NCBI RefSeq assembly: GCF_937859865.1
Contig: NZ_CALMAT010000009.1
Span: forward strand, 1-64,000
Length of the DNA stretch: 64,000 bases
DNA from: an uncultured Mucilaginibacter sp.
GTDB lineage: Bacteria > Bacteroidota > Bacteroidia > Sphingobacteriales > Sphingobacteriaceae
Direction: 5' to 3'
Part shown: piece after piece, positions 1 through 64,000 of the stretch
Layout of the letters: the number at the start of each line of letters is the position of its first letter
Position numbering within the stretch: position 1 is the stretch's first letter
Notes under the pieces: model-generated
What the model saw: only the letters and a program-made list of their open reading frames with translations
Told to the model about the DNA's origin: nothing
The model's database searches: none
Translations under genes and position numbers: made by a program

Positions 1-63
1 TTGCAGAATGCACCCGACCACGATGCGGATTATTTTAAAATTCCGAAAGTGATTGAGCGATAG
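1..63 (+). CDS. 3' end of an unidentified CDS entering from the left
   Basis: Frame 1 is open from the window edge and ends in TAG at 61-63, giving about 20 C-terminal residues (ending ...FKIPKVIER). The codons look like real coding sequence (soluble, mixed composition). There is too little sequence to name the family. An intergenic satellite starts immediately after the stop. Confidence 0.5.
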   Translation: MQNAPDHDADYFKIPKVIER

Positions 64-165
64 CTTTTAGCTGTCAGTAATCAGCTATCAGCTTCTGGCA
101 ATCGGTACTTAACTACCAATTTAAAAAACCTGCTATTCGCTGAAGGCTGATAGCTGATCACTTAT
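61..165. repeat. short AGCTGATAGCTG-type satellite
   Basis: Imperfect repetitions of the words AGCTGTCAG, AGCTATCAGC and GCTGATAGCTGA fill the gap between two convergent reading frames. The same vocabulary recurs, much longer, at 11398-11566 beside rnpB. It has no coding potential. AGCT-centred palindromic words allow it to fold on either strand. Confidence 0.6.
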
Positions 166-1142
166 TCATACGGCTGCATCTTCTCGCAAGTGCAAACACA
201 ATTCGGATCGGAGATATTTAATTTTTTTAAAAAAGCCTGGTAAAAACCGGCGCGGTCTGCCGGGCCAAACTGGTTTGCGCGGCCGCATTCTACTTCGCCG
301 TTGATAATGTTGGTAGTCATGCCGAAACCTGCTGTCCTGCCTTTTGCCGTATCGGCGGCGGTTGGTTTCCAGTTTCCGGCCATTACAGCATGTGCCGATG
401 GTTTTTGTTCCTGCGGCATCATCCAAAAATAAAGAGCTGTTTTAAAAGCCGTTACGGCATCGGTGGTAATTAAATCCGGGTTTTGCAGCAGTTTGTTTTT
501 ATCGCCAAAAATACAATCGCTTGCAAAACCATAATTGCCGTTGTAACTGATCTGCATCGGCCCGCGGCCATAATATTTTTTTTCGGGAACAGCCGGATAA
601 ACATCGTTCTTGTCCACGTAAGGCAAATTGGTGTTCACTTCGTGCAAAAACATCAGGCCGTCGTCGTATTGTCCGTTTCGGCCGTGCCGCGTTTCGTGAG
701 CAATTTGGGCTAAAAATGCGGCCAGTTCCCGCTTGCTGGTTTCCAAACTTTTATCGGCACAAAAAGTGCCAAAATCAACGGTAAACTGGGTGTATGCTTT
801 AGCTTTTGCCCAGGGTTGGTTCCAGTCCGCATCCTGCCGAACTACAGCAGATTTTCCGGTAGCTCGGTCTGTCCGAGTAATCCGAAATAGATACGTATCC
901 CGTTTTTCAACCTTGATTACAATGTTTGATAGCGCTTTAATTGCACCGGTAAAAGAAGCATACGTGTAAAACGGGTCGCGCTGCGGAAACATTTCTTCAA
1001 AAGTTTTTTGGCTGAGCATAGCAGCGAAAGGAACTTTTGCAGGTGCTTCAGTTTGTTTGGTTCGGGTTGATGACAGGTATTTGAAACCGGCAATCAACAT
1101 AAAGCTTAAAATTAAGGTGCTAAAAAAAGCATATTTTTTCAT
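162..1142 (-). CDS. GH19-family chitinase-like protein, exported
   Basis: Predicted chitinase/lysozyme-like glycoside hydrolase of family GH19, which cleaves beta-1,4-linked GlcNAc polymers by inversion. The GH19 hallmarks are visible: LAQIAHET with the probable general acid Glu at residue 150, a second Glu at about 168 (FLHEVN), then YYGRGPMQISYNGNYG and the C-terminal FGMTTNIINGEVECG block. The ORF track starts 14 codons earlier, but I chose the ATG at 1142 because it opens a normal signal sequence (MKKYAFFSTLILSFMLIAG). The product is about 326 residues, probably secreted or membrane-anchored at its N-terminus. A copy of the dispersed 12-mer lies inside the gene at 950-961. It is transcribed away from the adenosyltransferase gene. 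Confidence 0.85.
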   Translation of the reverse strand: MKKYAFFSTLILSFMLIAGFKYLSSTRTKQTEAPAKVPFAAMLSQKTFEEMFPQRDPFYTYASFTGAIKALSNIVIKVEKRDTYLFRITRTDRATGKSAVVRQDADWNQPWAKAKAYTQFTVDFGTFCADKSLETSKRELAAFLAQIAHETRHGRNGQYDDGLMFLHEVNTNLPYVDKNDVYPAVPEKKYYGRGPMQISYNGNYGFASDCIFGDKNKLLQNPDLITTDAVTAFKTALYFWMMPQEQKPSAHAVMAGNWKPTAADTAKGRTAGFGMTTNIINGEVECGRANQFGPADRAGFYQAFLKKLNISDPNCVCTCEKMQPYE

Positions 1143-1235
1143 GGGTTGAGAAGTAAAACAAAGTCCGGGACCAGCAAAAAGCAAAACATAATTTTTAGAT
1201 GATAAACAAAGTAAGGTTTATTTAATTGTATCAGC

Positions 1236-1784
1236 ATGAAGATTTATACCAAAACCGGCGATTCTGGTTACACTTCTTTAATCGGCGGAACTCGCGTTCC
1301 AAAACATCATTTGCGTATCGAAAGTTATGGTACAATGGACGAGCTGAACAGTTACATCGGTTTGATTTGGGGCCAGGAAATTGATGGGCAAGACCGTTTG
1401 CTGCTCAAAGAAATACAAGACCGGCTGTTTACCATTGGCGCTTCGCTGGCTGCCGACCCGGAAAAATCATCTATGAAAATCCCTGACATTCACTTAAAAG
1501 ATATTGAATTGCTGGAAACAGAAATGGACAGGATGGAAGGTGTTTTACCGCAACTGAAGCACTTTATTTTGCCGCGCGGCAACAATGCAATTGCCTTTTG
1601 CCATTTGGCACGTTGCGTTTGCCGTCGGGCAGAACGGATTGTAGTTTCCTTGTCTGAAGAAAGTTTTGTAGAAGAAAAGGTGAAAATTTACCTGAACAGA
1701 TTAAGCGATTACCTGTTTATGTTGGCACGAAAGATTGGGCACGATCAAAATATTGCAGAAAATAAATGGGTTCCGCGTATTTAA
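1236..1784 (+). CDS. Cob(I)alamin adenosyltransferase, PduO type
   Basis: Transfers the 5'-deoxyadenosyl group of ATP to cob(I)alamin, making coenzyme B12. The N-terminal signature MKIYTKTGDSGYTSLIGGTRVPK is the ATP-binding segment of the PduO/MMAB family. ESYGTMDELNSYIGL and the C-terminal RRAERIVVSL...YLNRLSDYLFMLAR are also typical. The 182-residue length matches the family. It stands alone between a divergent chitinase gene and a small DUF2795 gene, with no other cobalamin gene in the window. It probably serves B12-dependent enzymes encoded elsewhere. Confidence 0.93.
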   Translation: MKIYTKTGDSGYTSLIGGTRVPKHHLRIESYGTMDELNSYIGLIWGQEIDGQDRLLLKEIQDRLFTIGASLAADPEKSSMKIPDIHLKDIELLETEMDRMEGVLPQLKHFILPRGNNAIAFCHLARCVCRRAERIVVSLSEESFVEEKVKIYLNRLSDYLFMLARKIGHDQNIAENKWVPRI

Positions 1785-1821
1785 TCCGGCAAAACATTTC
1801 GATATTAAAACTAAAATATTA

Positions 1822-1829
1822 TACTTTTG
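1822..1829 (+). promoter_or_regulatory. Bacteroidota -7 element upstream of the DUF2795 gene
   Basis: TACTTTTG matches the Bacteroidota -7 consensus TAnnTTTG and lies 28 nt before the ATG at 1858. I do not see a clean TTTG -33 box at the right distance, so the call rests mainly on the -7 match and its position. Confidence 0.5.
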
Positions 1830-1857
1830 CAAACTTTTAAATAACACAAATTTATTT

Positions 1858-2079
1858 ATGTATTGGACACTCGAACTGGCATCGCACTTAGAAGATGCAC
1901 CATGGCCGGCAACTAAAGATGAACTGATTGATTATGCCATACGCTCCGGGGCACCGGTTGAGGTAATTGAAAATTTGCAGGCTTTGGAAGACGACGGCGA
2001 GCCGTATGAAAATATTGAAGAGATCTGGCCTGATTACCCTACAAAAGACGATTTCTTTTTTAACGAAGACGAATATTAG
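1858..2079 (+). CDS. DUF2795 small acidic protein
   Basis: A 73-residue protein starting MYWTLELASHLEDAPWPATKDELIDYAIRSG and ending in an acidic tail (PTKDDFFFNEDEY). It matches the DUF2795 family, which is strongly conserved in Bacteroidota and has no established function. The ORF track extends it 41 codons upstream into the end of the adenosyltransferase gene. I chose the ATG at 1858 because homology-like sequence begins there and a -7 promoter element precedes it. No signal peptide, so it should be cytoplasmic. Confidence 0.85.
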   Translation: MYWTLELASHLEDAPWPATKDELIDYAIRSGAPVEVIENLQALEDDGEPYENIEEIWPDYPTKDDFFFNEDEY

Positions 2080-2228
2080 CAACTTAGTTATTTTAAGTTT
2101 ATTGCCCTTATTAAAGCAGCATAACTTCTTTTTTTAAAATTATTGCTTTAAGTTGACTTTTTGGAACGGTTTTCGCTTATGAGAAACCAAAATAACCACT
2201 TAAACTTTAAAACTTAAACTTAGAAATT

Positions 2229-2390
2229 ATGGGAAATCTATTGTATCTTATCGCTGTAATCCTGATTATCTTATGGGTAGTCGGATTTTTATTTCATGGG
2301 CTCGGAACTTTTGGTGACGGAGGAATTATACACGTATTGCTTGTTATCGCCATCATCATGATCCTGTTAAAAGTGATCAGAAGAGCATAA
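2229..2390 (+). CDS. Lmo0937-like small membrane protein
   Basis: A 53-residue gene absent from the ORF track: MGNLLYLIAVILIILWVVGFLFHG, a short glycine-rich turn, then IHVLLVIAIIMILLKVIRRA. Two hydrophobic helices joined by a loop and a basic C-terminus match the Lmo0937 family of tiny inner-membrane proteins of unknown function, often stress-induced. It is followed 15 nt later by a strong hairpin terminator and sits convergent to ispD. Confidence 0.8.
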   Translation: MGNLLYLIAVILIILWVVGFLFHGLGTFGDGGIIHVLLVIAIIMILLKVIRRA

Positions 2391-2404
2391 GCAAATCTTG
2401 ATAA

Positions 2405-2436
2405 CGAAAAAAGCCGCTACATGCGGCTTTTTTCGT
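2405..2436. terminator. Bidirectional terminator between the Lmo0937-like gene and ispD
   Basis: GAAAAAAGCCGC, loop TACAT, GCGGCTTTTTTC: a perfect 12-bp stem with A- and T-tracts at its outer ends, so it can work in both directions. The ispD stop codon (2417-2419) lies inside the hairpin, so the terminator is built from the last codons of ispD. Confidence 0.85.
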
Positions 2437-3097
2437 TTAATAACATTGCTGCAATTCTTAGATCAGATGGAAACGTAATTTTAAAATTTTCCGGGTTTCC
2501 TTCTATTAAGTTGATTTTTTCTCCGGAGCGTTCTACTACGCTGGCATCATCGGTAAATTCTTCCAAATATTCTTGTTCGTAAGCTTTTTTTAACTGGTAT
2601 GATTGAAAAGTTTGCGGCGTTTGTACTAAAAAAACTTCGCTTCGGTTTAAGTTTTGCGTCTCGCCGTTTGCCTTTTGCCATCGAACAGAATCTTTACTGG
2701 GGACGGCAACAACGGCATTTTCAACTTTTAATGCCTGTTGATAAGCGTTTGAAATAATTTCTGTGCTGATTAAAGGCCGAACCGCATCATGAATGGCAAC
2801 AACGTCGTCTCCGCCTATTTTTTCTAATGCATTTTTTACACTGTGAAACCTGGTTTCTCCGCCTGCAACCAATTGGTGTTTGATTTTAAATTGATGCAAT
2901 TCGCACAAACTTTCCCAGTAAGAAAACTGCTGCCGGTTTAAAACAACCAAAATTTCGGGTTTTTCCAACGAAGCAAAAAAAGCCGAGATCGTGTGCATGA
3001 TCACCGGCTGTCCATTCAATAACAAAAATTGTTTTGGTATTTCGCTGTTCATCCTGGTACCAGAACCTCCTGCAACAATCACCGCAAAAAATTTCAT
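2417..3097 (-). CDS. ispD: 2-C-methyl-D-erythritol 4-phosphate cytidylyltransferase
   Basis: Third step of the MEP isoprenoid pathway: couples MEP to CTP, giving CDP-methylerythritol. The nucleotide-binding loop VAGGSGTRMNSEIPKQFLLLNG (about residues 8-29), the AIHDAVRPLIS segment and KDSVRW are diagnostic, and 226 residues is the usual length. It is downstream of queA on the same strand with a 40-nt gap that contains a copy of the dispersed motif, so co-transcription is possible. The gene runs directly into a bidirectional terminator. Confidence 0.95.
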   Translation of the reverse strand: MKFFAVIVAGGSGTRMNSEIPKQFLLLNGQPVIMHTISAFFASLEKPEILVVLNRQQFSYWESLCELHQFKIKHQLVAGGETRFHSVKNALEKIGGDDVVAIHDAVRPLISTEIISNAYQQALKVENAVVAVPSKDSVRWQKANGETQNLNRSEVFLVQTPQTFQSYQLKKAYEQEYLEEFTDDASVVERSGEKINLIEGNPENFKITFPSDLRIAAMLLNEKSRM

Positions 3098-3110
3098 CTG
3101 TACCTGAAAC

Positions 3111-3137
3111 CTAAAATTTATGTGCTAAAAGAAGCAT
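3111..3137 (+). repeat. Dispersed motif copy between queA and ispD
   Basis: AAAATTTATG followed by TAAAAGAAGCAT (core 3126-3137). The core touches the queA stop codon at 3138-3140. It is one of 48 exact core copies that I counted by eye in the window; see the findings for the full list. Confidence 0.9.
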
Positions 3138-4187
3138 TTAGATAATCAGCATGGCATCGCCATAACTGTAAAAACGGTATTTTTCTTTGATGGCCACTTC
3201 GTAAGCGTGCATCACGTTTTCGTACCCGCCAAAAGCGGCAATCATCATCAGCAGAGTTGATTCCGGCGTATGAAAATTGGTGATCATGCAGTTGGCAATA
3301 CTAAAATCATAAGGCGGAAAGATGAACTTGCTTGTCCAATCGTTGGCTGCTTTCAAAGTATGGCTTGCCGAAACTGCCGATTCAATGGTGCGCATCGAAG
3401 TTGTCCCAACCGCACAAATGCGTTTTTTGGCTGCAATGCCGCGGTTTACAATGTCGGCTTGTTTTTGCTCAATGATAAACTGCTCCGAATCCATTTTGTG
3501 CTTGGTCAAATCTTCCACCTCAACCGGGCGAAAAGTGCCTAAACCAACGTGCAAGGTAACTTCTGCAAATTCTACACCTTTCAATTCCAAACGTTTCATC
3601 AGTTCGCGGCTGAAATGCAGACCGGCAGTTGGTGCGGCCACTGCGCCTTCGTTTTTCGCAAAAATGGTTTGGTAACGCTCTTTGTCTTCGGCAGTGGCTT
3701 TGCGTTTAATATATTTCGGAAGCGGTGTTTCGCCCAAAATTTCTACGTTTTTTCTGAATTCTTCGTCTGTTCCGTCAAACAAAAAACGAATGGTGCGGCC
3801 GCGGGAAGTGGTGTTGTCCACAACTTCGGCAATCAGCAAATCGTCATCGCCGAAATACAGTTTGTTGCCCACACGGATTTTTCGTGCCGGGTCAACCAAA
3901 ACATCCCACAAACGAAGCTCTTTGTTCAATTCGCGCAGCAAAAAAACTTCGATGGTGGCACCGGTTTTTTCCTTGTTGCCATACAAACGGGCCGGAAAAA
4001 CTTTGGTGTTGTTCAAAATCATTACGTCTTTGTCATCAAAATAATCCAGCACGTCTTTAAATATTTTGTGCTCGATTTTGCCCGAATCACGGTGCAGTAC
4101 CATCAGCCTGGATTCGTCCCGCTTTTCGGAAGGCGAATGGGCAATCAATGATTCTGGCAGGTTGAACTTAAATTGAGATAATTTCAT
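3138..4187 (-). CDS. queA: S-adenosylmethionine:tRNA ribosyltransferase-isomerase
   Basis: Queuosine pathway enzyme that moves the ribosyl moiety of AdoMet onto preQ1 in tRNA, forming epoxyqueuosine. Full-length (349 residues), with family motifs: [20 protein letters not shown] near the N-terminus, [38 protein letters not shown] and [10 protein letters not shown], then [18 protein letters not shown]. It is followed on the same strand by ispD. No other queuosine gene is in the window. Confidence 0.95.
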
Positions 4188-4318
4188 GGTTCGGCGTAAT
4201 AAATTTAAGGGCGCAAATGTACAAATTTATTACCTTAAACGAACAGCTTAAACGGTTGTTTTTGCAGGATGTTAAAACGTGGTTTAAAGCGCTGCCGGTA
4301 AGTTTGGCTTTTGTGCCG

Positions 4319-4330
4319 ATGCTTCTTTTA
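4319..4330 (-). repeat. Dispersed motif copy in the queA-gltA gap
   Basis: ATGCTTCTTTTA, the reverse complement of the core. The 373-bp gap 4188-4560 otherwise holds the gltA promoter region and a 70-codon frame (4217-4429) that I do not believe is coding. Confidence 0.85.
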
Positions 4331-4460
4331 CACCTGTTTTTTTGGTGTGCTTTTTGTTTTTTCAAACCAAAAAAGTTTTATTGGTTTTTTAAACCAGCCG
4401 TAAAAACAAATTTTTGCATAAAAATATAAGCCCGAATATCATTTAACTACCAAACAATTG

Positions 4461-4468
4461 TACTTTTA
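4461..4468 (+). promoter_or_regulatory. Possible -7 element for gltA
   Basis: TACTTTTA differs at one base from TAnnTTTG. It lies about 90 nt upstream of the gltA ATG and would give a leader containing the short palindromic stretch around 4510-4540 (AACAGGTTT...AAACCTGTT). Weak evidence. Confidence 0.3.
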
Positions 4469-4560
4469 TCGGCTTATAAAGCAAGCTGGTTAAATCTTGT
4501 ACTTAAACAGGTTTTCATCCGCGGAAACCTGTTTATACGTTTATTATAAATTTTATTTTC

Positions 4561-5847
4561 ATGTCAGAAACAGCACAAATAAAGCTTTCCGAAAATACCT
4601 ATGATTTCCCTGTCATCACAGGGACCGAAAATGAAAAGGCGGTTGATATTTCAAAACTTCGTGATTTAAGCGGTTATATTACCCTGGATACCGGTTATAA
4701 AAATACTGGCGCTACCAAAAGTGCCATTACTTTTTTAGATGGCGAAAAAGGTATTTTAAGATACCGCGGTTATTCGATTGAGCAATTGGCTGAAAAATCA
4801 AATTTTATAGAAGTGGCTTTTTTGCTGATTTATGGCGAATTGCCAACGGAAAAGCAGGTTGCCGATTTCCAAAATGAGATCAGCCACCACACGTTGGTGC
4901 ACGAAGACATGAAGAAGTTTTTCGACGGGTTTCCAAGCCATTCGCACCCGATGGGGCAGTTGGGCTCGCTGGTTTGTTCGCTTTCGGCTTTCTATCCCGA
5001 ATCTTTGAAACTCAACCAAACTGAAGCGGAGATTAACCAAACAATCATCAAAATGCTGGCCAAAATGAGCACGATCGTTTCCTGGATCTACAAAAAATCT
5101 TTCGGCCACCCGGTTATCTATCCCAAAAACAAATACGATTATGTAAGCAATTTTTTGCACATGACTTTTGGCCAGCGTACAGAAGATGTTGAAATTGACC
5201 CGGTTTTGGTGGATGTGATGAACAAACTGCTGATCTTGCACGCAGACCACGAGCAAAATTGTTCTACTTCAACGGTCCGCATTGTGGGTTCTTCGGATTG
5301 TAATTTATACGCTTCTATTTCTGCTGGGATTTCTGCGCTTTGGGGCCCGCTTCATGGTGGTGCAAACCAAGCCGTGATCGAAATGCTGGAGCAGATTAAA
5401 GAAGATGGCGGCGACACGCAAAAATGGATTGCCAAAGCAAAAGACAAGAACGACCCTTTTCGTTTGATGGGTTTCGGACACCGGGTTTATAAAAACTTTG
5501 ATCCTCGTGCCAAGATCATCAAAAAAGCCTGTGATGACGTGCTTGAAAAATTAGGCGTAAACGACCCGGTTTTAGAAATTGCCAAACAATTGGAAGAAGT
5601 GGCTTTGAAAGATGATTATTTTGTGCAGCGAAAATTGTATCCAAACGTAGATTTTTATTCGGGCATTATTTACCGCGCTTTAGGTTTCCCGACGGATATG
5701 TTTACCGTGCTGTTTGCGTTGGGCCGTTTGCCGGGCTGGATTGCGCAATGGAAAGAAATGAAAGAAAATAAAGAACCGATTGGCCGTCCGCGCCAGGTTT
5801 ATACCGGTTATACCGAACGGGATTATGTGGAAATGCAGGCACGTTAA
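4561..5847 (+). CDS. gltA: Citrate synthase
   Basis: Condenses acetyl-CoA with oxaloacetate to citrate, the entry step of the TCA cycle. At 428 residues it is the long hexameric bacterial type. Catalytic regions are visible: LHADHEQNCSTSTVRIVGSS, GPLHGGANQAVIEML, the His of MGFGHRVYKNFDPRA, and the Asp of NVDFYSGIIYRALGFP. It is monocistronic, with its own terminator at about 5879-5907. The AUG is preceded by an AT-rich leader with no strong Shine-Dalgarno, as usual in Bacteroidota. Confidence 0.96.
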   Translation: MSETAQIKLSENTYDFPVITGTENEKAVDISKLRDLSGYITLDTGYKNTGATKSAITFLDGEKGILRYRGYSIEQLAEKSNFIEVAFLLIYGELPTEKQVADFQNEISHHTLVHEDMKKFFDGFPSHSHPMGQLGSLVCSLSAFYPESLKLNQTEAEINQTIIKMLAKMSTIVSWIYKKSFGHPVIYPKNKYDYVSNFLHMTFGQRTEDVEIDPVLVDVMNKLLILHADHEQNCSTSTVRIVGSSDCNLYASISAGISALWGPLHGGANQAVIEMLEQIKEDGGDTQKWIAKAKDKNDPFRLMGFGHRVYKNFDPRAKIIKKACDDVLEKLGVNDPVLEIAKQLEEVALKDDYFVQRKLYPNVDFYSGIIYRALGFPTDMFTVLFALGRLPGWIAQWKEMKENKEPIGRPRQVYTGYTERDYVEMQAR

Positions 5848-5859
5848 GTTTTAACACTG

Positions 5860-5907
5860 ATTTTTATACGGTAAAAGAAGCTTCCGAAAAACGGGGGCTT
5901 TTTTTGT
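5860..5907 (+). terminator. gltA terminator built on a motif copy
   Basis: A variant motif (CTGATTTTTATACG then GTAAAAGAAGC, 5860-5881) runs into AGCTTCCG-AAAAA-CGGGGGCT followed by TTTTTTT. The stem pairs with a few G-U wobbles and ends in a U-run. The right end of the motif forms the left arm of the hairpin. Confidence 0.65.
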
Positions 5908-5926
5908 GCAGTTGTTTTTGCTGTCA

Positions 5927-6017
5927 TCCCGACCAGGAGGGATTTTCTTTGAAGCGGAAGGTTTAGATTTTCTGGCTTGTTGAAAGAAGGTTTCTCCTTT
6001 CGGTCTGAAATAACAAC
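5927..6017. repeat. TGTCATCCCGA-type intergenic palindromic repeat
   Basis: Begins TGTCATCCCGACCAGGAGG and closes with CTCCTTTCGGTCTGAAATAAC. The ends are imperfect inverted repeats of the type seen repeatedly between Bacteroidota genes. A related but better preserved copy lies at 14125-14222, and a fragment (CTTTTGTCTTCGGATCGAAATAAC) at about 6112-6134. Confidence 0.6.
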
Positions 6018-6170
6018 ACCACCAATTTTTGCATGATAAAAGAAGCATCAGCCTAAATCCCTTTGCTTAAAATTTATGTGGTAAAAGAAGTATTCAAGTT
6101 GAAAGAAGACTTTTGTCTTCGGATCGAAATAACAACACCACCAATTTTTGCATGATAAAAAAAGCATCGG
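6018..6170 (+). repeat. Cluster of three motif copies in tandem
   Basis: Cores at 6037-6048 (GCAT), 6082-6093 (GTAT) and 6156-6167 (one-base variant TAAAAAAAGCAT). The first and third share the longer context ACAACACCACCAATTTTTG before the core, so they look like a local duplication with one degenerated core. The cluster sits between the convergent ends of gltA and the DUF1080 gene. Confidence 0.85.
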
Positions 6171-6181
6171 CTTAAATCCTT

Positions 6182-7060
6182 TTACTCAAAATAAGAAACA
6201 TACTTTGCCGGGATAGCTTTGATATTCCTGATTTTGATGTCTTTATAAAACACTTCCGCTGCTTCACTTTGCAATTGGATTTTGCCATGCGTAAGTGGTT
6301 TGCGCTGATTGCCGTCGTGGTAACTTGAATTGCTAAGGGCCATCACTACATGTCCGTTTACAATATGCAAACTTTTGCCGCCAAAACTAATCAGCTCAAG
6401 TTCTGTCCATTCGCCGTGCGGGCTTTCGTAATTTCCGCTGGCCTGGATAAAGTTTTTACCGTTACCAGTGGTAATTATTTCGCCTTTCGGGTTAAATTTT
6501 AGCGAGTCTTTTTTTGGCGAATAGTCAATGCGCACGTCAGCCTGCGAGTTGGCAATGCACCAATAATCGCCCATCGAATTTCCATTTTCATGTGCCGAAA
6601 CCTGAAACTCCTGGCTCAACATCCACGAATGCCAGTAATCCACGCCGGCCGGGCCTTGCGAGTTATACAAAATGCCCGAATCCCAGGGTTCAGTTAAGCG
6701 CGGTACCCATTTTTTGGTGCCCCATTTTACCTTCAGCTTTAAATCATAGTTTTCAAAATCCTGTTTGGTAAAAACGCAACCGTAAATTTCGCCGCTGATG
6801 CGTAAAACTGGTTCGCCGTTTTGCATCACCACCGAAAAAACGTTGGCTTCATTTTTATTGTAACCAATTGGCGCAATCGGTTTTCCGCTGGCATCCACCG
6901 GAACCTGGCCTTTATAACCCAACTGGTGCCGGTAACTTTCATAGTTTTCCCACTTCGATAGGTTTTTATCCAGCAAATCCGTCCACAAATTTGGTGGCAT
7001 AAAAGAAGCATTCAGCAGCAGGAATAAGCCGCAAAACAGCAAAATTGCAATTCGTTTCAT
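6182..7060 (-). CDS. DUF1080 / 3-keto-disaccharide hydrolase-like protein, exported
   Basis: A 292-residue protein with an N-terminal signal (MKRIAILLFCGLFLLLNASF), so it is exported. The rest matches PF06439 (DUF1080, 3-keto-disaccharide hydrolase fold, a concanavalin-like beta sandwich): SKWENYES, DWGTKKW-like strands, GILYNSQGPAGVDYWHSWMLSQEFQV, EWTELELISFGGKSLHIVNGHVVM, and the closing HGKIQLQSEAAEVFYKDIKIRNI. Members act on keto-sugar glycosides, but the substrate here cannot be inferred. A motif core (7000-7011) lies in the signal-peptide region and encodes part of NASFM in antisense. Confidence 0.85.
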   Translation of the reverse strand: MKRIAILLFCGLFLLLNASFMPPNLWTDLLDKNLSKWENYESYRHQLGYKGQVPVDASGKPIAPIGYNKNEANVFSVVMQNGEPVLRISGEIYGCVFTKQDFENYDLKLKVKWGTKKWVPRLTEPWDSGILYNSQGPAGVDYWHSWMLSQEFQVSAHENGNSMGDYWCIANSQADVRIDYSPKKDSLKFNPKGEIITTGNGKNFIQASGNYESPHGEWTELELISFGGKSLHIVNGHVVMALSNSSYHDGNQRKPLTHGKIQLQSEAAEVFYKDIKIRNIKAIPAKYVSYFE

Positions 7061-7112
7061 ATTTATTTAAGTTGAAGTATTTGCAGTTGGTTTTCAGTAG
7101 TCGAGATAACCA

Positions 7113-7463
7113 CTACCTAACCTGATGCTGCAATGCAAAAGATAAAAAGCTGCCATCAATAGCCAAAGCAAAAGCCAAAATAAGGGCAGGCGTAAAGCCT
7201 TTAATTTCAAAACCGGCAAATATGGCATCGGCTATTTTAACCACAACGGCGGTAACCAATAACCGGATGATAAAAGAAAGCAGGCCAAGTGTAAGCAAAT
7301 TTAAAGGAAAGCGGATGACGGCACCGATGGTTGCATTTAATAAACCAATGACCAAAGCAACTAAAATGGCAGTCCCGAAATTGCGGATAATAATGGTTGG
7401 TAAAAAATGCGACAGTAAAAGGATGATGCCTGCGTTTACCAGTAATTCAATAATAAAGTGCAT
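7113..7463 (-). CDS. Phage-holin-family (PF04020-like) membrane protein
   Basis: A 116-residue, almost entirely hydrophobic protein with four predicted helices. The pattern NAGIILLLSHFLP, GTAILVALVIGLLNATIGAVIRFPLNLLTLGLLSFIIRLLVTAVVVKIADAI matches the family annotated as 'phage holin' or mycobacterial 4-TM protein. It has no phage neighbours, so the holin name should not be taken as evidence of lysis. It lies 52 nt downstream of the DUF1080 gene's start on the same strand, and the two are probably independent. Confidence 0.8.
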   Translation of the reverse strand: MHFIIELLVNAGIILLLSHFLPTIIIRNFGTAILVALVIGLLNATIGAVIRFPLNLLTLGLLSFIIRLLVTAVVVKIADAIFAGFEIKGFTPALILAFALAIDGSFLSFALQHQVR

Positions 7464-7500
7464 AGGTTTTTTTGTATTTTTTATTAATGGTTAAAACTAA

Positions 7501-7528
7501 AAATTTATACCGATAAAAACAGTATCAG
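7501..7528 (+). repeat. Variant motif copy (ACAG form)
   Basis: AAATTTATACCGA then TAAAAACAGTAT (core 7514-7525). It keeps the T-rich block and spacing of the main motif but has ACAG in place of GAAG. It is the first of eight exact ACAG-form copies. Confidence 0.75.
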
Positions 7529-7615
7529 GTTTTGGAAGTACCGGAGAATTGAACACTGCAATTCCTTTTTTCTAAGTAAGATCCTTTGTTTACACTTGCA
7601 TCAAAAGCAATAAGC

Positions 7616-8527
7616 ATGATTAAAATAGGCATCATTGGTTTGGGCGATATTGCAACGAAAGCGTACCTTCCCGTTTTAAGCAGCAAAGCCGGTTTCGAGT
7701 TTCATTTATGTTCGAGGAATGAAAGCCGGTTGCAGCAATTGGGCACCCAATACCGCATTTCAAACTTGCATACAAATTTAACTTCGCTGATGGCAAGCGG
7801 AATACAAGCTGCTTTTGTAAATGCCGCAACCGAAGCGCATTATGAGCTGGTGAAACAATTGCTGGAAGCCAACGTTGCCGTTTTTGTAGACAAGCCTTTG
7901 ACGATGGATTACCCTTTATCAAAGGAGTTGGTAGAACTGGCCGAAGCGCGAAATGTATTGCTGATGGTTGGTTTTAACCGCCGTTATGCGCCTGTGTATC
8001 AGCAGTTAAAATTGGAAGAGCCGATGCTTGTTTTAATGCAGAAAAACCGGAAATCGTTGCCGGATTTTGTCCGCCGGTTTGTGGTGGAAGATTTTATCCA
8101 CGTGGTAGATACACTGCGTTATCTTTTTCCATACGAGATTAAAAATCTGCTGGTAAACGGCATCAAAAAAGGAGAAATGTTGCACCAGTTGGTAGTCCAG
8201 TTTGTAGCTGAAAACGGCGCGGTTGCCATCGGCATCATGAACCGCGACACGGCAACAACTGAAGAAAAAGTGGAAGTGATGACGGCCAAACATAAACGTG
8301 TAGCTTATAATGTGGCCGATTTGGTAATCGAAGAAAACCGGAATAGTATTCGAACCGCAACCAATGATTGGGAATCTACTTTGCGCAAGCGCGGTTTTGA
8401 GCAAATGGCGGATGATTTTTTGCAAGCGGTTGTCCATCAAACTACAACCCAAATTTCTGCACGCGATGCTTTGTTTACCCATGAAATTTGTGAACGGATT
8501 GTGGAAGATTTGGAGGCAAACTTGTAA
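7616..8527 (+). CDS. Gfo/Idh/MocA-family oxidoreductase
   Basis: NAD(P)-dependent sugar-type oxidoreductase. An N-terminal Rossmann fold opens with MIKIGIIGLGDIATKAYLP, followed by SRNESRLQQLG, the AEAHYELVKQLLEANVAVFVDKPLTMDY segment with the conserved EKP-like DKP lysine, and VGFNRRYAPVYQ. The C-terminal half contains EDFIHVVDTLRYLFP. The track's start 10 codons upstream (MFTLASKAIS) lacks homology, so I use the ATG at 7616 (304 residues). Substrate unknown; some family members act in UDP-sugar or inositol metabolism. It is monocistronic. Confidence 0.88.
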   Translation: MIKIGIIGLGDIATKAYLPVLSSKAGFEFHLCSRNESRLQQLGTQYRISNLHTNLTSLMASGIQAAFVNAATEAHYELVKQLLEANVAVFVDKPLTMDYPLSKELVELAEARNVLLMVGFNRRYAPVYQQLKLEEPMLVLMQKNRKSLPDFVRRFVVEDFIHVVDTLRYLFPYEIKNLLVNGIKKGEMLHQLVVQFVAENGAVAIGIMNRDTATTEEKVEVMTAKHKRVAYNVADLVIEENRNSIRTATNDWESTLRKRGFEQMADDFLQAVVHQTTTQISARDALFTHEICERIVEDLEANL

Positions 8528-8571
8528 TTTGTTAAATCATAACCCCAATTGCAGTACTTTCTTTCTAAAAT

Positions 8572-8626
8572 TTGGCAAGAACTTGCCAATCGTTGATAAA
8601 AGAATTTGTACCTTTAACAGTACAAA
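8572..8626 (+). promoter_or_regulatory. Two palindromes upstream of yefM, candidate autoregulatory operator
   Basis: TTGGCAAG-AA-CTTGCCAA (8572-8589) is an 18-bp palindrome. TTTGTAC-N8-GTACAAA (8605-8611 and 8620-8626) ends four bases before the yefM ATG and overlaps a plausible -7 region (TACCTTTA). YefM/Phd antitoxins are known to bind TGTACA-type palindromes, and the second pair contains TGTAC/GTACA half-sites. Assignment of the site to YefM is inference. Confidence 0.6.
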
Positions 8627-8629
8627 ATT

Positions 8630-8905
8630 ATGAAAGCTATAACTATTTCGGCGTTGCGCGCTAAGATGAAAGCTTATTTGGATGGTGTAAGCAAATCGCA
8701 GGACGTTTTGATTGTTCCCCGAAACAACAAGGAAGAAGATGCCGTGGTGATTATGTCTATCAAAGAATATAATTCATTAACGGAAACCAATCATTTATTG
8801 TCTACTGCTGCCAACCGCAAACGGTTGGAGAAATCTCTTAAACAACTTCGTTCGGGCGATACCACCGCTTATTCTTTTGATGAAAAAGATGTAGCGGTAC
8901 ATTGA
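8630..8905 (+). CDS. YefM/Phd-family antitoxin
   Basis: A 91-residue antitoxin: [57 protein letters not shown] is the Phd/YefM DNA-binding fold, followed by a charged C-terminal tail that normally wraps the toxin. It neutralises YoeB-type mRNA interferases and represses its own operon. The partner toxin gene starts one base after this stop but is frameshifted, so the antitoxin looks like the surviving half of the module. Confidence 0.9.
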
Positions 8906-8906
8906 T

Positions 8907-9180
8907 ATGAATACCGAATTTACCCCGGACGGCTGGGAAGATTTTGAATATTGGCTGGACAACGATCAGCAAACAGCGGATAAAATCAGGGAATTAATAA
9001 AGTCTATTAAACAAACTCCATTTAAAGGTTTGGGGAAACGAACCGTTAAAATATGAACTAAAAGGGCTTTGGTCGAGAAGGATAACCGGAGAACACAGGT
9101 TGGTTTATCAGGTTTCTGGTACTAAAGGAGAAGATCAAAAATGCTCGATTGTTCAAGGTCGGTTTCATTACGACCATTGA
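8907..9180 (+). pseudogene. Frameshifted YoeB/Txe-type toxin
   Basis: The first frame reads MNTEFTPDGWEDFEYWLDNDQQ to KGLGKRTVKI and stops at 9054-9056 (49 codons). The other frame continues immediately with EPLKYELKGLWSRRITGEHRLVYQV and ends FHYDH at 9178-9180. Together they make a normal YoeB of about 90 residues. The intact YoeB at 52446-52715 has GIGKPERLKH at this point, so two bases are probably missing after GGGAAAC at about 9039. The catalytic C-terminal part lies after the shift. The product should be inactive unless the ribosome shifts frame; a sequencing error is possible. Confidence 0.85.
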
Positions 9181-9279
9181 ATTTATCAATCAAACACCGT
9201 TTAAACAATTCAGTTTTAATCTTCATTCTGTTAATAAAAAGAGTGGAATAAATGTCATAAATAATAAAAATTATTATTT

Positions 9280-9323
9280 TAAGTAACTTTTAAGTAACTT
9301 TTAAGTAACTTTTAAGTAACTTT
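9280..9323. repeat. Four perfect tandem copies of an 11-mer
   Basis: TAAGTAACTTT repeated exactly four times with no interruption, followed by a degenerate TAAATTC. It lies in the gap 9181-9401 after the yoeB pseudogene, which otherwise holds only AT-rich DNA. The unit is one helical turn long, and exact tandem copies can change number by slippage. Confidence 0.9.
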
Positions 9324-9401
9324 TAAATTCTAAACACGTAAAATTGTACCGGCTATCAAAAACTAAAACCGTTTTAAGGTAGTAAAAATTTGCTGATCCT
9401 T

Positions 9402-9434
9402 GCCCGTTGCAAAACGGGCTTTTTATTTTTTGGG
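9402..9434 (+). terminator. Rho-independent terminator reading rightward
   Basis: GCCCGTT-GCAA-AACGGGC (9402-9419) followed by a T-rich stretch. It would end transcription from the yefM/yoeB side. Confidence 0.7.
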
Positions 9435-9435
9435 C

Positions 9436-9462
9436 AAAAAAAAGCCGGAAAATTTTCCCGGC
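9436..9462 (-). terminator. Terminator of the NtrC-type regulator gene
   Basis: Read on the minus strand, GCCGGGAAAATTTTCCGGC is followed by eight T residues. It lies about 40 nt past the stop of the regulator gene, on the far side of a motif copy. Confidence 0.7.
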
Positions 9463-9467
9463 CTACA

Positions 9468-9497
9468 CCAATTTTTATCCGATAAAAGAAGCATTGG
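9468..9497 (+). repeat. Archetype full-length dispersed motif
   Basis: CCAATTTTTATCC then GATAAAAGAAGCATTGG, 30 bp in all (core 9483-9494). The outermost CCAAT/ATTGG bases form an inverted pair. I used this copy as the reference for the extended motif: a T-rich block, a spacer of about 4-5 bases, the core, then TNGG. Confidence 0.9.
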
Positions 9498-9503
9498 CAA
9501 AGT

Positions 9504-10883
9504 TTAGTTCTCGCCGCGTTTCAACCCAAACTTTTCAATTTTACTGTATAAATGGCTGCGTTGGATGTCAATATCGTCGGCCGTTTTAGAAACGTTCCAG
9601 CCATTTTTTTCGAGCTTGAATTTGATGTATTCGCGCTCGGCAAAATCCTTGTATTCCTGGAAACTTTTAAAGTTGTCAAAATCCGGCTGTGCAGAAATGG
9701 CTTGATGCCCAACCGTAACCGGGGCCGATGGGTTGGCAAAAGCTTTTACATCCAAATCGGTAATTGTTTTGTCGCTCAGGATGATCAAACGTTCGATCAT
9801 GTTGCGCAGCTCGCGGATGTTGCCCGTCCAAGGCAAAGCTTTTAAAGCTTCCATGCCTGCATCCGAAACCTTTTTTACCGGCATGCCATAATCGGTGCAA
9901 ACTTCTTCCAGAAAACTTTTGGTGAGGAGCGGAATATCATCACGCCGGTCCGAAAGTGGCGGCACATGGATCAGGATCACGCTTAAACGGTGGTACAAAT
10001 CCATCCGGAAATTGCCGGCTTCGATCTCTTTCAGTAAATCTTTGTTGGTTGCGGCCACCACGCGTACGTCCACATCAATTTCTTTTTCGCCGCCCACGCG
10101 CGTAATTTTGCTTTCCTGCAAAGCACGCAGCACTTTGGCTTGGGCCGAAAGGCTCATGTCGCCAATTTCGTCCAAAAAAAGCGTGCCGCCGCTGGCAGAT
10201 TCAAACTTGCCGATACGTTGTTTTACTGCGGAAGTGAAAGAGCCTTTTTCGTGGCCAAACAATTCGCTTTCAATCAGTTCTGAAGGGATTGCCGCACAAT
10301 TGACCTCAATTAACGGCGCATCGCTGCGGTGCGATTTCTCGTGCAGCCAACGGGCAACCAATTCTTTTCCACTGCCGTTGGCACCGGTAACCAGTACGCG
10401 CGCTTCGGTTGGCGCCACGCGGTCTATCGTTTCTTTTATTTTGCTGATGGCTTGCGACAGGCCCAGGATTTCGCGGGTTTTAGAAACTTTTTTCTTTAAA
10501 ACTTTTGTTTCCGAAACCAGTGAGCCGCGGTCCAAGCCATTACGTACCGTGATGAGCAAACGGTTTAAATCCGGTGGTTTGCTGATGAAATCAAAAGCGC
10601 CTTTTTTGCTGGCTTCCACCGCTGTTTCTACCGTTCCATGGCCGGAGATCATGATAAAAGGCAGGTCTGGTTTTACGGCAAGCGCTTCGGTAAGCACTTC
10701 CAAACCATCCATACGGTTCATCTTGATGTCGCACAAAACCAAGTTGTAGTCGCCCTTTTTGATCAGGTTGAGCGCATCAACGCCGTTATCTACATCATCT
10801 ACCTGATAATCTTCGTACTCCAAAATTTCCCGAAGCGTACTCCGTATGGCACGTTCATCATCTATAATCAAAATTTTCGACAT
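9504..10883 (-). CDS. Sigma-54-dependent response regulator, NtrC/AtoC type
   Basis: 459 residues in three domains. The receiver (1-120) has the acidic pair in ILIIDDER, a phospho-acceptor Asp in LVLCDIKM and Lys in ISKPPD. The AAA+ ATPase (about 140-380) has a Walker A GANGSGKE and Walker B GTLFLDEIGD. The Fis-type helix-turn-helix is at the C-terminus (NGWNVSKTADDIDIQRSHLYSKIEKFGLKR). It activates sigma-54 promoters when phosphorylated. The sigma-54 contact loop, usually GAFTGA, reads GSFTSA here, keeping Phe and Thr. No histidine kinase gene is adjacent, so the partner is unknown. Confidence 0.92.
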   Translation of the reverse strand: MSKILIIDDERAIRSTLREILEYEDYQVDDVDNGVDALNLIKKGDYNLVLCDIKMNRMDGLEVLTEALAVKPDLPFIMISGHGTVETAVEASKKGAFDFISKPPDLNRLLITVRNGLDRGSLVSETKVLKKKVSKTREILGLSQAISKIKETIDRVAPTEARVLVTGANGSGKELVARWLHEKSHRSDAPLIEVNCAAIPSELIESELFGHEKGSFTSAVKQRIGKFESASGGTLFLDEIGDMSLSAQAKVLRALQESKITRVGGEKEIDVDVRVVAATNKDLLKEIEAGNFRMDLYHRLSVILIHVPPLSDRRDDIPLLTKSFLEEVCTDYGMPVKKVSDAGMEALKALPWTGNIRELRNMIERLIILSDKTITDLDVKAFANPSAPVTVGHQAISAQPDFDNFKSFQEYKDFAEREYIKFKLEKNGWNVSKTADDIDIQRSHLYSKIEKFGLKRGEN

Positions 10884-10944
10884 TGATTTTTATTGCTTAA
10901 AGGCTTGGTTTTTTTCCGGCCGCTAAGATAGAATTTTTTGGGCT

Positions 10945-10984
10945 TTAAAAATCAAACCCTCTCCATGTTGCAGAAAAGGGTTTG
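10945..10984 (-). terminator. rnpB terminator
   Basis: On the minus strand CAAACCCT, a 16-nt loop, AGGGTTTG, then ATTTTTAAAG. It lies directly after the predicted 3' end of the RNase P RNA. Confidence 0.7.
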
Positions 10985-10999
10985 GTGTAATAATCCGGA

Positions 11000-11386
11000 T
11001 AGCAAACCTGTAAGCCGGGTTCTGTGCCCGGTTGCCCGGGTTTCTGCCATTTATCTGGGATGATGATCGCCCATCACCTCAATCAGCCTACCCGTTCCGG
11101 CGTTGCGTGGCAACAAAAGCGGACCGCTTTCTGTGGTTGCCGGAACCTATTTGGCCTTTCAGCTCCTGAGGTTTACCGCAAGGCATGTTGCCATGCCAGG
11201 CCGTGCGCTCTTACCGCACGTTTTCACCCTTGCCGCCGATAAATCGGGGCGGTTTATTTTCTGTGGCACTTGCTGTCGCCCATCCGGAAATGGCGCCTTC
11301 CCGTTAGGAAGCAGGATGCCCTGCGCTGCCCGGACTTTCCTCCCCGAAGGGAAAACCCAACGGAGCGGCAGAACGTTTTGCTGGGG
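11000..11386 (-). ncRNA. rnpB: RNase P RNA component (bacterial type A)
   Basis: The minus strand carries the universal RNase P RNA blocks: GAGGAAAGTCCGGGCA near the 5' end, the central conserved segments, and ACAGAACCCGGCTTAC near the 3' end. AGCAAAAC at the 5' end can pair with GTTTGCT at the 3' end to form P1, which sets the ends to within a few bases. It is the catalytic subunit that removes tRNA 5' leaders. TATCTTCG at 11395-11388 (minus strand), one base from TAnnTTTG, is a plausible -7 element. The three plus- and minus-strand ORFs listed over this region are artefacts. Confidence 0.96.
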
Positions 11387-11397
11387 GCGAAGATAGT

Positions 11398-11566
11398 AAT
11401 TAGCTGAAAGCATTCAGCTATCAGCCATCAGCTTCTTTTATAGCTGGTAGCTAATAGCTGATAGTTAATGGTTGATAGCTAATAGCCGGGAGCCGATAGC
11501 TAACTGCTGACTGCCGATAGCTGACTGCTGATAGCTGACTGCCGATAGCTGAAAGCCGATAGCACC
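11398..11566. repeat. AGCTGATAGCTGAC satellite beside rnpB
   Basis: About 170 bp made of the words TAGCTGATAGCTGA, TAGCTGACTGCCGA and TAGCTAATAGC, each centred on AGCT. A variant core of the dispersed motif (GCTTCTTTTAT, 11431-11441) is embedded in it. The satellite begins only a few bases upstream of the rnpB -7 element, so it occupies the whole upstream promoter region. A shorter relative lies at 61-165. Confidence 0.85.
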
Positions 11567-11628
11567 TTTTCCCAAACAAAACATTTTCCAAAGAGTTAAT
11601 AGGTTTAAAAACAGATAAAAACTTCGAC

Positions 11629-12242
11629 ATGAAAAAATATAACCATTACTTATTGCTTGCTGCTTCCGTTTTTGTGATTTCCTGCGGCCACAGTACTTCG
11701 GGCGGTACCACAGACAAAGAAAAAGATGAAGCCCAAAAAGGTGCTTTGGCCGATACCGTTAAAACTACCGATGTATTGCAGGTTGGCACGGGCGATGCCG
11801 GTTTTGCTTATAAAGCCGCTGCCAGTGGCATGATGGAAATCCAATTGAGCGGCTTGGCGCAGCGAAAAACTATGGCGCGATGATGGTAAAAGACCATACC
11901 AAATCAAGCACCGAATTGAAAAACCTGGCTAACAGCAAAAAATTAACTTTGCCGGTGGCTTTGGAAAAAGATGTGCAAGACCGTGTAGATTCGATGAGCT
12001 TGCAAAGCAGCGCCGGTTTCGATTTAAAATATATGGAGATGATGGTGCAGGCACATCAAAAAGACGTGGCCGAATTTGAAAAAGCAACCACCACGGTAAA
12101 AGACCCGGACTTGAAAGCTTTTGCCGTAAAAAACCTGCCGATTTTAAAAATGCACTTAAACGAAGCGGAAAAACTGAACGCTTCCCTCAACAAAAAAAAT
12201 GACGCCAACAATGCCAAAAATGCCAGCGCACAAAAAAAGTAA
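11629..12242 (+). pseudogene. DUF4142 lipoprotein gene broken by a one-base frameshift
   Basis: The first frame (11629-11883) has a lipoprotein signal with lipobox VISC and the start of a DUF4142 domain (ASGMMEIQLSGLAQ). The second (11880-12242) continues it (NYGAMMVKDHTKSSTELKNLANSKKLTLP...). Reading upstream in the second frame gives AKNYGAMMVKDH, so one G appears to be missing in CAG-CGAAAAAC at about 11862. Restored, the protein is about 203 residues, a periplasm-facing helical bundle of unknown function. The two frames overlap by four bases. I cannot distinguish mutation from sequencing error. Confidence 0.8.
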
Positions 12243-12251
12243 GCGTATTTT

Positions 12252-12395
12252 AGGCCGGTAAAAGAAGTATTGGTTTAAACTAAAAAGCCGTATTTTCCTC
12301 AAAACAAATTGATTGTTGGTTGGAAAGTGCGGCTTTGTTTTTTAGCTGTGATTTTTCAGGGGAACCGGTCGTAAGCCGATGCTTCTTTTACCGGC
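12252..12395. terminator. Terminator enclosed by an inverted pair of motif copies
   Basis: An inner hairpin AAAAGCCGTATTTTCC / GGAAAGTGCGGCTTTG (12283-12337) ends in a T-run and should terminate the DUF4142 transcript. It is framed by a plus-strand motif core (12259-12270, with CCGG before it) and a minus-strand core (12379-12390, with CCGG after it). The two motifs are themselves complementary, so an outer stem could also form. Confidence 0.75.
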
Positions 12396-12510
12396 ATTTT
12401 TTCAGCCTCAATCAAAAAAATACTAAAAATATTAGTAATTTTAATATTGATTTTCTACCTTAGCAGAACATAATTCAAGCATTTCCTCTAACAAAAAAAA
12501 ATTGACCAGC

Positions 12511-14049
12511 ATGAAAACAGCAAAAAAAGTTGTCTTGAAAGGAAGCCACAGGCCAACGCCCAAAACCGAACTAAAACCAATTGATTCGGAAGCGTTTATA
12601 GAAGTTACCGTTCGCATCCGCAGAAAAAGATCAATAGATGAAGCCATAGCCAAAGGCGAAGTGATTGCGCGCGAAGACTATGCGCAGGAATTTGGCGCTT
12701 CGCAGGAAGACGTAGAAGCGGTGGAAACTTTTGCAAACGAGCATCATTTAACCACGGTTTTGGTGGATTTGGCACGCCGAAGCGTGATTTTGAAAGGCAA
12801 GATCAGTGATTTTGAAGCAGCTTTTGCCGTAAACCTGAACTTGCAAGACCAACAAGGAACAGAATTTAGAATCAGGACGGGCGATATCCATGTGCCTGCA
12901 GAGTTGGCCGATGTCATCACCGGTGTTTTTGGTTTTGATGAACGCCCGGCAGCGCGGCCGATGTTCCAGATTTACAAACCCGATCAGAAAATTATAAACC
13001 ATGCTGCCGGAACGCCATCTTACACCAGCGACCAGTTGGCCAAAATTTACGGTTTCCCCACCGGCGTAACCGGAAAAGGGCAATGTATCGGCATCATTGA
13101 GTTGGGCGGCGGCTATAAAACGATTGACATCACCAATTACTTTAAAAACCTGGGCATAAAAAAACCGGTGGTAAAAGCAGTATCGGTAGATGGCGGCAAA
13201 AACGCGCCAACAAATGCAAACAGTGCCGACGGCGAAGTTTTGCTGGATATTGAAGTGGCCGGGGCAGTAGCGCCCGAGGCAAAATTGGTAGTTTACTTTG
13301 CACCAAATACCGATCAGGGTTTTTTGGATGCGATTACGCAGGCAGTGCATGATACAACCAATAAACCTTCTGTTATTTCCATCAGTTGGGGTTCGGCAGA
13401 GGTAAACTGGACACCGCAAGCTTTGACCAATTTTAACGAAGCTTTTAAAGCCGCTGCCGTTTTGGGCGTAACCATTTGTGCTGCCGCCGGCGATGGCGGA
13501 TCGGCCGATGGCGTAACCGATGGCAAAGTGCATGTGGATTTTCCTTCTTCCAGTCCGTACATTTTGGCTTGCGGTGGCACCAAACTGTTGACCGATGCCA
13601 GCAACAAAATCACTTCCGAAACCGTGTGGCATGCCGCCAGCGATTCGGCAACCGGTGGTGGCGTAAGCGATGTTTTTCCGTTGCCCGATTATCAGGCAAA
13701 TGCAAATGTCCCTGCTTCTTTAGATACCAAATTTAAAGGCCGCGGTGTGCCGGATGTTGCCGCCGATGCCGACCCAAGTACAGGCTACAAGGTTTTGGTG
13801 GATGGCCAGCAATTGGTTTTTGGCGGAACAAGTGCCGTTGCACCGCTCATGGCCGGGTTGATCGCTTTAGTTAACCAGCAAAAAGGTAAAACGGTAGGTT
13901 TTATCAACCCAACCATCTACGCAACGCCAAACTTATGCCGCGATATTACCGTTGGCGATAACAAAACCACCAAAACCACTACCGGTTATACGGCCGGCCC
14001 AGGCTGGGACGCTTGTACAGGTTTGGGTGTTTTATCACAATTGCCATAA
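12511..14049 (+). CDS. S53 family serine-carboxyl peptidase (kumamolisin-like)
   Basis: A 512-residue sedolisin-family endopeptidase. Residues 1-150 resemble the activation propeptide (FIEVTVRIRRKRS, ANEHHLTTVLVDLARRSVILKG, FRIRTGDIHVPAELADVITGVFGFDERP). The catalytic domain has the Glu/Asp pair four residues apart (E242 and D246 in DGEVLLDIEVAGAVAPEA), the oxyanion Asp of AAAGDGGS (about 328) and the nucleophile Ser of FGGTSAVAPLMAGL (about 441). A C-terminal Ca-site segment DITVGDN...GPGWDACTGLG closes it. I start at the ATG (12511); the track's TTG is three codons earlier. I see no signal peptide, which is unusual for an enzyme family that is normally secreted and acid-active. Confidence 0.9.
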   Translation: MKTAKKVVLKGSHRPTPKTELKPIDSEAFIEVTVRIRRKRSIDEAIAKGEVIAREDYAQEFGASQEDVEAVETFANEHHLTTVLVDLARRSVILKGKISDFEAAFAVNLNLQDQQGTEFRIRTGDIHVPAELADVITGVFGFDERPAARPMFQIYKPDQKIINHAAGTPSYTSDQLAKIYGFPTGVTGKGQCIGIIELGGGYKTIDITNYFKNLGIKKPVVKAVSVDGGKNAPTNANSADGEVLLDIEVAGAVAPEAKLVVYFAPNTDQGFLDAITQAVHDTTNKPSVISISWGSAEVNWTPQALTNFNEAFKAAAVLGVTICAAAGDGGSADGVTDGKVHVDFPSSSPYILACGGTKLLTDASNKITSETVWHAASDSATGGGVSDVFPLPDYQANANVPASLDTKFKGRGVPDVAADADPSTGYKVLVDGQQLVFGGTSAVAPLMAGLIALVNQQKGKTVGFINPTIYATPNLCRDITVGDNKTTKTTTGYTAGPGWDACTGLGVLSQLP

Positions 14050-14074
14050 AATATAGTGCTAAAAGAAGCATTGG
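14044..14074 (+). repeat. Dispersed motif copy at the S53 peptidase stop
   Basis: Core 14060-14071, beginning about 10 nt after the stop codon, followed by TGG. Confidence 0.85.
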
Positions 14075-14124
14075 TATTGTTTTGATTGAAGGATGTTTAA
14101 ACAAGTCCAGGATTGGCAAACGTG

Positions 14125-14222
14125 GCTCTGGCATTTCGAAACGCAGTGAGAAATCTTCTTCTAACAGTAAAAGTTAAAACGCTTTGAAGAGAATTTCTCT
14201 CTGCGGCCGAAATGACAGCAGG
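14125..14222. repeat. CATTTCGA...GAAATGACA palindromic repeat
   Basis: GGCATTTCGAAACGCAGTGA at the left and CTCTGCGGCCGAAATGACAG at the right are imperfect inverted repeats, each adjacent to GAGAAAT/ATTTCTC words. This is the same class as 5927-6017 and fits a REP-like intergenic element common in this phylum. It lies between convergent genes. Confidence 0.65.
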
Positions 14223-14235
14223 CTACAAATCAATT

Positions 14236-15168
14236 TTATCTTTTGATCGCTTTTTTCAAATCTTGTATCAACAATTCTGTTCGGTAATCCACACCTTTTT
14301 TAGTTAAATGATAAGGTGTATCAAAAATCAAACTGTCAGGAATGATGTATTCTTCAGGAGAAGAAATCAGTAAAAAATGATTGTCTTTTAATACTTCTTT
14401 TACATGCATAATTTTGGTAACAGAATTTTGATAGGATGATTTTTGATAACCCGGAAATGTAACGTACAATTTTGCTTTTTTTTGATAAACTTCCTTTCTA
14501 AAATTTAACAAAGCTTGCAGTGCATCCAAGTTAAAACTTTCATTAATTGCAGGATAAGGTTTTGGGTTTTCGCCAGATAATTTCCAATGTGCAGTTGCAT
14601 CGCCAAAATTGTTAAAAGCTGCACGGTCGTATCGTCCAACGCCATCGTTCTTTGGAAACTTGTAAAATAAAAAGATGGGCCGAAGTTTGGATTGTGCATA
14701 CTCCGGCAACAATTTTGCAAGTGTAAAAACTTGTTGGTAATCAAGCAGTTTTCGGCTTTGCGGTATAATATCGGTTACCAATGAAAGCAGTTCGCCTTCT
14801 CCGTTGGCCAGGTTTCCGTAAAACTGTTGGTATTCAGAAGATAAAACAATAATGTCGCCAGGTTTGATATATTGCAAAGTATTGGACAGCATAAATTTTA
14901 ACCCAAGGTTTACATGCACGCCCGTATTAATCGGGTTGATGTTCAGCGAATCTTTGATCTTTTTACTATCCAAACCATAAGCCAGGTTAGAACCGCCAAC
15001 AAAAATAAGGCGCGGTTTTAGCGTATTTTTTAAAAGCTTGTTTTTGTCAATTTGGGTATAAAGCATATTTTGCCTGCCAGATTTTGCAGGTATAAAAAGA
15101 GCAACAATTAGCAAAACAAGTAATCCAAGTACAAAGATTGATGTTTTGACGAAGAACTTTTTCAGCAT
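14236..15168 (-). CDS. SGNH-hydrolase-like membrane protein paired with an MBOAT acyltransferase
   Basis: 310 residues with one N-terminal membrane anchor (FVKTSIFVLGLLVLLIVALFIPA). The periplasmic part contains IFVGGSNLAYGLDSKKIKDSL, which resembles the GxS nucleophile block of SGNH/DltD/AlgJ-like proteins, and GDIIVLSSEYQQF. Its ATG abuts the MBOAT stop codon, so the two are surely co-translated. Such pairs move acyl groups from a membrane donor to a cell-surface glycan. The glycan is unknown. The final catalytic Asp/His motif of SGNH proteins is not clear to me. Confidence 0.7.
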   Translation of the reverse strand: MLKKFFVKTSIFVLGLLVLLIVALFIPAKSGRQNMLYTQIDKNKLLKNTLKPRLIFVGGSNLAYGLDSKKIKDSLNINPINTGVHVNLGLKFMLSNTLQYIKPGDIIVLSSEYQQFYGNLANGEGELLSLVTDIIPQSRKLLDYQQVFTLAKLLPEYAQSKLRPIFLFYKFPKNDGVGRYDRAAFNNFGDATAHWKLSGENPKPYPAINESFNLDALQALLNFRKEVYQKKAKLYVTFPGYQKSSYQNSVTKIMHVKEVLKDNHFLLISSPEEYIIPDSLIFDTPYHLTKKGVDYRTELLIQDLKKAIKR

Positions 15169-16623
15169 CTAAAATTGGAAATAAATAAACTGACGTTGAG
15201 AAAATTCTCCAAAAACCACAATCATAATGAGCAAAATATAGTAAACTGACCAACGCAACCAAACAGGTTTGCACGCCAATGCTTGTACAATGCTTCTTTT
15301 ACCTTGCAAATATTGAACTGTTTCCAGAAACAAAATCAACAATACCGACAAAGCCATCTCTTTGTTGTTCAACCCGTAATCTTGTAAAACCGGCAAGTGG
15401 TTTGTAAAGTGGTTAATTATATCCGGGATGTCTGTAAAAATATGTTTAACAATATAAAAAGCAGTGTGCAAATTATCCGCACGAAAAAAGATCCAGGCAA
15501 AAGCAACCAGCAAAAACGTGGTCAAAGTTGATAAAAATGGAATTTTATCCAGTAAAAGAAGCTTGTTGGTTTTCTCTCGAAAGTTTTTGGTAATGATCGC
15601 AAAGATGAGGTAAAAGCCATGCAAAGCTCCCCAAATGATATACGTCCAACTGGCGCCGTGCCACAAGCCGCTAATCAGAAAAACAATAAACAAGTTAAAA
15701 TACCAACGGGAAATGGCAACCCTGTTTCCGCCCAACGGAATGTACAAGTAATCGCGAAACCAGGTGGATAAGGAAATGTGCCAGCGTTGCCAAAACTCGT
15801 GCAAACTTTTGGCCTGGTAAGGTTTGTTAAAGTTAACCATCAACCTAAAACCCATTACCCTTGCAATGCCGATAGCCATGTCCGAATAGCCGGAGAAATC
15901 GCAAAAGATTTGAAAAGCAAAAAATACGGTTGCCAAAATTAAGCTGAAACTATTGAAATGCTGCGGATGGTTGTAAACCGAATCTACCACAATTGAAAGC
16001 CGGTCGGCAATCACCACTTTTTTAAACAAACCCCAAGCCGCAAGTTTCAATCCGATGGTAACTTGTTCGTAATTAAAATGGTGCTTTTCCCTAAATTGGT
16101 ATAAAATATTTTGTGGCCGCTCGATTGGACCGGCCACTAATTGCGGATAAAACATGACATACAAAGCGTAAATACCAAAGTGTTTTTCGGCTGGATGATT
16201 GCCGCGATACACTTCGATGGTATAACTCATGGCTTGGAAAGTATGAAAAGACAAACCGATTGGCAACAAAATTGACAAGTACGGAAGTGGGTTTTTCGTT
16301 TCAAAGTTCTCCAATAAAAAGCTTAGGTTTTGATTGATAAAATTGAAATATTTAAAAAAAACCAATACGCCAATGTTTGCAATTAAACTTAAGATTAAAA
16401 ACAACTTACGATGTTTGCCTTGTGCGTTTTCAATCCAAATTCCGGCAAAGTAATCAACAACAATGGTGAAACCTAAAATTAGAATATAAACCGGAACAAA
16501 AGCCATGTAAAAATAGCAACTGCTTAACAAAAGCAACAACCATCTTTTTGAATAAGGCAACAAATAATATAAACTTGTAACAATGATAAAAAAAACCAGA
16601 AATGAATAAGAGTTAAAAAGCAT
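15169..16623 (-). CDS. MBOAT-family O-acyltransferase (AlgI-like)
   Basis: A polytopic membrane protein of 484 residues with about 11 hydrophobic helices. MBOAT hallmarks are present: FCDFSGYSDMAIGIARVMGF, FWQRWHISLSTWFRDYLYIPLGGNR, and the catalytic His in SGLWHGASWTYIIWGALHGFYL. AlgI relatives pass acetyl groups across the inner membrane for exopolysaccharide or cell-wall O-acetylation. It is followed directly by its SGNH-like partner. Two motif cores lie inside the gene (15290-15301 exact, 15553-15563 a GCTT variant). Confidence 0.92.
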   Translation of the reverse strand: MLFNSYSFLVFFIIVTSLYYLLPYSKRWLLLLLSSCYFYMAFVPVYILILGFTIVVDYFAGIWIENAQGKHRKLFLILSLIANIGVLVFFKYFNFINQNLSFLLENFETKNPLPYLSILLPIGLSFHTFQAMSYTIEVYRGNHPAEKHFGIYALYVMFYPQLVAGPIERPQNILYQFREKHHFNYEQVTIGLKLAAWGLFKKVVIADRLSIVVDSVYNHPQHFNSFSLILATVFFAFQIFCDFSGYSDMAIGIARVMGFRLMVNFNKPYQAKSLHEFWQRWHISLSTWFRDYLYIPLGGNRVAISRWYFNLFIVFLISGLWHGASWTYIIWGALHGFYLIFAIITKNFREKTNKLLLLDKIPFLSTLTTFLLVAFAWIFFRADNLHTAFYIVKHIFTDIPDIINHFTNHLPVLQDYGLNNKEMALSVLLILFLETVQYLQGKRSIVQALACKPVWLRWSVYYILLIMIVVFGEFSQRQFIYFQF

Positions 16624-16665
16624 AGGTTTTGGTTGTCAATGTAATTTCTCCAATTTTAATTTAAA

Positions 16666-17418
16666 TCAGCTTTTTATTGAAGTAACAACATATCCAACCA
16701 ACTCTTTAACATAAATATTCCAATCCGACAAAGTTTGTGCAGACGGAATAAAATCAGCAAAAGTAAAAAGCCCTTTTCCGGCAAAATAGTTACAAGGATA
16801 TGGCTCAATATTTAGGTTTGCTTTTTTGCAAATCAACAAAGCACGCCGCATGTGAAAGGCCGAAGTAATCAGCAAATATGGTGGCGGCAAATGTTTGGCT
16901 TCTAAAATTTGTTTTGAAAATTGGATATTTTCAATTGTGTTGCGCGATTTTTTTTCAAACAATAAGGCACTATCAGCAATATTAAAACTTCGGGCTTCTG
17001 TTCTGATCCAATTGCCTTCGGTAAAATTAAATTTGTCGGGAACTAAGTTTGCACTGCCGCCGGTAAAAAGTAAATGGCTTACGGTTCCGTTTTCTTTTAG
17101 TTTGATGCCTTGGATAAACCGATCAGAAGCAGCGTTTAAAAAACCATGACCACTATTATCTTCGTTAATGTAACCGCCTAAAATTAAAGCACAACTATAA
17201 TTGTTTTTTTTTAAGGTTGTGGTTTGGATGTCCCAATATTTGGCAAATTGGTTTAATAAAAATGGATCAGAGAAAAAAAGCAACAGGACAACACTTGCAA
17301 TTATAGCTACGCGACGATGCCTTTTATGTTTTGTAAAACACGCAAACAGGAGCAAAATGATAATCCACATGATTGGGAAAATAAAAAAGATTAATAGTTT
17401 TGAGAGGATGAAAAACAT
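16666..17418 (-). CDS. YdcF/ElyC (DUF218) family membrane protein
   Basis: Two N-terminal membrane helices (MFFILSKLLIFFIFPIMWIIILLLFACF and VAIIASVVLLLFFSDPFLLN) precede a DUF218 domain: CALILGGYINED, LLFTGGSANL, EKKSRNTIENI and YLLITSAFHMRRALLICKKANL. Family members influence envelope assembly (ElyC, SanA). I start at the internal Met (17418) because the 31 upstream residues in the track look like a spurious extension and overlap a motif copy. It lies 42 nt upstream of the MBOAT gene, so it may share its operon. Confidence 0.82.
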   Translation of the reverse strand: MFFILSKLLIFFIFPIMWIIILLLFACFTKHKRHRRVAIIASVVLLLFFSDPFLLNQFAKYWDIQTTTLKKNNYSCALILGGYINEDNSGHGFLNAASDRFIQGIKLKENGTVSHLLFTGGSANLVPDKFNFTEGNWIRTEARSFNIADSALLFEKKSRNTIENIQFSKQILEAKHLPPPYLLITSAFHMRRALLICKKANLNIEPYPCNYFAGKGLFTFADFIPSAQTLSDWNIYVKELVGYVVTSIKS

Positions 17419-17473
17419 ATTTTCCAGTTGGTAAAGTTTGATGAACAATAGGATTAAAAGCTTTGTAGGCACA

Positions 17474-17501
17474 CTAAATTTTGCCGATAAAAGAAGCATT
17501 A
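17474..17501 (+). repeat. Dispersed motif copy upstream of the YdcF gene
   Basis: AAATTTTGCC then GATAAAAGAAGCAT (core 17488-17499). It is one of the few copies at a 5' rather than a 3' gene end. Confidence 0.85.
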
Positions 17502-17534
17502 GAAAACACACAAGTAAAATCTAATTTTTTGAAA

Positions 17535-18791
17535 TTAATCTCTGTTATGCTTAAATTTAATGGAAACAATATTGGTTAAAACATAAGCGATAAAGACTGT
17601 CCAAAAAGGCATCGTGATATAAAACATTCTTCTGAAAGCACTTACCAGTGTACTTCCAGCCAGGTAAATTAAGATGAACAAAAGCAGTAGAATTATTTCT
17701 TGCGGTAGTTTTTTATAATGAAAAATGCCCAATCCAAGCGTAATTACCATAAAAACAAGCACAAACATATTTGGAATAATGGTGAAATAAGTTTTAACAT
17801 CTTGTTCCATGTTGGTGAAAGGGTATGAGAAAAACATACGACCCAAATTGGCCACGCAATTTAGCATATATTTCTTTGGATAATGTTTGATGTTTTCAAT
17901 TGCTTTGGTTTTGTAAATTGCATCGCGCTCTAATGGTGGTAATTTTAAAACGCTGTCCACAAAAACTTTGTAGTTTGGGTTTTGCAACATTTGCGGGTTA
18001 TCTTTCCAATCGCCCCAATCATTTGGATACGGCGCACTCATGTTGTACAACGACCAGCCGCCGCTGTTTGTCCAATAAAAAGGTTTGTGCGTAACGCTGT
18101 AAGTGTAAACAAGATAAGGTACGCAAAGTAAAAACGACAGGGCAAATACGTAGGTAAATTTTTTTGCCGATGACCGAAATTTAGGCAGTAAAAACAGTAT
18201 CAAAGAAATAAACAACATAGCGATAATCACATAGCCGAATACAACTTTAGTCATAGTTAAAAATGCAATTGCAATGGCACAAAGCCAAATTGTTTTTGAG
18301 GAAAGCTTTTTCTCTTTTCCAATCTTAAAAAACAAATAACCAATCAAGCTTATTAAAAACCAGGTTAAACATTCTGTCAAAACCAATGGGATTTTTTCGT
18401 AAACCGGAAAATACAATCCTAATAAAATTGCACAAACTAAGGCTGTTTTTTGAGAAGCATAAAGCCGGATGGTTTTATAAACAAGTACCAATGAAGCGTA
18501 CATCATCAAAGCATTCAATATTCGGATGATCATCAACGGAAGTTTCAATAACAAAAAAGGCGCTACAACTAATGGATAACCCGGCCCGTTCCAAAGGTCA
18601 ATATTGGGAAGCGGCGGCGAATAAAACCCGTGTAAAATGTTTCTTGCAAACCGGATGTATCGTTCTTCATCATCCACAAAATTATGTGGCGCAAGTACAA
18701 CACAAATCGCCAAATACAATAATAGAAATGGAGCTAATTGTAAATAAATATTTAAGCCAGAATACCAACGTAAAAGTTTTTTCATATCCAA
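17535..18791 (-). CDS. GT39-like integral membrane glycosyltransferase
   Basis: 418 residues with about ten hydrophobic helices and a first periplasmic loop carrying the acidic motif NFVDDEERYIRFARNILHG, typical of ArnT/PMT-type glycosyltransferases that use polyprenyl-phosphate sugars. WNGPGYPLVVAPFLLL and the C-terminal soluble part also fit. Its start abuts the stop of the GT2 gene, which may supply the polyprenyl-phosphate sugar donor. A variant motif core (18189-18200) is internal. Acceptor unknown. Confidence 0.8.
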   Translation of the reverse strand: MDMKKLLRWYSGLNIYLQLAPFLLLYLAICVVLAPHNFVDDEERYIRFARNILHGFYSPPLPNIDLWNGPGYPLVVAPFLLLKLPLMIIRILNALMMYASLVLVYKTIRLYASQKTALVCAILLGLYFPVYEKIPLVLTECLTWFLISLIGYLFFKIGKEKKLSSKTIWLCAIAIAFLTMTKVVFGYVIIAMLFISLILFLLPKFRSSAKKFTYVFALSFLLCVPYLVYTYSVTHKPFYWTNSGGWSLYNMSAPYPNDWGDWKDNPQMLQNPNYKVFVDSVLKLPPLERDAIYKTKAIENIKHYPKKYMLNCVANLGRMFFSYPFTNMEQDVKTYFTIIPNMFVLVFMVITLGLGIFHYKKLPQEIILLLLFILIYLAGSTLVSAFRRMFYITMPFWTVFIAYVLTNIVSIKFKHNRD

Positions 18792-19511
18792 TTACATTTT
18801 AAAAAGTCCGTATTTTGTGATCGAATACAAAGCCCGGAAACCATCTTTCCAGCCAATTTTTTTTCCTTCTTCATACGTCCTTCCGTAATACGAAATGCCA
18901 ACTTCGTAAATCCTTATTTTGGGCACGCGTGCAATTTTCGCCGTAACTTCAGGTTCAAATCCAAAACGTTTTTCTTTTAATTGGATGTTTTGGATCACGT
19001 CTGTTTTAAACAACTTGTAACAAGTTTCCATATCTGTTAAATTGAGATTGGTGCACATGTTAGAAAAAGTGGTCAAAATTTTGTTGCCGATGGTATGCCA
19101 GAAAAACAAAATGCGGTGCGGGTTGCTGCCCATAAACCTGGAGCCGTAAACCACATCGGCAAAACCGGTGATGACAGGCTTTAATAAGTCGTTGTATTCG
19201 TTCGGGTCGTATTCCAAATCGGCATCTTGCACAATCAAATATTCGCCGGTTGCTTTGGCAATGCCGGTGTGCAAAGCCGCGCCTTTTCCCTGGTTAATTT
19301 CATGTTTAAAATAATTAATTGGCAGGTCAGGGTTGTTGGATTTATAAGTTAGAATTGTATTTTCGGTGCCATCGGTAGAGCAATCGTTTACAATAATCAC
19401 TTCTTTTTCAATCTGGTTAACCAACTCAACCTGCTTTAATTTATTTAGAATGAGGTGGATGGTTTGCGCCTCGTTGTAAGCCGGAATGACGATGGATAAT
19501 TTGCGGATCAT
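18792..19511 (-). CDS. GT2 family glycosyltransferase (DPM1/polyprenyl-phosphate sugar type)
   Basis: 239 residues. [21 protein letters not shown] opens a GT-A fold, followed by [45 protein letters not shown] (metal/UDP-binding DxD region) and DMETCYKLF. This is the dolichyl-phosphate mannose synthase-like class that loads a sugar onto a polyprenyl phosphate. It heads the run GT2-GT39 with zero spacing, a classic donor-maker and donor-user arrangement. Confidence 0.9.
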
Positions 19512-19563
19512 TTTTTAAAAGTATAAATTTTATCGAATTAACATCAGGGCAAATTAATTTATA

Positions 19564-19602
19564 CGTAACACTTGAATGTTTAAGTTACGCCATTTACCTT
19601 TG
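19564..19602 (+). promoter_or_regulatory. Promoter of the putative copper/TonB operon with an overlapping inverted repeat
   Basis: TTG (19572-19574), a 20-nt spacer, then TACCTTTG (19595-19602), an excellent match to the Bacteroidota promoter. The inverted repeat CGTAAC (19564-19569) / GTTACG (19584-19589) brackets the -33 box, as an operator would. The -7 element ends only five bases before the first ATG of the next gene, so the transcript would start at or near the start codon. Confidence 0.7.
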
Positions 19603-19607
19603 TTGCA

Positions 19608-19982
19608 ATGATGCTTCGGCGTGTAGTTTCCCTTTTTCTGCTTTTGGCGGTGGTTTCGGCTAATTTTGGCCGGCTTTTCGTTTGTGCAGGTTTCGGGATA
19701 AACCAAAAATACATCGCCAGCAATTTGTGCGAAAACCGCGACAAGCCTTGGATGCACTGTAACGGCCATTGTTATTTGATGAAAAAGATCAAACAGGCCG
19801 AAGAAAAAGAGAAAAGCGAGGAGCGCCAAACGCAAAAAAGCTTGTTCCAGGAAAGTTATTTGGTGGTTTCTTCTGAAGTTAAATTCCACGCACAATTGTT
19901 GCAGATTATTGCCACGCCTTATTGTTCCGACTTTCAAACGCCAAATCCCGGCGCTGTTTTTCGCCCGCCACAGGCAGGATAA
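19608..19982 (+). CDS. Small exported protein with a CNGHCYL cysteine motif
   Basis: 124 residues: an N-terminal hydrophobic signal (VVSLFLLLAVVSANFG), then FGINQKYIASNLCENRDKPWMHCNGHCYLMKKIKQAEEKEKSEERQ. The spacing C-x7-8-C-NGH-C and the charged segment after it define a family I have seen annotated only as hypothetical, encoded just before TonB receptors in Bacteroidota. The cysteines and His could bind a metal. The start could be either of two adjacent ATGs (19608 or 19611). It is the first gene of the operon and has its own strong promoter. Function unknown. Confidence 0.75.
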   Translation: MMLRRVVSLFLLLAVVSANFGRLFVCAGFGINQKYIASNLCENRDKPWMHCNGHCYLMKKIKQAEEKEKSEERQTQKSLFQESYLVVSSEVKFHAQLLQIIATPYCSDFQTPNPGAVFRPPQAG

Positions 19983-20000
19983 ATGCTTCTTTTAAGGCTG
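19983..20000 (-). repeat. Dispersed motif copy after the CNGHCYL gene
   Basis: ATGCTTCTTTTA (19983-19994) begins on the base after the stop codon. Confidence 0.85.
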
Positions 20001-20127
20001 TTTTTTTAGTGTTCATTTCAAATTAATTGGACTGAAACCTGCTGTGTAAATTCTGCAAAACAGCTTCCTTTTAACTCAATTATCCATTTATTTTTTTCGG
20101 GAAGCGGAAAACTTCCTGCCTGTTTCT

Positions 20128-22479
20128 ATGAAGCGATACTTCTTTTACCTACTCTTTTTCATTGTCCCTTCGTTTGTGAATGCACAAAATTTATTGCAAG
20201 GAACGGTTACCGATGCCATTACCCACGAACCTTTATCCAATGTTGTTATAAGTTCGGCTGGCGCGGATTTGAATGTTTTTAAAGACCTCGGCCAAACCAA
20301 TGCACAAGGAAAATACAATCTAAACTTACCGCAAGGAACAGTTAAAATCCGGTTTTCGATGACGGGTTATACTTCAAAAATTGTTAATATTTCTGCTTCA
20401 ACCTTAAACATTAGCCTGCAACCGGCAACGCTTGATCTGCAACCCGTTATTGTTTCTGCAAGTAGAGAAAAGCAAGCGCGGCAGGATGCACCAATCGCCA
20501 TCAGCAAGATCACTTCAATGCAAATTCAAGACACCAAGGCAACAGCATTATACCAATTGTTGAATAAAGTTGCCGGCGTTTACATGGTTGATCTGGGCAA
20601 CGAGCAGCATACGATGGCCATCCGCCAGCCTATTACTTTAAGCGCTTTGTATTTGTACATGGAAGATGGTTTGCCCATCCGGCCGACCGGTATTTTTAAC
20701 CATAATTCTTTGTACGAAATCAACATGAGCAGCGTGCGCGATATTGAAGTGATTAAAGGCCCGGCTTCTTCGCTTTACGGCAGCAATTCGGTTGGTGGCG
20801 CGGTTAATTTTATCACGCAAAATCCGCCTTCGGGTTATGCCGGAAACGTGAGTTTGCAGGGTGACCAATACCATTACCGCCGCGTGGATGCCAATGCTGG
20901 TTTTACTGCCGGAAAATTTGGTTTGTATGCGGGCGGTTATGTAGCGCATCAAAAAAATGGCTGGCAGGATTATTCTGATTTTGACAAGTATTCTTTCAAC
21001 CTCAAATCTACGTATGATTTTGACGCCGCCACGCGTTTAACCGCCGCCGCTTCCTACAATTACCTCAACACACAAACGCCAGGAACGTTGGATAGCGCGC
21101 ATTTTTACGATAAAAGTTACGGCTCCAACCAGCGTTTTACGTATCGAAAAGTGGAAGCTTTTCGTAGCAGCGCGCGTTTGGATCATGCTTGGAACGAACG
21201 TAATGCTTCTTTTATCACTGCTTTTTTCAGGGATAATTCCACCGCACAATTGCCCAGTTATTACATTGGCGATGTTCGAAATGCGGCTGGACAATACCTG
21301 AGTTCGAACGGACAAGTAAACGACCAGAAGTTTCGCAGTTACGGCTTTTTGGCGCAGCACCGCGCAGATTTTGGTTTCCTGCATTCGCGCTTAATTTTGG
21401 GTGCTTATCTGGATGATAGTCCGAGTTCTTACTACGCGCAATACCTCAGCATTACCAAAGACGTTGAGCGAAATTACTACACCGATTTTGTAAATACCGG
21501 CCGATATTTGGATGATTATCAGATCAAACTGTTTAACACTGCAGCTTATGCGCAATACGAATTGAAGCCAATTGAAGCTTTACGAATTGTTGCTGGTTTG
21601 CGTTACGATCGTGTGCATTACAATTTTGAAAATGGCTTGCCACCAAGCAACACCAAGTATAAACAACAGGAAACCAACGACTTCAACATTTTGGCACCGA
21701 AGCTGGGTTTGACTTACAACTTTGGAAATAACCAAGGTTTTTACGCTAATTACAGCGCCGGTTTCCAACCGCCTGAAACGAGCAATTTGTACAGTTCGCG
21801 CCAATTGGTTCCGCTTAAACAAGCCACGTTTAACAATTATGAGGTTGGCGGATGGCTTTCGGCTTTGAATAAAAAAATGTACTTCGAATTGAGTTTGTAC
21901 GATCTGGAAGGCCGCAACGAAATCATCAGCCAGCTTTTGCCCGATAACACCACGCAAAACCAAAACGCCGGTGCAACGCGCCACCGCGGCATCGAATACA
22001 GCATCAATTATTTGCCGGTAAAAGAAGTATCGTTTCGTTTTAGCGGAACAAACGCGCAACATACTTATTTGGATTACAGCGAAGTAGCTACCAATGCTGC
22101 CGGAAAAAATTATTCCATCAGTTACAACGGCAACCGCATGATCAACGCGCCGGCCTGGATCGCCAATTCGGAAATTTCGTACAAACCAATGTATTTTCAA
22201 GGTTTCCGCGTGGCGGGAGAGTGGCAGCACATCAATTCGTACTTCACCAATCCGGCCAATACCAAAACGTATGGCGGCTACAACATTTACAATTTGCGTT
22301 TGGGCTACGATTTTAAAAAGGATTTGCTGAAAGGCGCGGGCGTTTGGCTCAACGTGCTTAACCTTGCCAATAAACTCTACGCAACCACCGTAACCGGCAA
22401 TTCCTACGGCGATACTTACAACACCGGTTCGCCGCGCATTTACAATTTAGGCATCAGTTATAACTTTTCCAAACACTGA
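20128..22479 (+). CDS. TonB-dependent outer-membrane receptor
   Basis: 783 residues. Signal peptide MKRYFFYLLFFIVPSFVNAQ, a carboxypeptidase-regulatory-like beta domain (about 21-105, LLQGTVTDAITHEPLSNVVIS), a plug domain (about 115-235, IEVIKGPASSLYGSNSVGGAVNFITQNPP) and a 22-strand barrel ending YNLGISYNFSKH with terminal aromatic residues. It imports a ligand by TonB energy. With 783 residues it is the siderophore/metallophore size class and not SusC. Neighbours suggest a metal chelate, probably copper (inference). Motif cores at 20136-20147, 21203-21214 and 22019-22030 lie within it; the first encodes part of the signal peptide. Confidence 0.92.
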   Translation: MKRYFFYLLFFIVPSFVNAQNLLQGTVTDAITHEPLSNVVISSAGADLNVFKDLGQTNAQGKYNLNLPQGTVKIRFSMTGYTSKIVNISASTLNISLQPATLDLQPVIVSASREKQARQDAPIAISKITSMQIQDTKATALYQLLNKVAGVYMVDLGNEQHTMAIRQPITLSALYLYMEDGLPIRPTGIFNHNSLYEINMSSVRDIEVIKGPASSLYGSNSVGGAVNFITQNPPSGYAGNVSLQGDQYHYRRVDANAGFTAGKFGLYAGGYVAHQKNGWQDYSDFDKYSFNLKSTYDFDAATRLTAAASYNYLNTQTPGTLDSAHFYDKSYGSNQRFTYRKVEAFRSSARLDHAWNERNASFITAFFRDNSTAQLPSYYIGDVRNAAGQYLSSNGQVNDQKFRSYGFLAQHRADFGFLHSRLILGAYLDDSPSSYYAQYLSITKDVERNYYTDFVNTGRYLDDYQIKLFNTAAYAQYELKPIEALRIVAGLRYDRVHYNFENGLPPSNTKYKQQETNDFNILAPKLGLTYNFGNNQGFYANYSAGFQPPETSNLYSSRQLVPLKQATFNNYEVGGWLSALNKKMYFELSLYDLEGRNEIISQLLPDNTTQNQNAGATRHRGIEYSINYLPVKEVSFRFSGTNAQHTYLDYSEVATNAAGKNYSISYNGNRMINAPAWIANSEISYKPMYFQGFRVAGEWQHINSYFTNPANTKTYGGYNIYNLRLGYDFKKDLLKGAGVWLNVLNLANKLYATTVTGNSYGDTYNTGSPRIYNLGISYNFSKH

Positions 22480-22505
22480 TTTTTGTATGATAAAAACAGC
22501 ATCCA
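22476..22505 (+). repeat. ACAG-form motif that supplies a start codon
   Basis: CTGATTTTTGTATGA then TAAAAACAGCAT (core 22491-22502). The spacer contains the ATG of the PepSY gene (22487), so the first codons MIKTAS are read from the motif. Confidence 0.8.
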
Positions 22506-23989
22506 ATGTTTTGGCTCCGCCCGAAAAAGACAGCAAAACAAAGCGAATTGTTAAAAGCAATTTTTATAAATGGCACCGCGTTTTGGGTTTGGTGGCATTG
22601 GTTCCGGTGATATTTTGGACGATCAGCGGTTTGTCGCACCCGTTTATGTCCAACTGGTTTAGGCCGTTTATCCCGCAGGAAGTTTTTCATCCCAAAACAC
22701 AATCGGAAATGCAGCCGCAGCTTTCTTTGCAGGAAGTTTTGGATAGAAACCACCTCGCCGAAATCCGGAATTTTGGATTGGTTAATTTTGACCGCGGAAC
22801 GTTTTACCAGATTTTAAACCGCGACAGCAGCTACCAATATTATAGTGCTAAAAACAGCATTCCGCTTCCTGATGGCGACAAGCTTTACGCAATTTACCTG
22901 GCCCGGTTTTTCACCAACGACAAAAAAACACCGATAAAAGAAGCATTGCTGCAAACCACTTTTGATGATCAATACCAGCCCATCAACCATTTGCTGCCGG
23001 TCTGGAAAATTAGTTTTGACCGGCCCGATGGCATGGATATTTACGTGGAAACCGGGCAAAGTCGCATGGCAACTTTCAACAACAACACGCGGAAAGGTTT
23101 TCTTTGGATTTTTGAACAGTTCCATACCTGGCAATTTTTGGCCACAATCGGCGGAGAAAAGTTTAGGATCGTGGTGTTGCTGGTGATTGTCAGCATTATG
23201 TTTTTATCGTTGCTGAGCGGATTGACGGTTTATGGTTTGTTTTGGAAGAAATTCAAATCCATCCAACAAAAACGAAAAGCCGAAGGGCGCGAAGACGAGC
23301 GTTTTGTACACCGTTTTCATCGCCAAATCGGGCTGATTGTTTCTTTCGTGCTATTCACTTTCGTTGCCAGCGGTGCTTTCCATTTGCTGGTGAAACTGCA
23401 CAATATCCAGCCCGAAAAAGTTCACTACGCGCAACTCATCCAGCGAAACGAACTGCTTTTATCCAACTTAAAATTGCCTTTGGCAGATTCAAACATCAAG
23501 AAAATTGCTTTGGTTCAATTTCAAAACCGTGCTTATTATCAAGCTCTAAATACAAAAAAACAAGTTTTGTATTTTGATGCGCAAAACGGAAAAGAATTGC
23601 CAAACGGCGACCAGCAATATGCTGCTTTTATCAGTAATTTTTACCGGAGTTCGGCGGAGCAAAAGGCAAATCTTCAACCCAAAACCATTACTTTAATTAA
23701 GCAGTTTGATAACGAGTACGGTTTTATCAACAAGCGTTTGCCGGTAGAAAAAGTGAGTTACCCGAACCAGGAAAACTGGTATATCGAAACTACATCATCC
23801 AAACTTTCTACCACCGTTGCCGGGATTGACAGGGCAGAAGGTTTGTCGTTTATCTTTTTGCATAAATATTTTGGCATGACCTGGGCCGGAAAAAACGTTC
23901 GCGATATTGTAAGTATGCTGGCTGCGCTTGGCGTTTTGGTGGTTTCGTTGTTTGGCTTTGCTTCTTTTATCGGTAATAAATCTGTTTAA
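22487..23989 (+). CDS. PepSY-associated membrane protein
   Basis: 500 residues, PepSY_TM class: an N-terminal helix (HRVLGLVALVPVIFWTISGLSHPF), a periplasmic domain, a central pair of helices (FRIVVLLVIVSIMFLSLLSGLTVYGLFW and RQIGLIVSFVLFTFVASGAFHLLV), a second periplasmic domain and a final helix. His residues at helix ends (HRV, SHPF, HRFHRQ, FHTW) suggest haem or metal ligands. Relatives beside TonB receptors are thought to reduce imported metal chelates. It starts 7 nt after the receptor stop. Motif copies at 22849-22860 (ACAG form) and 22935-22946 are internal. Confidence 0.85.
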   Translation: MIKTASNVLAPPEKDSKTKRIVKSNFYKWHRVLGLVALVPVIFWTISGLSHPFMSNWFRPFIPQEVFHPKTQSEMQPQLSLQEVLDRNHLAEIRNFGLVNFDRGTFYQILNRDSSYQYYSAKNSIPLPDGDKLYAIYLARFFTNDKKTPIKEALLQTTFDDQYQPINHLLPVWKISFDRPDGMDIYVETGQSRMATFNNNTRKGFLWIFEQFHTWQFLATIGGEKFRIVVLLVIVSIMFLSLLSGLTVYGLFWKKFKSIQQKRKAEGREDERFVHRFHRQIGLIVSFVLFTFVASGAFHLLVKLHNIQPEKVHYAQLIQRNELLLSNLKLPLADSNIKKIALVQFQNRAYYQALNTKKQVLYFDAQNGKELPNGDQQYAAFISNFYRSSAEQKANLQPKTITLIKQFDNEYGFINKRLPVEKVSYPNQENWYIETTSSKLSTTVAGIDRAEGLSFIFLHKYFGMTWAGKNVRDIVSMLAALGVLVVSLFGFASFIGNKSV

Positions 23990-24003
23990 AAATATTCTTC
24001 CCC

Positions 24004-24210
24004 ATGAAAAAAATAACTCTTTTTGCTGTTATAATCCTTTCTGTTTCGGCTTGTAAGCAAAGTGATCAACAAACTGCGGAAAACCCAAAAGACACAATTT
24101 ATACCGGTAAAAACAGTATCAAATATACTTGCCCGATGCACCCGGAAGTGGTGGAAAACAAGCCGGGCGTTTGCAGGAAATGCGGAATGGAACTGGTGGA
24201 AAAAGAATGA
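24004..24210 (+). CDS. Heavy-metal-binding domain lipoprotein
   Basis: A 68-residue protein: signal with lipobox (ILSVSAC), a short linker, then KYTCPMHPEVVENKPGVCRKCGMELVEKE. The YTCPMHP...C-x2-CGM-L pattern is the heavy-metal-binding domain found at the N-terminus of CusB-like and CopA-like proteins. Here it forms the whole mature protein, so it is probably a periplasmic or membrane-tethered metal carrier. It is 14 nt after the PepSY gene. An ACAG-form motif core (24108-24119) encodes the linker. Confidence 0.88.
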   Translation: MKKITLFAVIILSVSACKQSDQQTAENPKDTIYTGKNSIKYTCPMHPEVVENKPGVCRKCGMELVEKE

Positions 24211-24211
24211 C

Positions 24212-24229
24212 ATGCTTCTTTTATCCATC
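24212..24229 (-). repeat. Dispersed motif copy after the metal-binding lipoprotein gene
   Basis: ATGCTTCTTTTATCC (core 24212-24223), one base after the stop codon. Confidence 0.85.
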
Positions 24230-24282
24230 TAAAAACACAAAGAACTGTAAGTTGCCGAACCATAATTTAAAATAACAGAACA

Positions 24283-24723
24283 ATGAAATATAGAATAATA
24301 ATTGCCGCTTTTCTGCTGGTTTTTGCCGCTTGCAAAGACACCAAAACCGATGAGAAAAAGCTGGAGGCCGAAGTGATGGAAATGCACGAAAAAGTGATGG
24401 CCGACGGCGAAACCGCGATGCAAAACAAAATGAAATTAGATATACTGATCCTGAAAAAAGATAGTGTAAAAAAAGCATTTCCAAGTTTGGATACTTCCGC
24501 AGAGAATAAAACGATGCGCAATTTGAGCAGCCGGATTTTGAAAACAGATGATGCGATGAGCGACTGGATGCACAATTACAACCCAGATTTTACAGGAAAA
24601 CCACACCAGGAAGTGATGGATTACCTGGCGCAGCAAAAAAAGATCGTCGGCCAAATCAATACAGCTTACAATTCCGTTATCCAGGAATCAAACCAATACT
24701 TGTTAAAATTTAAAAAGAAATGA
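24283..24723 (+). CDS. Small helical lipoprotein of unknown function
   Basis: 146 residues with a lipoprotein signal (IIIAAFLLVFAAC) and then a strongly helical, charged, Met-rich body (EVMEMHEKVMADGETAMQNKMKLDIL, SDWMHNYNPDFTGKPHQEVMDYL). Similar proteins are annotated 'viral A-type inclusion protein' in Bacteroidota, a name without functional meaning. Several Met and His residues would suit a copper-handling role, but this is speculative. Its stop overlaps the SCO start by four bases. Confidence 0.75.
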   Translation: MKYRIIIAAFLLVFAACKDTKTDEKKLEAEVMEMHEKVMADGETAMQNKMKLDILILKKDSVKKAFPSLDTSAENKTMRNLSSRILKTDDAMSDWMHNYNPDFTGKPHQEVMDYLAQQKKIVGQINTAYNSVIQESNQYLLKFKKK

Positions 24724-25382
24724 AGAAGTTAAAATTAATAGGGCCTGCGCTCATTGCCCTGCTGGCTTTTGCGGCCTGCCAAAATAAAGTTAAAGAAACA
24801 AAACTGCCTATTTACGGTGAGCGGCAACCGATCACCAAAACAGTTGACGGGAAAACATTTACGGATACGGTTTACGCTACCATTCCGCCCTTTAGTTTTG
24901 TTGACCAGAACCGCGAAACCATCAGCGAAGAAAACCTGCGCGGCAAAACCTATGTGGCCGATTTTTTCTTTACTTCCTGCCCTTCGATTTGCCCAACGAT
25001 GCAGCGCAACATGCTTTCGGTTGCCAAAGCTTATCAGGGCAAACCCAATTTTAAACTGGTTTCTTTTACGATTGACCCGCGGCACGATACCATTCCGGTT
25101 TTAAAAAATTATGCGGAGAAGCTGGGCGCAAAAGCCGATCAGTGGTATTTTTTGTTAGGGAAAAAGGAAGATGTTTACCAATTGGCCGAAAAGAATTATT
25201 TGGTTTCGGTAGCCGAAGACAAACGGGCGAAGGGCGGTTATGTGCACCAGGGCTGGCTGGTTTTGGTGGATAAAAAAGGCCGTGTCCGTGGCGCGTACGA
25301 CGGCACCGACAAAAAGCAGGTTGACCAGTTGATTGTGGATGTAAAGCTGCTGATGGACGAAGACGAAAACCAGAAAGCATGA
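24720..25382 (+). CDS. SCO1/SenC family copper chaperone
   Basis: 220-residue lipoprotein (AFAAC) with a thioredoxin fold. The copper ligands are visible: the CxxxC of TSCPSICPTMQRN and the distal His of GGYVHQGWLVLVDKKG. SCO proteins deliver copper to the CuA centre of cytochrome c oxidase or act as thiol reductants for it. It overlaps its neighbours at both ends (ATGA junctions), so it is translated with them. This is the strongest copper clue in the locus. Confidence 0.93.
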   Translation: MKKLKLIGPALIALLAFAACQNKVKETKLPIYGERQPITKTVDGKTFTDTVYATIPPFSFVDQNRETISEENLRGKTYVADFFFTSCPSICPTMQRNMLSVAKAYQGKPNFKLVSFTIDPRHDTIPVLKNYAEKLGAKADQWYFLLGKKEDVYQLAEKNYLVSVAEDKRAKGGYVHQGWLVLVDKKGRVRGAYDGTDKKQVDQLIVDVKLLMDEDENQKA

Positions 25383-25804
25383 AACGTTTGATGGTTCTCC
25401 TTTTACCTTTCACCTTTATCCTAACTACTTTTTTCCTTTCCTGCCAAAGCGAGGCCGAGATTGAATACAAGCGTTATTTTATCCAGGGAAGGAATTTGTA
25501 TCAAACCAACTGCAAAAACTGCCATGCCGAAAACGGTGAAGGTTTGGGCGAACTTTTTCCGCCGCTAAAAGAAGCAGATTATCTCAAAAAAAACAAAAAC
25601 CAGTTGGCATGTATCGTTCAAAACGGTCTGAAAGGAACGATCAGCGTAAACGGAAAAACTTACAATGCACAAATGCCAGCGCAAACGCAACTGGCGCCAA
25701 TTGAAATTGCCGAAGTGATTACTTATGTAACCAATGCTTTTGGCAACCAGCAAGGTTTGTACGAGGTGGAAAAAGTAAACGCCGACCTGAAAATTTGCAG
25801 GTAA
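25379..25804 (+). CDS. Mono-haem c-type cytochrome
   Basis: 141 residues. N-terminal signal (LLPFTFILTTFFLSC, possible lipobox), haem site CKNCH at about residue 43, GEGLGELFPPLKEADYL, and a probable axial Met in YNAQMPAQTQL. This is a class I periplasmic cytochrome that could accept electrons from a dehydrogenase or feed an oxidase. Its stop codon TAA (25802-25804) forms the first bases of a motif core. Confidence 0.92.
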   Translation: MKRLMVLLLPFTFILTTFFLSCQSEAEIEYKRYFIQGRNLYQTNCKNCHAENGEGLGELFPPLKEADYLKKNKNQLACIVQNGLKGTISVNGKTYNAQMPAQTQLAPIEIAEVITYVTNAFGNQQGLYEVEKVNADLKICR

Positions 25805-25815
25805 AAGAAGCATTT
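25790..25815 (+). repeat. Motif copy overlapping the cytochrome stop codon
   Basis: AAAATTTGCAGG then TAAAAGAAGCAT (core 25802-25813). The gene's TAA is the TAA of the core. The rest of the gap to 26045 is AT-rich and I see no further signal in it. Confidence 0.85.
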
Positions 25816-26045
25816 GCTAAAATTGTATCAAGTACTGCGATAATAAAGCAACCCTAATTTCAGCAAATATTTATGGCAGTATTTACTTGAAGATAGAAGG
25901 ACTTTTATGTTGGCAGAAACTTTAACATCCGTAATGAAAATCTTACTGTTCTAATTACCGGGAAAATAAAACATTACCGATAATTTATGCTTATTTAGGC
26001 AAACCGAAACTTACATAATCTTTTAACAAAACAATTATTACCGAT

Positions 26046-27338
26046 ATGCTAAATTTAAAAACTCACTTTTTAAGTAATTTCAAGGTATCTGCCACAAAAA
26101 TTGCCATTCCGGTTTGTATCGCTTTAAGCACTTTGGCCCAACTTTCAAACGCGCAAACAGCCGTTAAAAATGCAGGTTTAAAAACGCCGGAAGGTTTTTC
26201 GGCAACTATTTTAGCCAGCAACTTGGGCAGCGCAAGGCATTTGGTTGTTACGCCGCAACACGATATTTATGTACGTTTGGCGCGGCCGGTAAATGGAAAA
26301 GGAACGTTGGTTTTGCACGAAAGCGATGGCAAAGCTGTTGTAAAATCAGGTTTTGGAAACTATGGCGGAACCGGGATTTACATCAAAAACGGTTACCTGT
26401 ACGATTCTTCCAACGAAGAAATCTTCCGTTACAAGTTGAATGCGCAGAATGAAGTCATCAACCCAAACGCTCCGGAGAAAATTGTTACTGGTTTGATCAG
26501 CCGTTTTCAGCACGAAACCAAATCTATTTTGGTGGATGACAACAACAACATCTACGTAAATATTGGTGCTTATTTAAATTCCTGCCAGGAAAAAGACCGC
26601 CAGCGTGGTTCGATGGGCGTTAAAGGTTGTCCGTTGTTGGATTCTGCAGGCGGCATCTGGATGTTTAAAACCGATAAGCCAAACCAGCAATTGGGTGATG
26701 GCACACGCTATGCAACCGGTTTGCGCAATGTGGTTGGTTTAGACTGGAACAAACAAGATAACCAGCTTTATGTAATGCAGCACGGCCGTGACCAATTGCA
26801 CGATATTTTCCCGGATATGTACACCGTAAAAGACAATGCAAACCTGCCTGCCGAAACGATGTACGCCTTGAAAAAAGGCGCCAACGCAGGCTGGCCTTAT
26901 ATTTATTACGATCCGATTCAACACAAAGAAATGGTGGCACCGGAATATGGCGGCGATGGAAAAAAATCTACGACCGAATATTTAGAACCTGCCGCCGCTT
27001 ATCCTGCCCACATGGCGCCAAATGGTTTGCTTTTTTACACGGGAAATCAATTCCCCGAAAAATATAAGAACGGCGCTTTTATTGCTTTTCATGGTTCCTG
27101 GAACCGTTCGCCAGAACCGCAAGCCGGATATTTTGTGGTTTTTCAACCGTTTAAGAATGGCAAACCAACCGGCCAATGGGAAGTATTTGCTGATGGGTTT
27201 TCTGGATCGGCTGCACAAACTGCTTCCGGCCGTGCCGAACATCGCCCATGCGGCTTGGCGCAAGGGCCAGACGGTTCGCTTTATGTAACCGATGATTCAA
27301 AAGGAACGCTGTACAAAATCACGTATAAAAAATCATGA
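26046..27338 (+). CDS. PQQ-type sugar (sorbosone-like) dehydrogenase
   Basis: 430 residues with a signal peptide (ending SNAQT). A six-bladed beta-propeller of the glucose/sorbosone dehydrogenase superfamily: GLISRFQHETKSILVDDNNNIYVNIGA, RYATGLRNVVGLDWN, VMQHGRDQLHDIFPD, AFHGSWNRSPEPQAGYFVVFQPF and GLAQGPDGSLYVTDDSKGTLYKITY. It should oxidise an aldose or similar in the periplasm using PQQ and pass electrons to a cytochrome. The cytochrome c gene downstream overlaps it by four bases, which supports this. No PQQ synthesis genes are in the window. Confidence 0.87.
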   Translation: MLNLKTHFLSNFKVSATKIAIPVCIALSTLAQLSNAQTAVKNAGLKTPEGFSATILASNLGSARHLVVTPQHDIYVRLARPVNGKGTLVLHESDGKAVVKSGFGNYGGTGIYIKNGYLYDSSNEEIFRYKLNAQNEVINPNAPEKIVTGLISRFQHETKSILVDDNNNIYVNIGAYLNSCQEKDRQRGSMGVKGCPLLDSAGGIWMFKTDKPNQQLGDGTRYATGLRNVVGLDWNKQDNQLYVMQHGRDQLHDIFPDMYTVKDNANLPAETMYALKKGANAGWPYIYYDPIQHKEMVAPEYGGDGKKSTTEYLEPAAAYPAHMAPNGLLFYTGNQFPEKYKNGAFIAFHGSWNRSPEPQAGYFVVFQPFKNGKPTGQWEVFADGFSGSAAQTASGRAEHRPCGLAQGPDGSLYVTDDSKGTLYKITYKKS

Positions 27339-27790
27339 AGCCTTTTTTGTTAACCTTGTTTGTGCTTTTTTCAACCCACATTATTTTTGCACAGGTAAAA
27401 AAAGCACCAGCGCATAAACCTGTTGCCAGTAAAAACAGAATCGAAATTTCGTCGGCCTCAAAAGCTTCGATGACGAACGGGCAAGCAATTTATTCCCAAA
27501 GCTGTGTTTCCTGCCATCAGCCGGACGGTTATGGCGTGCAGAACATGAACCCGCCATTAATTAAAACCAGTTACGTTTTGGGCGATAAAACCCGGTTGAT
27601 CACTATTCTTCTAAAAGGTTTGAGCCACCAGGAAATTGACGGCAACATGTACCAGAACGTGATGCCCTCGCACGATTTTTTGACCGACCAGCAAATTGCC
27701 GATGTACTGACTTATGTGCGCAACAGTTTTGGCAACAAGGCAAGCGCGGTTACAGAACCGGAAGTGAAGGCATTGAGGGCGAAAAAGTAA
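27335..27790 (+). CDS. c-type cytochrome, partner of the sugar dehydrogenase
   Basis: 151 residues: signal peptide (LLTLFVLFSTHIIFAQ), haem site CVSCHQPDGYGVQNMNPPL at about residue 57 and an axial Met in QNVMPSHDFL, then TYVRNSFGN. Its ATG overlaps the dehydrogenase stop (ATGA). It resembles the earlier cytochrome of the locus (similar DQQIADVLTYVRNSFGN / EIAEVITYVTNAFGN endings), so the two may be paralogues. Confidence 0.92.
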   Translation: MKPFLLTLFVLFSTHIIFAQVKKAPAHKPVASKNRIEISSASKASMTNGQAIYSQSCVSCHQPDGYGVQNMNPPLIKTSYVLGDKTRLITILLKGLSHQEIDGNMYQNVMPSHDFLTDQQIADVLTYVRNSFGNKASAVTEPEVKALRAKK

Positions 27791-27820
27791 ATTTGCACAA
27801 ACCTATCTCACCAATTTTTA

Positions 27821-27884
27821 TAGGGTAAAAGAAGTATTTATAATCCTGCCGCTTAGTGCGGCAGGATTTTTTATTTGGAGAAAA
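27821..27884 (+). terminator. Terminator of the dehydrogenase/cytochrome operon, preceded by a motif
   Basis: A full motif (CCAATTTTTATAGG then GTAAAAGAAGTAT, core 27836-27847) is followed by AATCCTGCCGC-TTAGT-GCGGCAGGATT (27852-27878) and a T-run. The 11-bp GC-rich stem is perfect. Confidence 0.9.
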
Positions 27885-28015
27885 TATTATTTCCATAATT
27901 TGTTCAAGTCAACACACATCTGCATTTTGACTAAAACAAAAGGTGTTTTCACTAAATCTATTTTTGAATGGATGATGAGCTTTGTACCATCAACAAAAAG
28001 AAAAAATAATTTATT

Positions 28016-28996
28016 ATGAAAGCGATTAGAATTCATGAATTTGGCGGGCCAGAGGTAATGAAACTGGAAGAAGTAGAACGCCCAGTTCCCGCAGCCGATG
28101 AGATTTTAGTGAAAGTATATGCCAGCGGCGTAAACCCTGTAGACTGGGTAGTCCGTAATGGCGGAAATGATTTTTTAAAGCCTTACTTAACGCTGCCTAT
28201 GACATTAGGCTGGGACGCAGCAGGCATTGTAGAAGAAACAGGCAGCGAGGTAACTGAACTAAAAAAAGGGGATGAAGTGTATGGTATCCCTAATTTTCCC
28301 GGCAGCAATGGAAGTTATGCGGAATATTGTGCTGCAAAAGCAAGTCAGTTCTCGGTAAAACCAAAGAGTATTTCTTTTAATGAGGCAGCAGGTGTGCCTT
28401 TGGTTGGGCTTGTGGCCTGGACGGGTATTTTTGAGTTGGGAAAGCTGCAGGCTGGGCAACGCATTCTCATTCACGGAGCATCTGGTGGTGTTGGAAGTTT
28501 TGCAGTACAGTTTGCAAAAGCAAAAGGTGCTTATGTTATCGGCACCGCTTCGGTCGGCAACTTGGATTATTTAAAGCAGATCGGTGCTGATGAAGTGATT
28601 GATTACAGAAGCCAAAAGTTTGAAGACTTGTTGCAAGACATTGACCTTGTGTTTGACGCTTCGCCGCTTCGTGATAATAACGACAGAATGAAATCTGTTG
28701 GCGTATTAAAAAGTGGCGGGATTTTGGTGAGTGTAAACGTTGATTTTCCATTTGATGAAACGGTTTTAGAAGCTTTAAAGAAAAAGAACGCGAAAGGTGA
28801 ACTTCTTTATGCACAAATGAACCATCGGGAATGGTTAACAGAAATTGCCCAATTAATTGATAAAGGCAAGGTGAAGGTTACCATCAGTAAAGTTTATCCT
28901 TTGGAACAAGTTGCCGAAGCGCACCGTGAAAGCGAAACCTTTCATGTGCGTGGCAAGTTGGTGTTGGAAATCAAAAAAGAAGACGGCCGGGCATGA
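28016..28996 (+). CDS. Zinc-independent MDR-type NADP oxidoreductase (quinone reductase-like)
   Basis: 326 residues: MKAIRIHEFGGPEVMKLEEVERPVP (GroES-like fold), SGVNPVDWVVRNGG, and the NADP site ILIHGASGGVGSFAVQFAKAKGAYVIGTAS. No catalytic zinc ligands are apparent, so it belongs with quinone or enone reductases. It overlaps an AraC-family gene by four bases. TATTTTTG (27959-27966) is a possible -7 element upstream. Confidence 0.92.
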   Translation: MKAIRIHEFGGPEVMKLEEVERPVPAADEILVKVYASGVNPVDWVVRNGGNDFLKPYLTLPMTLGWDAAGIVEETGSEVTELKKGDEVYGIPNFPGSNGSYAEYCAAKASQFSVKPKSISFNEAAGVPLVGLVAWTGIFELGKLQAGQRILIHGASGGVGSFAVQFAKAKGAYVIGTASVGNLDYLKQIGADEVIDYRSQKFEDLLQDIDLVFDASPLRDNNDRMKSVGVLKSGGILVSVNVDFPFDETVLEALKKKNAKGELLYAQMNHREWLTEIAQLIDKGKVKVTISKVYPLEQVAEAHRESETFHVRGKLVLEIKKEDGRA

Positions 28997-29901
28997 AGCA
29001 TTTTAAAACCATAAGCGAATTTCACCAGTTTAGAAATTTGCCCAAACCCCAACATCCGTTGATTAGCGTAATAGATGTTGCAACCGTTTCGCATTTGCAT
29101 AGCGATGAGCCGATGAATTTGTTGTTAGATTTTTATTCTATTGGCGTAAAAAGAATGTCCGGCGTTAAAGTAAAATACGGGCAACAACCATTTGATTTTA
29201 ATGAAGGCGTAATGTCTTTCATGTCGCCAAATCAAGTTTTTAGTATTGCGCTTGATAACAAAGCTGAAGCATTAAAACAGTCAGGGTGGGTGATCAACAT
29301 ACATCCTGATTTTTTATGGGATACGCCATTGGCCAAAACCATCAAGCAATATGATTTTTGGGATTATTCGCTTAACGAAGCCTTATTCCTTTCCGAAAAA
29401 GAAGAAGCTGTCATCAATAATATCATCCTTAATATCCAGCAGGAATATCATTCCAACATCGACAAGTTTAGCAAAAGCATTATCATTTCCCATATGGAAA
29501 CCCTGCTCAATTATGCCGACAGGTTTTACCATCGGCAGTTCATCACCAGGGAAAAAGCCAATCACCAGATACTGGAACGTTTGGAAAAATTGGTTAGCGC
29601 GTATTTTAACAGCAACGATTTAATCAACAGGGGTTTGCCAACCGTTCGATATGTTGCCGAACAATTGCATCTTTCGCCCAAGTATTTGAGTAGTTTGTTA
29701 CAGGTATTGACAGGGCAAAACACCCAGCAGCACATCCATGAAAAGTTGATTGAAAAAGCCAAAGAAAAATTGTCAACCACCGATCTGTCTGTGAGTGAAA
29801 TTGCTTACGAGTTGGGATTTGAACATTTGCAGTCGTTCAGCAAGTTGTTCAAAACAAAAACAAACCTTTCGCCTTTGGATTTCAGAAAATCATTTAACTA
29901 A
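28993..29901 (+). CDS. AraC-family transcriptional regulator
   Basis: 302 residues. The N-terminal part is a cupin-like sensor (KVKYGQQPFDFNEGVMSFMSPNQVFSI), and the C-terminal third has two helix-turn-helix units (VRYVAEQLHLSPKYLSSLLQ and DLSVSEIAYELGFEHLQSFSKLFKTKTNLSPLDFRK). It is translationally coupled to the oxidoreductase, so it probably regulates that operon in response to a small electrophile or similar. The target is inference. Confidence 0.92.
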   Translation: MKHFKTISEFHQFRNLPKPQHPLISVIDVATVSHLHSDEPMNLLLDFYSIGVKRMSGVKVKYGQQPFDFNEGVMSFMSPNQVFSIALDNKAEALKQSGWVINIHPDFLWDTPLAKTIKQYDFWDYSLNEALFLSEKEEAVINNIILNIQQEYHSNIDKFSKSIIISHMETLLNYADRFYHRQFITREKANHQILERLEKLVSAYFNSNDLINRGLPTVRYVAEQLHLSPKYLSSLLQVLTGQNTQQHIHEKLIEKAKEKLSTTDLSVSEIAYELGFEHLQSFSKLFKTKTNLSPLDFRKSFN

Positions 29902-29904
29902 GAC

Positions 29905-30096
29905 TTTTAATCCCACTAAAGTTTTAGCCTGTTTGTTGCACCTATAAAATTCTAAAAAAAGGTTGATAAAAGAAGCATCAAGAGGGATAAGCATACTTCT
30001 TTTATCAACCTAAATCTTAACTGAGTCCGTTGATTGAAACGAAAGGATCACAAATCCTTAGCTCAAGGGGCCAGGGTTGCAAACCCTGACCAGCAG
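29905..30096. repeat. Composite palindromic repeat, copy A
   Basis: From TTTTAATCCCACT through a motif hairpin to GGATCACAAATCCTTAGC and GGGTTGCAAACCCTGACC. At its centre AGGTTGATAAAAGAAGCAT (29960-29978) pairs with ATACTTCTTTTATCAACCT (29993-30011), 19 bp with one G-U. About 190 bp are shared with copy B (32854-33080) and partly with copy C (34407-34556). Copy A and copy B bracket the IS1-containing island. Confidence 0.85.
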
Positions 30097-30148
30097 AATA
30101 TTATATTGGTGCTTTGCTATTATATCGATACAAAAATTATAATAACTA

Positions 30149-30177
30149 CTGATTTCTGTGTGATAAAAGAAGCATGG
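30149..30177 (+). repeat. Dispersed motif copy at the island's left end
   Basis: CTGATTTCTGTGTGA then TAAAAGAAGCAT (core 30164-30175). Confidence 0.85.
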
Positions 30178-30201
30178 AAACTAAACTGAATAAAATATAA
30201 A

Positions 30202-30235
30202 AAGGAGCTATCCCTGAATTTTGGGATAGCTCCTT
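30202..30235 (-). terminator. Terminator of the beta-barrel pseudogene
   Basis: AAGGAGCTATCCC (30202-30214) and GGGATAGCTCCTT (30223-30235) form a perfect 13-bp stem with an 8-nt loop. On the minus strand a T-rich tract follows. Confidence 0.9.
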
Positions 30236-30249
30236 GCGCATTGTAAAAA

Positions 30250-30881
30250 TTATTTTTTGTTCCTGCCAAAATCTATTCCAACACCTAAATAGGTAAAATT
30301 TAAAGGTTTATCTTGACCACCTGGGAAGTTGTTAGAAGTGTTTGCTGTTATTCCGAATTTTGGTGAAATAATTAAATTTTTATTGAGGTGGATCTTTACA
30401 ATATTAAATTCGAATTTTATGACAAATACTTTTCCTATATTACCATATTGACTATTGTTTAAATTAGTTTCAAATTCTTCCTCAAAATAAAAACCATTTT
30501 TTTTGCTTCATTATTATCATACTTTATACCTAAAATTAGCGGATCAATAATGGACATAGGATAAAATGTTATGCCACCACCCAAACAAACTAAATTTAGA
30601 TTAGCATAAGAATTTTTACCCGGCATTGTATTATAGTCAGTAATTGCATTTAAGGAAATTACTTTACCTAAAGAAAACTCTCTTCGTGCGCCAATAGAAT
30701 AATAACTTTTAAATTCATCCTTAGTAGGACTACCGCCTGGTAATCCTAATCTACTGACTACACTAAATGTTGACCTTTCTATTTTATAACTGTTTTGTGC
30801 TTTACTTTCTAAGCAGCATAAAATTAATACTAAGCAGATAAAATATTTGTACATATTTTTATTGTAAATAAATTTGATCAT
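30250..30881 (-). pseudogene. Outer-membrane beta-barrel protein gene with a frameshift at an A8 tract
   Basis: The track ORF (30459-30881) starts with a signal peptide (MYKYFICLVLILCCLESKAQ) and shows alternating beta strands (YYSIGARREFSLGKVISLN, NLVCLGGGITFYPMS). It goes out of frame at eight consecutive A residues (minus strand; T8 at 30497-30504). The other frame continues GFYFEEEFETN... and ends with the typical barrel closure LGVGIDFGRNKK at 30250-30252. Restored length is about 210 residues. Its first ATG overlaps the preceding stop as ATGA. It could be a sequencing error, a dead gene or a slippage-switched gene. Confidence 0.8.
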
Positions 30882-31832
30882 CTAAGTGCCCATTTCCATA
30901 AATTGGTATGATAAATCATTCGATCCAAACCATATGCTGCACCTCCTACTGCAGTAAAACTGGCGTATTCCCCCTTATCTGTTCCCGATGGATCAGTCGA
31001 TGCAAACCCAGAGCCTAAAACTGCACCTACTGCCGCTGATGCAATCACTACAACTGCTGTTACTACAGTTGCAGCAATAATTTTTGCGACCTTGGTTACG
31101 ACTTTAAATATACTACTAAAAAACCCATTAACCTTTACATTGTTAATTGATTGTACTGATAAATTATTAGTTCCTTGTTCCGTTAAAAAAGCTCTGAAGT
31201 CTATAGTATTAACCATTTGAAGGGCATAGCTTGAAGCAACTAGGATATTGGTTTGTTCATTAGGGTTTAAAGAAATTGAATTTCCAACATTGTACATATA
31301 ATTATTTATCGCCACAGTAGCCTTTAACTTTATAGAATTATAATAATCATCCTCGTTAAAATTTGTTGTGTCCACACTATTATAGATATAATTATTCATC
31401 TCAGTATCTGCAATAGTTTTTAATGTAGCTGAAATGCCATTTATACTTTCTCGAACGGCAGGTGATGACTTTAATGCGTCAGTTATTCCGTTTAGATCAC
31501 AAAATGCAGTTAGATCAGAATGGATTTTTTGGAATAAAATTTCAGGAGTAGAATTATTAAAATCTTCTGTCGTAGTGGTAAATGTAGGATTATAATTTTG
31601 ACTCATAATGGGGTCAGGGGCATAGTAAGCAGCTACCCCTGAATCTCCATAATTATCGTGCATGAACGCTAATCCATAATAATCATTTTCGTTTTGGTAA
31701 GTATTAACTTTTAAATTACTTGTTTTTTGTGACCTTTTTTTGTTAATAAAAGCTGCGAGGTTGTTTACATTTTTGGTTGTGTTAATAAAAGTATGATGGG
31801 CTAAAATAGCAGCAGGGCTGCCGAAGTTTGTT

Positions 31833-32548
31833 GGTTGTGAAATCAAACAAAACAGTTGGCTGCCCCCGCTGCCATAGTGGCAAGGTAGTAAAAAACGGGA
31901 AGAAAAAGACAGGTTTTCAAAATTTGCTTTGCAAGGATTGTAGCCTGCAGTTCCAGGAAGAATACCTTTACTGGGGCGCAGACCACAAGAACAAGGGTTT
32001 GTTAAAGCGGATGCTTTTGAGGGGCAGTGGCGTAAGGGACTGTGCTGTTGTACTGGGCATAAGTGCGAACTGCGTGCTCAGAAGTATTTTAAGCATGGGC
32101 AAAGCTTCTGAAATCAAGCCGAAACGTAGTTCGTACCACCTGGTTCAGATAGATGAACAGTGGTCATATGTAGGAAATAAACAAAGGAAAGTGTGGCTGC
32201 TGTACGCTATTTGTAAACAAAGTGGTGAGATCATAGCGGCAAGCTGGGGCAAAAGGGACAAGCGGAATATAAAAGCTTTGCTAAAAAAGCTGCAGGGGCT
32301 GGAAATCGGCTTTTTTTGTACCGATCACTGGGGTGCATTTGCACAAGTGCTGCCAAAAGAAAAACACATTATAGGCAAAAAACACACAAAAAAGATAGAA
32401 GGGGTAAATACATGGTTCAGGACAAGGCTAAGAAGGCTGGCAAGACGGACAGTTTGCTTCTCGAAAAAGCTTATCTACCACTATTCAATTATGAAAACTG
32501 CTATCTACGAACGAAATATTAGATCATCATACATTTGAAAACACAACC
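31833..32548 (+). mobile_element. IS1-family insertion sequence
   Basis: 716 bp bounded by inverted ends GGTTGTGAAATCAAAC (left) and, reverse-complemented, GGTTGTGTTTTCAAAT (right). The ends share GGTTGTG-n3-TCAAA. It carries a single transposase ORF. I find no 8-9 bp target duplication: the left flank reads ...CGAAGTTTGTT and the right ACATTTTTTATT. Confidence 0.85.
31837..32538 (+). CDS. IS1-family transposase, single-ORF form
   Basis: About 233 residues. An N-terminal zinc finger (CPRCHSGKVVKNGKKK...LLCKDCSLQF), a helix-turn-helix region (GVRDCAVVLGISANCVLRSI), then the DDE-type domain: IDEQWSYVGNK, FFCTDHWGAF, KKHTKKIEGVNTWFRTRLRRLARRT. In enterobacterial IS1 these parts are two frames, insA and insB, joined by frameshifting, whereas here they are one frame. 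The start is uncertain: GTG at 31837 lies inside the left IS end, and no ATG is available upstream. Confidence 0.9.
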   Translation: MKSNKTVGCPRCHSGKVVKNGKKKTGFQNLLCKDCSLQFQEEYLYWGADHKNKGLLKRMLLRGSGVRDCAVVLGISANCVLRSILSMGKASEIKPKRSSYHLVQIDEQWSYVGNKQRKVWLLYAICKQSGEIIAASWGKRDKRNIKALLKKLQGLEIGFFCTDHWGAFAQVLPKEKHIIGKKHTKKIEGVNTWFRTRLRRLARRTVCFSKKLIYHYSIMKTAIYERNIRSSYI

Positions 32549-32853
32549 ACATTTTTTATTACTTCACTTTTATCAAAAGTTGTTTTAGTTTTTGATGCAA
32601 TTTTTTCATCATTATTTTCTTTTTTACAAGAAGTAACAAATACTGAAAATAAAACAACCAAGATAGTACTGTTAAAAAATTTAGTTTTCATGTTTTTTAA
32701 AATTTAGTAGATTTTTTAATACGTTCTTTAATTTTCGTTGTACGTTTTAGTTTTCTTTTCCTGCCATATTTTCCCTCCTTTTCTTATGCAATTTATAACA
32801 AAAAAATTACAAATAAAATAATAATTAAATATTTAATGATTTGTTAATACTAA

Positions 32854-33080
32854 TCCGTCCTTTAAGCTTAGGATTTTTTTAATCCCCCTACAATATCCAA
32901 ATGTGCTGGTTGCTCCTATAACATTAAACTTTAATACCTTAAAAAAAAGGTTGATAAAAGAAGCATCAATGGGATTAGCATGCTTCTTTTATCAACCTAA
33001 AATCTGTAATTGAGTTGTTGAATTAAATCAATAGGATCACAGATCCTTAGCTCAATGGACAGAGTTACAAACCCTGACCA
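32854..33080. repeat. Composite palindromic repeat, copy B (most complete)
   Basis: The left arm CCGTCCTTTAAGCTTAGGAT is roughly the reverse complement of the right arm AGGATCACAGATCCTTAGCT plus GTTACAAACCCTGACC. Between them AGGTTGATAAAAGAAGCAT (32948-32966) and its perfect complement (32980-32998) form a 19-bp hairpin from two motif cores. So the unit is a palindrome inside a palindrome. The remainder of the gap 32692-33170 is AT-rich with no gene. Confidence 0.85.
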
Positions 33081-33117
33081 GTAGAAAGTTAAACGTATTA
33101 TGCTGTTTAAAATTAAT

Positions 33118-33146
33118 AACCCTCCATAATTGTCTTTTGGAGGGTT
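33118..33146 (-). terminator. Hairpin after the SDR gene
   Basis: AACCCTCC (33118-33125) and GGAGGGTT (33139-33146) form an 8-bp stem. The tract after it on the minus strand is AT-rich with no long U-run, so efficiency is uncertain. Confidence 0.55.
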
Positions 33147-33170
33147 GTTAATAATCAACTTACCGATTTC

Positions 33171-33914
33171 TTATTTCAACGCATAGTTTAAATAGCCACC
33201 ATCAGCTTTTATTTCTGTTCCGGTAATATAGCTTGCCGCGTCTGAAGCCAAAAACAGCGCTGTTTTTGCAATCTCGTCAGGATCACCCATTCTCTGCAAT
33301 GCAGTTACTGAAGCCAAATATTCTTTTGCTTCCGGAGGTAGTACACTTGCTAAGCCTGGGGTTGTAATTGGCCCGGGGCTAATTATATTAACACGAATTT
33401 TTCTTGGGGCCAATTCATTTGCCGCAACTTGGGCAATTTTATTTAGTGCCCCTTTTGTTGCAGAATATACGCCCGTCCCTAAATTAGCGGCTGTTGCAAC
33501 ACTTGAAGACGTAAATAAGACGGAAGCACCATCAGACAAGTGTGGGATTAACTTTTGCAATGTGAAAAAATGACCTTTGACATTCGTGTTGAATTGTGCA
33601 TCGAATTCCTCTTCGGTAACTTGTGCAATTGGTGAAAAGACCCCAATTCCCGCATTTAAAAAAAGTACGTCTAATTTCACTTCACTTTCTGAAATCACTT
33701 TTTCCAATATCGAAATTTCTGTGAGTTTAGAAGTATCAGAAACAACAGTTTTCAATTTTGGACTTTTGATTTCTTCCGCTGCCTTTTGCAGATTGTCGGC
33801 ATTTCTTCCGGTAATCCAAACATTTGCACCCGCGTTGATAAATGCTTTTGCAGTTGCTAATCCAATTCCTGTACTACCGCCTGTAATCAAGACGTTTTTG
33901 TTTGTAAAGATCAT
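33171..33914 (-). CDS. SDR-family oxidoreductase
   Basis: 247 residues. NVLITGGSTGIGLATAKAFINAGANVWITGR is the NAD(P)-binding glycine motif, LFLNAGIG is the NAG motif, the catalytic Ser is in SSSVAT and the YSATK motif gives Tyr and Lys. ISPGPITTPG and DAASYITGTEIKADGGY are typical. It is divergent from an HxlR regulator gene whose operator-like repeat lies in the shared promoter, so it is the probable target of that regulator. Substrate unknown. Confidence 0.93.
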   Translation of the reverse strand: MIFTNKNVLITGGSTGIGLATAKAFINAGANVWITGRNADNLQKAAEEIKSPKLKTVVSDTSKLTEISILEKVISESEVKLDVLFLNAGIGVFSPIAQVTEEEFDAQFNTNVKGHFFTLQKLIPHLSDGASVLFTSSSVATAANLGTGVYSATKGALNKIAQVAANELAPRKIRVNIISPGPITTPGLASVLPPEAKEYLASVTALQRMGDPDEIAKTALFLASDAASYITGTEIKADGGYLNYALK

Positions 33915-33935
33915 ATCTTATTTTTTGATTTAGTA

Positions 33936-33943
33936 CAAAGTTA
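33936..33943 (-). promoter_or_regulatory. -7 element of the SDR gene
   Basis: TAACTTTG on the minus strand is an exact match to TAnnTTTG, 22 nt from the ATG. Confidence 0.55.
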
Positions 33944-33962
33944 AAATGTCTAATTTATTTTG

Positions 33963-34010
33963 GTTACTTTGTAACGAAAAGTAACAGTAACATTCGAGTA
34001 ACAAAGTAAC
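33963..34010. promoter_or_regulatory. Inverted-repeat operator between the SDR and hxlR-type genes
   Basis: GTTACTTTGT (33963-33972) and ACAAAGTAAC (34001-34010) are perfect 10-bp inverted repeats. AGTAACAGTAAC and GAGTAAC words lie between them, so GTAAC occurs five or more times in 48 bp. The right arm ends two bases before the regulator ATG. The layout fits an HxlR dimer site controlling both genes. Confidence 0.65.
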
Positions 34011-34012
34011 TT

Positions 34013-34369
34013 ATGAGTAACAACACATGCCACAACCTATGCCACAAAAAGGAGCTTATGGCTGTCCATGACGCTATGGATGTGCTAAATGGAAAATGGA
34101 AAATTTCTATTATTTCATCTATTTGCTTTTACAGCAAAAGAAGATTTTCTGATATTTTGAATGATGTTAGCGGAATATCGAATAAAATGTTGAGTAAGGA
34201 ACTGAAAGAACTGGAAATCAATAGACTTATTTCCCGAACAGTTTTAAATACTAAGCCAATAACTGTTCAATATCAGCTTACCGAGTATGGCCAAACATTA
34301 AAGGGAATTATAAGTGACCTTACAGATTGGGGGATAAATCATCGAAAAGTAATTACTGGAAATATATAA
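34013..34369 (+). CDS. HxlR-family winged-helix regulator
   Basis: 118 residues: CHNLCHKKELMAVHDAMDVLNGKWKISIISSICFYSKRRFSDILNDVSGISNKMLSKELKELEINRLISRTV is the HxlR winged helix. The N-terminal Cys residues (CHNLCHK) could sense redox or electrophiles, as in YodB/HypR; this is inference. Divergent from the SDR gene. Confidence 0.92.
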   Translation: MSNNTCHNLCHKKELMAVHDAMDVLNGKWKISIISSICFYSKRRFSDILNDVSGISNKMLSKELKELEINRLISRTVLNTKPITVQYQLTEYGQTLKGIISDLTDWGINHRKVITGNI

Positions 34370-34406
34370 GCATAAAACAACAAAGCCAAATTTTGCTGCC
34401 GGTGGT

Positions 34407-34556
34407 GGTTTGTAACCCCGTCCTTTGAATTAAGGATTTTTAATCCTATTAACCTGTCAAACCTTCTAACTGTAGCCTTTTCAATCCAAAAAAAGGTCGA
34501 TAAAAGAAGCATTTAATTTAAAAGCTCATGCTTCTTTTACCACCCTAAAATTGGTA
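34407..34556. repeat. Composite palindromic repeat, copy C (partial)
   Basis: GGTTTGTAACCCCGTCC and TTAAGGATTTTTAATCCT match the left arm of copy B, and then come AAAAAAAGGTCGA and a motif hairpin: TAAAAGAAGCAT (34501-34512) pairing with ATGCTTCTTTTA (34528-34539). The right arm is missing. It lies between the hxlR-type gene and the convergent end of the giant T9SS gene. Confidence 0.8.
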
Positions 34557-34579
34557 ACCCGCAACCCAAAACCCGCAAC

Positions 34580-37500
34580 TTACCGAATCAAATGGATAAT
34601 CCCCTGCCTGCTTGGCGGGCCATGATTGTAACTCATGCCAGTCCATTCTTTACCGTTGATGTATGTGCCTTCTATTTGCCAAACGTAAACCCCTTGTGGC
34701 GCAGGCTGGCCGCCCATCATGCCGTCCCAGCCTTCGGCCGGTTCGCCGCGCTCGGTCAGTTTGGTGGTTTCCCAAATCACTTGTCCCCATTTGTTAAATA
34801 CGCGCATCCGCCAGGTTTTTAAGCCGGAACCTTTTATTTTGAATGTCGTTACTTCGTCGTATTTGCTGGTTGGCATAAAAGCATTCGGAACAAACATTTG
34901 TCCGGGTACACCGGTGATTTGGACTTTATGAACGATGGTATCGCCGCATCCCTGCAAATTGTAAACAATCAGCCGTACTTTGTAAACGCCGGTGTCGCGA
35001 TACGTATGCCCCGGGTTTTGCTTGCTCGAACCGCTGCCGTCGCCAAAACTCCATTGCCATAAAAGCGGTGAGTTAGTACTTCGGTCCGCAAAATCAAAAT
35101 TATGGTACGGGTAGGCAATCACGCTGTCGGGTTTCACGGTAAATGCTGCTTTTGGCGGTATCGTTATCGTGATGTAGTTTTTCATCACCATCGTATCGCT
35201 GCAACTCAAACCGTTTTTGGCAATTAAAGTAATGGTATAAGGCGTATTGCGGGCCGTAAAAGTGTGCTGCGGGTTGGCTGCTGTCGCCGTTCCGCCATCG
35301 CCAAAATCCCAGAAATACGTGTTTCCAGTGCCGGGCGTCAGGTTTTTAAAGTTAACGTTTTGGCGGATGCAGCCCGTTTGCACATCGGCGTTAAAGTTGG
35401 CGACCGGCTGCGGATAAACTGTAACAGACTGGTAAGTAGAAGTATCGGCACAACCATTGGTAGCCGTTAGTTTGATGTTGAACGTACCGCTTTTAAGGAA
35501 AGTGTGCGTAACCACTTCCGGTGCCGATTGTGTAGCCTGCGTGGTGCCATCGCCAAAATCATACGTAAAATAATTGCCGCCTTTGGTGTTGTTGTAGAAA
35601 TTAACGGTCCAGGGCGCACAACCAACTTTCTGATCGGCATTAATAACCAATTGCGGCAAAACCGATTTTGGCGAAATGCGCAAATTGTATTGTGTTACAC
35701 TGATGCCGCATTCGGTTTGGGCGGTCATTTTCACCACAAAAGTTTTGGCCGTCGCTGAAATGTAAGTATGCAGCACGTTCTGATTGTCGTGCGTAACCAG
35801 CGTTTGCCCGTCGCCAAAATCAAAAGTATAAGTGTTGTTGATGCCGGGCGAAGTATTGTTGAAGTTGACCGTGAACGGAGAACAGCCGATCGTTCGGTCG
35901 GGTGTAAAAATCGAGATTGGTTTCGGCCTCACCAAAACGGTAGAAGTGTAAGTGCGGATGCCGCAGGTGGTTAACGCTTTTAAGGTGATGGTAAATGTGG
36001 TGTCTTTGCCATCCTTACGCGGCTGAAAAGTAACCGGAAGCGGGTTTACCAAAGCCGAAGTTTGGCCGTTGCCGAAATTCCAGGTGTAAGTGGCCTGGTC
36101 TTTCGGGTTAGAAGTATTGTTAAAGGTAACCGTTAAAGGGCCGCAGCCTTTGTTTTGGTCTTGGGTAAAGCTGGCTTTTACTTCTTTGATCGTTGAAAAA
36201 GTATGGGTAAAAGAAGCATCCGGGCAACCGAACTTGCTGGTCACGATCAGTTTGATGACCACTTGTTTGTTGTCTTCGGTGATCGTATAACCAGGGAAAG
36301 TCAGCCCGCTGCCAAACTGCACGCCGTCGGCAAACCAACTATAAGTCGCATTTCCGGGAGCTGCTGTTGCTTTGATATTTTTGGCATCCAAAACATAAGG
36401 GATACAGCCCAGATCGCCGGTAAAAGTATAAGTTGGATTTACCAGCGGGTTTACATTTACGTTGATGACATTGCTGATGCTTTGCTGCGGGCCGGTACAC
36501 AAAAGCGAAGTAACCACCCGCCGGAATTGCGTAGTAACCGTTAAACTGTTGATCTGGTAATTGATACCGTTTGCGCCGGAAATGTTGGTCCAGTTGGCAC
36601 CGTTATCAATACTGCTTTGCCATTGGTAATAGTAAACACCATCGGCACCGGCCGGTGTGCTGCCAACGAAAAGTTTTGGCGTGTTGTTGTAGCAAACTTC
36701 CTGGTTGCTGCCAACGGTATTTTCTGTGATGGGTGGTTGAACAATGATGTGTACCGGCTGGCTGATGCTGCTGCAAGGGCCGGAAGTTACAATCCGCCTA
36801 AAATAAATACTGCTCGTAGCCGTAAAGGTGTAATTAATGCTGCTGGCACCTCGGATTGTAGCCCAGTTGGCGTTATCGGCACTGCTTTCCCAACTGTAAG
36901 CGTAGTTGCCGTTTCCACCGGTTGGCTTGTCGCCGATGACGGAAATGGTTTGTCCGTAACAAACGGCAGGCGCAGGGAAACTGATGTTGTTGCTGAGCAA
37001 TGAAAGATCGGAAATGGTTACGTCATCGGCAGAAGTAGCGCAGGCGCCAGTGCTGGTGATCGTCCAACGGAAAGTATATTGCTGGCCGGCAACCAAACCG
37101 CTAATTGGCGTATTATAACGGCTTGCATCGGCGAAGCCAACACCATTTTGACCGGAAGTTAAAGTCCACACACCGGTTGATGGCGAAGGGTTATTTCCCC
37201 TTAAAACATAAGTTGGCGAACTGCAAATCGCTTCATCCGCACCGGCATTTGCGGTAACCGGCTGCGGCAAAACAGTAACGGTAGCATCAACCGTAGGGCC
37301 AACACAGTTGTTTGCGCTGATTGGCGTAAGGTGATAAACAACGGTGGCAGGCGTAGTTAACGTAGAAGTAAGCACATCATCAATGCTGGTAGCAATCGTT
37401 GGATCCTGTTTTTTCATGTTACTAATGCCAGCAACAGGATCAAAAGTCCAGGATACCAAAGAGCCAGGAATATTAGTCTTAAACTTAATGCCAGTCGAAC

Positions 37501-40500
37501 TTCCGCTGCAAACCTGGTTGCCCGTACTGGTTAGGATGATTTGCGGGATTGGTGTTACGGTAACGTTTAGGGTATAAGGTTTGCCAGGGCAATTTTTGTT
37601 GATTGGTGTAATGGTGTAAGTAACTGTTTTATTATAAAGCGGATCATTGTTTACCAAAACATCATTAATATCAGCCGTATTATGCGTAACAGATGGCGAT
37701 TCTGAAGAAACCCAGGTAAAAGAAGTATTGGGATCATGTGCGGTAATATGATAACTTAAGGCACTTCCTGTACAAATCGGCCGACTTGGGCCGCTGGTAA
37801 TATAATTGGTATTTTGGGGCGTTACCGTAATGGTTACCACGTTACTGTTGTTTTCCTGCGCACCAGTACATAATAGTGTACTTACAACTCGGCGGAATTG
37901 TGTAGTAACGGTAAGGGCGTCAGGCTGATAATCTTTACTGTTTGCGTTGGTGGTAATGTTTGGCCAGGTTGCGCCATTGTCTTCACTTTTTTGCCACCGA
38001 TATTGGTAGATGCCATCGCCGCCGGCAGGTTTACTTCCGAGTAAAAGATCGGGCTTAGTATTATAACAGATTACTTGGTTTGCAGAGATGGAATTAGAAG
38101 CTAACTGAGGTTGCACCACAATTTGAACAGGACTGCTTGTGTTTGTGCAAGGGCCGGAAGTTACAATCCGCCTGAAATAAGTGGTTGCAGTTAAAGTGGG
38201 CGACAGGCTTTGCGCTGTTTGCTCGAGGATGGTTGTCCAGGAAGCACCGTCGGGGCTGCTTTGCCAAATATACGAATAAGTAAAGTTGCCGCCCGTTGGC
38301 TGATCACCATTAACCAATGCAGTTTGCCCGTAACAAATAGTTGAACTGGCAGAACTGATGTTGTTGGTTAGATCAGAAAGGTCGTTGATATTCACATCAT
38401 CCGAAGAAACAGCACATTGCGAAGCACCTGTAATCGTCCAACGAAAAGTGTAAAACTGGCCCGGCTGCAACCCGTTCACGATGGTATTAAATTGAGCGGC
38501 ATTTGCAAAAGCCACACCGGTTTGCCCAGAAACGATTGACCAGTTTCCGGAAGAAGTGCCTGGATCATTCCCTCTTAAAAGATAGCTGCTTGTACTGCAA
38601 ATGGCATCATCCGGACCTGCATTTGCCGGTACAGGCAAAGGTTGTACAGTAATGGTAACGGTAACCGGCGTACCTTCGCATAAAGTAGGGGCGGGGCCAA
38701 CAGGTGTAATGGTATAAGTTACCGAACCCGGAGTGGTGGCCGAAGCATTGTACAAAGCCTCCGTAATGGCAGTCGTATTGGTGGCAGGATGGTTAGAATT
38801 GTTGGAGATGCCTGGTGTGGCCGTACTCGTCCACATAAAAGTTGTGCCCGAAACATTGGAAGAAAGCCCAATATTAACGCTTTGCCCGCTACAAATGGTA
38901 GTTGCGGCCGGGTTAACCGTAACCGCAGGGCGCGGCCTTACCGTTACGGTAAAGGTAGAAGGAGTGCCGGGACAGCCATTGTTAACCGGTGTAATAGTAT
39001 AAGTTACCGTACCGTCATTGGTTGGGTCAGTATTGGTCAATACATCGCTAAAACCTCCTAAGCCGCTGGTCATAGTCCTGCTGATATTGGAAGTTGCCGT
39101 TGATGTCCAATTAATTGTACTTCCTGTAACTTGCCCTGATGGTTGATAGGAGAAAGTTTCCCCGGTACAAATAGTTTGATCTGAAGCATTGGCAACTTTA
39201 TTGCGCGGGTTAATCGTAATGATTACTTCGTCTGAAAGCTGGTCGCATGGAGCAGGGTAACCGGTTATTGCCGTTAAAGTCAACCTGACTTGTCCAGCAT
39301 CAACTTCGGCAGCAGTTGGTGTATAAACAGCGTTTAAAGCAGTCCTTCCGGGAGAGAAATTACCGTTCCCGCCAACCCATTGAAAACTTTGCGGTTGCGG
39401 GTTGGAAATTTTACCATCCAAATTTACTACATCAGCAGGACAAATAGTTTGGTCTGGCCCGGCATTTACCGTAGGCGATTGCAAAAAGGTAATGTTTTGC
39501 GAGTCATCAGCCGAACCGCAATTATTGGTTTGGGTAGCCTTAACCGTGTAAGTGGCAAAATCTGTAAATAATATTTGCGGATATTTTGAATTGGCACTGG
39601 TTCCGTTCTGGTAACTGTAATTGCCGCCCGTTACCGTCCAGCTATAAGTATTCGACTGATCGGTTGTTGTTCCGGTAAAAAGGGTTTGCGTAGTGCCGGG
39701 GTTATTGGCAAAAGTAAGCACCTGGTTGGTGCCGCAATATTGTTTATCAGGCGATAAAGTAACCGTTGGCGTGGTGTTTACCGTGATGGTTTGCGAAGTG
39801 CTTATCGCACCGCAAGATTCTGTACCGATGGATAAAGTAAGTGTATAAATGCCGGGCGAAGGAAACAATATCTGCGGGCTATGGCTGGCCGAAGTGGTAT
39901 TATTGATAAAAACCGTGCTTGCCGGGCCGGTTACGCTCCAGGTATAAGCGTTGTTTTGCGGGATGTTGGCGCAAGACTGATCGGTAACAGAATGATCAGT
40001 TGCCGAAACCATGCCATTGCTGCAAATGGTGGAATTATCTACCGTAAAGGCAGGCTGTGGTTTGGCTAAAATACAAACATCTTTATACACATCGGCCGCA
40101 CTACAAACACTGCCGCTTTGTGCAAGCAATTTTAAAAGGATCCGGTGTAAACCCGAAGTGGTAAAAGTATAGGTAAAAGGAGTACTGCCCGGCCTGTTTG
40201 TGGCAACAAGTTGGCCATCAACATACCAAGCGTACCTTGCATTGGTGTTTACGCAGTTTGCACTTGAAGCATCCTGGCCAGGATCAGAGGTATTGTTAAA
40301 AGTAACGGCATCGCCCAAACAAGCACTGTTCGGGGCAGTAAAACTATTGGTGGGCGGCTGTACTACTTTGGCATAAACCGTAGTCGGAGAACCGAGCTTA
40401 TCACAAATCCTGCTGCTCACCTGCGCATCAACCTGAAAAGTGTTGGCCTGCTGGCTATTGGTGTTGCCGCAGGAAGTATGGTTATAATTATGTGTCAACG

Positions 40501-41371
40501 TGCCGTGTAAAGCAATAATATCACATAAAGTATAAATGGTTGAGGTGCCATCGCCCCATTTCACAATAAAAAGGTTTCCGGGATAGTTGTACTGGATGCC
40601 ATTTGGCGAGGTATAATCAACCGAATAACTTAATGTTCCATACGGTCCGTTAAGGCAAACTGTATTATTGCCGGTGGTGCCAAAATTAGTGTTTAATTTA
40701 TTGTTAATGAGTTGGTAAGCTTTCGTTCCTTCCTTTCCGTTGTTAGTTGCTTTTACTAAAATGGTATAATTAGAAGTATTGGCACTAAAAGAAGTACCCG
40801 GGTTTAGTGTATAAGTCCCGCCATTGCTTTGGTTAAGTTCATCAAAGAAACTTGCCGTTACATTAGTGCCCGATGTAGAGGTGTTGATAAAATCATAAGA
40901 TGGGCTTGGGCTGGTACACGAGCCAAAAATTTCCGGGTTGTCGCTGTTGATGCTTGAGCCGTCAATACTGGCCAAAATGGGCGAACCTGCCACAATATTA
41001 ATGCTTGCCGTAGCAGAAGTTGCCGCAGGAAGGCTTGATTTGATGGCTAAGTTATAACCATTTCCGGGTGTTAAATTTGAAGGAATTACGCCGTTGACAA
41101 ACGTTGCATAAAAACCGGTATAGCTGCCAATCTCCGTGTCCGGAGTGCCTCCCGGAACGGATGAAATATAAAGCTTAAAAACATTGTTCGGGTCAATACA
41201 ACCGCCGGTAGTACCGATGGTAAACGGCACCGCAATACTCGAACCAGGCGTATAAGGCCCGGCATCAACTGCGCCCAGCGTTAAGGTTTGCGCGTTAGAA
41301 AAGCCGTGGCCGAGCGTTAAGAACGCAATTAAGCATAATACTTTTTTTAAACAAGCGTACAAGTGCCTCAT
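34580..41371 (-). CDS. Giant PKD/Ig-repeat surface protein, type IX secretion substrate (type B sorting domain)
   Basis: 2263 residues. The signal peptide (ending GFSNAQ) is followed by many PKD-like and Ig-like repeats (WTVTGGNYSY..., YTFDFGDGQT, FDFGDGTTQ, WDFGDGGTATAANPQHTF, WSFGDGSGSSKQNPGHTY). The last 90 residues (FVPNAFMPTSKYDEVTTFKI...VFNKWGQVIWET...GWDGMMGGQPAPQGVYVWQI) are the gliding-motility-associated C-terminal domain used as a type IX sorting signal. The protein is therefore exported to or beyond the cell surface, probably as an adhesin or matrix component. Two segments of about 350 residues (from NAGPDDAICS and NAGADEAICS) are near-duplicates. Three motif copies lie inside (36208, 37717, and a variant at 40786). 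The leader RNA is structured. Confidence 0.93.
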   Translation of the reverse strand: MRHLYACLKKVLCLIAFLTLGHGFSNAQTLTLGAVDAGPYTPGSSIAVPFTIGTTGGCIDPNNVFKLYISSVPGGTPDTEIGSYTGFYATFVNGVIPSNLTPGNGYNLAIKSSLPAATSATASINIVAGSPILASIDGSSINSDNPEIFGSCTSPSPSYDFINTSTSGTNVTASFFDELNQSNGGTYTLNPGTSFSANTSNYTILVKATNNGKEGTKAYQLINNKLNTNFGTTGNNTVCLNGPYGTLSYSVDYTSPNGIQYNYPGNLFIVKWGDGTSTIYTLCDIIALHGTLTHNYNHTSCGNTNSQQANTFQVDAQVSSRICDKLGSPTTVYAKVVQPPTNSFTAPNSACLGDAVTFNNTSDPGQDASSANCVNTNARYAWYVDGQLVATNRPGSTPFTYTFTTSGLHRILLKLLAQSGSVCSAADVYKDVCILAKPQPAFTVDNSTICSNGMVSATDHSVTDQSCANIPQNNAYTWSVTGPASTVFINNTTSASHSPQILFPSPGIYTLTLSIGTESCGAISTSQTITVNTTPTVTLSPDKQYCGTNQVLTFANNPGTTQTLFTGTTTDQSNTYSWTVTGGNYSYQNGTSANSKYPQILFTDFATYTVKATQTNNCGSADDSQNITFLQSPTVNAGPDQTICPADVVNLDGKISNPQPQSFQWVGGNGNFSPGRTALNAVYTPTAAEVDAGQVRLTLTAITGYPAPCDQLSDEVIITINPRNKVANASDQTICTGETFSYQPSGQVTGSTINWTSTATSNISRTMTSGLGGFSDVLTNTDPTNDGTVTYTITPVNNGCPGTPSTFTVTVRPRPAVTVNPAATTICSGQSVNIGLSSNVSGTTFMWTSTATPGISNNSNHPATNTTAITEALYNASATTPGSVTYTITPVGPAPTLCEGTPVTVTITVQPLPVPANAGPDDAICSTSSYLLRGNDPGTSSGNWSIVSGQTGVAFANAAQFNTIVNGLQPGQFYTFRWTITGASQCAVSSDDVNINDLSDLTNNISSASSTICYGQTALVNGDQPTGGNFTYSYIWQSSPDGASWTTILEQTAQSLSPTLTATTYFRRIVTSGPCTNTSSPVQIVVQPQLASNSISANQVICYNTKPDLLLGSKPAGGDGIYQYRWQKSEDNGATWPNITTNANSKDYQPDALTVTTQFRRVVSTLLCTGAQENNSNVVTITVTPQNTNYITSGPSRPICTGSALSYHITAHDPNTSFTWVSSESPSVTHNTADINDVLVNNDPLYNKTVTYTITPINKNCPGKPYTLNVTVTPIPQIILTSTGNQVCSGSSTGIKFKTNIPGSLVSWTFDPVAGISNMKKQDPTIATSIDDVLTSTLTTPATVVYHLTPISANNCVGPTVDATVTVLPQPVTANAGADEAICSSPTYVLRGNNPSPSTGVWTLTSGQNGVGFADASRYNTPISGLVAGQQYTFRWTITSTGACATSADDVTISDLSLLSNNISFPAPAVCYGQTISVIGDKPTGGNGNYAYSWESSADNANWATIRGASSINYTFTATSSIYFRRIVTSGPCSSISQPVHIIVQPPITENTVGSNQEVCYNNTPKLFVGSTPAGADGVYYYQWQSSIDNGANWTNISGANGINYQINSLTVTTQFRRVVTSLLCTGPQQSISNVINVNVNPLVNPTYTFTGDLGCIPYVLDAKNIKATAAPGNATYSWFADGVQFGSGLTFPGYTITEDNKQVVIKLIVTSKFGCPDASFTHTFSTIKEVKASFTQDQNKGCGPLTVTFNNTSNPKDQATYTWNFGNGQTSALVNPLPVTFQPRKDGKDTTFTITLKALTTCGIRTYTSTVLVRPKPISIFTPDRTIGCSPFTVNFNNTSPGINNTYTFDFGDGQTLVTHDNQNVLHTYISATAKTFVVKMTAQTECGISVTQYNLRISPKSVLPQLVINADQKVGCAPWTVNFYNNTKGGNYFTYDFGDGTTQATQSAPEVVTHTFLKSGTFNIKLTATNGCADTSTYQSVTVYPQPVANFNADVQTGCIRQNVNFKNLTPGTGNTYFWDFGDGGTATAANPQHTFTARNTPYTITLIAKNGLSCSDTMVMKNYITITIPPKAAFTVKPDSVIAYPYHNFDFADRSTNSPLLWQWSFGDGSGSSKQNPGHTYRDTGVYKVRLIVYNLQGCGDTIVHKVQITGVPGQMFVPNAFMPTSKYDEVTTFKIKGSGLKTWRMRVFNKWGQVIWETTKLTERGEPAEGWDGMMGGQPAPQGVYVWQIEGTYINGKEWTGMSYNHGPPSRQGIIHLIR

Positions 41372-41425
41372 CCTGCTTCAGCTTAAAAAGACCGAATAAA
41401 CTTGTACGCTTTTTAACGAAGCAGG
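41353..41425 (-). promoter_or_regulatory. Two crossing RNA pairings at the start of the giant T9SS gene
   Basis: In mRNA order: (a) CCTGCTTCGTTAAAAAG, (b) AAGCGTACAAGT, (c) CTTTTTAAGCTGAAGCAGG, ATG, (d) ACTTGTACGCTT. Segment a pairs with c (8 plus 8 bp with a small internal loop), ending right at the start codon. Segment b pairs perfectly with d (12 bp), which lies in codons 3-7. The pairings cross, so they form either a pseudoknot or alternatives. Segments a and b also share three bases. Either pairing would cover the translation start. Confidence 0.65.
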
Positions 41426-41497
41426 TTATGGTAATAATTTTCCCCAACCGCTTAGCCAAATTTGAGGCCTGTTTGAAATTAGCCTGATAAGGTTTCT

Positions 41498-41584
41498 ATG
41501 CTTCTTTTATCGTATAAAAATTGGTCGGCATCTGGTTTAGTTGAGTTGATAACAACACCAATTTTTATAGGGTAAAAGAAGCAT
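41498..41584. repeat. Inverted pair of full-length motifs
   Basis: ATGCTTCTTTTATCG with TATAAAAATTGGT (41498-41525) faces ACCAATTTTTATAGG with GTAAAAGAAGCAT (41557-41584). The 28-bp arms are nearly complementary with a loop of about 31 nt. It lies in the divergent gap 41372-41706 between the giant gene and the GH39-like gene. Confidence 0.85.
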
Positions 41585-41627
41585 TGTATTTTTTCTCCCA
41601 TCAAAATTAAACAACCGCTAAGTTTTA

Positions 41628-41657
41628 CTGATTTTTAGGCGGTAAAAGAAGCATCCG
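41628..41657 (+). repeat. Dispersed motif copy upstream of the GH39-like gene
   Basis: CTGATTTTTAGGCG then GTAAAAGAAGCATCCG (core 41643-41654), about 50 nt before the ATG. Confidence 0.85.
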
Positions 41658-41706
41658 AAAATTTAAACCGAAATAGAAAAGTACCGGATAAATAATACTT
41701 TTAAAG

Positions 41707-43392
41707 ATGGAAAAATGGTTGCCGAAAGTTTTGTTTTTTGTTATTGTTTTTGCTTTGGCCCGGCCTGTAAATGCCCAGCATAAAGCTTCTATTCAGGTTG
41801 ATTTAAACAAAACAATAGCACCTCTGAAACCCGTTTGGGCATGGTTTGGCAACGACGAACCCAACTACGCCTATATGAAAGACGGGCAAAAGCTGCTGAC
41901 GGAACTTTCGGCTTTAAGCCCAGTGCCGGTTTACCTGCGCACTCATAATTTGATGACTTCCGGCGATGGGACGGCGGCTTTAAAATGGGGCTCGACCAAT
42001 ATTTATACCGAAGATAAAAACGGCAAACCCGTTTATGATTTTACCATTGTTGACCGCATTTTTGATGCTTATGTTAAACGCGGCATGAAACCTTTGGCGC
42101 AAATCGGTTTTATGCCCGAGGCTTTGTCCACGCATCCCCAACCTTACCAGCACCACTGGCAGCCCGGCCATCCTTATCAAGAAATTATTACCGGCTGGGC
42201 TTATCCACCAAAAGATTACCAGAAATGGGGCGAACTGGTTTACCAATGGGTGAAACATTGTGTAAAAAGGTACGGGCAAAAAGAAGTGGAAAGCTGGTAT
42301 TGGGAAGTTTGGAACGAACCCAACGGCGATTACTGGAAAGCTTCCGTTCCCGAATTTTATAAATTGTACGATTACGCCGCCGATGGTGTAAAACGCGCTT
42401 TGCTGACCGCAAAAGTTGGCGGGCCAGACGTAGCCGGAACAGGCGGCGCAGGTGGTTCCAAATTTTTACGCGGCTTTATCCAACATTGTTTAACCGATAC
42501 CAATAATGTAACAGGCAAAATCGGTTCGCCGCTGGATGTGGTTTTGTTTCATGCTAAAGGATCGCCAAGAGTGGTTGATGGTGTTGTGCGGATGAACATG
42601 GGCACACAACTCCGCGATATCGAAACCGGTTTTCAGATTGTCAAATCTTTTCCGCAAACCCAAAACCTGCCGATTATTATTGGCGAATCTGACCCGGAAG
42701 GCTGTGCTGCCTGCGGTATGCAAACCAATCCCGAAAACGCTTACCGCAACGGAACCCTGTTTTCCAGTTACACGGCTGCTTCTTTTGCCCGGGAATATTT
42801 ACTGGCGAATGAATACGGTGTCAACTTTAAAGGCGCGGTTTCCTGGTCTTTCGAGTTTGAAGACCAGCCCTGGTTTGCCGGTTTCCGTGATTTGGCCACA
42901 AACGGTGTGGACAAACCTGTGCTGAACGTTTTCCGGATGTTTGGCATGATGAAAGGAAACCGGGTGGAAGCAAATGGCACCAATTTTTATCCGCTAAAAA
43001 CAGTACGCGATTCCAGCGTGCGTAACCAAACTGATATTGGCGCTTTTGCTTCAAAAGATAAAAACCAGGCAGCCATAATGGTTTGGAATTACCACGATGA
43101 CGACGTGCAAGAAAACGGAAACACTGCAATTGCAATCAACGGCATCCCTTCTAAACAAATCAAACTGACGGAATACCGCATAGACCAAAACTACAGCAAC
43201 TCTTACGAGGTTTGGAAAAAGATGGGTTCGCCGCAAAAACCAACTTCGGCACAAATCTCAACGTTGGAAAAAGCCGGAATGCTGCAAACTGCCGGAAACC
43301 CTAAAACGATGACTGTAGAAAACGGCAAAATAACAATGGATTTGAATTTGCCGCGACAAGCTGTTGTGTTGCTAAAATTAGAATGGAAGTAA
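41707..43392 (+). CDS. GH39-like exported glycoside hydrolase
   Basis: 561 residues with a signal peptide (VLFFVIVFALARPVNAQ). A (beta/alpha)8 fold of clan GH-A resembling GH39 beta-xylosidases: PVYLRTHNLMTSGDG, MKPLAQIGFMPEAL, the acid/base Glu204 in WEVWNEPNGDYW, a probable nucleophile Glu327 in LPIIIGESDPEG, and a C-terminal beta domain. It should act on xylosides or related glycosides in the periplasm. An ACAG-form motif with complete T-block (42981-43006) lies inside the coding sequence. Monocistronic. Confidence 0.87.
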   Translation: MEKWLPKVLFFVIVFALARPVNAQHKASIQVDLNKTIAPLKPVWAWFGNDEPNYAYMKDGQKLLTELSALSPVPVYLRTHNLMTSGDGTAALKWGSTNIYTEDKNGKPVYDFTIVDRIFDAYVKRGMKPLAQIGFMPEALSTHPQPYQHHWQPGHPYQEIITGWAYPPKDYQKWGELVYQWVKHCVKRYGQKEVESWYWEVWNEPNGDYWKASVPEFYKLYDYAADGVKRALLTAKVGGPDVAGTGGAGGSKFLRGFIQHCLTDTNNVTGKIGSPLDVVLFHAKGSPRVVDGVVRMNMGTQLRDIETGFQIVKSFPQTQNLPIIIGESDPEGCAACGMQTNPENAYRNGTLFSSYTAASFAREYLLANEYGVNFKGAVSWSFEFEDQPWFAGFRDLATNGVDKPVLNVFRMFGMMKGNRVEANGTNFYPLKTVRDSSVRNQTDIGAFASKDKNQAAIMVWNYHDDDVQENGNTAIAINGIPSKQIKLTEYRIDQNYSNSYEVWKKMGSPQKPTSAQISTLEKAGMLQTAGNPKTMTVENGKITMDLNLPRQAVVLLKLEWK

Positions 43393-43398
43393 AAAAAG

Positions 43399-43420
43399 AT
43401 GCGGTAAAAGAAGTATCAGG
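43399..43420 (+). repeat. Dispersed motif copy at the higB truncation point
   Basis: GATGCG then GTAAAAGAAGTATCAGG (core 43405-43416). It fills the gap between the GH39-like stop (43392) and the first recognisable toxin codon (43425). Confidence 0.85.
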
Positions 43421-43424
43421 TTAA

Positions 43425-43631
43425 CTTTTAAAGACGTTACAAAGAATGCCTGATACAAAGAGTTTGTATTTCTTGAACAGTTTAAATTTTGAAGCATTAA
43501 AAGGCAAACTGAAAGGAAAATATACAGTAAGGGTTGATTATCACTACAGGCTCGTTTTTTTAATTGAGCAAAATGAAATCACCGTATCAGAAATAATTGT
43601 TATAGAAGATTTAAGCAACCATTATCAGTAA
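43425..43631 (+). pseudogene. 5'-truncated HigB-type toxin
   Basis: The track starts at an internal ATG (43446), but the frame upstream reads LLKTLQR down to an in-frame TAA at 43422-43424. The joined segment LLKTLQRMPDTKSLYFLNSLNFEALKGKLKGKYTVRVDYHYRLVFLIEQNEITVSEIIVIEDLSNHYQ is the C-terminal two thirds of a HigB/RelE-fold toxin of the roughly 100-residue class. The missing N-terminal part cannot be found upstream, where the GH39-like gene ends. It is probably inactive, though a 61-residue product from 43446 cannot be excluded. One base separates it from higA. Confidence 0.75.
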
Positions 43632-43632
43632 T

Positions 43633-43935
43633 ATGGGCAACGATAAAATAATAGATAATCAAGGCAATGAAATCATCTTGGATATTGAATTACATCCCGG
43701 AGAAATTTTAAAAAACGAACTGGAAGCCAGGAAAATAACCAAGTCTGCATTTGCAATGAAAATTGGAATGTATCCTGGACATTTTGGGGATATTGTAAAA
43801 GGTAAGCGGAATATTACGGCGAGTATTGCTGTGAAATTAGAAACAGAATTAGGCATCGCAGCCGAATTTTGGATGGCGCTGCAGACCGATTACGATTTGC
43901 ATCTCGAACGTAATAAACTCAAACATTCAGCATAG
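43633..43935 (+). CDS. higA: HigA-family antitoxin (XRE helix-turn-helix)
   Basis: 100 residues: ELHPGEILKNELEARKITKSAFAMKIGMYPGHFGDIVKGKRNITASIAVKLETELGIAAEFWMALQTDYDLHL is the full HigA signature. It binds DNA through the XRE fold and neutralises HigB. Its toxin partner is truncated, so this is probably an orphan antitoxin that could still repress or protect against a related toxin elsewhere. Confidence 0.92.
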   Translation: MGNDKIIDNQGNEIILDIELHPGEILKNELEARKITKSAFAMKIGMYPGHFGDIVKGKRNITASIAVKLETELGIAAEFWMALQTDYDLHLERNKLKHSA

Positions 43936-43973
43936 AAAATACCTGATAAAAAAAGCATTTGCTTTATTTGTGT

Positions 43974-44891
43974 ATGGAGTTTGGAAAAGTACAACCGCAG
44001 GAAATACCTTTAATTGATTTTAGTTTGCCGCCCGATCCGGATTTTAACCAGGCAACGTTTGGAAAAAATCCTTCTTCGCAAAAACTAAAAGTCCATATTG
44101 GCTGCGTTACTTGGGGAAGCAAAGATTGGGTTGGCGAAGTTTATCCGCCGGGAATTAAAGAAGCGCGATTTTGGGAAGCTTACGCCAAACAGTTTAGCTG
44201 TATGGAACTGAACGCTACTTTTTACCAGGTTTATCCGGCAGAAACGATTGCAAAATGGAAAGAACGAGCGGCTGCAAACCCGGAGTTTTTGTTTTGTCCG
44301 AAGTTTTCAAAGCAGATAAGCCATGCCTCATCCTTAAAAACCACATATGATTTAACCACTGCTTTTTACGATGGCATTTTAGCTTTTGGCGAAAAACTGG
44401 GGCCGTTGTTCTTACAATTGAGCGATTATTTCGGGCCGGAGCGTTTTGCAGAACTGGAATCTTATTTAAAGCAATTGCCAAAAGAGGTACCGGTTTTTGT
44501 GGAATTGCGGCACGAGCGCTGGTTTTCGGACAAGCAATTGCAGGAAAAAGTTTTCGCGATGTTTAGAAGTTTAAATATTGGCGCCGTGATAACCGATGCG
44601 GCAGGCAGGCGGGACGCAGTACACATGCACTTGCCCATGCCTGCTGCTTTTGTCCGTTTTGTTGGAAATTCTTTGTTCTCTGAAAATAATTATCAGCGGG
44701 CAGACGATTGGGTAAAGCGGATCAAAATATGGCAGCAACAGGGCCTACAGTCTTTATTTCTGTTTGTGCATTTGCAACAAACTTTGGCCGAGCCTAAACT
44801 GGCAGATTATTTTATCCAAAAGCTTAACGCAGAATTGGGTTTGCAACTAAAAAGGCCGCAGTTTATTCAAAAGCCGTTGGAGTTGTTTTAA
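43974..44891 (+). CDS. DUF72 domain protein
   Basis: 305 residues. VHIGCVTWGSKDWVGEVYPPGIKEARFWEAYAKQFSCMELNATFYQVY, FLFCPKFSKQISH, LGPLFLQLSDYFGPERFAELESYLKQLPKEVPVFVELRHERWF and the closing helices fit PF01904 (TIM-barrel-like, function unknown). I start at ATG 43974; the track's TTG is five codons upstream, overlapping a one-base variant motif (43947-43958). The last 44 nt of the gene belong to the first copy of a 111-bp tandem duplication. Confidence 0.9.
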   Translation: MEFGKVQPQEIPLIDFSLPPDPDFNQATFGKNPSSQKLKVHIGCVTWGSKDWVGEVYPPGIKEARFWEAYAKQFSCMELNATFYQVYPAETIAKWKERAAANPEFLFCPKFSKQISHASSLKTTYDLTTAFYDGILAFGEKLGPLFLQLSDYFGPERFAELESYLKQLPKEVPVFVELRHERWFSDKQLQEKVFAMFRSLNIGAVITDAAGRRDAVHMHLPMPAAFVRFVGNSLFSENNYQRADDWVKRIKIWQQQGLQSLFLFVHLQQTLAEPKLADYFIQKLNAELGLQLKRPQFIQKPLELF

Positions 44892-45069
44892 TCAGCTAAA
44901 AATTTACACTGAAAATTATATGATAAAAGAAGCATCGGATCAAATCAAATTTTTCCGATAAAAAGGCCGCAGTTTTTTCAAAAGCCGTTGGAGTTGTTTT
45001 AATCAGCCAAAAATTTACACTGAAAATCATACGATAAAAGAAGCATCGGATCAAATCAAAACTTTTCCG
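44848..45069 (+). repeat. Tandem duplication of 111 bp including a gene end and a motif
   Basis: Copy 1 (44848-44958) and copy 2 (44959-45069) both run from TAAAAAGGCCGCAGTTT through AAAGCCGTTGGAGTTGTTTT, AAAATTTACACTGAAAAT and GATAAAAGAAGCATCGG to GATCAAATCAAA. They differ at only a few positions. The unit contains the last codons and stop of the DUF72 gene plus one full motif, so the motif is present twice (44924-44935, 45035-45046). Copy 2 forms the 3' end of the SRPBCC gene on the other strand. Confidence 0.9.
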
Positions 45070-45752
45070 CCTTCGATGTAGGTTTTAAAGTTCTTGATAT
45101 CGTTGCGGATCATTTTTTCAAAAACTGGTGTAAACAATTTCGCCAAACCTTCTCCGGTTCCGGCAATCGGCGATTTATAGGCAATCACTACATTGATGAC
45201 CGTCCCTTTTCCTGCAGGCGCATCACTGAAAGAAACGTGGCCTTCGTTATCAACCGTTGACTCTTTTAATGATTTCCAACTGATAAGTTTGCCCGGCTCG
45301 TCGCGCGTGATTTGTGCTTCCCAGCCAATTTTGGCCAGATTTCCCGGAACCCGGGCAACCCAATAGGAGTTTTTTGCATCTTTTTCTACCACCGATGCCA
45401 AATGTTTCATAAACAAAGGCAGGTTTTCCAGCTTACGCCAAAAACGATAAACCTCTTGTTTGGGTTTATTTACATTAACCACATGCGTAATATGGATACT
45501 GGAGGGCGTTTTGTTAATGCCGATGCTTTTGTAAACCGGGCAAACGCCGGTTATCCCACGAAACAACAAATAACCGCCGGTAGCAGCTTCTACCAAACCC
45601 CTGACCGGACTGCTAAAGATGCTGGCAATTCCGGCAGCGGTAATTTTGGTGCCGAGGGAAAGGGAAACTAATCTTTCGCCCCAAGCTAAATTTGGCGAAA
45701 TAGCGGTAGAAGGCGTATGCAAACCAATGCGTTGCGCAAATGTAAAGGCCAT
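45051..45752 (-). CDS. DUF2892-SRPBCC fusion protein
   Basis: 233 residues. The N-terminal 75 residues (LAWGERLVSLSLGTKITAAGIASIF...GGYLLFRGITGVCPVYKSIGI) look like a DUF2892/YgaP-type two-helix membrane hairpin. The rest (SIHITHVVNVNKPKQEVYRFWRKLENLPLFMKHLASV...) is an SRPBCC ligand-binding fold. This combination is common in Bacteroidota and stress-associated elsewhere, with no known ligand. The C-terminal codons lie in copy 2 of the 111-bp duplication, so its last residues may have been altered by that event. Confidence 0.85.
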   Translation of the reverse strand: MAFTFAQRIGLHTPSTAISPNLAWGERLVSLSLGTKITAAGIASIFSSPVRGLVEAATGGYLLFRGITGVCPVYKSIGINKTPSSIHITHVVNVNKPKQEVYRFWRKLENLPLFMKHLASVVEKDAKNSYWVARVPGNLAKIGWEAQITRDEPGKLISWKSLKESTVDNEGHVSFSDAPAGKGTVINVVIAYKSPIAGTGEGLAKLFTPVFEKMIRNDIKNFKTYIEGGKVLI

Positions 45753-45901
45753 AACTTTGTTTTTTGGTTAGTAAACGTTTTAGGTAAACGGGTTTTTTTA
45801 ACGAATAAAAATAGCAGTAAGTTTTAACAGTAATGCATTTCTTTTTCAATTGATGCCTAAACTTTTGCCCTTAAAAGAAGTTCTTTTAAAAAATCCAACA
45901 C

Positions 45902-46381
45902 ATGAACGATAACCAATTACTCCGCCAGCAATTGGCCGGTTTGCTTCAAAAAAGTTATGCACACGTTAATTTTGAGCAGGCGATTGAAGGTCTCGAGCTA
46001 AAAAGCATTGGCGCGCAAGTACCGCATTTGCCTTACACTATTTGGCAACTGGCAGAACACATCCGTATTGTGCAACAGGATATGCTCAACTTTTCGGAGG
46101 ACAAAAATTACCAGCCTTTAAACTGGCCCGAAGATTACTGGCCGAAAGAAGCCGCGCCGGCAAACCAACAGGAATGGCAAAATACTTTAGCCGAAATCAA
46201 AAAAAGCCAGGCTGCTTTTACCGCTTTAATTAACGATGAACAACTCGATCTGTTAAAACCTTTTCCGCATGGCGAAGGCCAAAGTTTGTTTAGGGAGGCC
46301 GTGATGATTATTGATCATTTGAGTTACCATACCGGGCAGATTGTGTTGATCAGAAGATTGCTGGAAAACTGGAAAGGATAA
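45902..46381 (+). CDS. DinB-family metal-dependent protein
   Basis: 159 residues forming a four-helix bundle. The three likely metal-binding His lie in TIWQLAEHIRIVQQDM, IIDHLSYHTGQIVLIRRLL. DinB/YfiT-like proteins include thiol S-transferases, but most are uncharacterised. It stands alone, converging on the acidic protein gene with a shared terminator. Confidence 0.88.
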   Translation: MNDNQLLRQQLAGLLQKSYAHVNFEQAIEGLELKSIGAQVPHLPYTIWQLAEHIRIVQQDMLNFSEDKNYQPLNWPEDYWPKEAAPANQQEWQNTLAEIKKSQAAFTALINDEQLDLLKPFPHGEGQSLFREAVMIIDHLSYHTGQIVLIRRLLENWKG

Positions 46382-46405
46382 CTTCAAAACACAGTTTATT
46401 TTCAT

Positions 46406-46442
46406 AAAAAAAAGCAATGCCTTTTACAACATTGCTTTTTTT
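46406..46442. terminator. Bidirectional terminator after the DinB gene
   Basis: AAAAAAAAGCAATG, loop CCTTTTACAA, CATTGCTTTTTTT: a 12-13 bp stem with A/T tracts on both outer sides, placed between convergent genes. Confidence 0.85.
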
Positions 46443-46484
46443 ATGCCTATATTTTTTATGTAAACGGCTTAGCGAGCTTATCGC

Positions 46485-47051
46485 TTAATCATACATTTTT
46501 TTGCGGTCCGGATGTTCGCCACCGTCTTCTATTTCCGGTGGATTGGAAATTTCTTCACTTGGCGTTTGTAAAGCAGAGTTTCCCCAGCCCTGGCTATGGG
46601 TTTCTGAATCGCTTTGGTCGCGCTCGTTTTTCAGTTCCAGTTCGCTTGTCCCAAAATTTTGTCCGCCCATTGGTTCGCCTTCTAAACCTTTTGCACCTGC
46701 TTCGTGTACTGATTTTTCATTTCCGATCCAGGTTTTGGTCAGTTCCCGTTCGGTCGGGTCATCACTGTTTGCGTTAAAACCGTCTTTATCGGGCAGGTTG
46801 TCCTCGCCCACATTATCGTCAAAATCTTCATCGTCGTCATCAATTGACGACTCAGTTGCATCATTGGTTGGGTTCATCGTTGTGGTACCATGGTCGCCAA
46901 ATTCCAAGTCATCATTTTTTTGCACGTCGGCTTCCGTTGTTGGCTTGTCGCTGTAACTTCCACCTTCCCAAACTACTTGATTTTGGTTACTGGATGTTTG
47001 CTTCGAACGATCAGTTTGACCATTAAAAGCCGAATTATCTTGCTGGTTCAT
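46485..47051 (-). CDS. Disordered acidic protein of unknown function
   Basis: 188 residues, very rich in Asp, Glu, Asn, Ser and Gly (SSIDDDDEDFDDNVGEDNLPDKDG), with no hydrophobic core, signal peptide or membrane segment. It is likely intrinsically disordered and cytoplasmic. The codon use resembles that of its neighbours and the frame is long for this composition, so I accept it as real. Such proteins in this family are often stress-related; no function can be inferred. Confidence 0.7.
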   Translation of the reverse strand: MNQQDNSAFNGQTDRSKQTSSNQNQVVWEGGSYSDKPTTEADVQKNDDLEFGDHGTTTMNPTNDATESSIDDDDEDFDDNVGEDNLPDKDGFNANSDDPTERELTKTWIGNEKSVHEAGAKGLEGEPMGGQNFGTSELELKNERDQSDSETHSQGWGNSALQTPSEEISNPPEIEDGGEHPDRKKMYD

Positions 47052-47105
47052 AAAAACATGTTTGAGGTTATGTTTGAGAAGAACGCAACAGTGTAAAAGT
47101 TGTTT

Positions 47106-47135
47106 CTAAATTTTATGCGATAAAAGAAGTATTGG
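47106..47135 (+). repeat. Dispersed motif copy in the 47.05-47.25 kb gap
   Basis: CTAAATTTTATGCGA then TAAAAGAAGTATTGGG (core 47121-47132). Nothing else recognisable lies in this gap. Confidence 0.85.
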
Positions 47136-47251
47136 GAAGATGCTGGGGGAAGCCTGAAAGTCGGGCAAGTCTGAAAAGTTGACTTTTGTACTATGCGCTT
47201 CTATATCCTGTTTTTCTACATCAACCCGCAACTTGCAACCCGTAACTTATT

Positions 47252-48025
47252 TTATTGATACACTTTCATCACCGTACGTTCAACAAGTCCTTTTGGCAAA
47301 AGCCAGGTGATAAACGCTCCGGCTTTGTTAATCAAACCTGTGATCACTTCCGGTTTTTTCCGGAACATCGCTTTTACGGCAATTTTTGCAACAGCCTGCG
47401 GTGTCATGTTGACCTGGCTGGCCGCCTTTAAAGCTTTTGCCCCAACTTGCGCGCGCACTACAAAATCAGTATCCGTGGCGCCTGGCGAAACGGCTGTTAC
47501 AGATACGCTGGTATTCCTTAGTTCCTGGTGCAAAGCGCGGCTAAAACTCAATAAAAAAGCTTTGCTTGCAGCATATAAACCCAATCCCGGCACGGCCTGG
47601 TAAGCCGCAGAACTTGCGGTATTTAAAATATAAGCCTGGGGCTGTGCCAAAAGCTGCGGTAAAAACAGTTGAGTTAACGTAACCGGAACGAGCATGTTCA
47701 CTTGCAGCATATCCAGGTTATTGGGCAAGGTTTGTTTATTGAAAGCACCGCTTAAACCGTAACCGGCATTGTTTACCAAAATATTAATGCTGAAGTTTTG
47801 TGCCGCGCACCAATCAAAAACTTTTTGGCCGGCATTTGCTTCGGCCAGGTCTACGGCCAGGAATGCTGTTTTTACCGCATGTTTTTTTGAAAGTTCGTCT
47901 GCTGCCTGTTGCAGCAAATCCTGGGAACGGGCAATCAGGATCAGGTCAATTTTGCGTGCCGCCAGTTCTTCTGCTATCGCTTTGCCAATGCCTTTGCTGG
48001 CGCCTGTTATTAATGCGTATGCCAT
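47252..48025 (-). CDS. SDR-family short-chain dehydrogenase
   Basis: 257 residues: ALITGASKGIGKAIAEELAARKIDLILIARS (cofactor loop), ILVNNAGYGLSG, NTASSAAYQAVPGLGLYAASKAFLLSFSRALHQEL (Ser, YxxxK) and SPGATDTDF. It resembles the DltE/YqjQ group of classical SDRs. It lies 64 nt downstream of a PhyH-family gene on the same strand, so they may be co-transcribed. Substrate unknown. Confidence 0.93.
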   Translation of the reverse strand: MAYALITGASKGIGKAIAEELAARKIDLILIARSQDLLQQAADELSKKHAVKTAFLAVDLAEANAGQKVFDWCAAQNFSINILVNNAGYGLSGAFNKQTLPNNLDMLQVNMLVPVTLTQLFLPQLLAQPQAYILNTASSAAYQAVPGLGLYAASKAFLLSFSRALHQELRNTSVSVTAVSPGATDTDFVVRAQVGAKALKAASQVNMTPQAVAKIAVKAMFRKKPEVITGLINKAGAFITWLLPKGLVERTVMKVYQ

Positions 48026-48089
48026 AAATTTTGTTAAACAAAAAGGCTGGTATAAGCCAGCCTTGAAATATCAGAAATGGTTTTAAAAT

Positions 48090-48905
48090 TTAAAATTTTG
48101 CTTTATGCCCAAAGTGGTGGTAAAAAGGTGTTTTGCTTTGTTCGTTTTTCGGGATCATTTTGCCGGTAATAATCGGGATGTACATTACCCGCCGCCTGCT
48201 TTTCAGCCCTGTATAAGGCGATTGCTGCACACGGTGCCATAAGCGGCCATCGTGCACTGTTAAATCGCCTGCCTGAATATCAAAACCAACTTCCTGTGCG
48301 TCTTCGTTGTTGTCAATAAAATACTTTTTGGCAAACAGCAGTTTCAGGATGCCTTGTTTGTGTGTTCCGGTCAAAACCCGTAAACCACCATTTTCGGCAG
48401 GGCAGTCATCCAAATGGATGCCCACGTTGAGCATCGGCATAATGCGCTGCCCCAAAAATATATCACGCGGGCTATCGGTATGCCAGCCCATTTGAGAAAA
48501 AGTACTGTCGGGCGTTTTGATGTATTGGTTGATCACCAGTCCATCTTTCTCGTCTTCGCCGATGCGGCCCTCAAACGGTGCCACCATAGCCGGCAGTGCT
48601 TTAAAACGAGGGTCTTTTAAAAACTCGTGCAATACAGTATTATGCAAGGAAGAAAAGCAAAAACGCTGGATTATCTTTTGGCCGTTTTCATCTTTGCCAA
48701 ATTTTAATGGCGTACCGTTCACTTTTTCGCGGCCTTCGTCAAGCCAGGTTTTTTGTAAGGTATTGATTTCTGTTAAAAGTGTTTCTACTGTGTCCCTGGT
48801 AATGAAATTCCTGAAAATTATCACGCCGTTTTTATCGAAAAAATCTAACTGCTCCTGGGTAAGTTTATTGCCAAGGGTGAAATTAGGGCATTCAAGCTTT
48901 ATCAT
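48090..48905 (-). CDS. Phytanoyl-CoA dioxygenase (PhyH) family protein
   Basis: 271 residues. A Fe(II)/2-oxoglutarate double-stranded beta-helix: facial triad HxD in MGWHTDSPRD and the distal His in LTVHDGRLWHRVQQSPYTGLKSRRRVMYIP, with the 2-oxoglutarate-binding Arg close behind. FDKNGVIIFRNFITRDTVE opens the fold. It hydroxylates a small molecule or lipid that cannot be predicted. Next to an SDR, so a two-step oxidation is conceivable. Confidence 0.9.
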   Translation of the reverse strand: MIKLECPNFTLGNKLTQEQLDFFDKNGVIIFRNFITRDTVETLLTEINTLQKTWLDEGREKVNGTPLKFGKDENGQKIIQRFCFSSLHNTVLHEFLKDPRFKALPAMVAPFEGRIGEDEKDGLVINQYIKTPDSTFSQMGWHTDSPRDIFLGQRIMPMLNVGIHLDDCPAENGGLRVLTGTHKQGILKLLFAKKYFIDNNEDAQEVGFDIQAGDLTVHDGRLWHRVQQSPYTGLKSRRRVMYIPIITGKMIPKNEQSKTPFYHHFGHKAKF

Positions 48906-49165
48906 TCTGTTTATGTTATAGGCTTAAAAAAACTGGCAGTTCTGGTTGTTTTAAAAACAAAAGATAAATTTTGCCTTACAAAGCTGCCTGTTTTTCAAAG
49001 TGCCAAATCTACTTAAAATAGGTTTATAGTTTAAATCTAACTTAAATGTGCGGTTAATTTTACATTGATATTTAAATTAATGTAATTTTTTTTATTTAAT
49101 CAATACTACCAAAACTAAGGGCATATTTAAATTTATACATATCCTTCAATATTCTCAGGATTGAT

Positions 49166-49266
49166 ATCAATGCTTCTTTTACCCTATAAAAATTGGTGCC
49201 TGTATCAATTTAAACAAATCAAAAACCAAATGTTTGCCAATTTTTAGGTGATAAAAGAAGCATTGG
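49166..49266. repeat. Inverted pair of full-length motifs in a 389-bp gap
   Basis: AATGCTTCTTTTACC with CTATAAAAATTGG (core 49170-49181) faces CCAATTTTTAGGTG with ATAAAAGAAGCATTGG (core 49252-49263). The arms are about 28 nt with a loop of about 43 nt. The rest of 48906-49294 is AT-rich leader of the PhyH gene and I see no gene in it. Confidence 0.85.
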
Positions 49267-49294
49267 TATTTGTTAGGTAAATTTTAAACAAGCC

Positions 49295-49942
49295 CTAATA
49301 CGCTGCAATTTTTTTTGACAGCCGGTAAAGTATATACGTAAAAAACGGTGCGGCAACAATATCTATTGTGTAATGTGCGTGCTGAACAAGTAACAAGATA
49401 GCGATGGCTACGGTGGCAAACAGCGCGTAGGCTTTGTCGTACCTGTTTTCCAAACATAGAAAAATCAGGAACATGGTTGCCGTATGGCCAGAATAAAAAA
49501 GGTCTTTGGTGATCAACTGGTTGCCATAAAACATAGCGGTAACAGGGTCATGCAGATAAATCAACCCTTTTGGCAGGTTGAGCGGTACTAAAGTAATGCT
49601 GATGATACGCGAAACAAACAAGAGCAAAACTGTCCATCCGGCAACGATTAAAAAGCGCGGGTTTTGTACGGCACGGCAAACTGCCAGTAAAATCACGCTC
49701 CACAAAATACAAAAAATTGGTATGGATACGTCGTGCTGTGGTATGAAATTGAGCAGCCAATCGTTTAAAACGATGCCATTACGTTGCTGAATGTAGTTAA
49801 AAAAGTACGGGTTTACCGAAACGACGATAAAAATAATGACGAGTACCGCAAAAAGCCGTTTTCTGAAAGCAGTAAGCTTCCATTCTTGCGTCCATTTGTC
49901 TCTATATGAAGTATTTGTTAAATTTAGGTTATCAATTTCCAT
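49295..49942 (-). CDS. PAP2-like / sphingomyelin-synthase-like membrane phosphatase
   Basis: 215 residues with about six membrane helices. KDLFYSGHTATMFLIFLCL and LVQHAHYTIDIVAAPFFTYILY carry the C2/C3-like His motifs of the PAP2_C (sphingomyelin synthase-like) family. It probably hydrolyses or transfers a lipid phosphate head group. Bacteroidota commonly make sphingolipids, which gives a plausible but unproven context. Confidence 0.82.
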   Translation of the reverse strand: MEIDNLNLTNTSYRDKWTQEWKLTAFRKRLFAVLVIIFIVVSVNPYFFNYIQQRNGIVLNDWLLNFIPQHDVSIPIFCILWSVILLAVCRAVQNPRFLIVAGWTVLLLFVSRIISITLVPLNLPKGLIYLHDPVTAMFYGNQLITKDLFYSGHTATMFLIFLCLENRYDKAYALFATVAIAILLLVQHAHYTIDIVAAPFFTYILYRLSKKIAAY

Positions 49943-50070
49943 CCGTGGTAAACTTACAGTGTTTTTGATAAATGGTGCAATGTAAAAAATATCTTGACAG
50001 ATAGTTTACGGTTTTGGGCAGAAACAAGTTTAGGGACAGGCGAAAACAGGTTGATTGACGGAAAGTGGCA

Positions 50071-50098
50071 ATGCTTCTTTTATGGCATAAAAATCAGT
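50071..50098 (-). repeat. Dispersed motif copy after the omega-amidase gene
   Basis: ATGCTTCTTTTATGG with CATAAAAATCAG (core 50071-50082). The T-block pairs with the core at the standard spacing. Confidence 0.85.
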
Positions 50099-50113
50099 GG
50101 CGTCCGAAGCTTT

Positions 50114-50890
50114 TTACAAAAGCTTAAAATCATCGGCATCGTTTAAAAAGGGGAAAAAGCGGCGGTTTTTGGCCAGTTCTTCTGCCGAAACAGAAAAAGT
50201 ATAAACATCTTCTTCGTCCCGTTTGTAATAAACAACTTTGCCGCCGGGGTCAATGCAAGAAGAATCGCCCGAATGGTAAACCTCGTTGCCATCGTAGCCC
50301 ACCCGGTTTACGGCAATTACATAAGCCTGGTTTTCAACTGCGCGCGCCGGGATCAAAGTGCGCCAGTGCAAAGCGCGTTTTTCGGGCCAGTTGGCTACAA
50401 TGATCAGCAAATCGTAAACAGCGTTAAAGTTGCGCGTCCAAACCGGGAAACGCAAATCGTAACAAATCATGGGGCAAATTTTCCAGCCTTTCAGCTCCAC
50501 AATCAAACGTTCTTTTCCGGCAGTAAACGTTTCGTGCTCTTTGCCCAGCGTAAATAAGTGCCGCTTGTCGTACTGCGAAAACGTGCCGTCGGGCTGCATC
50601 CAGATCAACCGGTTATAAAAATTTCCGTTTTCGCTGATCATCAAACTGCCCGTAACCACGCATTTATATTTTTGCGCCAACTGCTGCATCCAGCCCATCG
50701 TTTTACCGTTCATCGGCTCGGCCAAACTGGTGTTCATAGTAAAACCGGTGTTAAACATTTCGGGCAAAATAACCAGGTCGGTATTTTCGCGGATGCCGGA
50801 AGACAGGCGCAGGGCAATGTTTTTTAGGTTCTGGTCAATGTTCTCCCAGAATAAATATCCCTGAAAAATAGTAACTTTTAAATTTTCCAT
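50114..50890 (-). CDS. Omega-amidase (nitrilase superfamily, YafV/Nit2 type)
   Basis: 258 residues with the nitrilase catalytic triad: Glu in LVILPEMFNTGFTM, Lys in YDKRHLFTLGKE and Cys in WKICPMICYDLRFPVW, followed by NRVGYDG. Such enzymes deaminate 2-oxoglutaramate or 2-keto-4-methylthiobutyrate-related omega-amides. The gene follows an aminotransferase of the YbdL type on the same strand with a gap of 44 nt. The two together form a glutamine transaminase-omega-amidase pair, which pulls the transamination forward and can serve methionine salvage. Confidence 0.9.
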   Translation of the reverse strand: MENLKVTIFQGYLFWENIDQNLKNIALRLSSGIRENTDLVILPEMFNTGFTMNTSLAEPMNGKTMGWMQQLAQKYKCVVTGSLMISENGNFYNRLIWMQPDGTFSQYDKRHLFTLGKEHETFTAGKERLIVELKGWKICPMICYDLRFPVWTRNFNAVYDLLIIVANWPEKRALHWRTLIPARAVENQAYVIAVNRVGYDGNEVYHSGDSSCIDPGGKVVYYKRDEEDVYTFSVSAEELAKNRRFFPFLNDADDFKLL

Positions 50891-50934
50891 TTTATTTTAC
50901 GGCTGGGTTAAGGCAAAAATACATTGGCTTTTGG

Positions 50935-52083
50935 TTATGCTTTTAACAACTGTTCAAGCGCTTTTGCCAGTGTTTCCTGCTTTTTGGCGAAACAAAAGCG
51001 CAAGATGCCAAAGTCAGTTTTCTTGTTGTAGAAAGCAGAATTTGGTATCGCAGCCACGCCATTTTCCCTGATTAATTGCTTGGCAAAATCAACATCGTTT
51101 TCATTGGTTATCGTGCTGTAATTTACGGATTGAAAGTAAGAACCCGCGCAAGGCAGCAATTTAAAACGCGAACTTTCTAAACCAGCCCGAAAAAAATCGC
51201 GCTTTTGCTGATAGAAATCAGAAAGTTCAAGATATGCTTCTTTTACCTGCATAAATTTGGCAAGGGCAAACTGCATGGGCGTATTCACCGAAAAAACATT
51301 AAACTGATGGATTTTCCTAAACTCGTTCATCAGCCAAACTGGTGCCATGCAATAACCAATTTTCCAACCGGTGATATGGAAAAGTTTACCAAAAGAAGCA
51401 ACAATCAAGCTGCGTTCGGCCAGTTCGGGGTAGCGCGCCATACTGCGGTGCGGTTGCCCATCAAAAATAATGTGTTCGTAAACTTCATCGCTCAAAATCA
51501 AAATATCCGTTTTATGGGTGAGGTTGATCAGCTCGCGGATGTCCTCTTCCTGTAAAACCGTGCCGGTTGGGTTGTGCGGCGAGTTGAGGATGATCATTTT
51601 AGTGCGCGAAGAAACCAAGCGCCGCACCATGTTCCAGTTGATGCGGTAATCGGGCGGTTCCAGTTCCAAGCGTTTTACCACGCCACCCATTAACTGGATA
51701 GCCGGGGCATAACAATCATAAGCCGGTTCAAAAATAATCACCTCATCATTTGGGTGGATGGTGGCGCAAATGGCCGTAAAAATAGCCTGCGTGCCGCCAG
51801 CGGTAATGGTAATTTCGTTTTCAGGATGATAAGTTGCACCGTACAGTTCCTGTGTTTTGGCCGCAATGGCTTCGCGCAAAGGCAAAACACCAGCCATCGG
51901 TGCATATTGGTTGTGGCCTTGCTGCATGGCCTGGTTTGTCAGTTTGATTAATTCGGGCGGACAGTCAAAATCAGGAAAGCCCTGCGATAAATTAATAGCC
52001 CCGGCCTGTTGCGCTAAAGCAGACATCACCGTAAAAATATTAGTGCCCGTTTGCGGAAGTTTAGATTGAAAAGCGATCATCAA
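50935..52083 (-). CDS. Methionine/glutamine aminotransferase (YbdL-like, class I PLP)
   Basis: 382 residues. AGAINLSQGFPDFDCPPELI, NSPHNPTGTVLQEED, LSDEVYEHIIFDG and the PLP lysine in IVASFGKLFHITGWKIGYCMAP identify the YbdL-type aminotransferase/kynurenine aminotransferase subgroup. Two adjacent Met codons allow start at 52083 or 52080. An exact motif (51234-51245) with its T-block lies in frame, encoding MQVKEAY. Upstream partner of the omega-amidase. Confidence 0.92.
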   Translation of the reverse strand: MMIAFQSKLPQTGTNIFTVMSALAQQAGAINLSQGFPDFDCPPELIKLTNQAMQQGHNQYAPMAGVLPLREAIAAKTQELYGATYHPENEITITAGGTQAIFTAICATIHPNDEVIIFEPAYDCYAPAIQLMGGVVKRLELEPPDYRINWNMVRRLVSSRTKMIILNSPHNPTGTVLQEEDIRELINLTHKTDILILSDEVYEHIIFDGQPHRSMARYPELAERSLIVASFGKLFHITGWKIGYCMAPVWLMNEFRKIHQFNVFSVNTPMQFALAKFMQVKEAYLELSDFYQQKRDFFRAGLESSRFKLLPCAGSYFQSVNYSTITNENDVDFAKQLIRENGVAAIPNSAFYNKKTDFGILRFCFAKKQETLAKALEQLLKA

Positions 52084-52157
52084 AAGCGAAAGTAGTTATT
52101 ATTTTAGGTTGATAGCAATAATCAGGGCCGAAGTTTTGCAGAAGAAGTTAAAATGGC

Positions 52158-52186
52158 ATGCTTCTTTTACCGGCATAAAATTGGTG
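52158..52186 (-). repeat. Dispersed motif copy upstream of the DUF2683/YoeB module
   Basis: ATGCTTCTTTTACCGG with CATAAAATTGG (core 52158-52169). Confidence 0.85.
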
Positions 52187-52257
52187 TTTTTTTATCTTTC
52201 GGACTTTTCCGGCTTCCTGTCTTCCCAACTTTATCTAAAGAATTAGTAAATTTGTTT

Positions 52258-52455
52258 ATGGAAACATTGATTTTACGCCCAAAAACCAAAGAACAAGTAG
52301 CTGCTTTTAAAGCGATGGCCAAGGCTTTAAAAGTTGATTTTGAAACAGAAGAAAGTCCGTACGATCCGGAGTTTGTTAAAAAGATTTTACAAGGAAGGGA
52401 AGATGTGAAAAATGGCAAAGGGGTTAAAATTGCCATAGAGGATTTATGGAAGTAA
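52258..52455 (+). CDS. DUF2683-type antitoxin
   Basis: 65 residues from the ATG at 52258 (METLILRPKTKEQVAAFKAMAKALKVDFETEESPYDPEFVKKILQGREDVKNGKGVKIAIEDLWK). The track's 35 extra N-terminal residues read through a motif copy and are unlikely. It overlaps the YoeB toxin gene by 10 bp, the normal arrangement for this antitoxin family. The N-terminal helices resemble ribbon-helix-helix-free short antitoxins that mask YoeB. Confidence 0.85.
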   Translation: METLILRPKTKEQVAAFKAMAKALKVDFETEESPYDPEFVKKILQGREDVKNGKGVKIAIEDLWK

Positions 52456-52715
52456 TATTTACGCCTCAGGCCGCAGAAGATTTAGAATTTTGGAAAAGAA
52501 CTGGTAACAAGGCTGTTCAAAAAAAGATAGAACAACTTATTGTAGCCATACAAGAAAATCCGTTTGATGGCATTGGAAAGCCGGAACGATTGAAACATAA
52601 TCTTTCCGGTTCCTGGTCTCGTAGGATCACCGGGGAACATCGTATTGTTTATCAGCTTCTTGATGAAGGTTTAAATTCAGTTTTAGAGATTCAATCTTTA
52701 AAAGGGCATTATTAA
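52446..52715 (+). CDS. YoeB/Txe-family toxin
   Basis: 89 residues, intact: MEVIFTPQAAEDLEFWKRTGNKAVQKKIEQLIVAIQENPFDGIGKPERLKHNLSGSWSRRITGEHRIVYQLLDEGLNSVLEIQSLKGHY. It is a RelE-fold ribosome-dependent mRNA interferase with the conserved WSRRITGEHRIVY core and a C-terminal His-Tyr. It is the reference for recognising the frameshifted relative at 8907-9180. Overlaps its antitoxin by 10 bp. Confidence 0.92.
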   Translation: MEVIFTPQAAEDLEFWKRTGNKAVQKKIEQLIVAIQENPFDGIGKPERLKHNLSGSWSRRITGEHRIVYQLLDEGLNSVLEIQSLKGHY

Positions 52716-52792
52716 AATAAAGAACCCAACTTAAGCCATCATCTGAAACTTATTGTTCGGATAAGGGTTGTGCAGAAAATCAAACAAAAAGC

Positions 52793-53602
52793 ATGAACCC
52801 CAACCCTAAATTAAAAGGACAATCTGCCTTGGTAACCGGCGCAAACAGCGGAATAGGCAAAGCCGTAGCCATCGCTTTAGGCAACGAAGGCGCAAACGTA
52901 GTGGTAAACTACGTAACACACCCGGAAACAGCAGACGAGGTAGTTAACGAAATTAAAACAAACGGCGGCAACGCCATTGCTTTGCAGGCCGATGTAAGTA
53001 AAGAAGACCAGGTGCAAAATATGTTTCAGGAGATGTACAAAGCTTTTGGAACGATTGATATTTTGGTGAACAATGCTGGCCTGCAAAAGGATTCTAAATT
53101 TACCGAAATGAGTTTGGCCGACTGGCAACTGGTGATTGATATCAACCTGACCGGACAATTTTTATGCGCCCGGGAAGCGGCACGGGAGTTTTTAAAACGC
53201 GGAGTTGTACCCGAAAGGAGCAAAGCCGCAGGTAAAATAATTTGTATGAGCAGTGTACACCAGCTGATTCCATGGGCTGGCCACGTGAATTATGCCAGCA
53301 GCAAAGGCGGCATCAACATGTTGATGCAAAGTATGGCGCAGGAACTGGCACCACATAAAGTTAGGGTAAACAGTATCGGCCCCGGAGCGATCCAAACGCC
53401 CATCAACAAAGCAGCCTGGGAAACGCCGGAAGCTTTAAACAGTTTGCTCACTTTAATTCCATACGGTCGAATTGGCCAACCGGAAGACATCGGGTTATTG
53501 GCAGCCTGGCTGGCCTGCGATGAATCGGATTACATCACCGGTGCAACCATTTTTATGGATGGCGGAATGACGCTTTACCCGGGTTTTTCTACCAACGGAT
53601 AA
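52793..53602 (+). CDS. SDR-family glucose-1-dehydrogenase-like enzyme
   Basis: 269 residues: SALVTGANSGIGKAVAIALGNEGANVVVNYV, ILVNNAGLQKDSKFTEM, catalytic SVHQLIPWAGHVNYASSKGGINML and NSIGPGAIQTPINK, ESDYITGATIFMDGGMTLYPGF. The glycine-loop and DGG ending resemble NAD(P) glucose 1-dehydrogenases, but sugar specificity cannot be read from sequence. Stands alone, convergent on the trehalose operon. Confidence 0.92.
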   Translation: MNPNPKLKGQSALVTGANSGIGKAVAIALGNEGANVVVNYVTHPETADEVVNEIKTNGGNAIALQADVSKEDQVQNMFQEMYKAFGTIDILVNNAGLQKDSKFTEMSLADWQLVIDINLTGQFLCAREAAREFLKRGVVPERSKAAGKIICMSSVHQLIPWAGHVNYASSKGGINMLMQSMAQELAPHKVRVNSIGPGAIQTPINKAAWETPEALNSLLTLIPYGRIGQPEDIGLLAAWLACDESDYITGATIFMDGGMTLYPGFSTNG

Positions 53603-53610
53603 AGCGTTTG

Positions 53611-53637
53611 ATGCTTCTTTTACCATGCATTATTTGG
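53611..53637 (-). repeat. Dispersed motif copy between convergent genes
   Basis: ATGCTTCTTTTACCATG with CATTATTTGG (core 53611-53622). It occupies nearly the whole 27-bp gap and its right end overlaps the stop region of the treY-malQ gene. Confidence 0.85.
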
Positions 53638-56600
53638 TGCGGTTGTAAAACAGCGCCATTTTTCGCAATCTTTTAGCTAAAGTTGAATTAAGTTCGCCCG
53701 GTTGCATCCGCCAGCTCCAGTTTTTTTCTGTTGAAGCTGGCGTATTCATCCTGGCCCTTTCATCCAAACCTAAAACATCCTGCACAGGCACTACAACAGT
53801 TTTTGCTACGGATGAGTAAGCCAAACGGATCAAATTCCAATGTACATTTTGCCGGTTTAATGCTGCGTTGGCATATTGCGCCAGCCTTTCTACCGATTGC
53901 GGATCAGCATCTTTTGTAAACCAGCCAACGCTTGTATTATTGTCGTGCGTGCCGGTATAAGCAAAATGGTTTGGGGTATAATTGTGCGGAATATGCGGCG
54001 AGCCAGGCATGTCATCGCCAAAGGCAAACTGCAAAACTTTCATTCCGGGCAGGTTAAATTCGTCGCGCAATTGGTAAACAGCTTCGGTAATTTCGCCTAA
54101 ATCTTCGGCAACAAAAGGTAGTTCGCCCAATTGCTGCTGCATCACTTTAAAAAATTCACTTCCCGGTCCGGTTTTCCATTCGCCGTTGATGGCTGTTTTT
54201 TCTGTTGAAGGCACTTCCCAATAATCGGCAAAAGCACGGAAATGGTCCAGCCGCAGCTTGTCAAACAGTTCTATGTTTTTGCGGATGCGCTGTACCCACC
54301 AGGCGTAATTGTTTTCTTTCATCACCTCCCAACGGAAAACCGGCATTCCCCAAAGCTGTCCATCGGCATTAAAATAATCCGGCGGAACGCCAGCCACGCC
54401 AACCATATTGCTGTTTTCATCCAAAGAAAACAATTGTGGGTTAGCCCAAACATCAACCGAATCGTAACTGATGTAAAAAGGCAAATCGCCCAAAAGCTGG
54501 ATGCTTCTTTTACGGCAGTAATTTTTTAAACCATGCCATTGCTTAAAAAACAAATATTGCAGCCATTTTTCTTTTTGCAATTGCTGGTCGTTTTCTACCG
54601 CAAACCGTTTTAAAGTCTGCTCGTCGCGTTTTTTAAATTCGTCCGGCCATTCGTACCAGGGCGTTCCATCATGCTCTGATTTTAAAACGGTGTAAAGCAC
54701 AAAGTTATCCAGCCAAAAATCTTCATTCTCACAAAACAGGTTAAATTCCTGCTCCAACTGGTCAAAATTCCCTTCCTGAAAACGTTGGTAAGCCTGGTCA
54801 AAAAGTTGTTCTTTTACCCGTTTTGCACCTTCAAAATCGGTTTGGTTGGTTGGCGGAAGCATTGATTTTTTCAGATCTTTTTTCTCCAGCAAACCTTCCT
54901 TCACCAACAATTCGGGACTAATCAGCAACGTGTTTCCGGCCATACTGGAAAACGAACTGTAAGGCGAATTGGCCTGCGCTGGCCCGGTTGGGTTTAGCGG
55001 CAGCAGTTGCCAGTATTGCTGTTTGCTTTTGTGCAGAAACCGGGCAAAACGTTTGGCTTCCGGCCCTAAATCGCCGATGCCAAAAGGCGAAGGCAGCGAA
55101 GTTAGGTGCATCAAAATACCAGAATTTCTTTCCGATGGCTGCTGTTCCATTTTTAAAAAAGCATAAGGCAACGAACCGAACAAAGCACCAACTTCAATCG
55201 CACTGTCTTCTACCAAGCCTTGGTTGTTATCCAGCAAATTTTTCCAATCTGCCGGTGCTTCCAAAGGCAAACTTACACGCGTTTGTTTCCAGTTGATGCT
55301 CTGAAAATCGGTATTTTGTTCTTTGCAAATGGTGGCCAAACCCATTGGCACAACCGTAATGTACCAGGTTTGCTCAAATTGCCGCGCAAAAGCCATCAGG
55401 TTTTCTTTGTATTTGCCTTTGATAGTCAGCGGGATGTATTTTCCTTTTGCAAACACTTCGGGCACTGATTTTCGCTCGGTAAAAAGAGCATTTACGAGAT
55501 GTAATTTGATGCTGGCGTTGTAACGCGTTTCCCAAAGTTCATCCGGCGTTAACGGTTTTTCTCCGCTGATTTGTGCTAAAGCTGCCAACCGTTTTTCATA
55601 ATCCACCGGACGGCGGTTATCCGGGTCAACCATGCTGAAATCCCAAAACTCGCAGCCCTGATAAACATCCGGAATGCCCGGACAGGTAAATTTCAACAGC
55701 ACTTGCGCTAAAGAATTGATAATGCCGAGGTCAGCAATTTTTCGGTGAAAAACAGAAAAGTTCTGCCAAAATTTGGTTGATTTATCTAAAATTCCGTTGA
55801 TAAAAGAAGCAGTGGCCTGTTCGTATTGTTCGTTCTCAGTTGCCCAATCCGAGTTTCTTTTGCCTTCCCGCAAGGCTTTCACCATGTATTCTTGCAGGCG
55901 GTCGCGGTAATTGTCTTCATCTTCGCCAGGCATCGGGAAAGTGGCGATCAGCGTTTCGTAGATGAAATATTCGTCGTTCGCATCCGGCAAGTTGTTGGTT
56001 TTCAATCTGGCGTTCATTTCCTGCCAGCCTTTCACCTGCTCAAACCATTCTTCCTCCAAGTCCGAAAGCACGTTTAAACGCGCCCGCGCACCTTCGCCGC
56101 GTTTGGTGTCGTGCGTAGAAGTCGCGTTGATCGCCAGCGGCCATTTCTCTTGTTTTTCCAGCATTTGGTTGTGGAATTCCTCTGCAGAAACCCCAAAAGC
56201 ATCCGGCGCATCGCCAACTTCGCTATGGCCAATGAAGCGGTTGTAGGTGTACATCAGCGTATCTTCCACACCTTTGGCCATCAGCGGGCCGGTAAACTGC
56301 ATCAAGCGTTGGTAAAAAAGCAAAGCACGACTGTTAAAATCATTTTTGTTTTTGGGCGAAGGATGCAGCAAAACATCTTCCAGCAGCGTTAAAGCCAGGT
56401 AAAGTTCGGGTCGGTTTTTGTGGATTAAAGCGAATACTTCTTTTACCTGCCTAAATTCTTCCTCGCCCAACGGGAATTGGTTGCCGTAAAAACGATAAAC
56501 CGGACAATAGATCAGCAGTGCACCAATCGCATTTTTTAAATCTTCGGGACCGGTATTTTTTAACGCTTTTTTTGGTGCGAGGTTCAGTTCCAAAAAATAA

Positions 56601-57853
56601 TGGTACAGGTTTTCCAGTTCGCCGCCCATGTGTTCGCGCAAAATAAGCGCTTTCTTTTCGCGGATTTGCTTTTGCACCGGTTTCTGGTCGCCGGACAATT
56701 GCTGGTAAAATTGGGTAAACTGTTTTTCCGAATTTTTATTGGTGAAAATATTATTTACCAAAGCCAAAAAGTCGTAACCTGAAGTTCCTTGTACCGGCCA
56801 GTAATCGGGCAAGCGTTCGCCTTTTTCCAGGATTTTCTCAACAACAATATAAGTTTCCGGTCCCGCCATTTTCCGCAATTGTTCCAGGTACAAAGTCGGG
56901 TCGTACAGGCCATCAATATGGTCAATCCGCAGTCCTTGGAAAATGCCTTCTTTTACCCATTCCAATATTTTTTGGTGATACGTTTCAAAAACTTCCTGTT
57001 GTTGGATGTTGAGGCAAACCAAACTGTTCACCGTGAAAAATCGGCGGAAATTGATCTTGCTGTCGGTTTCTTTGTACGAACATAAACGGTAATGCTGTTC
57101 TTCGGCCAAAGCCAAAATCAAATCCGGGTTTTGGTTGATTTTTTCGAGATTCGCTTCGATCAAACTGTGGATTTTCTCTTCCTTCATCATAGAAGCCAAC
57201 TGCAATTTGACCTCGTTCCAGCGCAGCGCATACTGTTTTGCATCGTCCAGCATTTCCAAATCTTCCAACTGGTTCACCAATTGCCTAATGGTTTCATCCG
57301 AATTTTCATGCGGTAAAAGAAGTATCGAGGCGTAAGAACGCGGGCTGAGCGGATAATTGTTTTCAAAGTAATCCAACACCAAACGGTCATCTTTAAAAGC
57401 CACTTTGATATCGCCTTTTCTAACGGTTTCGTCCAGTGCATCGCCCAAAAACGGAACCATCACTTTATCTTTGAAAAAAGTACCGGTAAAAGAAGTATCA
57501 AAAAAACCGGCATAAGCAGAGCGCGCGCCTTTTTCCAGCACGTCCATTAACCAAGGGTTTTTGGTACTGAAAGCCATATGGTTGGGTACAATATCCTGCA
57601 GCCATTGCATCCCAAATTCTTTCAGTTTCTGGCTGATGGAACGTAGTTGTTCTTCTGTGCCGATTTCCGGGTTGATGCGGTGCGGGTTCAAACCGTCGTA
57701 ACCGTGCGTGCTGCCCGAAGTAGCTTCCAAAATAGGCGAAGCGTAAATGGTAGAAACGCCCAGCTTTTGCAGGTACGGAATGATTTTTTCGAAATCATCA
57801 AAATTAAAATCTTTATGAAACTGTAACCGGTAGGTAGATACAGGGTTGGTCAT
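53630..57853 (-). CDS. Fusion of maltooligosyl trehalose synthase and 4-alpha-glucanotransferase
   Basis: 1407 residues. Residues 1 to about 860 are TreY (TNPVSTYRLQFHKDFNFDDFEKIIPYLQKLGVSTIYASPILEATSGSTHGYDG, then HDTKRGEGARARLNVLSD), which converts the reducing-end alpha-1,4 bond of maltodextrin to alpha-1,1. From about 870 it is MalQ (GILMHLTSLPSPFGIGDLGPEAKRFARFL, DHFRAFADYWEVPSTE, FVAEDLGEIT, AYTGTHDNNTSVGWF). It starts inside the end of treZ (ATGA overlap). One polypeptide thus both trims or extends glucan chains and caps them. Five or more motif cores lie inside (54501, 56434, 57314, 57487 and variants). Confidence 0.9.
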   Translation of the reverse strand: MTNPVSTYRLQFHKDFNFDDFEKIIPYLQKLGVSTIYASPILEATSGSTHGYDGLNPHRINPEIGTEEQLRSISQKLKEFGMQWLQDIVPNHMAFSTKNPWLMDVLEKGARSAYAGFFDTSFTGTFFKDKVMVPFLGDALDETVRKGDIKVAFKDDRLVLDYFENNYPLSPRSYASILLLPHENSDETIRQLVNQLEDLEMLDDAKQYALRWNEVKLQLASMMKEEKIHSLIEANLEKINQNPDLILALAEEQHYRLCSYKETDSKINFRRFFTVNSLVCLNIQQQEVFETYHQKILEWVKEGIFQGLRIDHIDGLYDPTLYLEQLRKMAGPETYIVVEKILEKGERLPDYWPVQGTSGYDFLALVNNIFTNKNSEKQFTQFYQQLSGDQKPVQKQIREKKALILREHMGGELENLYHYFLELNLAPKKALKNTGPEDLKNAIGALLIYCPVYRFYGNQFPLGEEEFRQVKEVFALIHKNRPELYLALTLLEDVLLHPSPKNKNDFNSRALLFYQRLMQFTGPLMAKGVEDTLMYTYNRFIGHSEVGDAPDAFGVSAEEFHNQMLEKQEKWPLAINATSTHDTKRGEGARARLNVLSDLEEEWFEQVKGWQEMNARLKTNNLPDANDEYFIYETLIATFPMPGEDEDNYRDRLQEYMVKALREGKRNSDWATENEQYEQATASFINGILDKSTKFWQNFSVFHRKIADLGIINSLAQVLLKFTCPGIPDVYQGCEFWDFSMVDPDNRRPVDYEKRLAALAQISGEKPLTPDELWETRYNASIKLHLVNALFTERKSVPEVFAKGKYIPLTIKGKYKENLMAFARQFEQTWYITVVPMGLATICKEQNTDFQSINWKQTRVSLPLEAPADWKNLLDNNQGLVEDSAIEVGALFGSLPYAFLKMEQQPSERNSGILMHLTSLPSPFGIGDLGPEAKRFARFLHKSKQQYWQLLPLNPTGPAQANSPYSSFSSMAGNTLLISPELLVKEGLLEKKDLKKSMLPPTNQTDFEGAKRVKEQLFDQAYQRFQEGNFDQLEQEFNLFCENEDFWLDNFVLYTVLKSEHDGTPWYEWPDEFKKRDEQTLKRFAVENDQQLQKEKWLQYLFFKQWHGLKNYCRKRSIQLLGDLPFYISYDSVDVWANPQLFSLDENSNMVGVAGVPPDYFNADGQLWGMPVFRWEVMKENNYAWWVQRIRKNIELFDKLRLDHFRAFADYWEVPSTEKTAINGEWKTGPGSEFFKVMQQQLGELPFVAEDLGEITEAVYQLRDEFNLPGMKVLQFAFGDDMPGSPHIPHNYTPNHFAYTGTHDNNTSVGWFTKDADPQSVERLAQYANAALNRQNVHWNLIRLAYSSVAKTVVVPVQDVLGLDERARMNTPASTEKNWSWRMQPGELNSTLAKRLRKMALFYNRTK

Positions 57854-59697
57854 TTTTGGTTGCTGTAAATGGTGATGGATTGTGGTTGAAGGGAAACCGG
57901 AGCGGAAGCGTTAACAGATTGAGGCACATTTTCCGGTCCGTTCCATTCGGGATCGGCAGAAGCCAAAGCTTTATACCATTGCTGCTGGTTGTGCGGCAAT
58001 TGAATTTGCTGGATTTGCTCAGAAAAGTTCATCAAACAAAGCACCTGGTTATCTTCGTGCCAGCGGTGCAGCATTAACGTTTTAGTGTTTTCATCCGAAG
58101 AAACCTCCAAATGCTGCCGGTTTAAGTGATGCAAAGCAGGAAGTTTTTTCCGCAAGGAAATCAAGGCTTTGTAAAAGCGCAGCATGGCAGCGTGCGGTTC
58201 CTTCCCGACCAAATCCCATTGCAATTTTGATTGGTTAAAAGTAGCTTCGTCCACCGGGTCGGGCGCTTCGCCTTCGGCATGAAAAGCGGCAAATTCTGCT
58301 TTGCGGCCTTTGCGTACCGCTTCGGCCAGTTCCGGATCGGTGTGGCTTACGAAGTACAAAAACGGATTTGGTTCGCTGTATTCTTCGCCCATAAAAAGCA
58401 TTGGTAAAAAAGGCGCTACTAAAACCGATCCGGCCATCAGTTTCTGCATTTCAAAACTGAAAAGCTGGCTGCTGCGTTCGCCCAACATCCGGTTTCCAAC
58501 CTGGTCGTGGTTTTGGGAGAAGACGATAAACTGCTCGCCCGGGTTATGTTCGGTTTTGATGCCAAAGGTTTTTTTGCGGTGCGGCGAATACAAACCGTCG
58601 TAAACGTAAGCATTGCGGTAGGCTTTTTCCAGATGCTTGATGCCTTCAAAATCTGAATAATAGCCCGTTTTATCACCGCTAACGGTAACGCGCAAAGCGT
58701 GATGAAACTCATCAATCCATTGCGCATCCATCCCGAAACCTTCTTTTTCCAAAGGGTTGACAAAGCGCGTATCGTTCAAATCCAGCTCCACGATTAAGTG
58801 ATGTTTGCGGCCGGTTTCGGCCATCAACTGGTTTACTTCCTGCTTAATTTCGCGTAGCAAATGCTTGGTGCTGAAATCTTTAATGGCGTGAACCGCATCC
58901 ATCCGCAAGGCATCAATATGGAAATCGCGGAACCACATCAGCACGTTTTCGATGTAATACTGACGCACGGCATCGCAGTATTCGTCGTCAAAATTAATGG
59001 CGTTTCCCCAGGGCGTATTGTATTTTTGGGTAAAGTACTGGCCAAATTCGCCAAAATAATTGCCTTCCGGTCCTAAATGGTTGTACACCACATCCAGCAC
59101 CACGGCGATGCTTTTTTTATGGCACAAATTTACGAGGTGCTGCAAACCTTGGGCACCGCCATAAGAATTTTGAACGGCGAAAGGAAAAACGCCATCGTAG
59201 CCCCAGTTCCGGCCACCGGGAAACTGGGCAACCGGCATAATTTCTATCGCCGTAATGCCCAGTTCTTTTAAATAATCCAGTTTTTCTTCGATGCCTGCAA
59301 AAGTACCTTGAGGCGTAAAAGTGCCGGTGTGCAACTCGTACAACAAGTAACCTGCTAAAGGATAGTTTTGCCAGTTTTGATCGTCCCAATCAAAAGCAGA
59401 AAGATCAATGGCTTGCGATGCACCATGCACACTTTCAGGTTGTGCCAGCGAAGCAGGATCGGGCAACTCCTTTTCTCCGTCTAAAACAAATTGGTACGGG
59501 TCATTGGGTTTTAAATCCGAAGTTGTTAAAAGCCAGTAACCGTAGGATGCTTCTTTTAGCAGGTATTTTTTGTTATTAGAAGTGAGCAGCAGTTCTGCAG
59601 ATTTTGCTTTTGGCGCCCAAAGTTTTACTTCGGCTTCGCCTTCGGCATTAAAATTTACACCAATGCTGCGTTTTTTTAGGTTGAGATCAGTCAGCAT
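57850..59697 (-). CDS. treZ: Maltooligosyltrehalose trehalohydrolase
   Basis: 615 residues: an N-terminal beta domain (KLWAPKAKSAELLL), then a GH13 barrel with YLLYELHTGTFTPQGTFAGI, FHIDALRMDAVHAIKDFS (nucleophile Asp), HHLIVELDLNDTRFV (acid/base Glu) and FSQNHDQVGNRMLGERSSQL. It releases trehalose from the maltooligosyl trehalose made by the neighbouring TreY. It lies 2 nt after glgX and overlaps treY by four bases. Motif core at 59547-59558. Confidence 0.94.
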   Translation of the reverse strand: MLTDLNLKKRSIGVNFNAEGEAEVKLWAPKAKSAELLLTSNNKKYLLKEASYGYWLLTTSDLKPNDPYQFVLDGEKELPDPASLAQPESVHGASQAIDLSAFDWDDQNWQNYPLAGYLLYELHTGTFTPQGTFAGIEEKLDYLKELGITAIEIMPVAQFPGGRNWGYDGVFPFAVQNSYGGAQGLQHLVNLCHKKSIAVVLDVVYNHLGPEGNYFGEFGQYFTQKYNTPWGNAINFDDEYCDAVRQYYIENVLMWFRDFHIDALRMDAVHAIKDFSTKHLLREIKQEVNQLMAETGRKHHLIVELDLNDTRFVNPLEKEGFGMDAQWIDEFHHALRVTVSGDKTGYYSDFEGIKHLEKAYRNAYVYDGLYSPHRKKTFGIKTEHNPGEQFIVFSQNHDQVGNRMLGERSSQLFSFEMQKLMAGSVLVAPFLPMLFMGEEYSEPNPFLYFVSHTDPELAEAVRKGRKAEFAAFHAEGEAPDPVDEATFNQSKLQWDLVGKEPHAAMLRFYKALISLRKKLPALHHLNRQHLEVSSDENTKTLMLHRWHEDNQVLCLMNFSEQIQQIQLPHNQQQWYKALASADPEWNGPENVPQSVNASAPVSLQPQSITIYSNQK

Positions 59698-59699
59698 GC

Positions 59700-61817
59700 T
59701 TATTTTCTTTGGTTTTTTAAAACAACTACCGATCGTCCGGCTACATTGATCGTTTCTTCTGCCTTAAAACAAACGCCGTTTTCGGATATGCAATCTTCCG
59801 ATGTATCTAATACTTTGAGCCAGTTTTTTGCAAATTTTTCAGGTGGCAGCACGTAATCCAAAGGGCCATGGTAGGCGTTAAAGATCACGTAAAAACTGTC
59901 GTCCAAAATTTTATTGCCCTGTTCATCTACATAATGCAATTCGCGGCCGTTTAAAAATACGCCCAAGGATTTGGCAAAATCATGCGACCAATTTTCCTCC
60001 GACATTTCTATTCCTTCGGGCAAAAACCAGGCAATATCGTTTACCTTGGAACGGATAGCAACACCCTGAAACCAATTTCGGCGGCAAAAAACAGGATGGT
60101 TTTTGCGCAGCTCGATCAGTTTTTGGGTAAACTCCAGTAAACTTTGATCTGCATTTTCCCAGTCGAGCCACGAAACTTCGTTGTCCTGGCAGTAAGCATT
60201 ATTGTTTCCGCCTTGCGTTCGCCCAAACTCATCGCCGGCAACCAACATCGGCACACCTTGTGATAAAAATAAGGTGGTGAGCAAATTACGTTTTTGCTGG
60301 TTCCGAAGTTTGATAATTTCCGGGTCGTCAGTCAGGCCTTCTGTGCCGCAGTTCCAGGAGCGGTTATGGCTTTCGCCGTCGTTGTTGTTTTCGCCGTTTG
60401 CTTCGTTGTGTTTTTCATTGTACGAAACCAGGTCGTGCAACGTAAAACCATCATGTGCGGTAATAAAGTTGATGCTGGCCGTTGGGTTACGGGAATCATC
60501 CATGTACAAATCCGGGCTGCCGCTCAAACGTTCTGCAAACTCGCCCAGCATACTATCGGCGCCACGCCAGTAATCGCGCATGCAATCGCGGTACTTGCCG
60601 TTCCACTCGGCCCATTCGGATGGAAAGTTTCCTACCTGGTAACCGCCTTCGCCAATATCCCAGGGCTCTGCAATAAGTTTGGCTTGAGAGATGATCGGAT
60701 CCTGATAAATGATCTCAAAAAAGGAACTTAATTTGTTTACCTCGTGCAGTTCGCGCGCCAACGTGGCAGCCAAATCAAACCGGAAACCATCCACGTGCAT
60801 TTCGGTGATCCAGTAACGCAAACTATCCATAATTAAACGAAGCACGTTGGGCAAATTGGCGTTGAGCGTGTTGCCGGTGCCGGTGTAGTCTTTGTAATAG
60901 CGTTTGTTTTCTTCCATCAACCGGTAATAAGCCGTATTGTCTATACCTTTAAAAGAAAGCGTTGGGCCGAGTTCGTTCCCTTCGGCGGTATGGTTGTAAA
61001 CCACGTCAATAATCACTTCAAGCCCTGCTTTGTGCAGTTCTTTTACCATGTTTTTAAATTCGGTAACCTGCTGGCCTTGCGTGCCGCTGCTGGAGTAGCG
61101 CACATCTGGCGCAAAAAAACCGATGGTATTGTAACCCCAATAGTTGGACAGGTTGTGTTTTACCAAATGTTCATCAATGATAAAATGATGAACAGGCATC
61201 AGTTCTACGGCCGTAATCCCCAGTTCTTTTAAATATTTGATGGTTGCCGGATGCGCCATGGCTGCATAAGTGCCTCTGATTTCCTCCGGGATTTCGGGAT
61301 TGAGGTTGGTAAAGCCTTTAACATGGGTTTCGTAAATAATGGTTTTATGGTAAGGAATATCGGGCAGTTTGTCGCCTTCCCAATCGTATCTTTCGTCAAT
61401 GATAACACTTTTCGGAATATATTCTGCGTTGTCAACATCGCTGAAACTTAGGTCTTTATTCGGGTCGTTAATATCATAACCAAAAAGCGATTCGTGCCAT
61501 TTTACTGGCCCGGCGATGGATTTGGCATAAGGGTCAATCAAAACCTTGCATGCGTTGTAGCGTAAACCGTTCAGCGGATCATATGGGCCGTCAACACGGT
61601 AACCGTAAAGCTGCCCGGCTTTTAGTTTGGGGAGGTAAATATGCCAGATGTAATGCGTGCACTCTTTTACATCTATTTTTGTTTCGTGGCCGTCATCATC
61701 AAACAAACACAATTGTATTGCGGTAGCGCCGGGAGCAAAGAGCGCAAAATTAACACCTTTGTTGTCCAATGTTGCTCCTAAAGGGTATGGGTTTCCAGGA
61801 TAATTGTTCATAATCAT
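59700..61817 (-). CDS. glgX: Glycogen debranching enzyme
   Basis: 705 residues. GH13 isoamylase class: N-terminal NYPGNPYPLGATLDNKGVNFALFAPGATAIQLCLFDDDG, the barrel motifs VVYNHTAEGNELGPTLSFKGIDN, VDGFRFDLAATLARE, LIAEPWDIGEGGYQVGNFP and NFITAHDGFTLHDLVSYNEKHNEANGE. It cleaves alpha-1,6 branches and provides linear maltodextrin for TreY/TreZ and MalQ. First gene of the operon glgX-treZ-treY/malQ. Upstream lies a hairpin of variant motifs (61910-61939). Confidence 0.95.
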   Translation of the reverse strand: MIMNNYPGNPYPLGATLDNKGVNFALFAPGATAIQLCLFDDDGHETKIDVKECTHYIWHIYLPKLKAGQLYGYRVDGPYDPLNGLRYNACKVLIDPYAKSIAGPVKWHESLFGYDINDPNKDLSFSDVDNAEYIPKSVIIDERYDWEGDKLPDIPYHKTIIYETHVKGFTNLNPEIPEEIRGTYAAMAHPATIKYLKELGITAVELMPVHHFIIDEHLVKHNLSNYWGYNTIGFFAPDVRYSSSGTQGQQVTEFKNMVKELHKAGLEVIIDVVYNHTAEGNELGPTLSFKGIDNTAYYRLMEENKRYYKDYTGTGNTLNANLPNVLRLIMDSLRYWITEMHVDGFRFDLAATLARELHEVNKLSSFFEIIYQDPIISQAKLIAEPWDIGEGGYQVGNFPSEWAEWNGKYRDCMRDYWRGADSMLGEFAERLSGSPDLYMDDSRNPTASINFITAHDGFTLHDLVSYNEKHNEANGENNNDGESHNRSWNCGTEGLTDDPEIIKLRNQQKRNLLTTLFLSQGVPMLVAGDEFGRTQGGNNNAYCQDNEVSWLDWENADQSLLEFTQKLIELRKNHPVFCRRNWFQGVAIRSKVNDIAWFLPEGIEMSEENWSHDFAKSLGVFLNGRELHYVDEQGNKILDDSFYVIFNAYHGPLDYVLPPEKFAKNWLKVLDTSEDCISENGVCFKAEETINVAGRSVVVLKNQRK

Positions 61818-61909
61818 ATGGATAGTAAAGAAATCAGCCTTTTTAATGTTTTAATAACCAATAATTTTGCTTTAAAACTAATTTCGCCCGGGTTCGTATA
61901 TACCGGCCA

Positions 61910-61939
61910 ATACTGTTTTTACCAGCATAAAAACAGTAT
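61910..61939. repeat. Hairpin of two ACAG-form motifs
   Basis: ATACTGTTTTTA (61910-61921), loop CCAGCA, TAAAAACAGTAT (61928-61939): a perfect 12-bp stem. It lies in the divergent gap between glgX and the GH63-like gene and is the only place where the ACAG form is paired. Confidence 0.85.
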
Positions 61940-62068
61940 ATCGGACAATTGATTTTTGTGTATTTGATTCGGTTGGATTAGTTTAACTTTGAAGCCGTAC
62001 TGCTATTATTTATTAGGGTTTGATAGACATGCCGAACCATAACCACAACAAAACTTACTGATGCTTAA

Positions 62069-62097
62069 ATGCTGTTTTTATCAACCTAAAATCAGCA
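62069..62097 (-). repeat. ACAG-form motif copy before the GH63-like gene
   Basis: ATGCTGTTTTTATCAACC (core 62069-62080) followed by TAAAATCAG, about 35 nt before the ATG. Confidence 0.75.
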
Positions 62098-62114
62098 CAG
62101 GATAAAATTCTAAT

Positions 62115-64000
62115 ATGTTTGATGACAATACCGATGCAGAACAACTGCGCATACTCGAAAACGAAGCCAAAGAAGTCCCTTTAGAAAGATGGGGCCCTTA
62201 TTTGAGCGAACGGCAATGGGGCACCGTTCGGGAAGATTACAGCCAGAACGGCGATGCCTGGAACTATTTCCCGCATGACCATGCCCGCAGCCGCGTTTAC
62301 CGCTGGGGCGAGGACGGTTTGGCCGGAATTTCTGATTATTACCAGCAACTATGCTTTTCCATAGCTTTATGGAACGGAAAAGATAAGATTTTAAAAGAAC
62401 GCCTTTATGGTTTAACCAACTACCAGGGCAACCACGGCGAGGACGTAAAGGAACTGTACTACTATCTGGATAATGTGCCCACGCATTATTACATGAAATA
62501 TTTGTACAAATACCCGCAGCAGGCTTTTCCATATTACGAAATGAACCGCAGGAATGCCGAGCGTTCTAAACAAGAACAGGAATACGAACTGCTGGATACC
62601 GGTATTTTTGATGAAGACCGGTATTTTGATGTGGTGGTAGAATACGCCAAAAAAAGTTCGGAAGATATCCATATCCGCATCGAAATAACCAACCGCAGCG
62701 ATGAAGATGCGCCGATAACTGTGCTGCCAACTTTATGGTTTTACAACCGCTGGCAATACGATCAAACAAAAGCCAAACCCATTATCGAGGCGCAGGAAGA
62801 CGGATCGGTAAAGGCAACGCATGTGCCTTTGGGCACTTATCATTTGTATTACGACGAGCCGGATTACCAGTTGTTTACCGAAAACGAAACCAATAAAGAA
62901 CGCTTGTTCGGCACGCCCAACGATGTGCCTTTTGTAAAAGACGCTTTCCACGAAGCCGTCATTAACGGTACGGATTTGGAAGCTTTGCAGGAACTGAAAT
63001 CGGGCACCAAGTTTTCGCCGGTCTATCAGTTTATGGTGAAGGCAAAATCATCTAAAACCATCAAACTTCGTTTATCAAAAGGCCGGGTTAAAAATCCATT
63101 AGACGAAAAGTTCAATGCTCTTTTTACCACCCGAAAATTAGAGGCGGATATTTTCTACAAAAACTTATATCCTAATGCTACCAATCCGGATTTATTAAAC
63201 ATCCAGCGGCAGGCTTTTGCCGGTTTGCTTTGGAGCAGGCAATATTACCATTACGATACGCAACGCTGGCTGACCACGAGCGACGGCATTTCGCCGGTTG
63301 TAGAAAACCGGTTGAACGGACGGAACAGCAGTTGGAAATACCTCAAAAACCAGGACGTAATTTCTATGCCCGACAAATGGGAATATCCCTGGTACGCGGC
63401 CTGGGACCTCGCTTTTCATTGTGCGGCCATGGCAATGATTGACCCAAATTTTGCCAAGAACCAGTTGATCCTGATCATGCGCGAATGGTACATGAACCCG
63501 GAAGGGCAAATCCCGGCCTACGAATGGGATTTCAGCGATGTAAACCCGCCCGTTCATGCCTGGGCAGCTTTAGAAGTTTACCGCATCGAAAAAGAGAAAA
63601 AAGGGGTAGGCGACGTCAAGTTTTTAAAACGTATTTTCCAGAAACTCATCATCAATTTTACCTGGTGGACAAATCGTGTGGACGTGGAAGGCAAAAATAT
63701 TTTTGCCGGCGGTTTTTTGGGTTTGGATAACATCGGCGTGTTCGACCGCAACAGCAAACTGAACGGCAACCTGGAACTGGAGCAGGTAGACGGCACCAGT
63801 TGGATGGGCATGTACGCACTCAATATGATGGACATTGCGTTGGAAATTGCCATGCACGATGACTCTTTTGAAGATTCGGCCGTCAAATTTTACGAACATT
63901 TTGTGCTGATTGCCGATGCTTTGAACGGCATGGGTTTATGGAGCGAAGAAGACAAGTTTTTTTACGATACGCTGCGCCTGCAAAGCAACCATGCGTACCA
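62115..64000 (+). CDS. GH63-like glucosidase, truncated by the window edge
   Basis: Open from ATG 62115 to the end of the window (628 full codons); it is absent from the ORF track because no stop is reached. The protein reads MFDDNTDAEQLRILENEAKEVPLERWGPYLSERQWGTVREDYSQNGDAWNYFPHDHARSRVYRWGEDG, then NYQGNHGEDVKELYYYLDNVPTHYYMKYLYKYPQ, and later PDKWEYPWYAAWDLAFHCAAMAMIDPNFAK. These are hallmarks of MGH1/GH63-type (alpha/alpha)6 glucosidases of about 880 residues in bacteria. Role in the adjacent trehalose/glycogen cluster is likely, with exact substrate unknown. Confidence 0.88.
   Translation, partial: MFDDNTDAEQLRILENEAKEVPLERWGPYLSERQWGTVREDYSQNGDAWNYFPHDHARSRVYRWGEDGLAGISDYYQQLCFSIALWNGKDKILKERLYGLTNYQGNHGEDVKELYYYLDNVPTHYYMKYLYKYPQQAFPYYEMNRRNAERSKQEQEYELLDTGIFDEDRYFDVVVEYAKKSSEDIHIRIEITNRSDEDAPITVLPTLWFYNRWQYDQTKAKPIIEAQEDGSVKATHVPLGTYHLYYDEPDYQLFTENETNKERLFGTPNDVPFVKDAFHEAVINGTDLEALQELKSGTKFSPVYQFMVKAKSSKTIKLRLSKGRVKNPLDEKFNALFTTRKLEADIFYKNLYPNATNPDLLNIQRQAFAGLLWSRQYYHYDTQRWLTTSDGISPVVENRLNGRNSSWKYLKNQDVISMPDKWEYPWYAAWDLAFHCAAMAMIDPNFAKNQLILIMREWYMNPEGQIPAYEWDFSDVNPPVHAWAALEVYRIEKEKKGVGDVKFLKRIFQKLIINFTWWTNRVDVEGKNIFAGGFLGLDNIGVFDRNSKLNGNLELEQVDGTSWMGMYALNMMDIALEIAMHDDSFEDSAVKFYEHFVLIADALNGMGLWSEEDKFFYDTLRLQSNHAY

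Follow-up and report, generated by a model that had tools for sequence, protein, structure and literature searches.

A genus-specific bipartite motif with a shape-defined A-tract in Bacteroidota: a candidate self-DNA uptake sequence

The stretch of DNA analysed here (64,000 nucleotides, hereafter the window; contig 9 of a draft genome of 3.98 Mb in 177 contigs) carries a dispersed motif made of two parts, a 12-bp core and a second conserved part that is a shape-defined A-tract, present genus-wide in the three species compared. We consider it likely, with moderate confidence, that this motif is a self-DNA uptake sequence of the USS/DUS kind that evolved independently.

The sequence at positions 9468-9497 is CCAATTTTTATCCGATAAAAGAAGCATTGG. 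The window contains 48 occurrences of the core TAAAAGAAGYAT, where 0.05 would be expected, and its genome contains 2624 (1331 forward, 1293 reverse) against five for the reversed pattern. A k-mer survey and a substitution scan gave the core consensus TAAAA(GA/AC)AGYAT, in which positions 5-6 are mainly GA or AC. In 0.93 Mb of the window's genome the GA form was counted 612 times and the AC form 167 times, and the same scan found the single-step intermediates to be rare (AA 40, GC 19); genome-wide, AC cores number 856 (0 for the reversed pattern), 714 and 786 in the three species. GA and AC are two interchangeable dialects of the core, the AC copies leaning toward genes (77 coding, 60 intergenic). 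Both orientations are equally common and the total density of the motif is 0.8-0.9 per kb. As for known USS and DUS, a short core is present in hundreds to thousands of copies, far over chance, on both strands, within and between genes, and long homology of the flanks is absent. The individual copies of the window referred to below are:

9468-9497, + strand: intergenic site; A-tract ATTTT at 9471-9475, spacer, core TAAAAGAAGCAT at 9483-9494
36196-36219, + strand: coding copy, AAAA block; core 36208-36219, antisense in a 2263-aa ORF
57302-57325, + strand: coding copy, TTTT block; core 57314-57325, antisense in a 4-alpha-glucanotransferase (GH77) fusion gene
57475-57498, + strand: coding copy, AAAA block; core 57487-57498, in the 4-alpha-glucanotransferase (GH77) fusion gene
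51234-51257, - strand: coding copy, ATTT block; core 51234-51245, in an aminotransferase gene
42981-43006, + strand: coding copy, TTTT block; AC core with one end mismatch, TAAAAACAGTAC, at 42995-43006, in a family 39 glycosyl hydrolase gene
21203-21226, - strand: coding copy, AAAA block; core 21203-21214, in a TonB-dependent receptor gene
47863-47886, - strand: AC coding copy, AAAA block; core TAAAAACAGCAT at 47863-47874
7502-7525, + strand: AC intergenic copy, ATTT block; core 7514-7525

The fusion gene belongs to an operon-like run at 53630-61817 (4-alpha-glucanotransferase/alpha-amylase fusion, alpha-amylase-family enzyme, isoamylase-like protein) that probably serves glycogen or trehalose metabolism.

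A sequence-only reading of the window had proposed that the motif possesses a second conserved part, a T-rich block about one helical turn upstream of the core. The flanks were analysed in 0.93 Mb of the window's genome and 0.4 Mb from each of two sister species, with genes called by a simple codon-usage script, coding and intergenic copies kept apart, and position frequencies taken from de-duplicated cores (557, 150 and 236 in the three species). With position 0 set at the T of TAAAA, the block spans -12 to -8, and information at -13 to -8 is well over background in every set (three species, coding and intergenic), so that the proposed second part is borne out and its signal did not fall to background once duplicates were removed. 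An A/T tetramer free of TpA occupies -11 to -8 in 74% of the coding copies (n=368; background 6.9%) and in 92% of the intergenic ones (n=777; background 11%). Broken down by species and dialect, the share of copies with such a tetramer at -11 is 68-86% in the coding sets and 83-95% in the intergenic ones (P < 1e-14 each); the AC copies possess it at the same distance as the GA copies. Enrichment peaks at offset -11 and is near zero four bases to either side, with a weak second enrichment at +16 to +19. Measured between centres, the block and the core's AAAA are 12 bp apart, in agreement with the suggested helical turn. Duplication as the origin of the block is ruled out by the de-duplicated, coding and AC-dialect sets. 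All those copies listed in the sequence-only reading that were inspected carry the block; the one at 42981-43006 joins it to an AC core with an end mismatch.

What did not hold is the description of the block as a T-block. At -11 to -8, 94-97% of the intergenic and 83-90% of the coding copies have only A and T, and AAAA, TTTT, AATT, ATTT and AAAT are all accepted, whereas tetramers containing TpA are avoided. Among the A/T tetramers of the window's genome, TpA is found in 11 of 357 intergenic and 14 of 100 coding copies, against expectations of 54% and 51% from background A/T tetramers and of 41% and 62% from column frequencies. Coding copies carry AAAA as often as TTTT (35 and 32), which rules out a T-specific block. 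Because TpA is nearly excluded and AAAA is as common as TTTT, we read the block as an A-tract of either strand; A-tracts are stiff, have a narrow minor groove and are indifferent to strand. Positions -4 to -1 (S, Y, G, R) and +12 (Y) are constrained too in the position frequencies, and the full site, of about 26-32 bp, is R-A-(A-tract, WWWW without TpA)-spacer-SYGR-TAAAA(GA or AC)AGYAT-Y.

The sequence contexts of the coding copies are unrelated, and their reading frame varies with what the encoded protein can tolerate. We compared them with the orthologous genes of the two sister species (median protein identity 81-84%). Of the orthologous coding sites, 41 of 61 and 29 of 39 retain the core, whereas random 12-mers from these genes are retained in 10-11% of cases. 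The A-tract is retained at 36 of 43 and 27 of 29 sites, compared with 63-66% for other A-tract tetramers of the genes concerned. At five orthologous sites the dialect was swapped between GA and AC and the site was otherwise intact. The bipartite motif is therefore under constraint at the DNA level.

Part of the intergenic copies belong to a small repeated element. Among core pairs 60-100 bp apart, outward-facing ones outnumber inward-facing ones about fourfold (89 vs 22 and 82 vs 21 in two species). Two outward-facing pairs lie in the window:

41498-41584: outward pair in a MITE-like intergenic element with the motif at its ends; cores 41498-41509 (- strand) and 41573-41584 (+ strand)
49170-49263: outward pair of the largest element cluster; cores 49170-49181 (- strand) and 49252-49263 (+ strand)

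Twenty-three outward pairs from two species can be aligned over their full length and form one element of about 94 bp, each end of which bears the motif with its A-tract, facing outward; a sister species is empty at some of its sites and has the same element at others. No clear target duplication was seen at these elements. Further elements lie at L035:832, L039:13384, L069:17574 and other positions. An outer part, CCAAT...ATTGG, is mostly confined to intergenic copies, many of them within the element. With their intergenic location, inverted ends and presence or absence between species, the elements resemble MITEs, and the excess of outward pairs, the 23 full-length alignments and the empty sites would fit a motif that is simply the end of a mobile MITE-like element, its solo copies being remnants that inherited the block by descent. 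As a complete explanation, this is refuted by the coding and AC copies, and we consider it very unlikely; it applies to some of the intergenic copies. Unlike MITEs, many copies of the motif are solo and in coding sequence, their flanks convergent and not inherited; coding copies carry AAAA and TTTT equally in unrelated contexts, the AC dialect has the same block, and the interiors of most outward pairs do not cluster. Since the intergenic block signal is partly inherited through the element, the coding and AC copies are the clean evidence, and the coding ones argue that the tag, rather than the element, is the general feature.

A role as transcription terminator or other RNA hairpin signal was also considered. 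Motif density is higher between convergent genes in two of the three genomes (5.2-5.3 vs 2.1-3.7 per kb), and some inward pairs lie 20-30 bp apart; three in the window, within 5 kb, have near-identical spacing (25-27 bp) and are possibly terminators:

29967-30004: inward pair, about 26 bp apart, in an arrangement that could form a terminator hairpin
32955-32991: inward pair (32955/32980), like 29967-30004
34501-34539: inward pair (34501/34528), like 29967-30004

Against such a role for the motif at large, the arms flanking the core show no covariation in any set, so that a hairpin across the core is ruled out and none accounts for the block; the block is retained in genes, on both strands; and AAAA is accepted like TTTT, which pairing with the core would forbid. 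The earlier statements that the block is kept inside coding sequence, and that a hairpin or terminator cannot explain it there, were thus right, and a terminator reading is highly improbable.

A site that guides recombination or segregation enzymes along the chromosome, in the manner of Chi or KOPS, would also account for thousands of genus-specific copies retained in coding sequence. Such sites are strand-biased with respect to replication; here, intergenic copies classified by GC skew number 246 leading and 224 lagging in the window's genome (a draft assembly with the origin unmapped) and 121/108 and 80/70 in the two sister species, and this absence of bias argues against a site of either type. 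Distant neighbours in the window's genome have the same orientation in 171 cases and opposite orientations in 209. One sample is more favourable: in contig 1 of sister genome G251 (1-400 kb, L049-L068) distant neighbours share orientation in 69 cases against 40, unlike in the other two species. Neither Chi nor KOPS is known to have anything like the A-tract part, and we judge a site of this kind quite unlikely. Even spacing of the copies was tested for and is absent overall, the spacing being close to random.

The same G251 contig contains a 73 kb stretch (~49143-122276, loci L051-L055) with a single copy of the motif where about 46 were expected. Its gene products include two phage-type integrases, a resolvase, a KAP NTPase and a TrwC relaxase, and the stretch is probably a mobile or integrated element. 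In this one region, recent arrivals therefore appear to be free of the tag, as predicted for a self-tag. Sites dispersed over the chromosome and nearly missing from a mobile region would also suit the main alternative, in which an abundant chromosome-organising or nucleoid protein binds the motif through its core and a narrow minor groove, and the motif is maintained for the sake of chromosome structure; a shape-type A-tract at a fixed distance from a core is typical of such proteins. Known site systems of this class comprise tens to hundreds of copies, far fewer than the ~3500 exact copies found here, and a replication-linked pattern is absent. We regard this alternative as unlikely.

The taxonomic limits of the motif are narrow. 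A second species of the genus has 2321 core copies and the third also carries the motif, whereas each of the 249 further family genomes searched contains 0-20 core copies, which is background. Only background was found outside the genus in a 396-genome sample across the phylum, no comparable motif emerged from a k-mer survey of ten other family genomes (40 kb each), and viral contigs gave single core matches only, with no virus carrying multiple copies. The motif is specific to one Bacteroidota genus. A candidate motif in the class relative G257 was rejected as a local heptamer tandem repeat (ACTGCCC, at L112:3109-3160 and L115:3622-3733), not a dispersed motif; such repeats mimic over-represented motifs in k-mer surveys.

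Among known systems, the closest in layout is the USS of Pasteurellaceae such as Haemophilus influenzae, as had been pointed out before: both have thousands of dispersed copies, on both strands, genic and intergenic, in dialects, with AT-tracts at helical-turn spacing from a core, a predicted narrow minor groove and about 30 bp in total. The USS consensus runs core, AT-tract, 6 bp, AT-tract; on its other strand, the genus motif runs inner core, T-tract, spacer of about 7 bp and A-tract, a proximity to that consensus which we take as a lead, not a test. Rigid, narrow-groove AT-tracts next to the core have been predicted from uptake data for the H. influenzae USS (PMC7811141), which extends to 32 nt (PMC12616744). 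The differences are that the phylum is another one, the core is unrelated (the USS has a GCGG inner core) and the genus has one near-obligatory and almost TpA-free tract. The DUS of Neisseriaceae shares a 12-bp core, a similar copy number, dialects a few positions apart and inverted pairs; unlike the genus motif it is continuous, with no distant A-tract.

The two known systems also differ from the genus in machinery. Pasteurellaceae use type IV pilus genes for uptake, and the DUS receptor is the pilin ComP. Searches for the PilB/GspE, secretin and T2SSF/PilC families (PF00437, PF00263, PF00482) gave no match over the cut-off in any of the three genomes, whereas among the relatives searched seven or eight have these families. 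A type IV pilus or related machine with a pilin-type receptor is hence lacking, and the absence of pilus ATPase, secretin and platform protein excludes the known pilus-bound readers. ComEC, DprA and a multi-HhH (ComEA-like) protein are present; ComEC is also found in nearly all motif-free relatives, and is therefore not discriminating, nor is its pairing with DprA, and HhH proteins likewise occur in motif-free relatives. Within the phylum, Riemerella (Flavobacteriaceae) transforms by a ComEC/DprA/RecA route (PMC7965970, PMC8459023), using proteins of unknown function and no pilus homologues (PMC8459023). R. columbina, which also has none (PMC8459023), prefers its own DNA (PMC7965970). Pilus-free uptake thus exists in Bacteroidota. 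For Riemerella, only low-complexity over-represented k-mers have been listed and no such motif, and the DUF5689 surface protein, essential for its transformation, is absent from the genus. Our literature search returned no uptake experiment for the genus.

An uptake sequence is taken as the likeliest reading because of the USS-like layout and the narrow-groove, rigid AT-tracts of H. influenzae. We also count in its favour the A-tract in coding and intergenic copies of both dialects and three species; the conservation, dialect swaps and unrelated contexts of coding sites; the lack of strand bias, the depleted 73 kb region and the density of copies; and ComEC, DprA, the multi-HhH protein and the R. 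columbina precedent. Against it count the missing machine of both known systems, the absence of DUF5689, the near-random spacing and the putative status of competence, and hence of uptake, in the genus.

We infer uptake, a receptor and a drive of the following kind. A surface or outer-membrane DNA-binding protein would read the core bases directly and, one turn away, sense the narrow minor groove of the A-tract; in a genus that has no type IV pilus, this reader would have to be a different, novel outer-membrane machine. Fragments bearing the site would be preferred for uptake, enter via ComEC and then be handled by DprA and RecA, and recombination of these preferred fragments would gradually seed and maintain the motif where it is tolerated, mostly between genes. 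More tentatively, and short of what we would call probable, self-DNA recognition may have evolved a third time, independently, in this genus of Bacteroidota: a surface receptor other than a pilus would read the core and the shape-defined A-tract, and a small mobile element would have gained the tag at each of its ends and be spreading along with it.

If this is true, the USS-like motif of a Bacteroidota genus without pili would represent a third origin, which would imply a different receptor, and would allow a test of whether AT-tracts next to a core serve DNA entry generally and not pili. The A-tract rule, either strand and no TpA, provides a direct, testable shape requirement.
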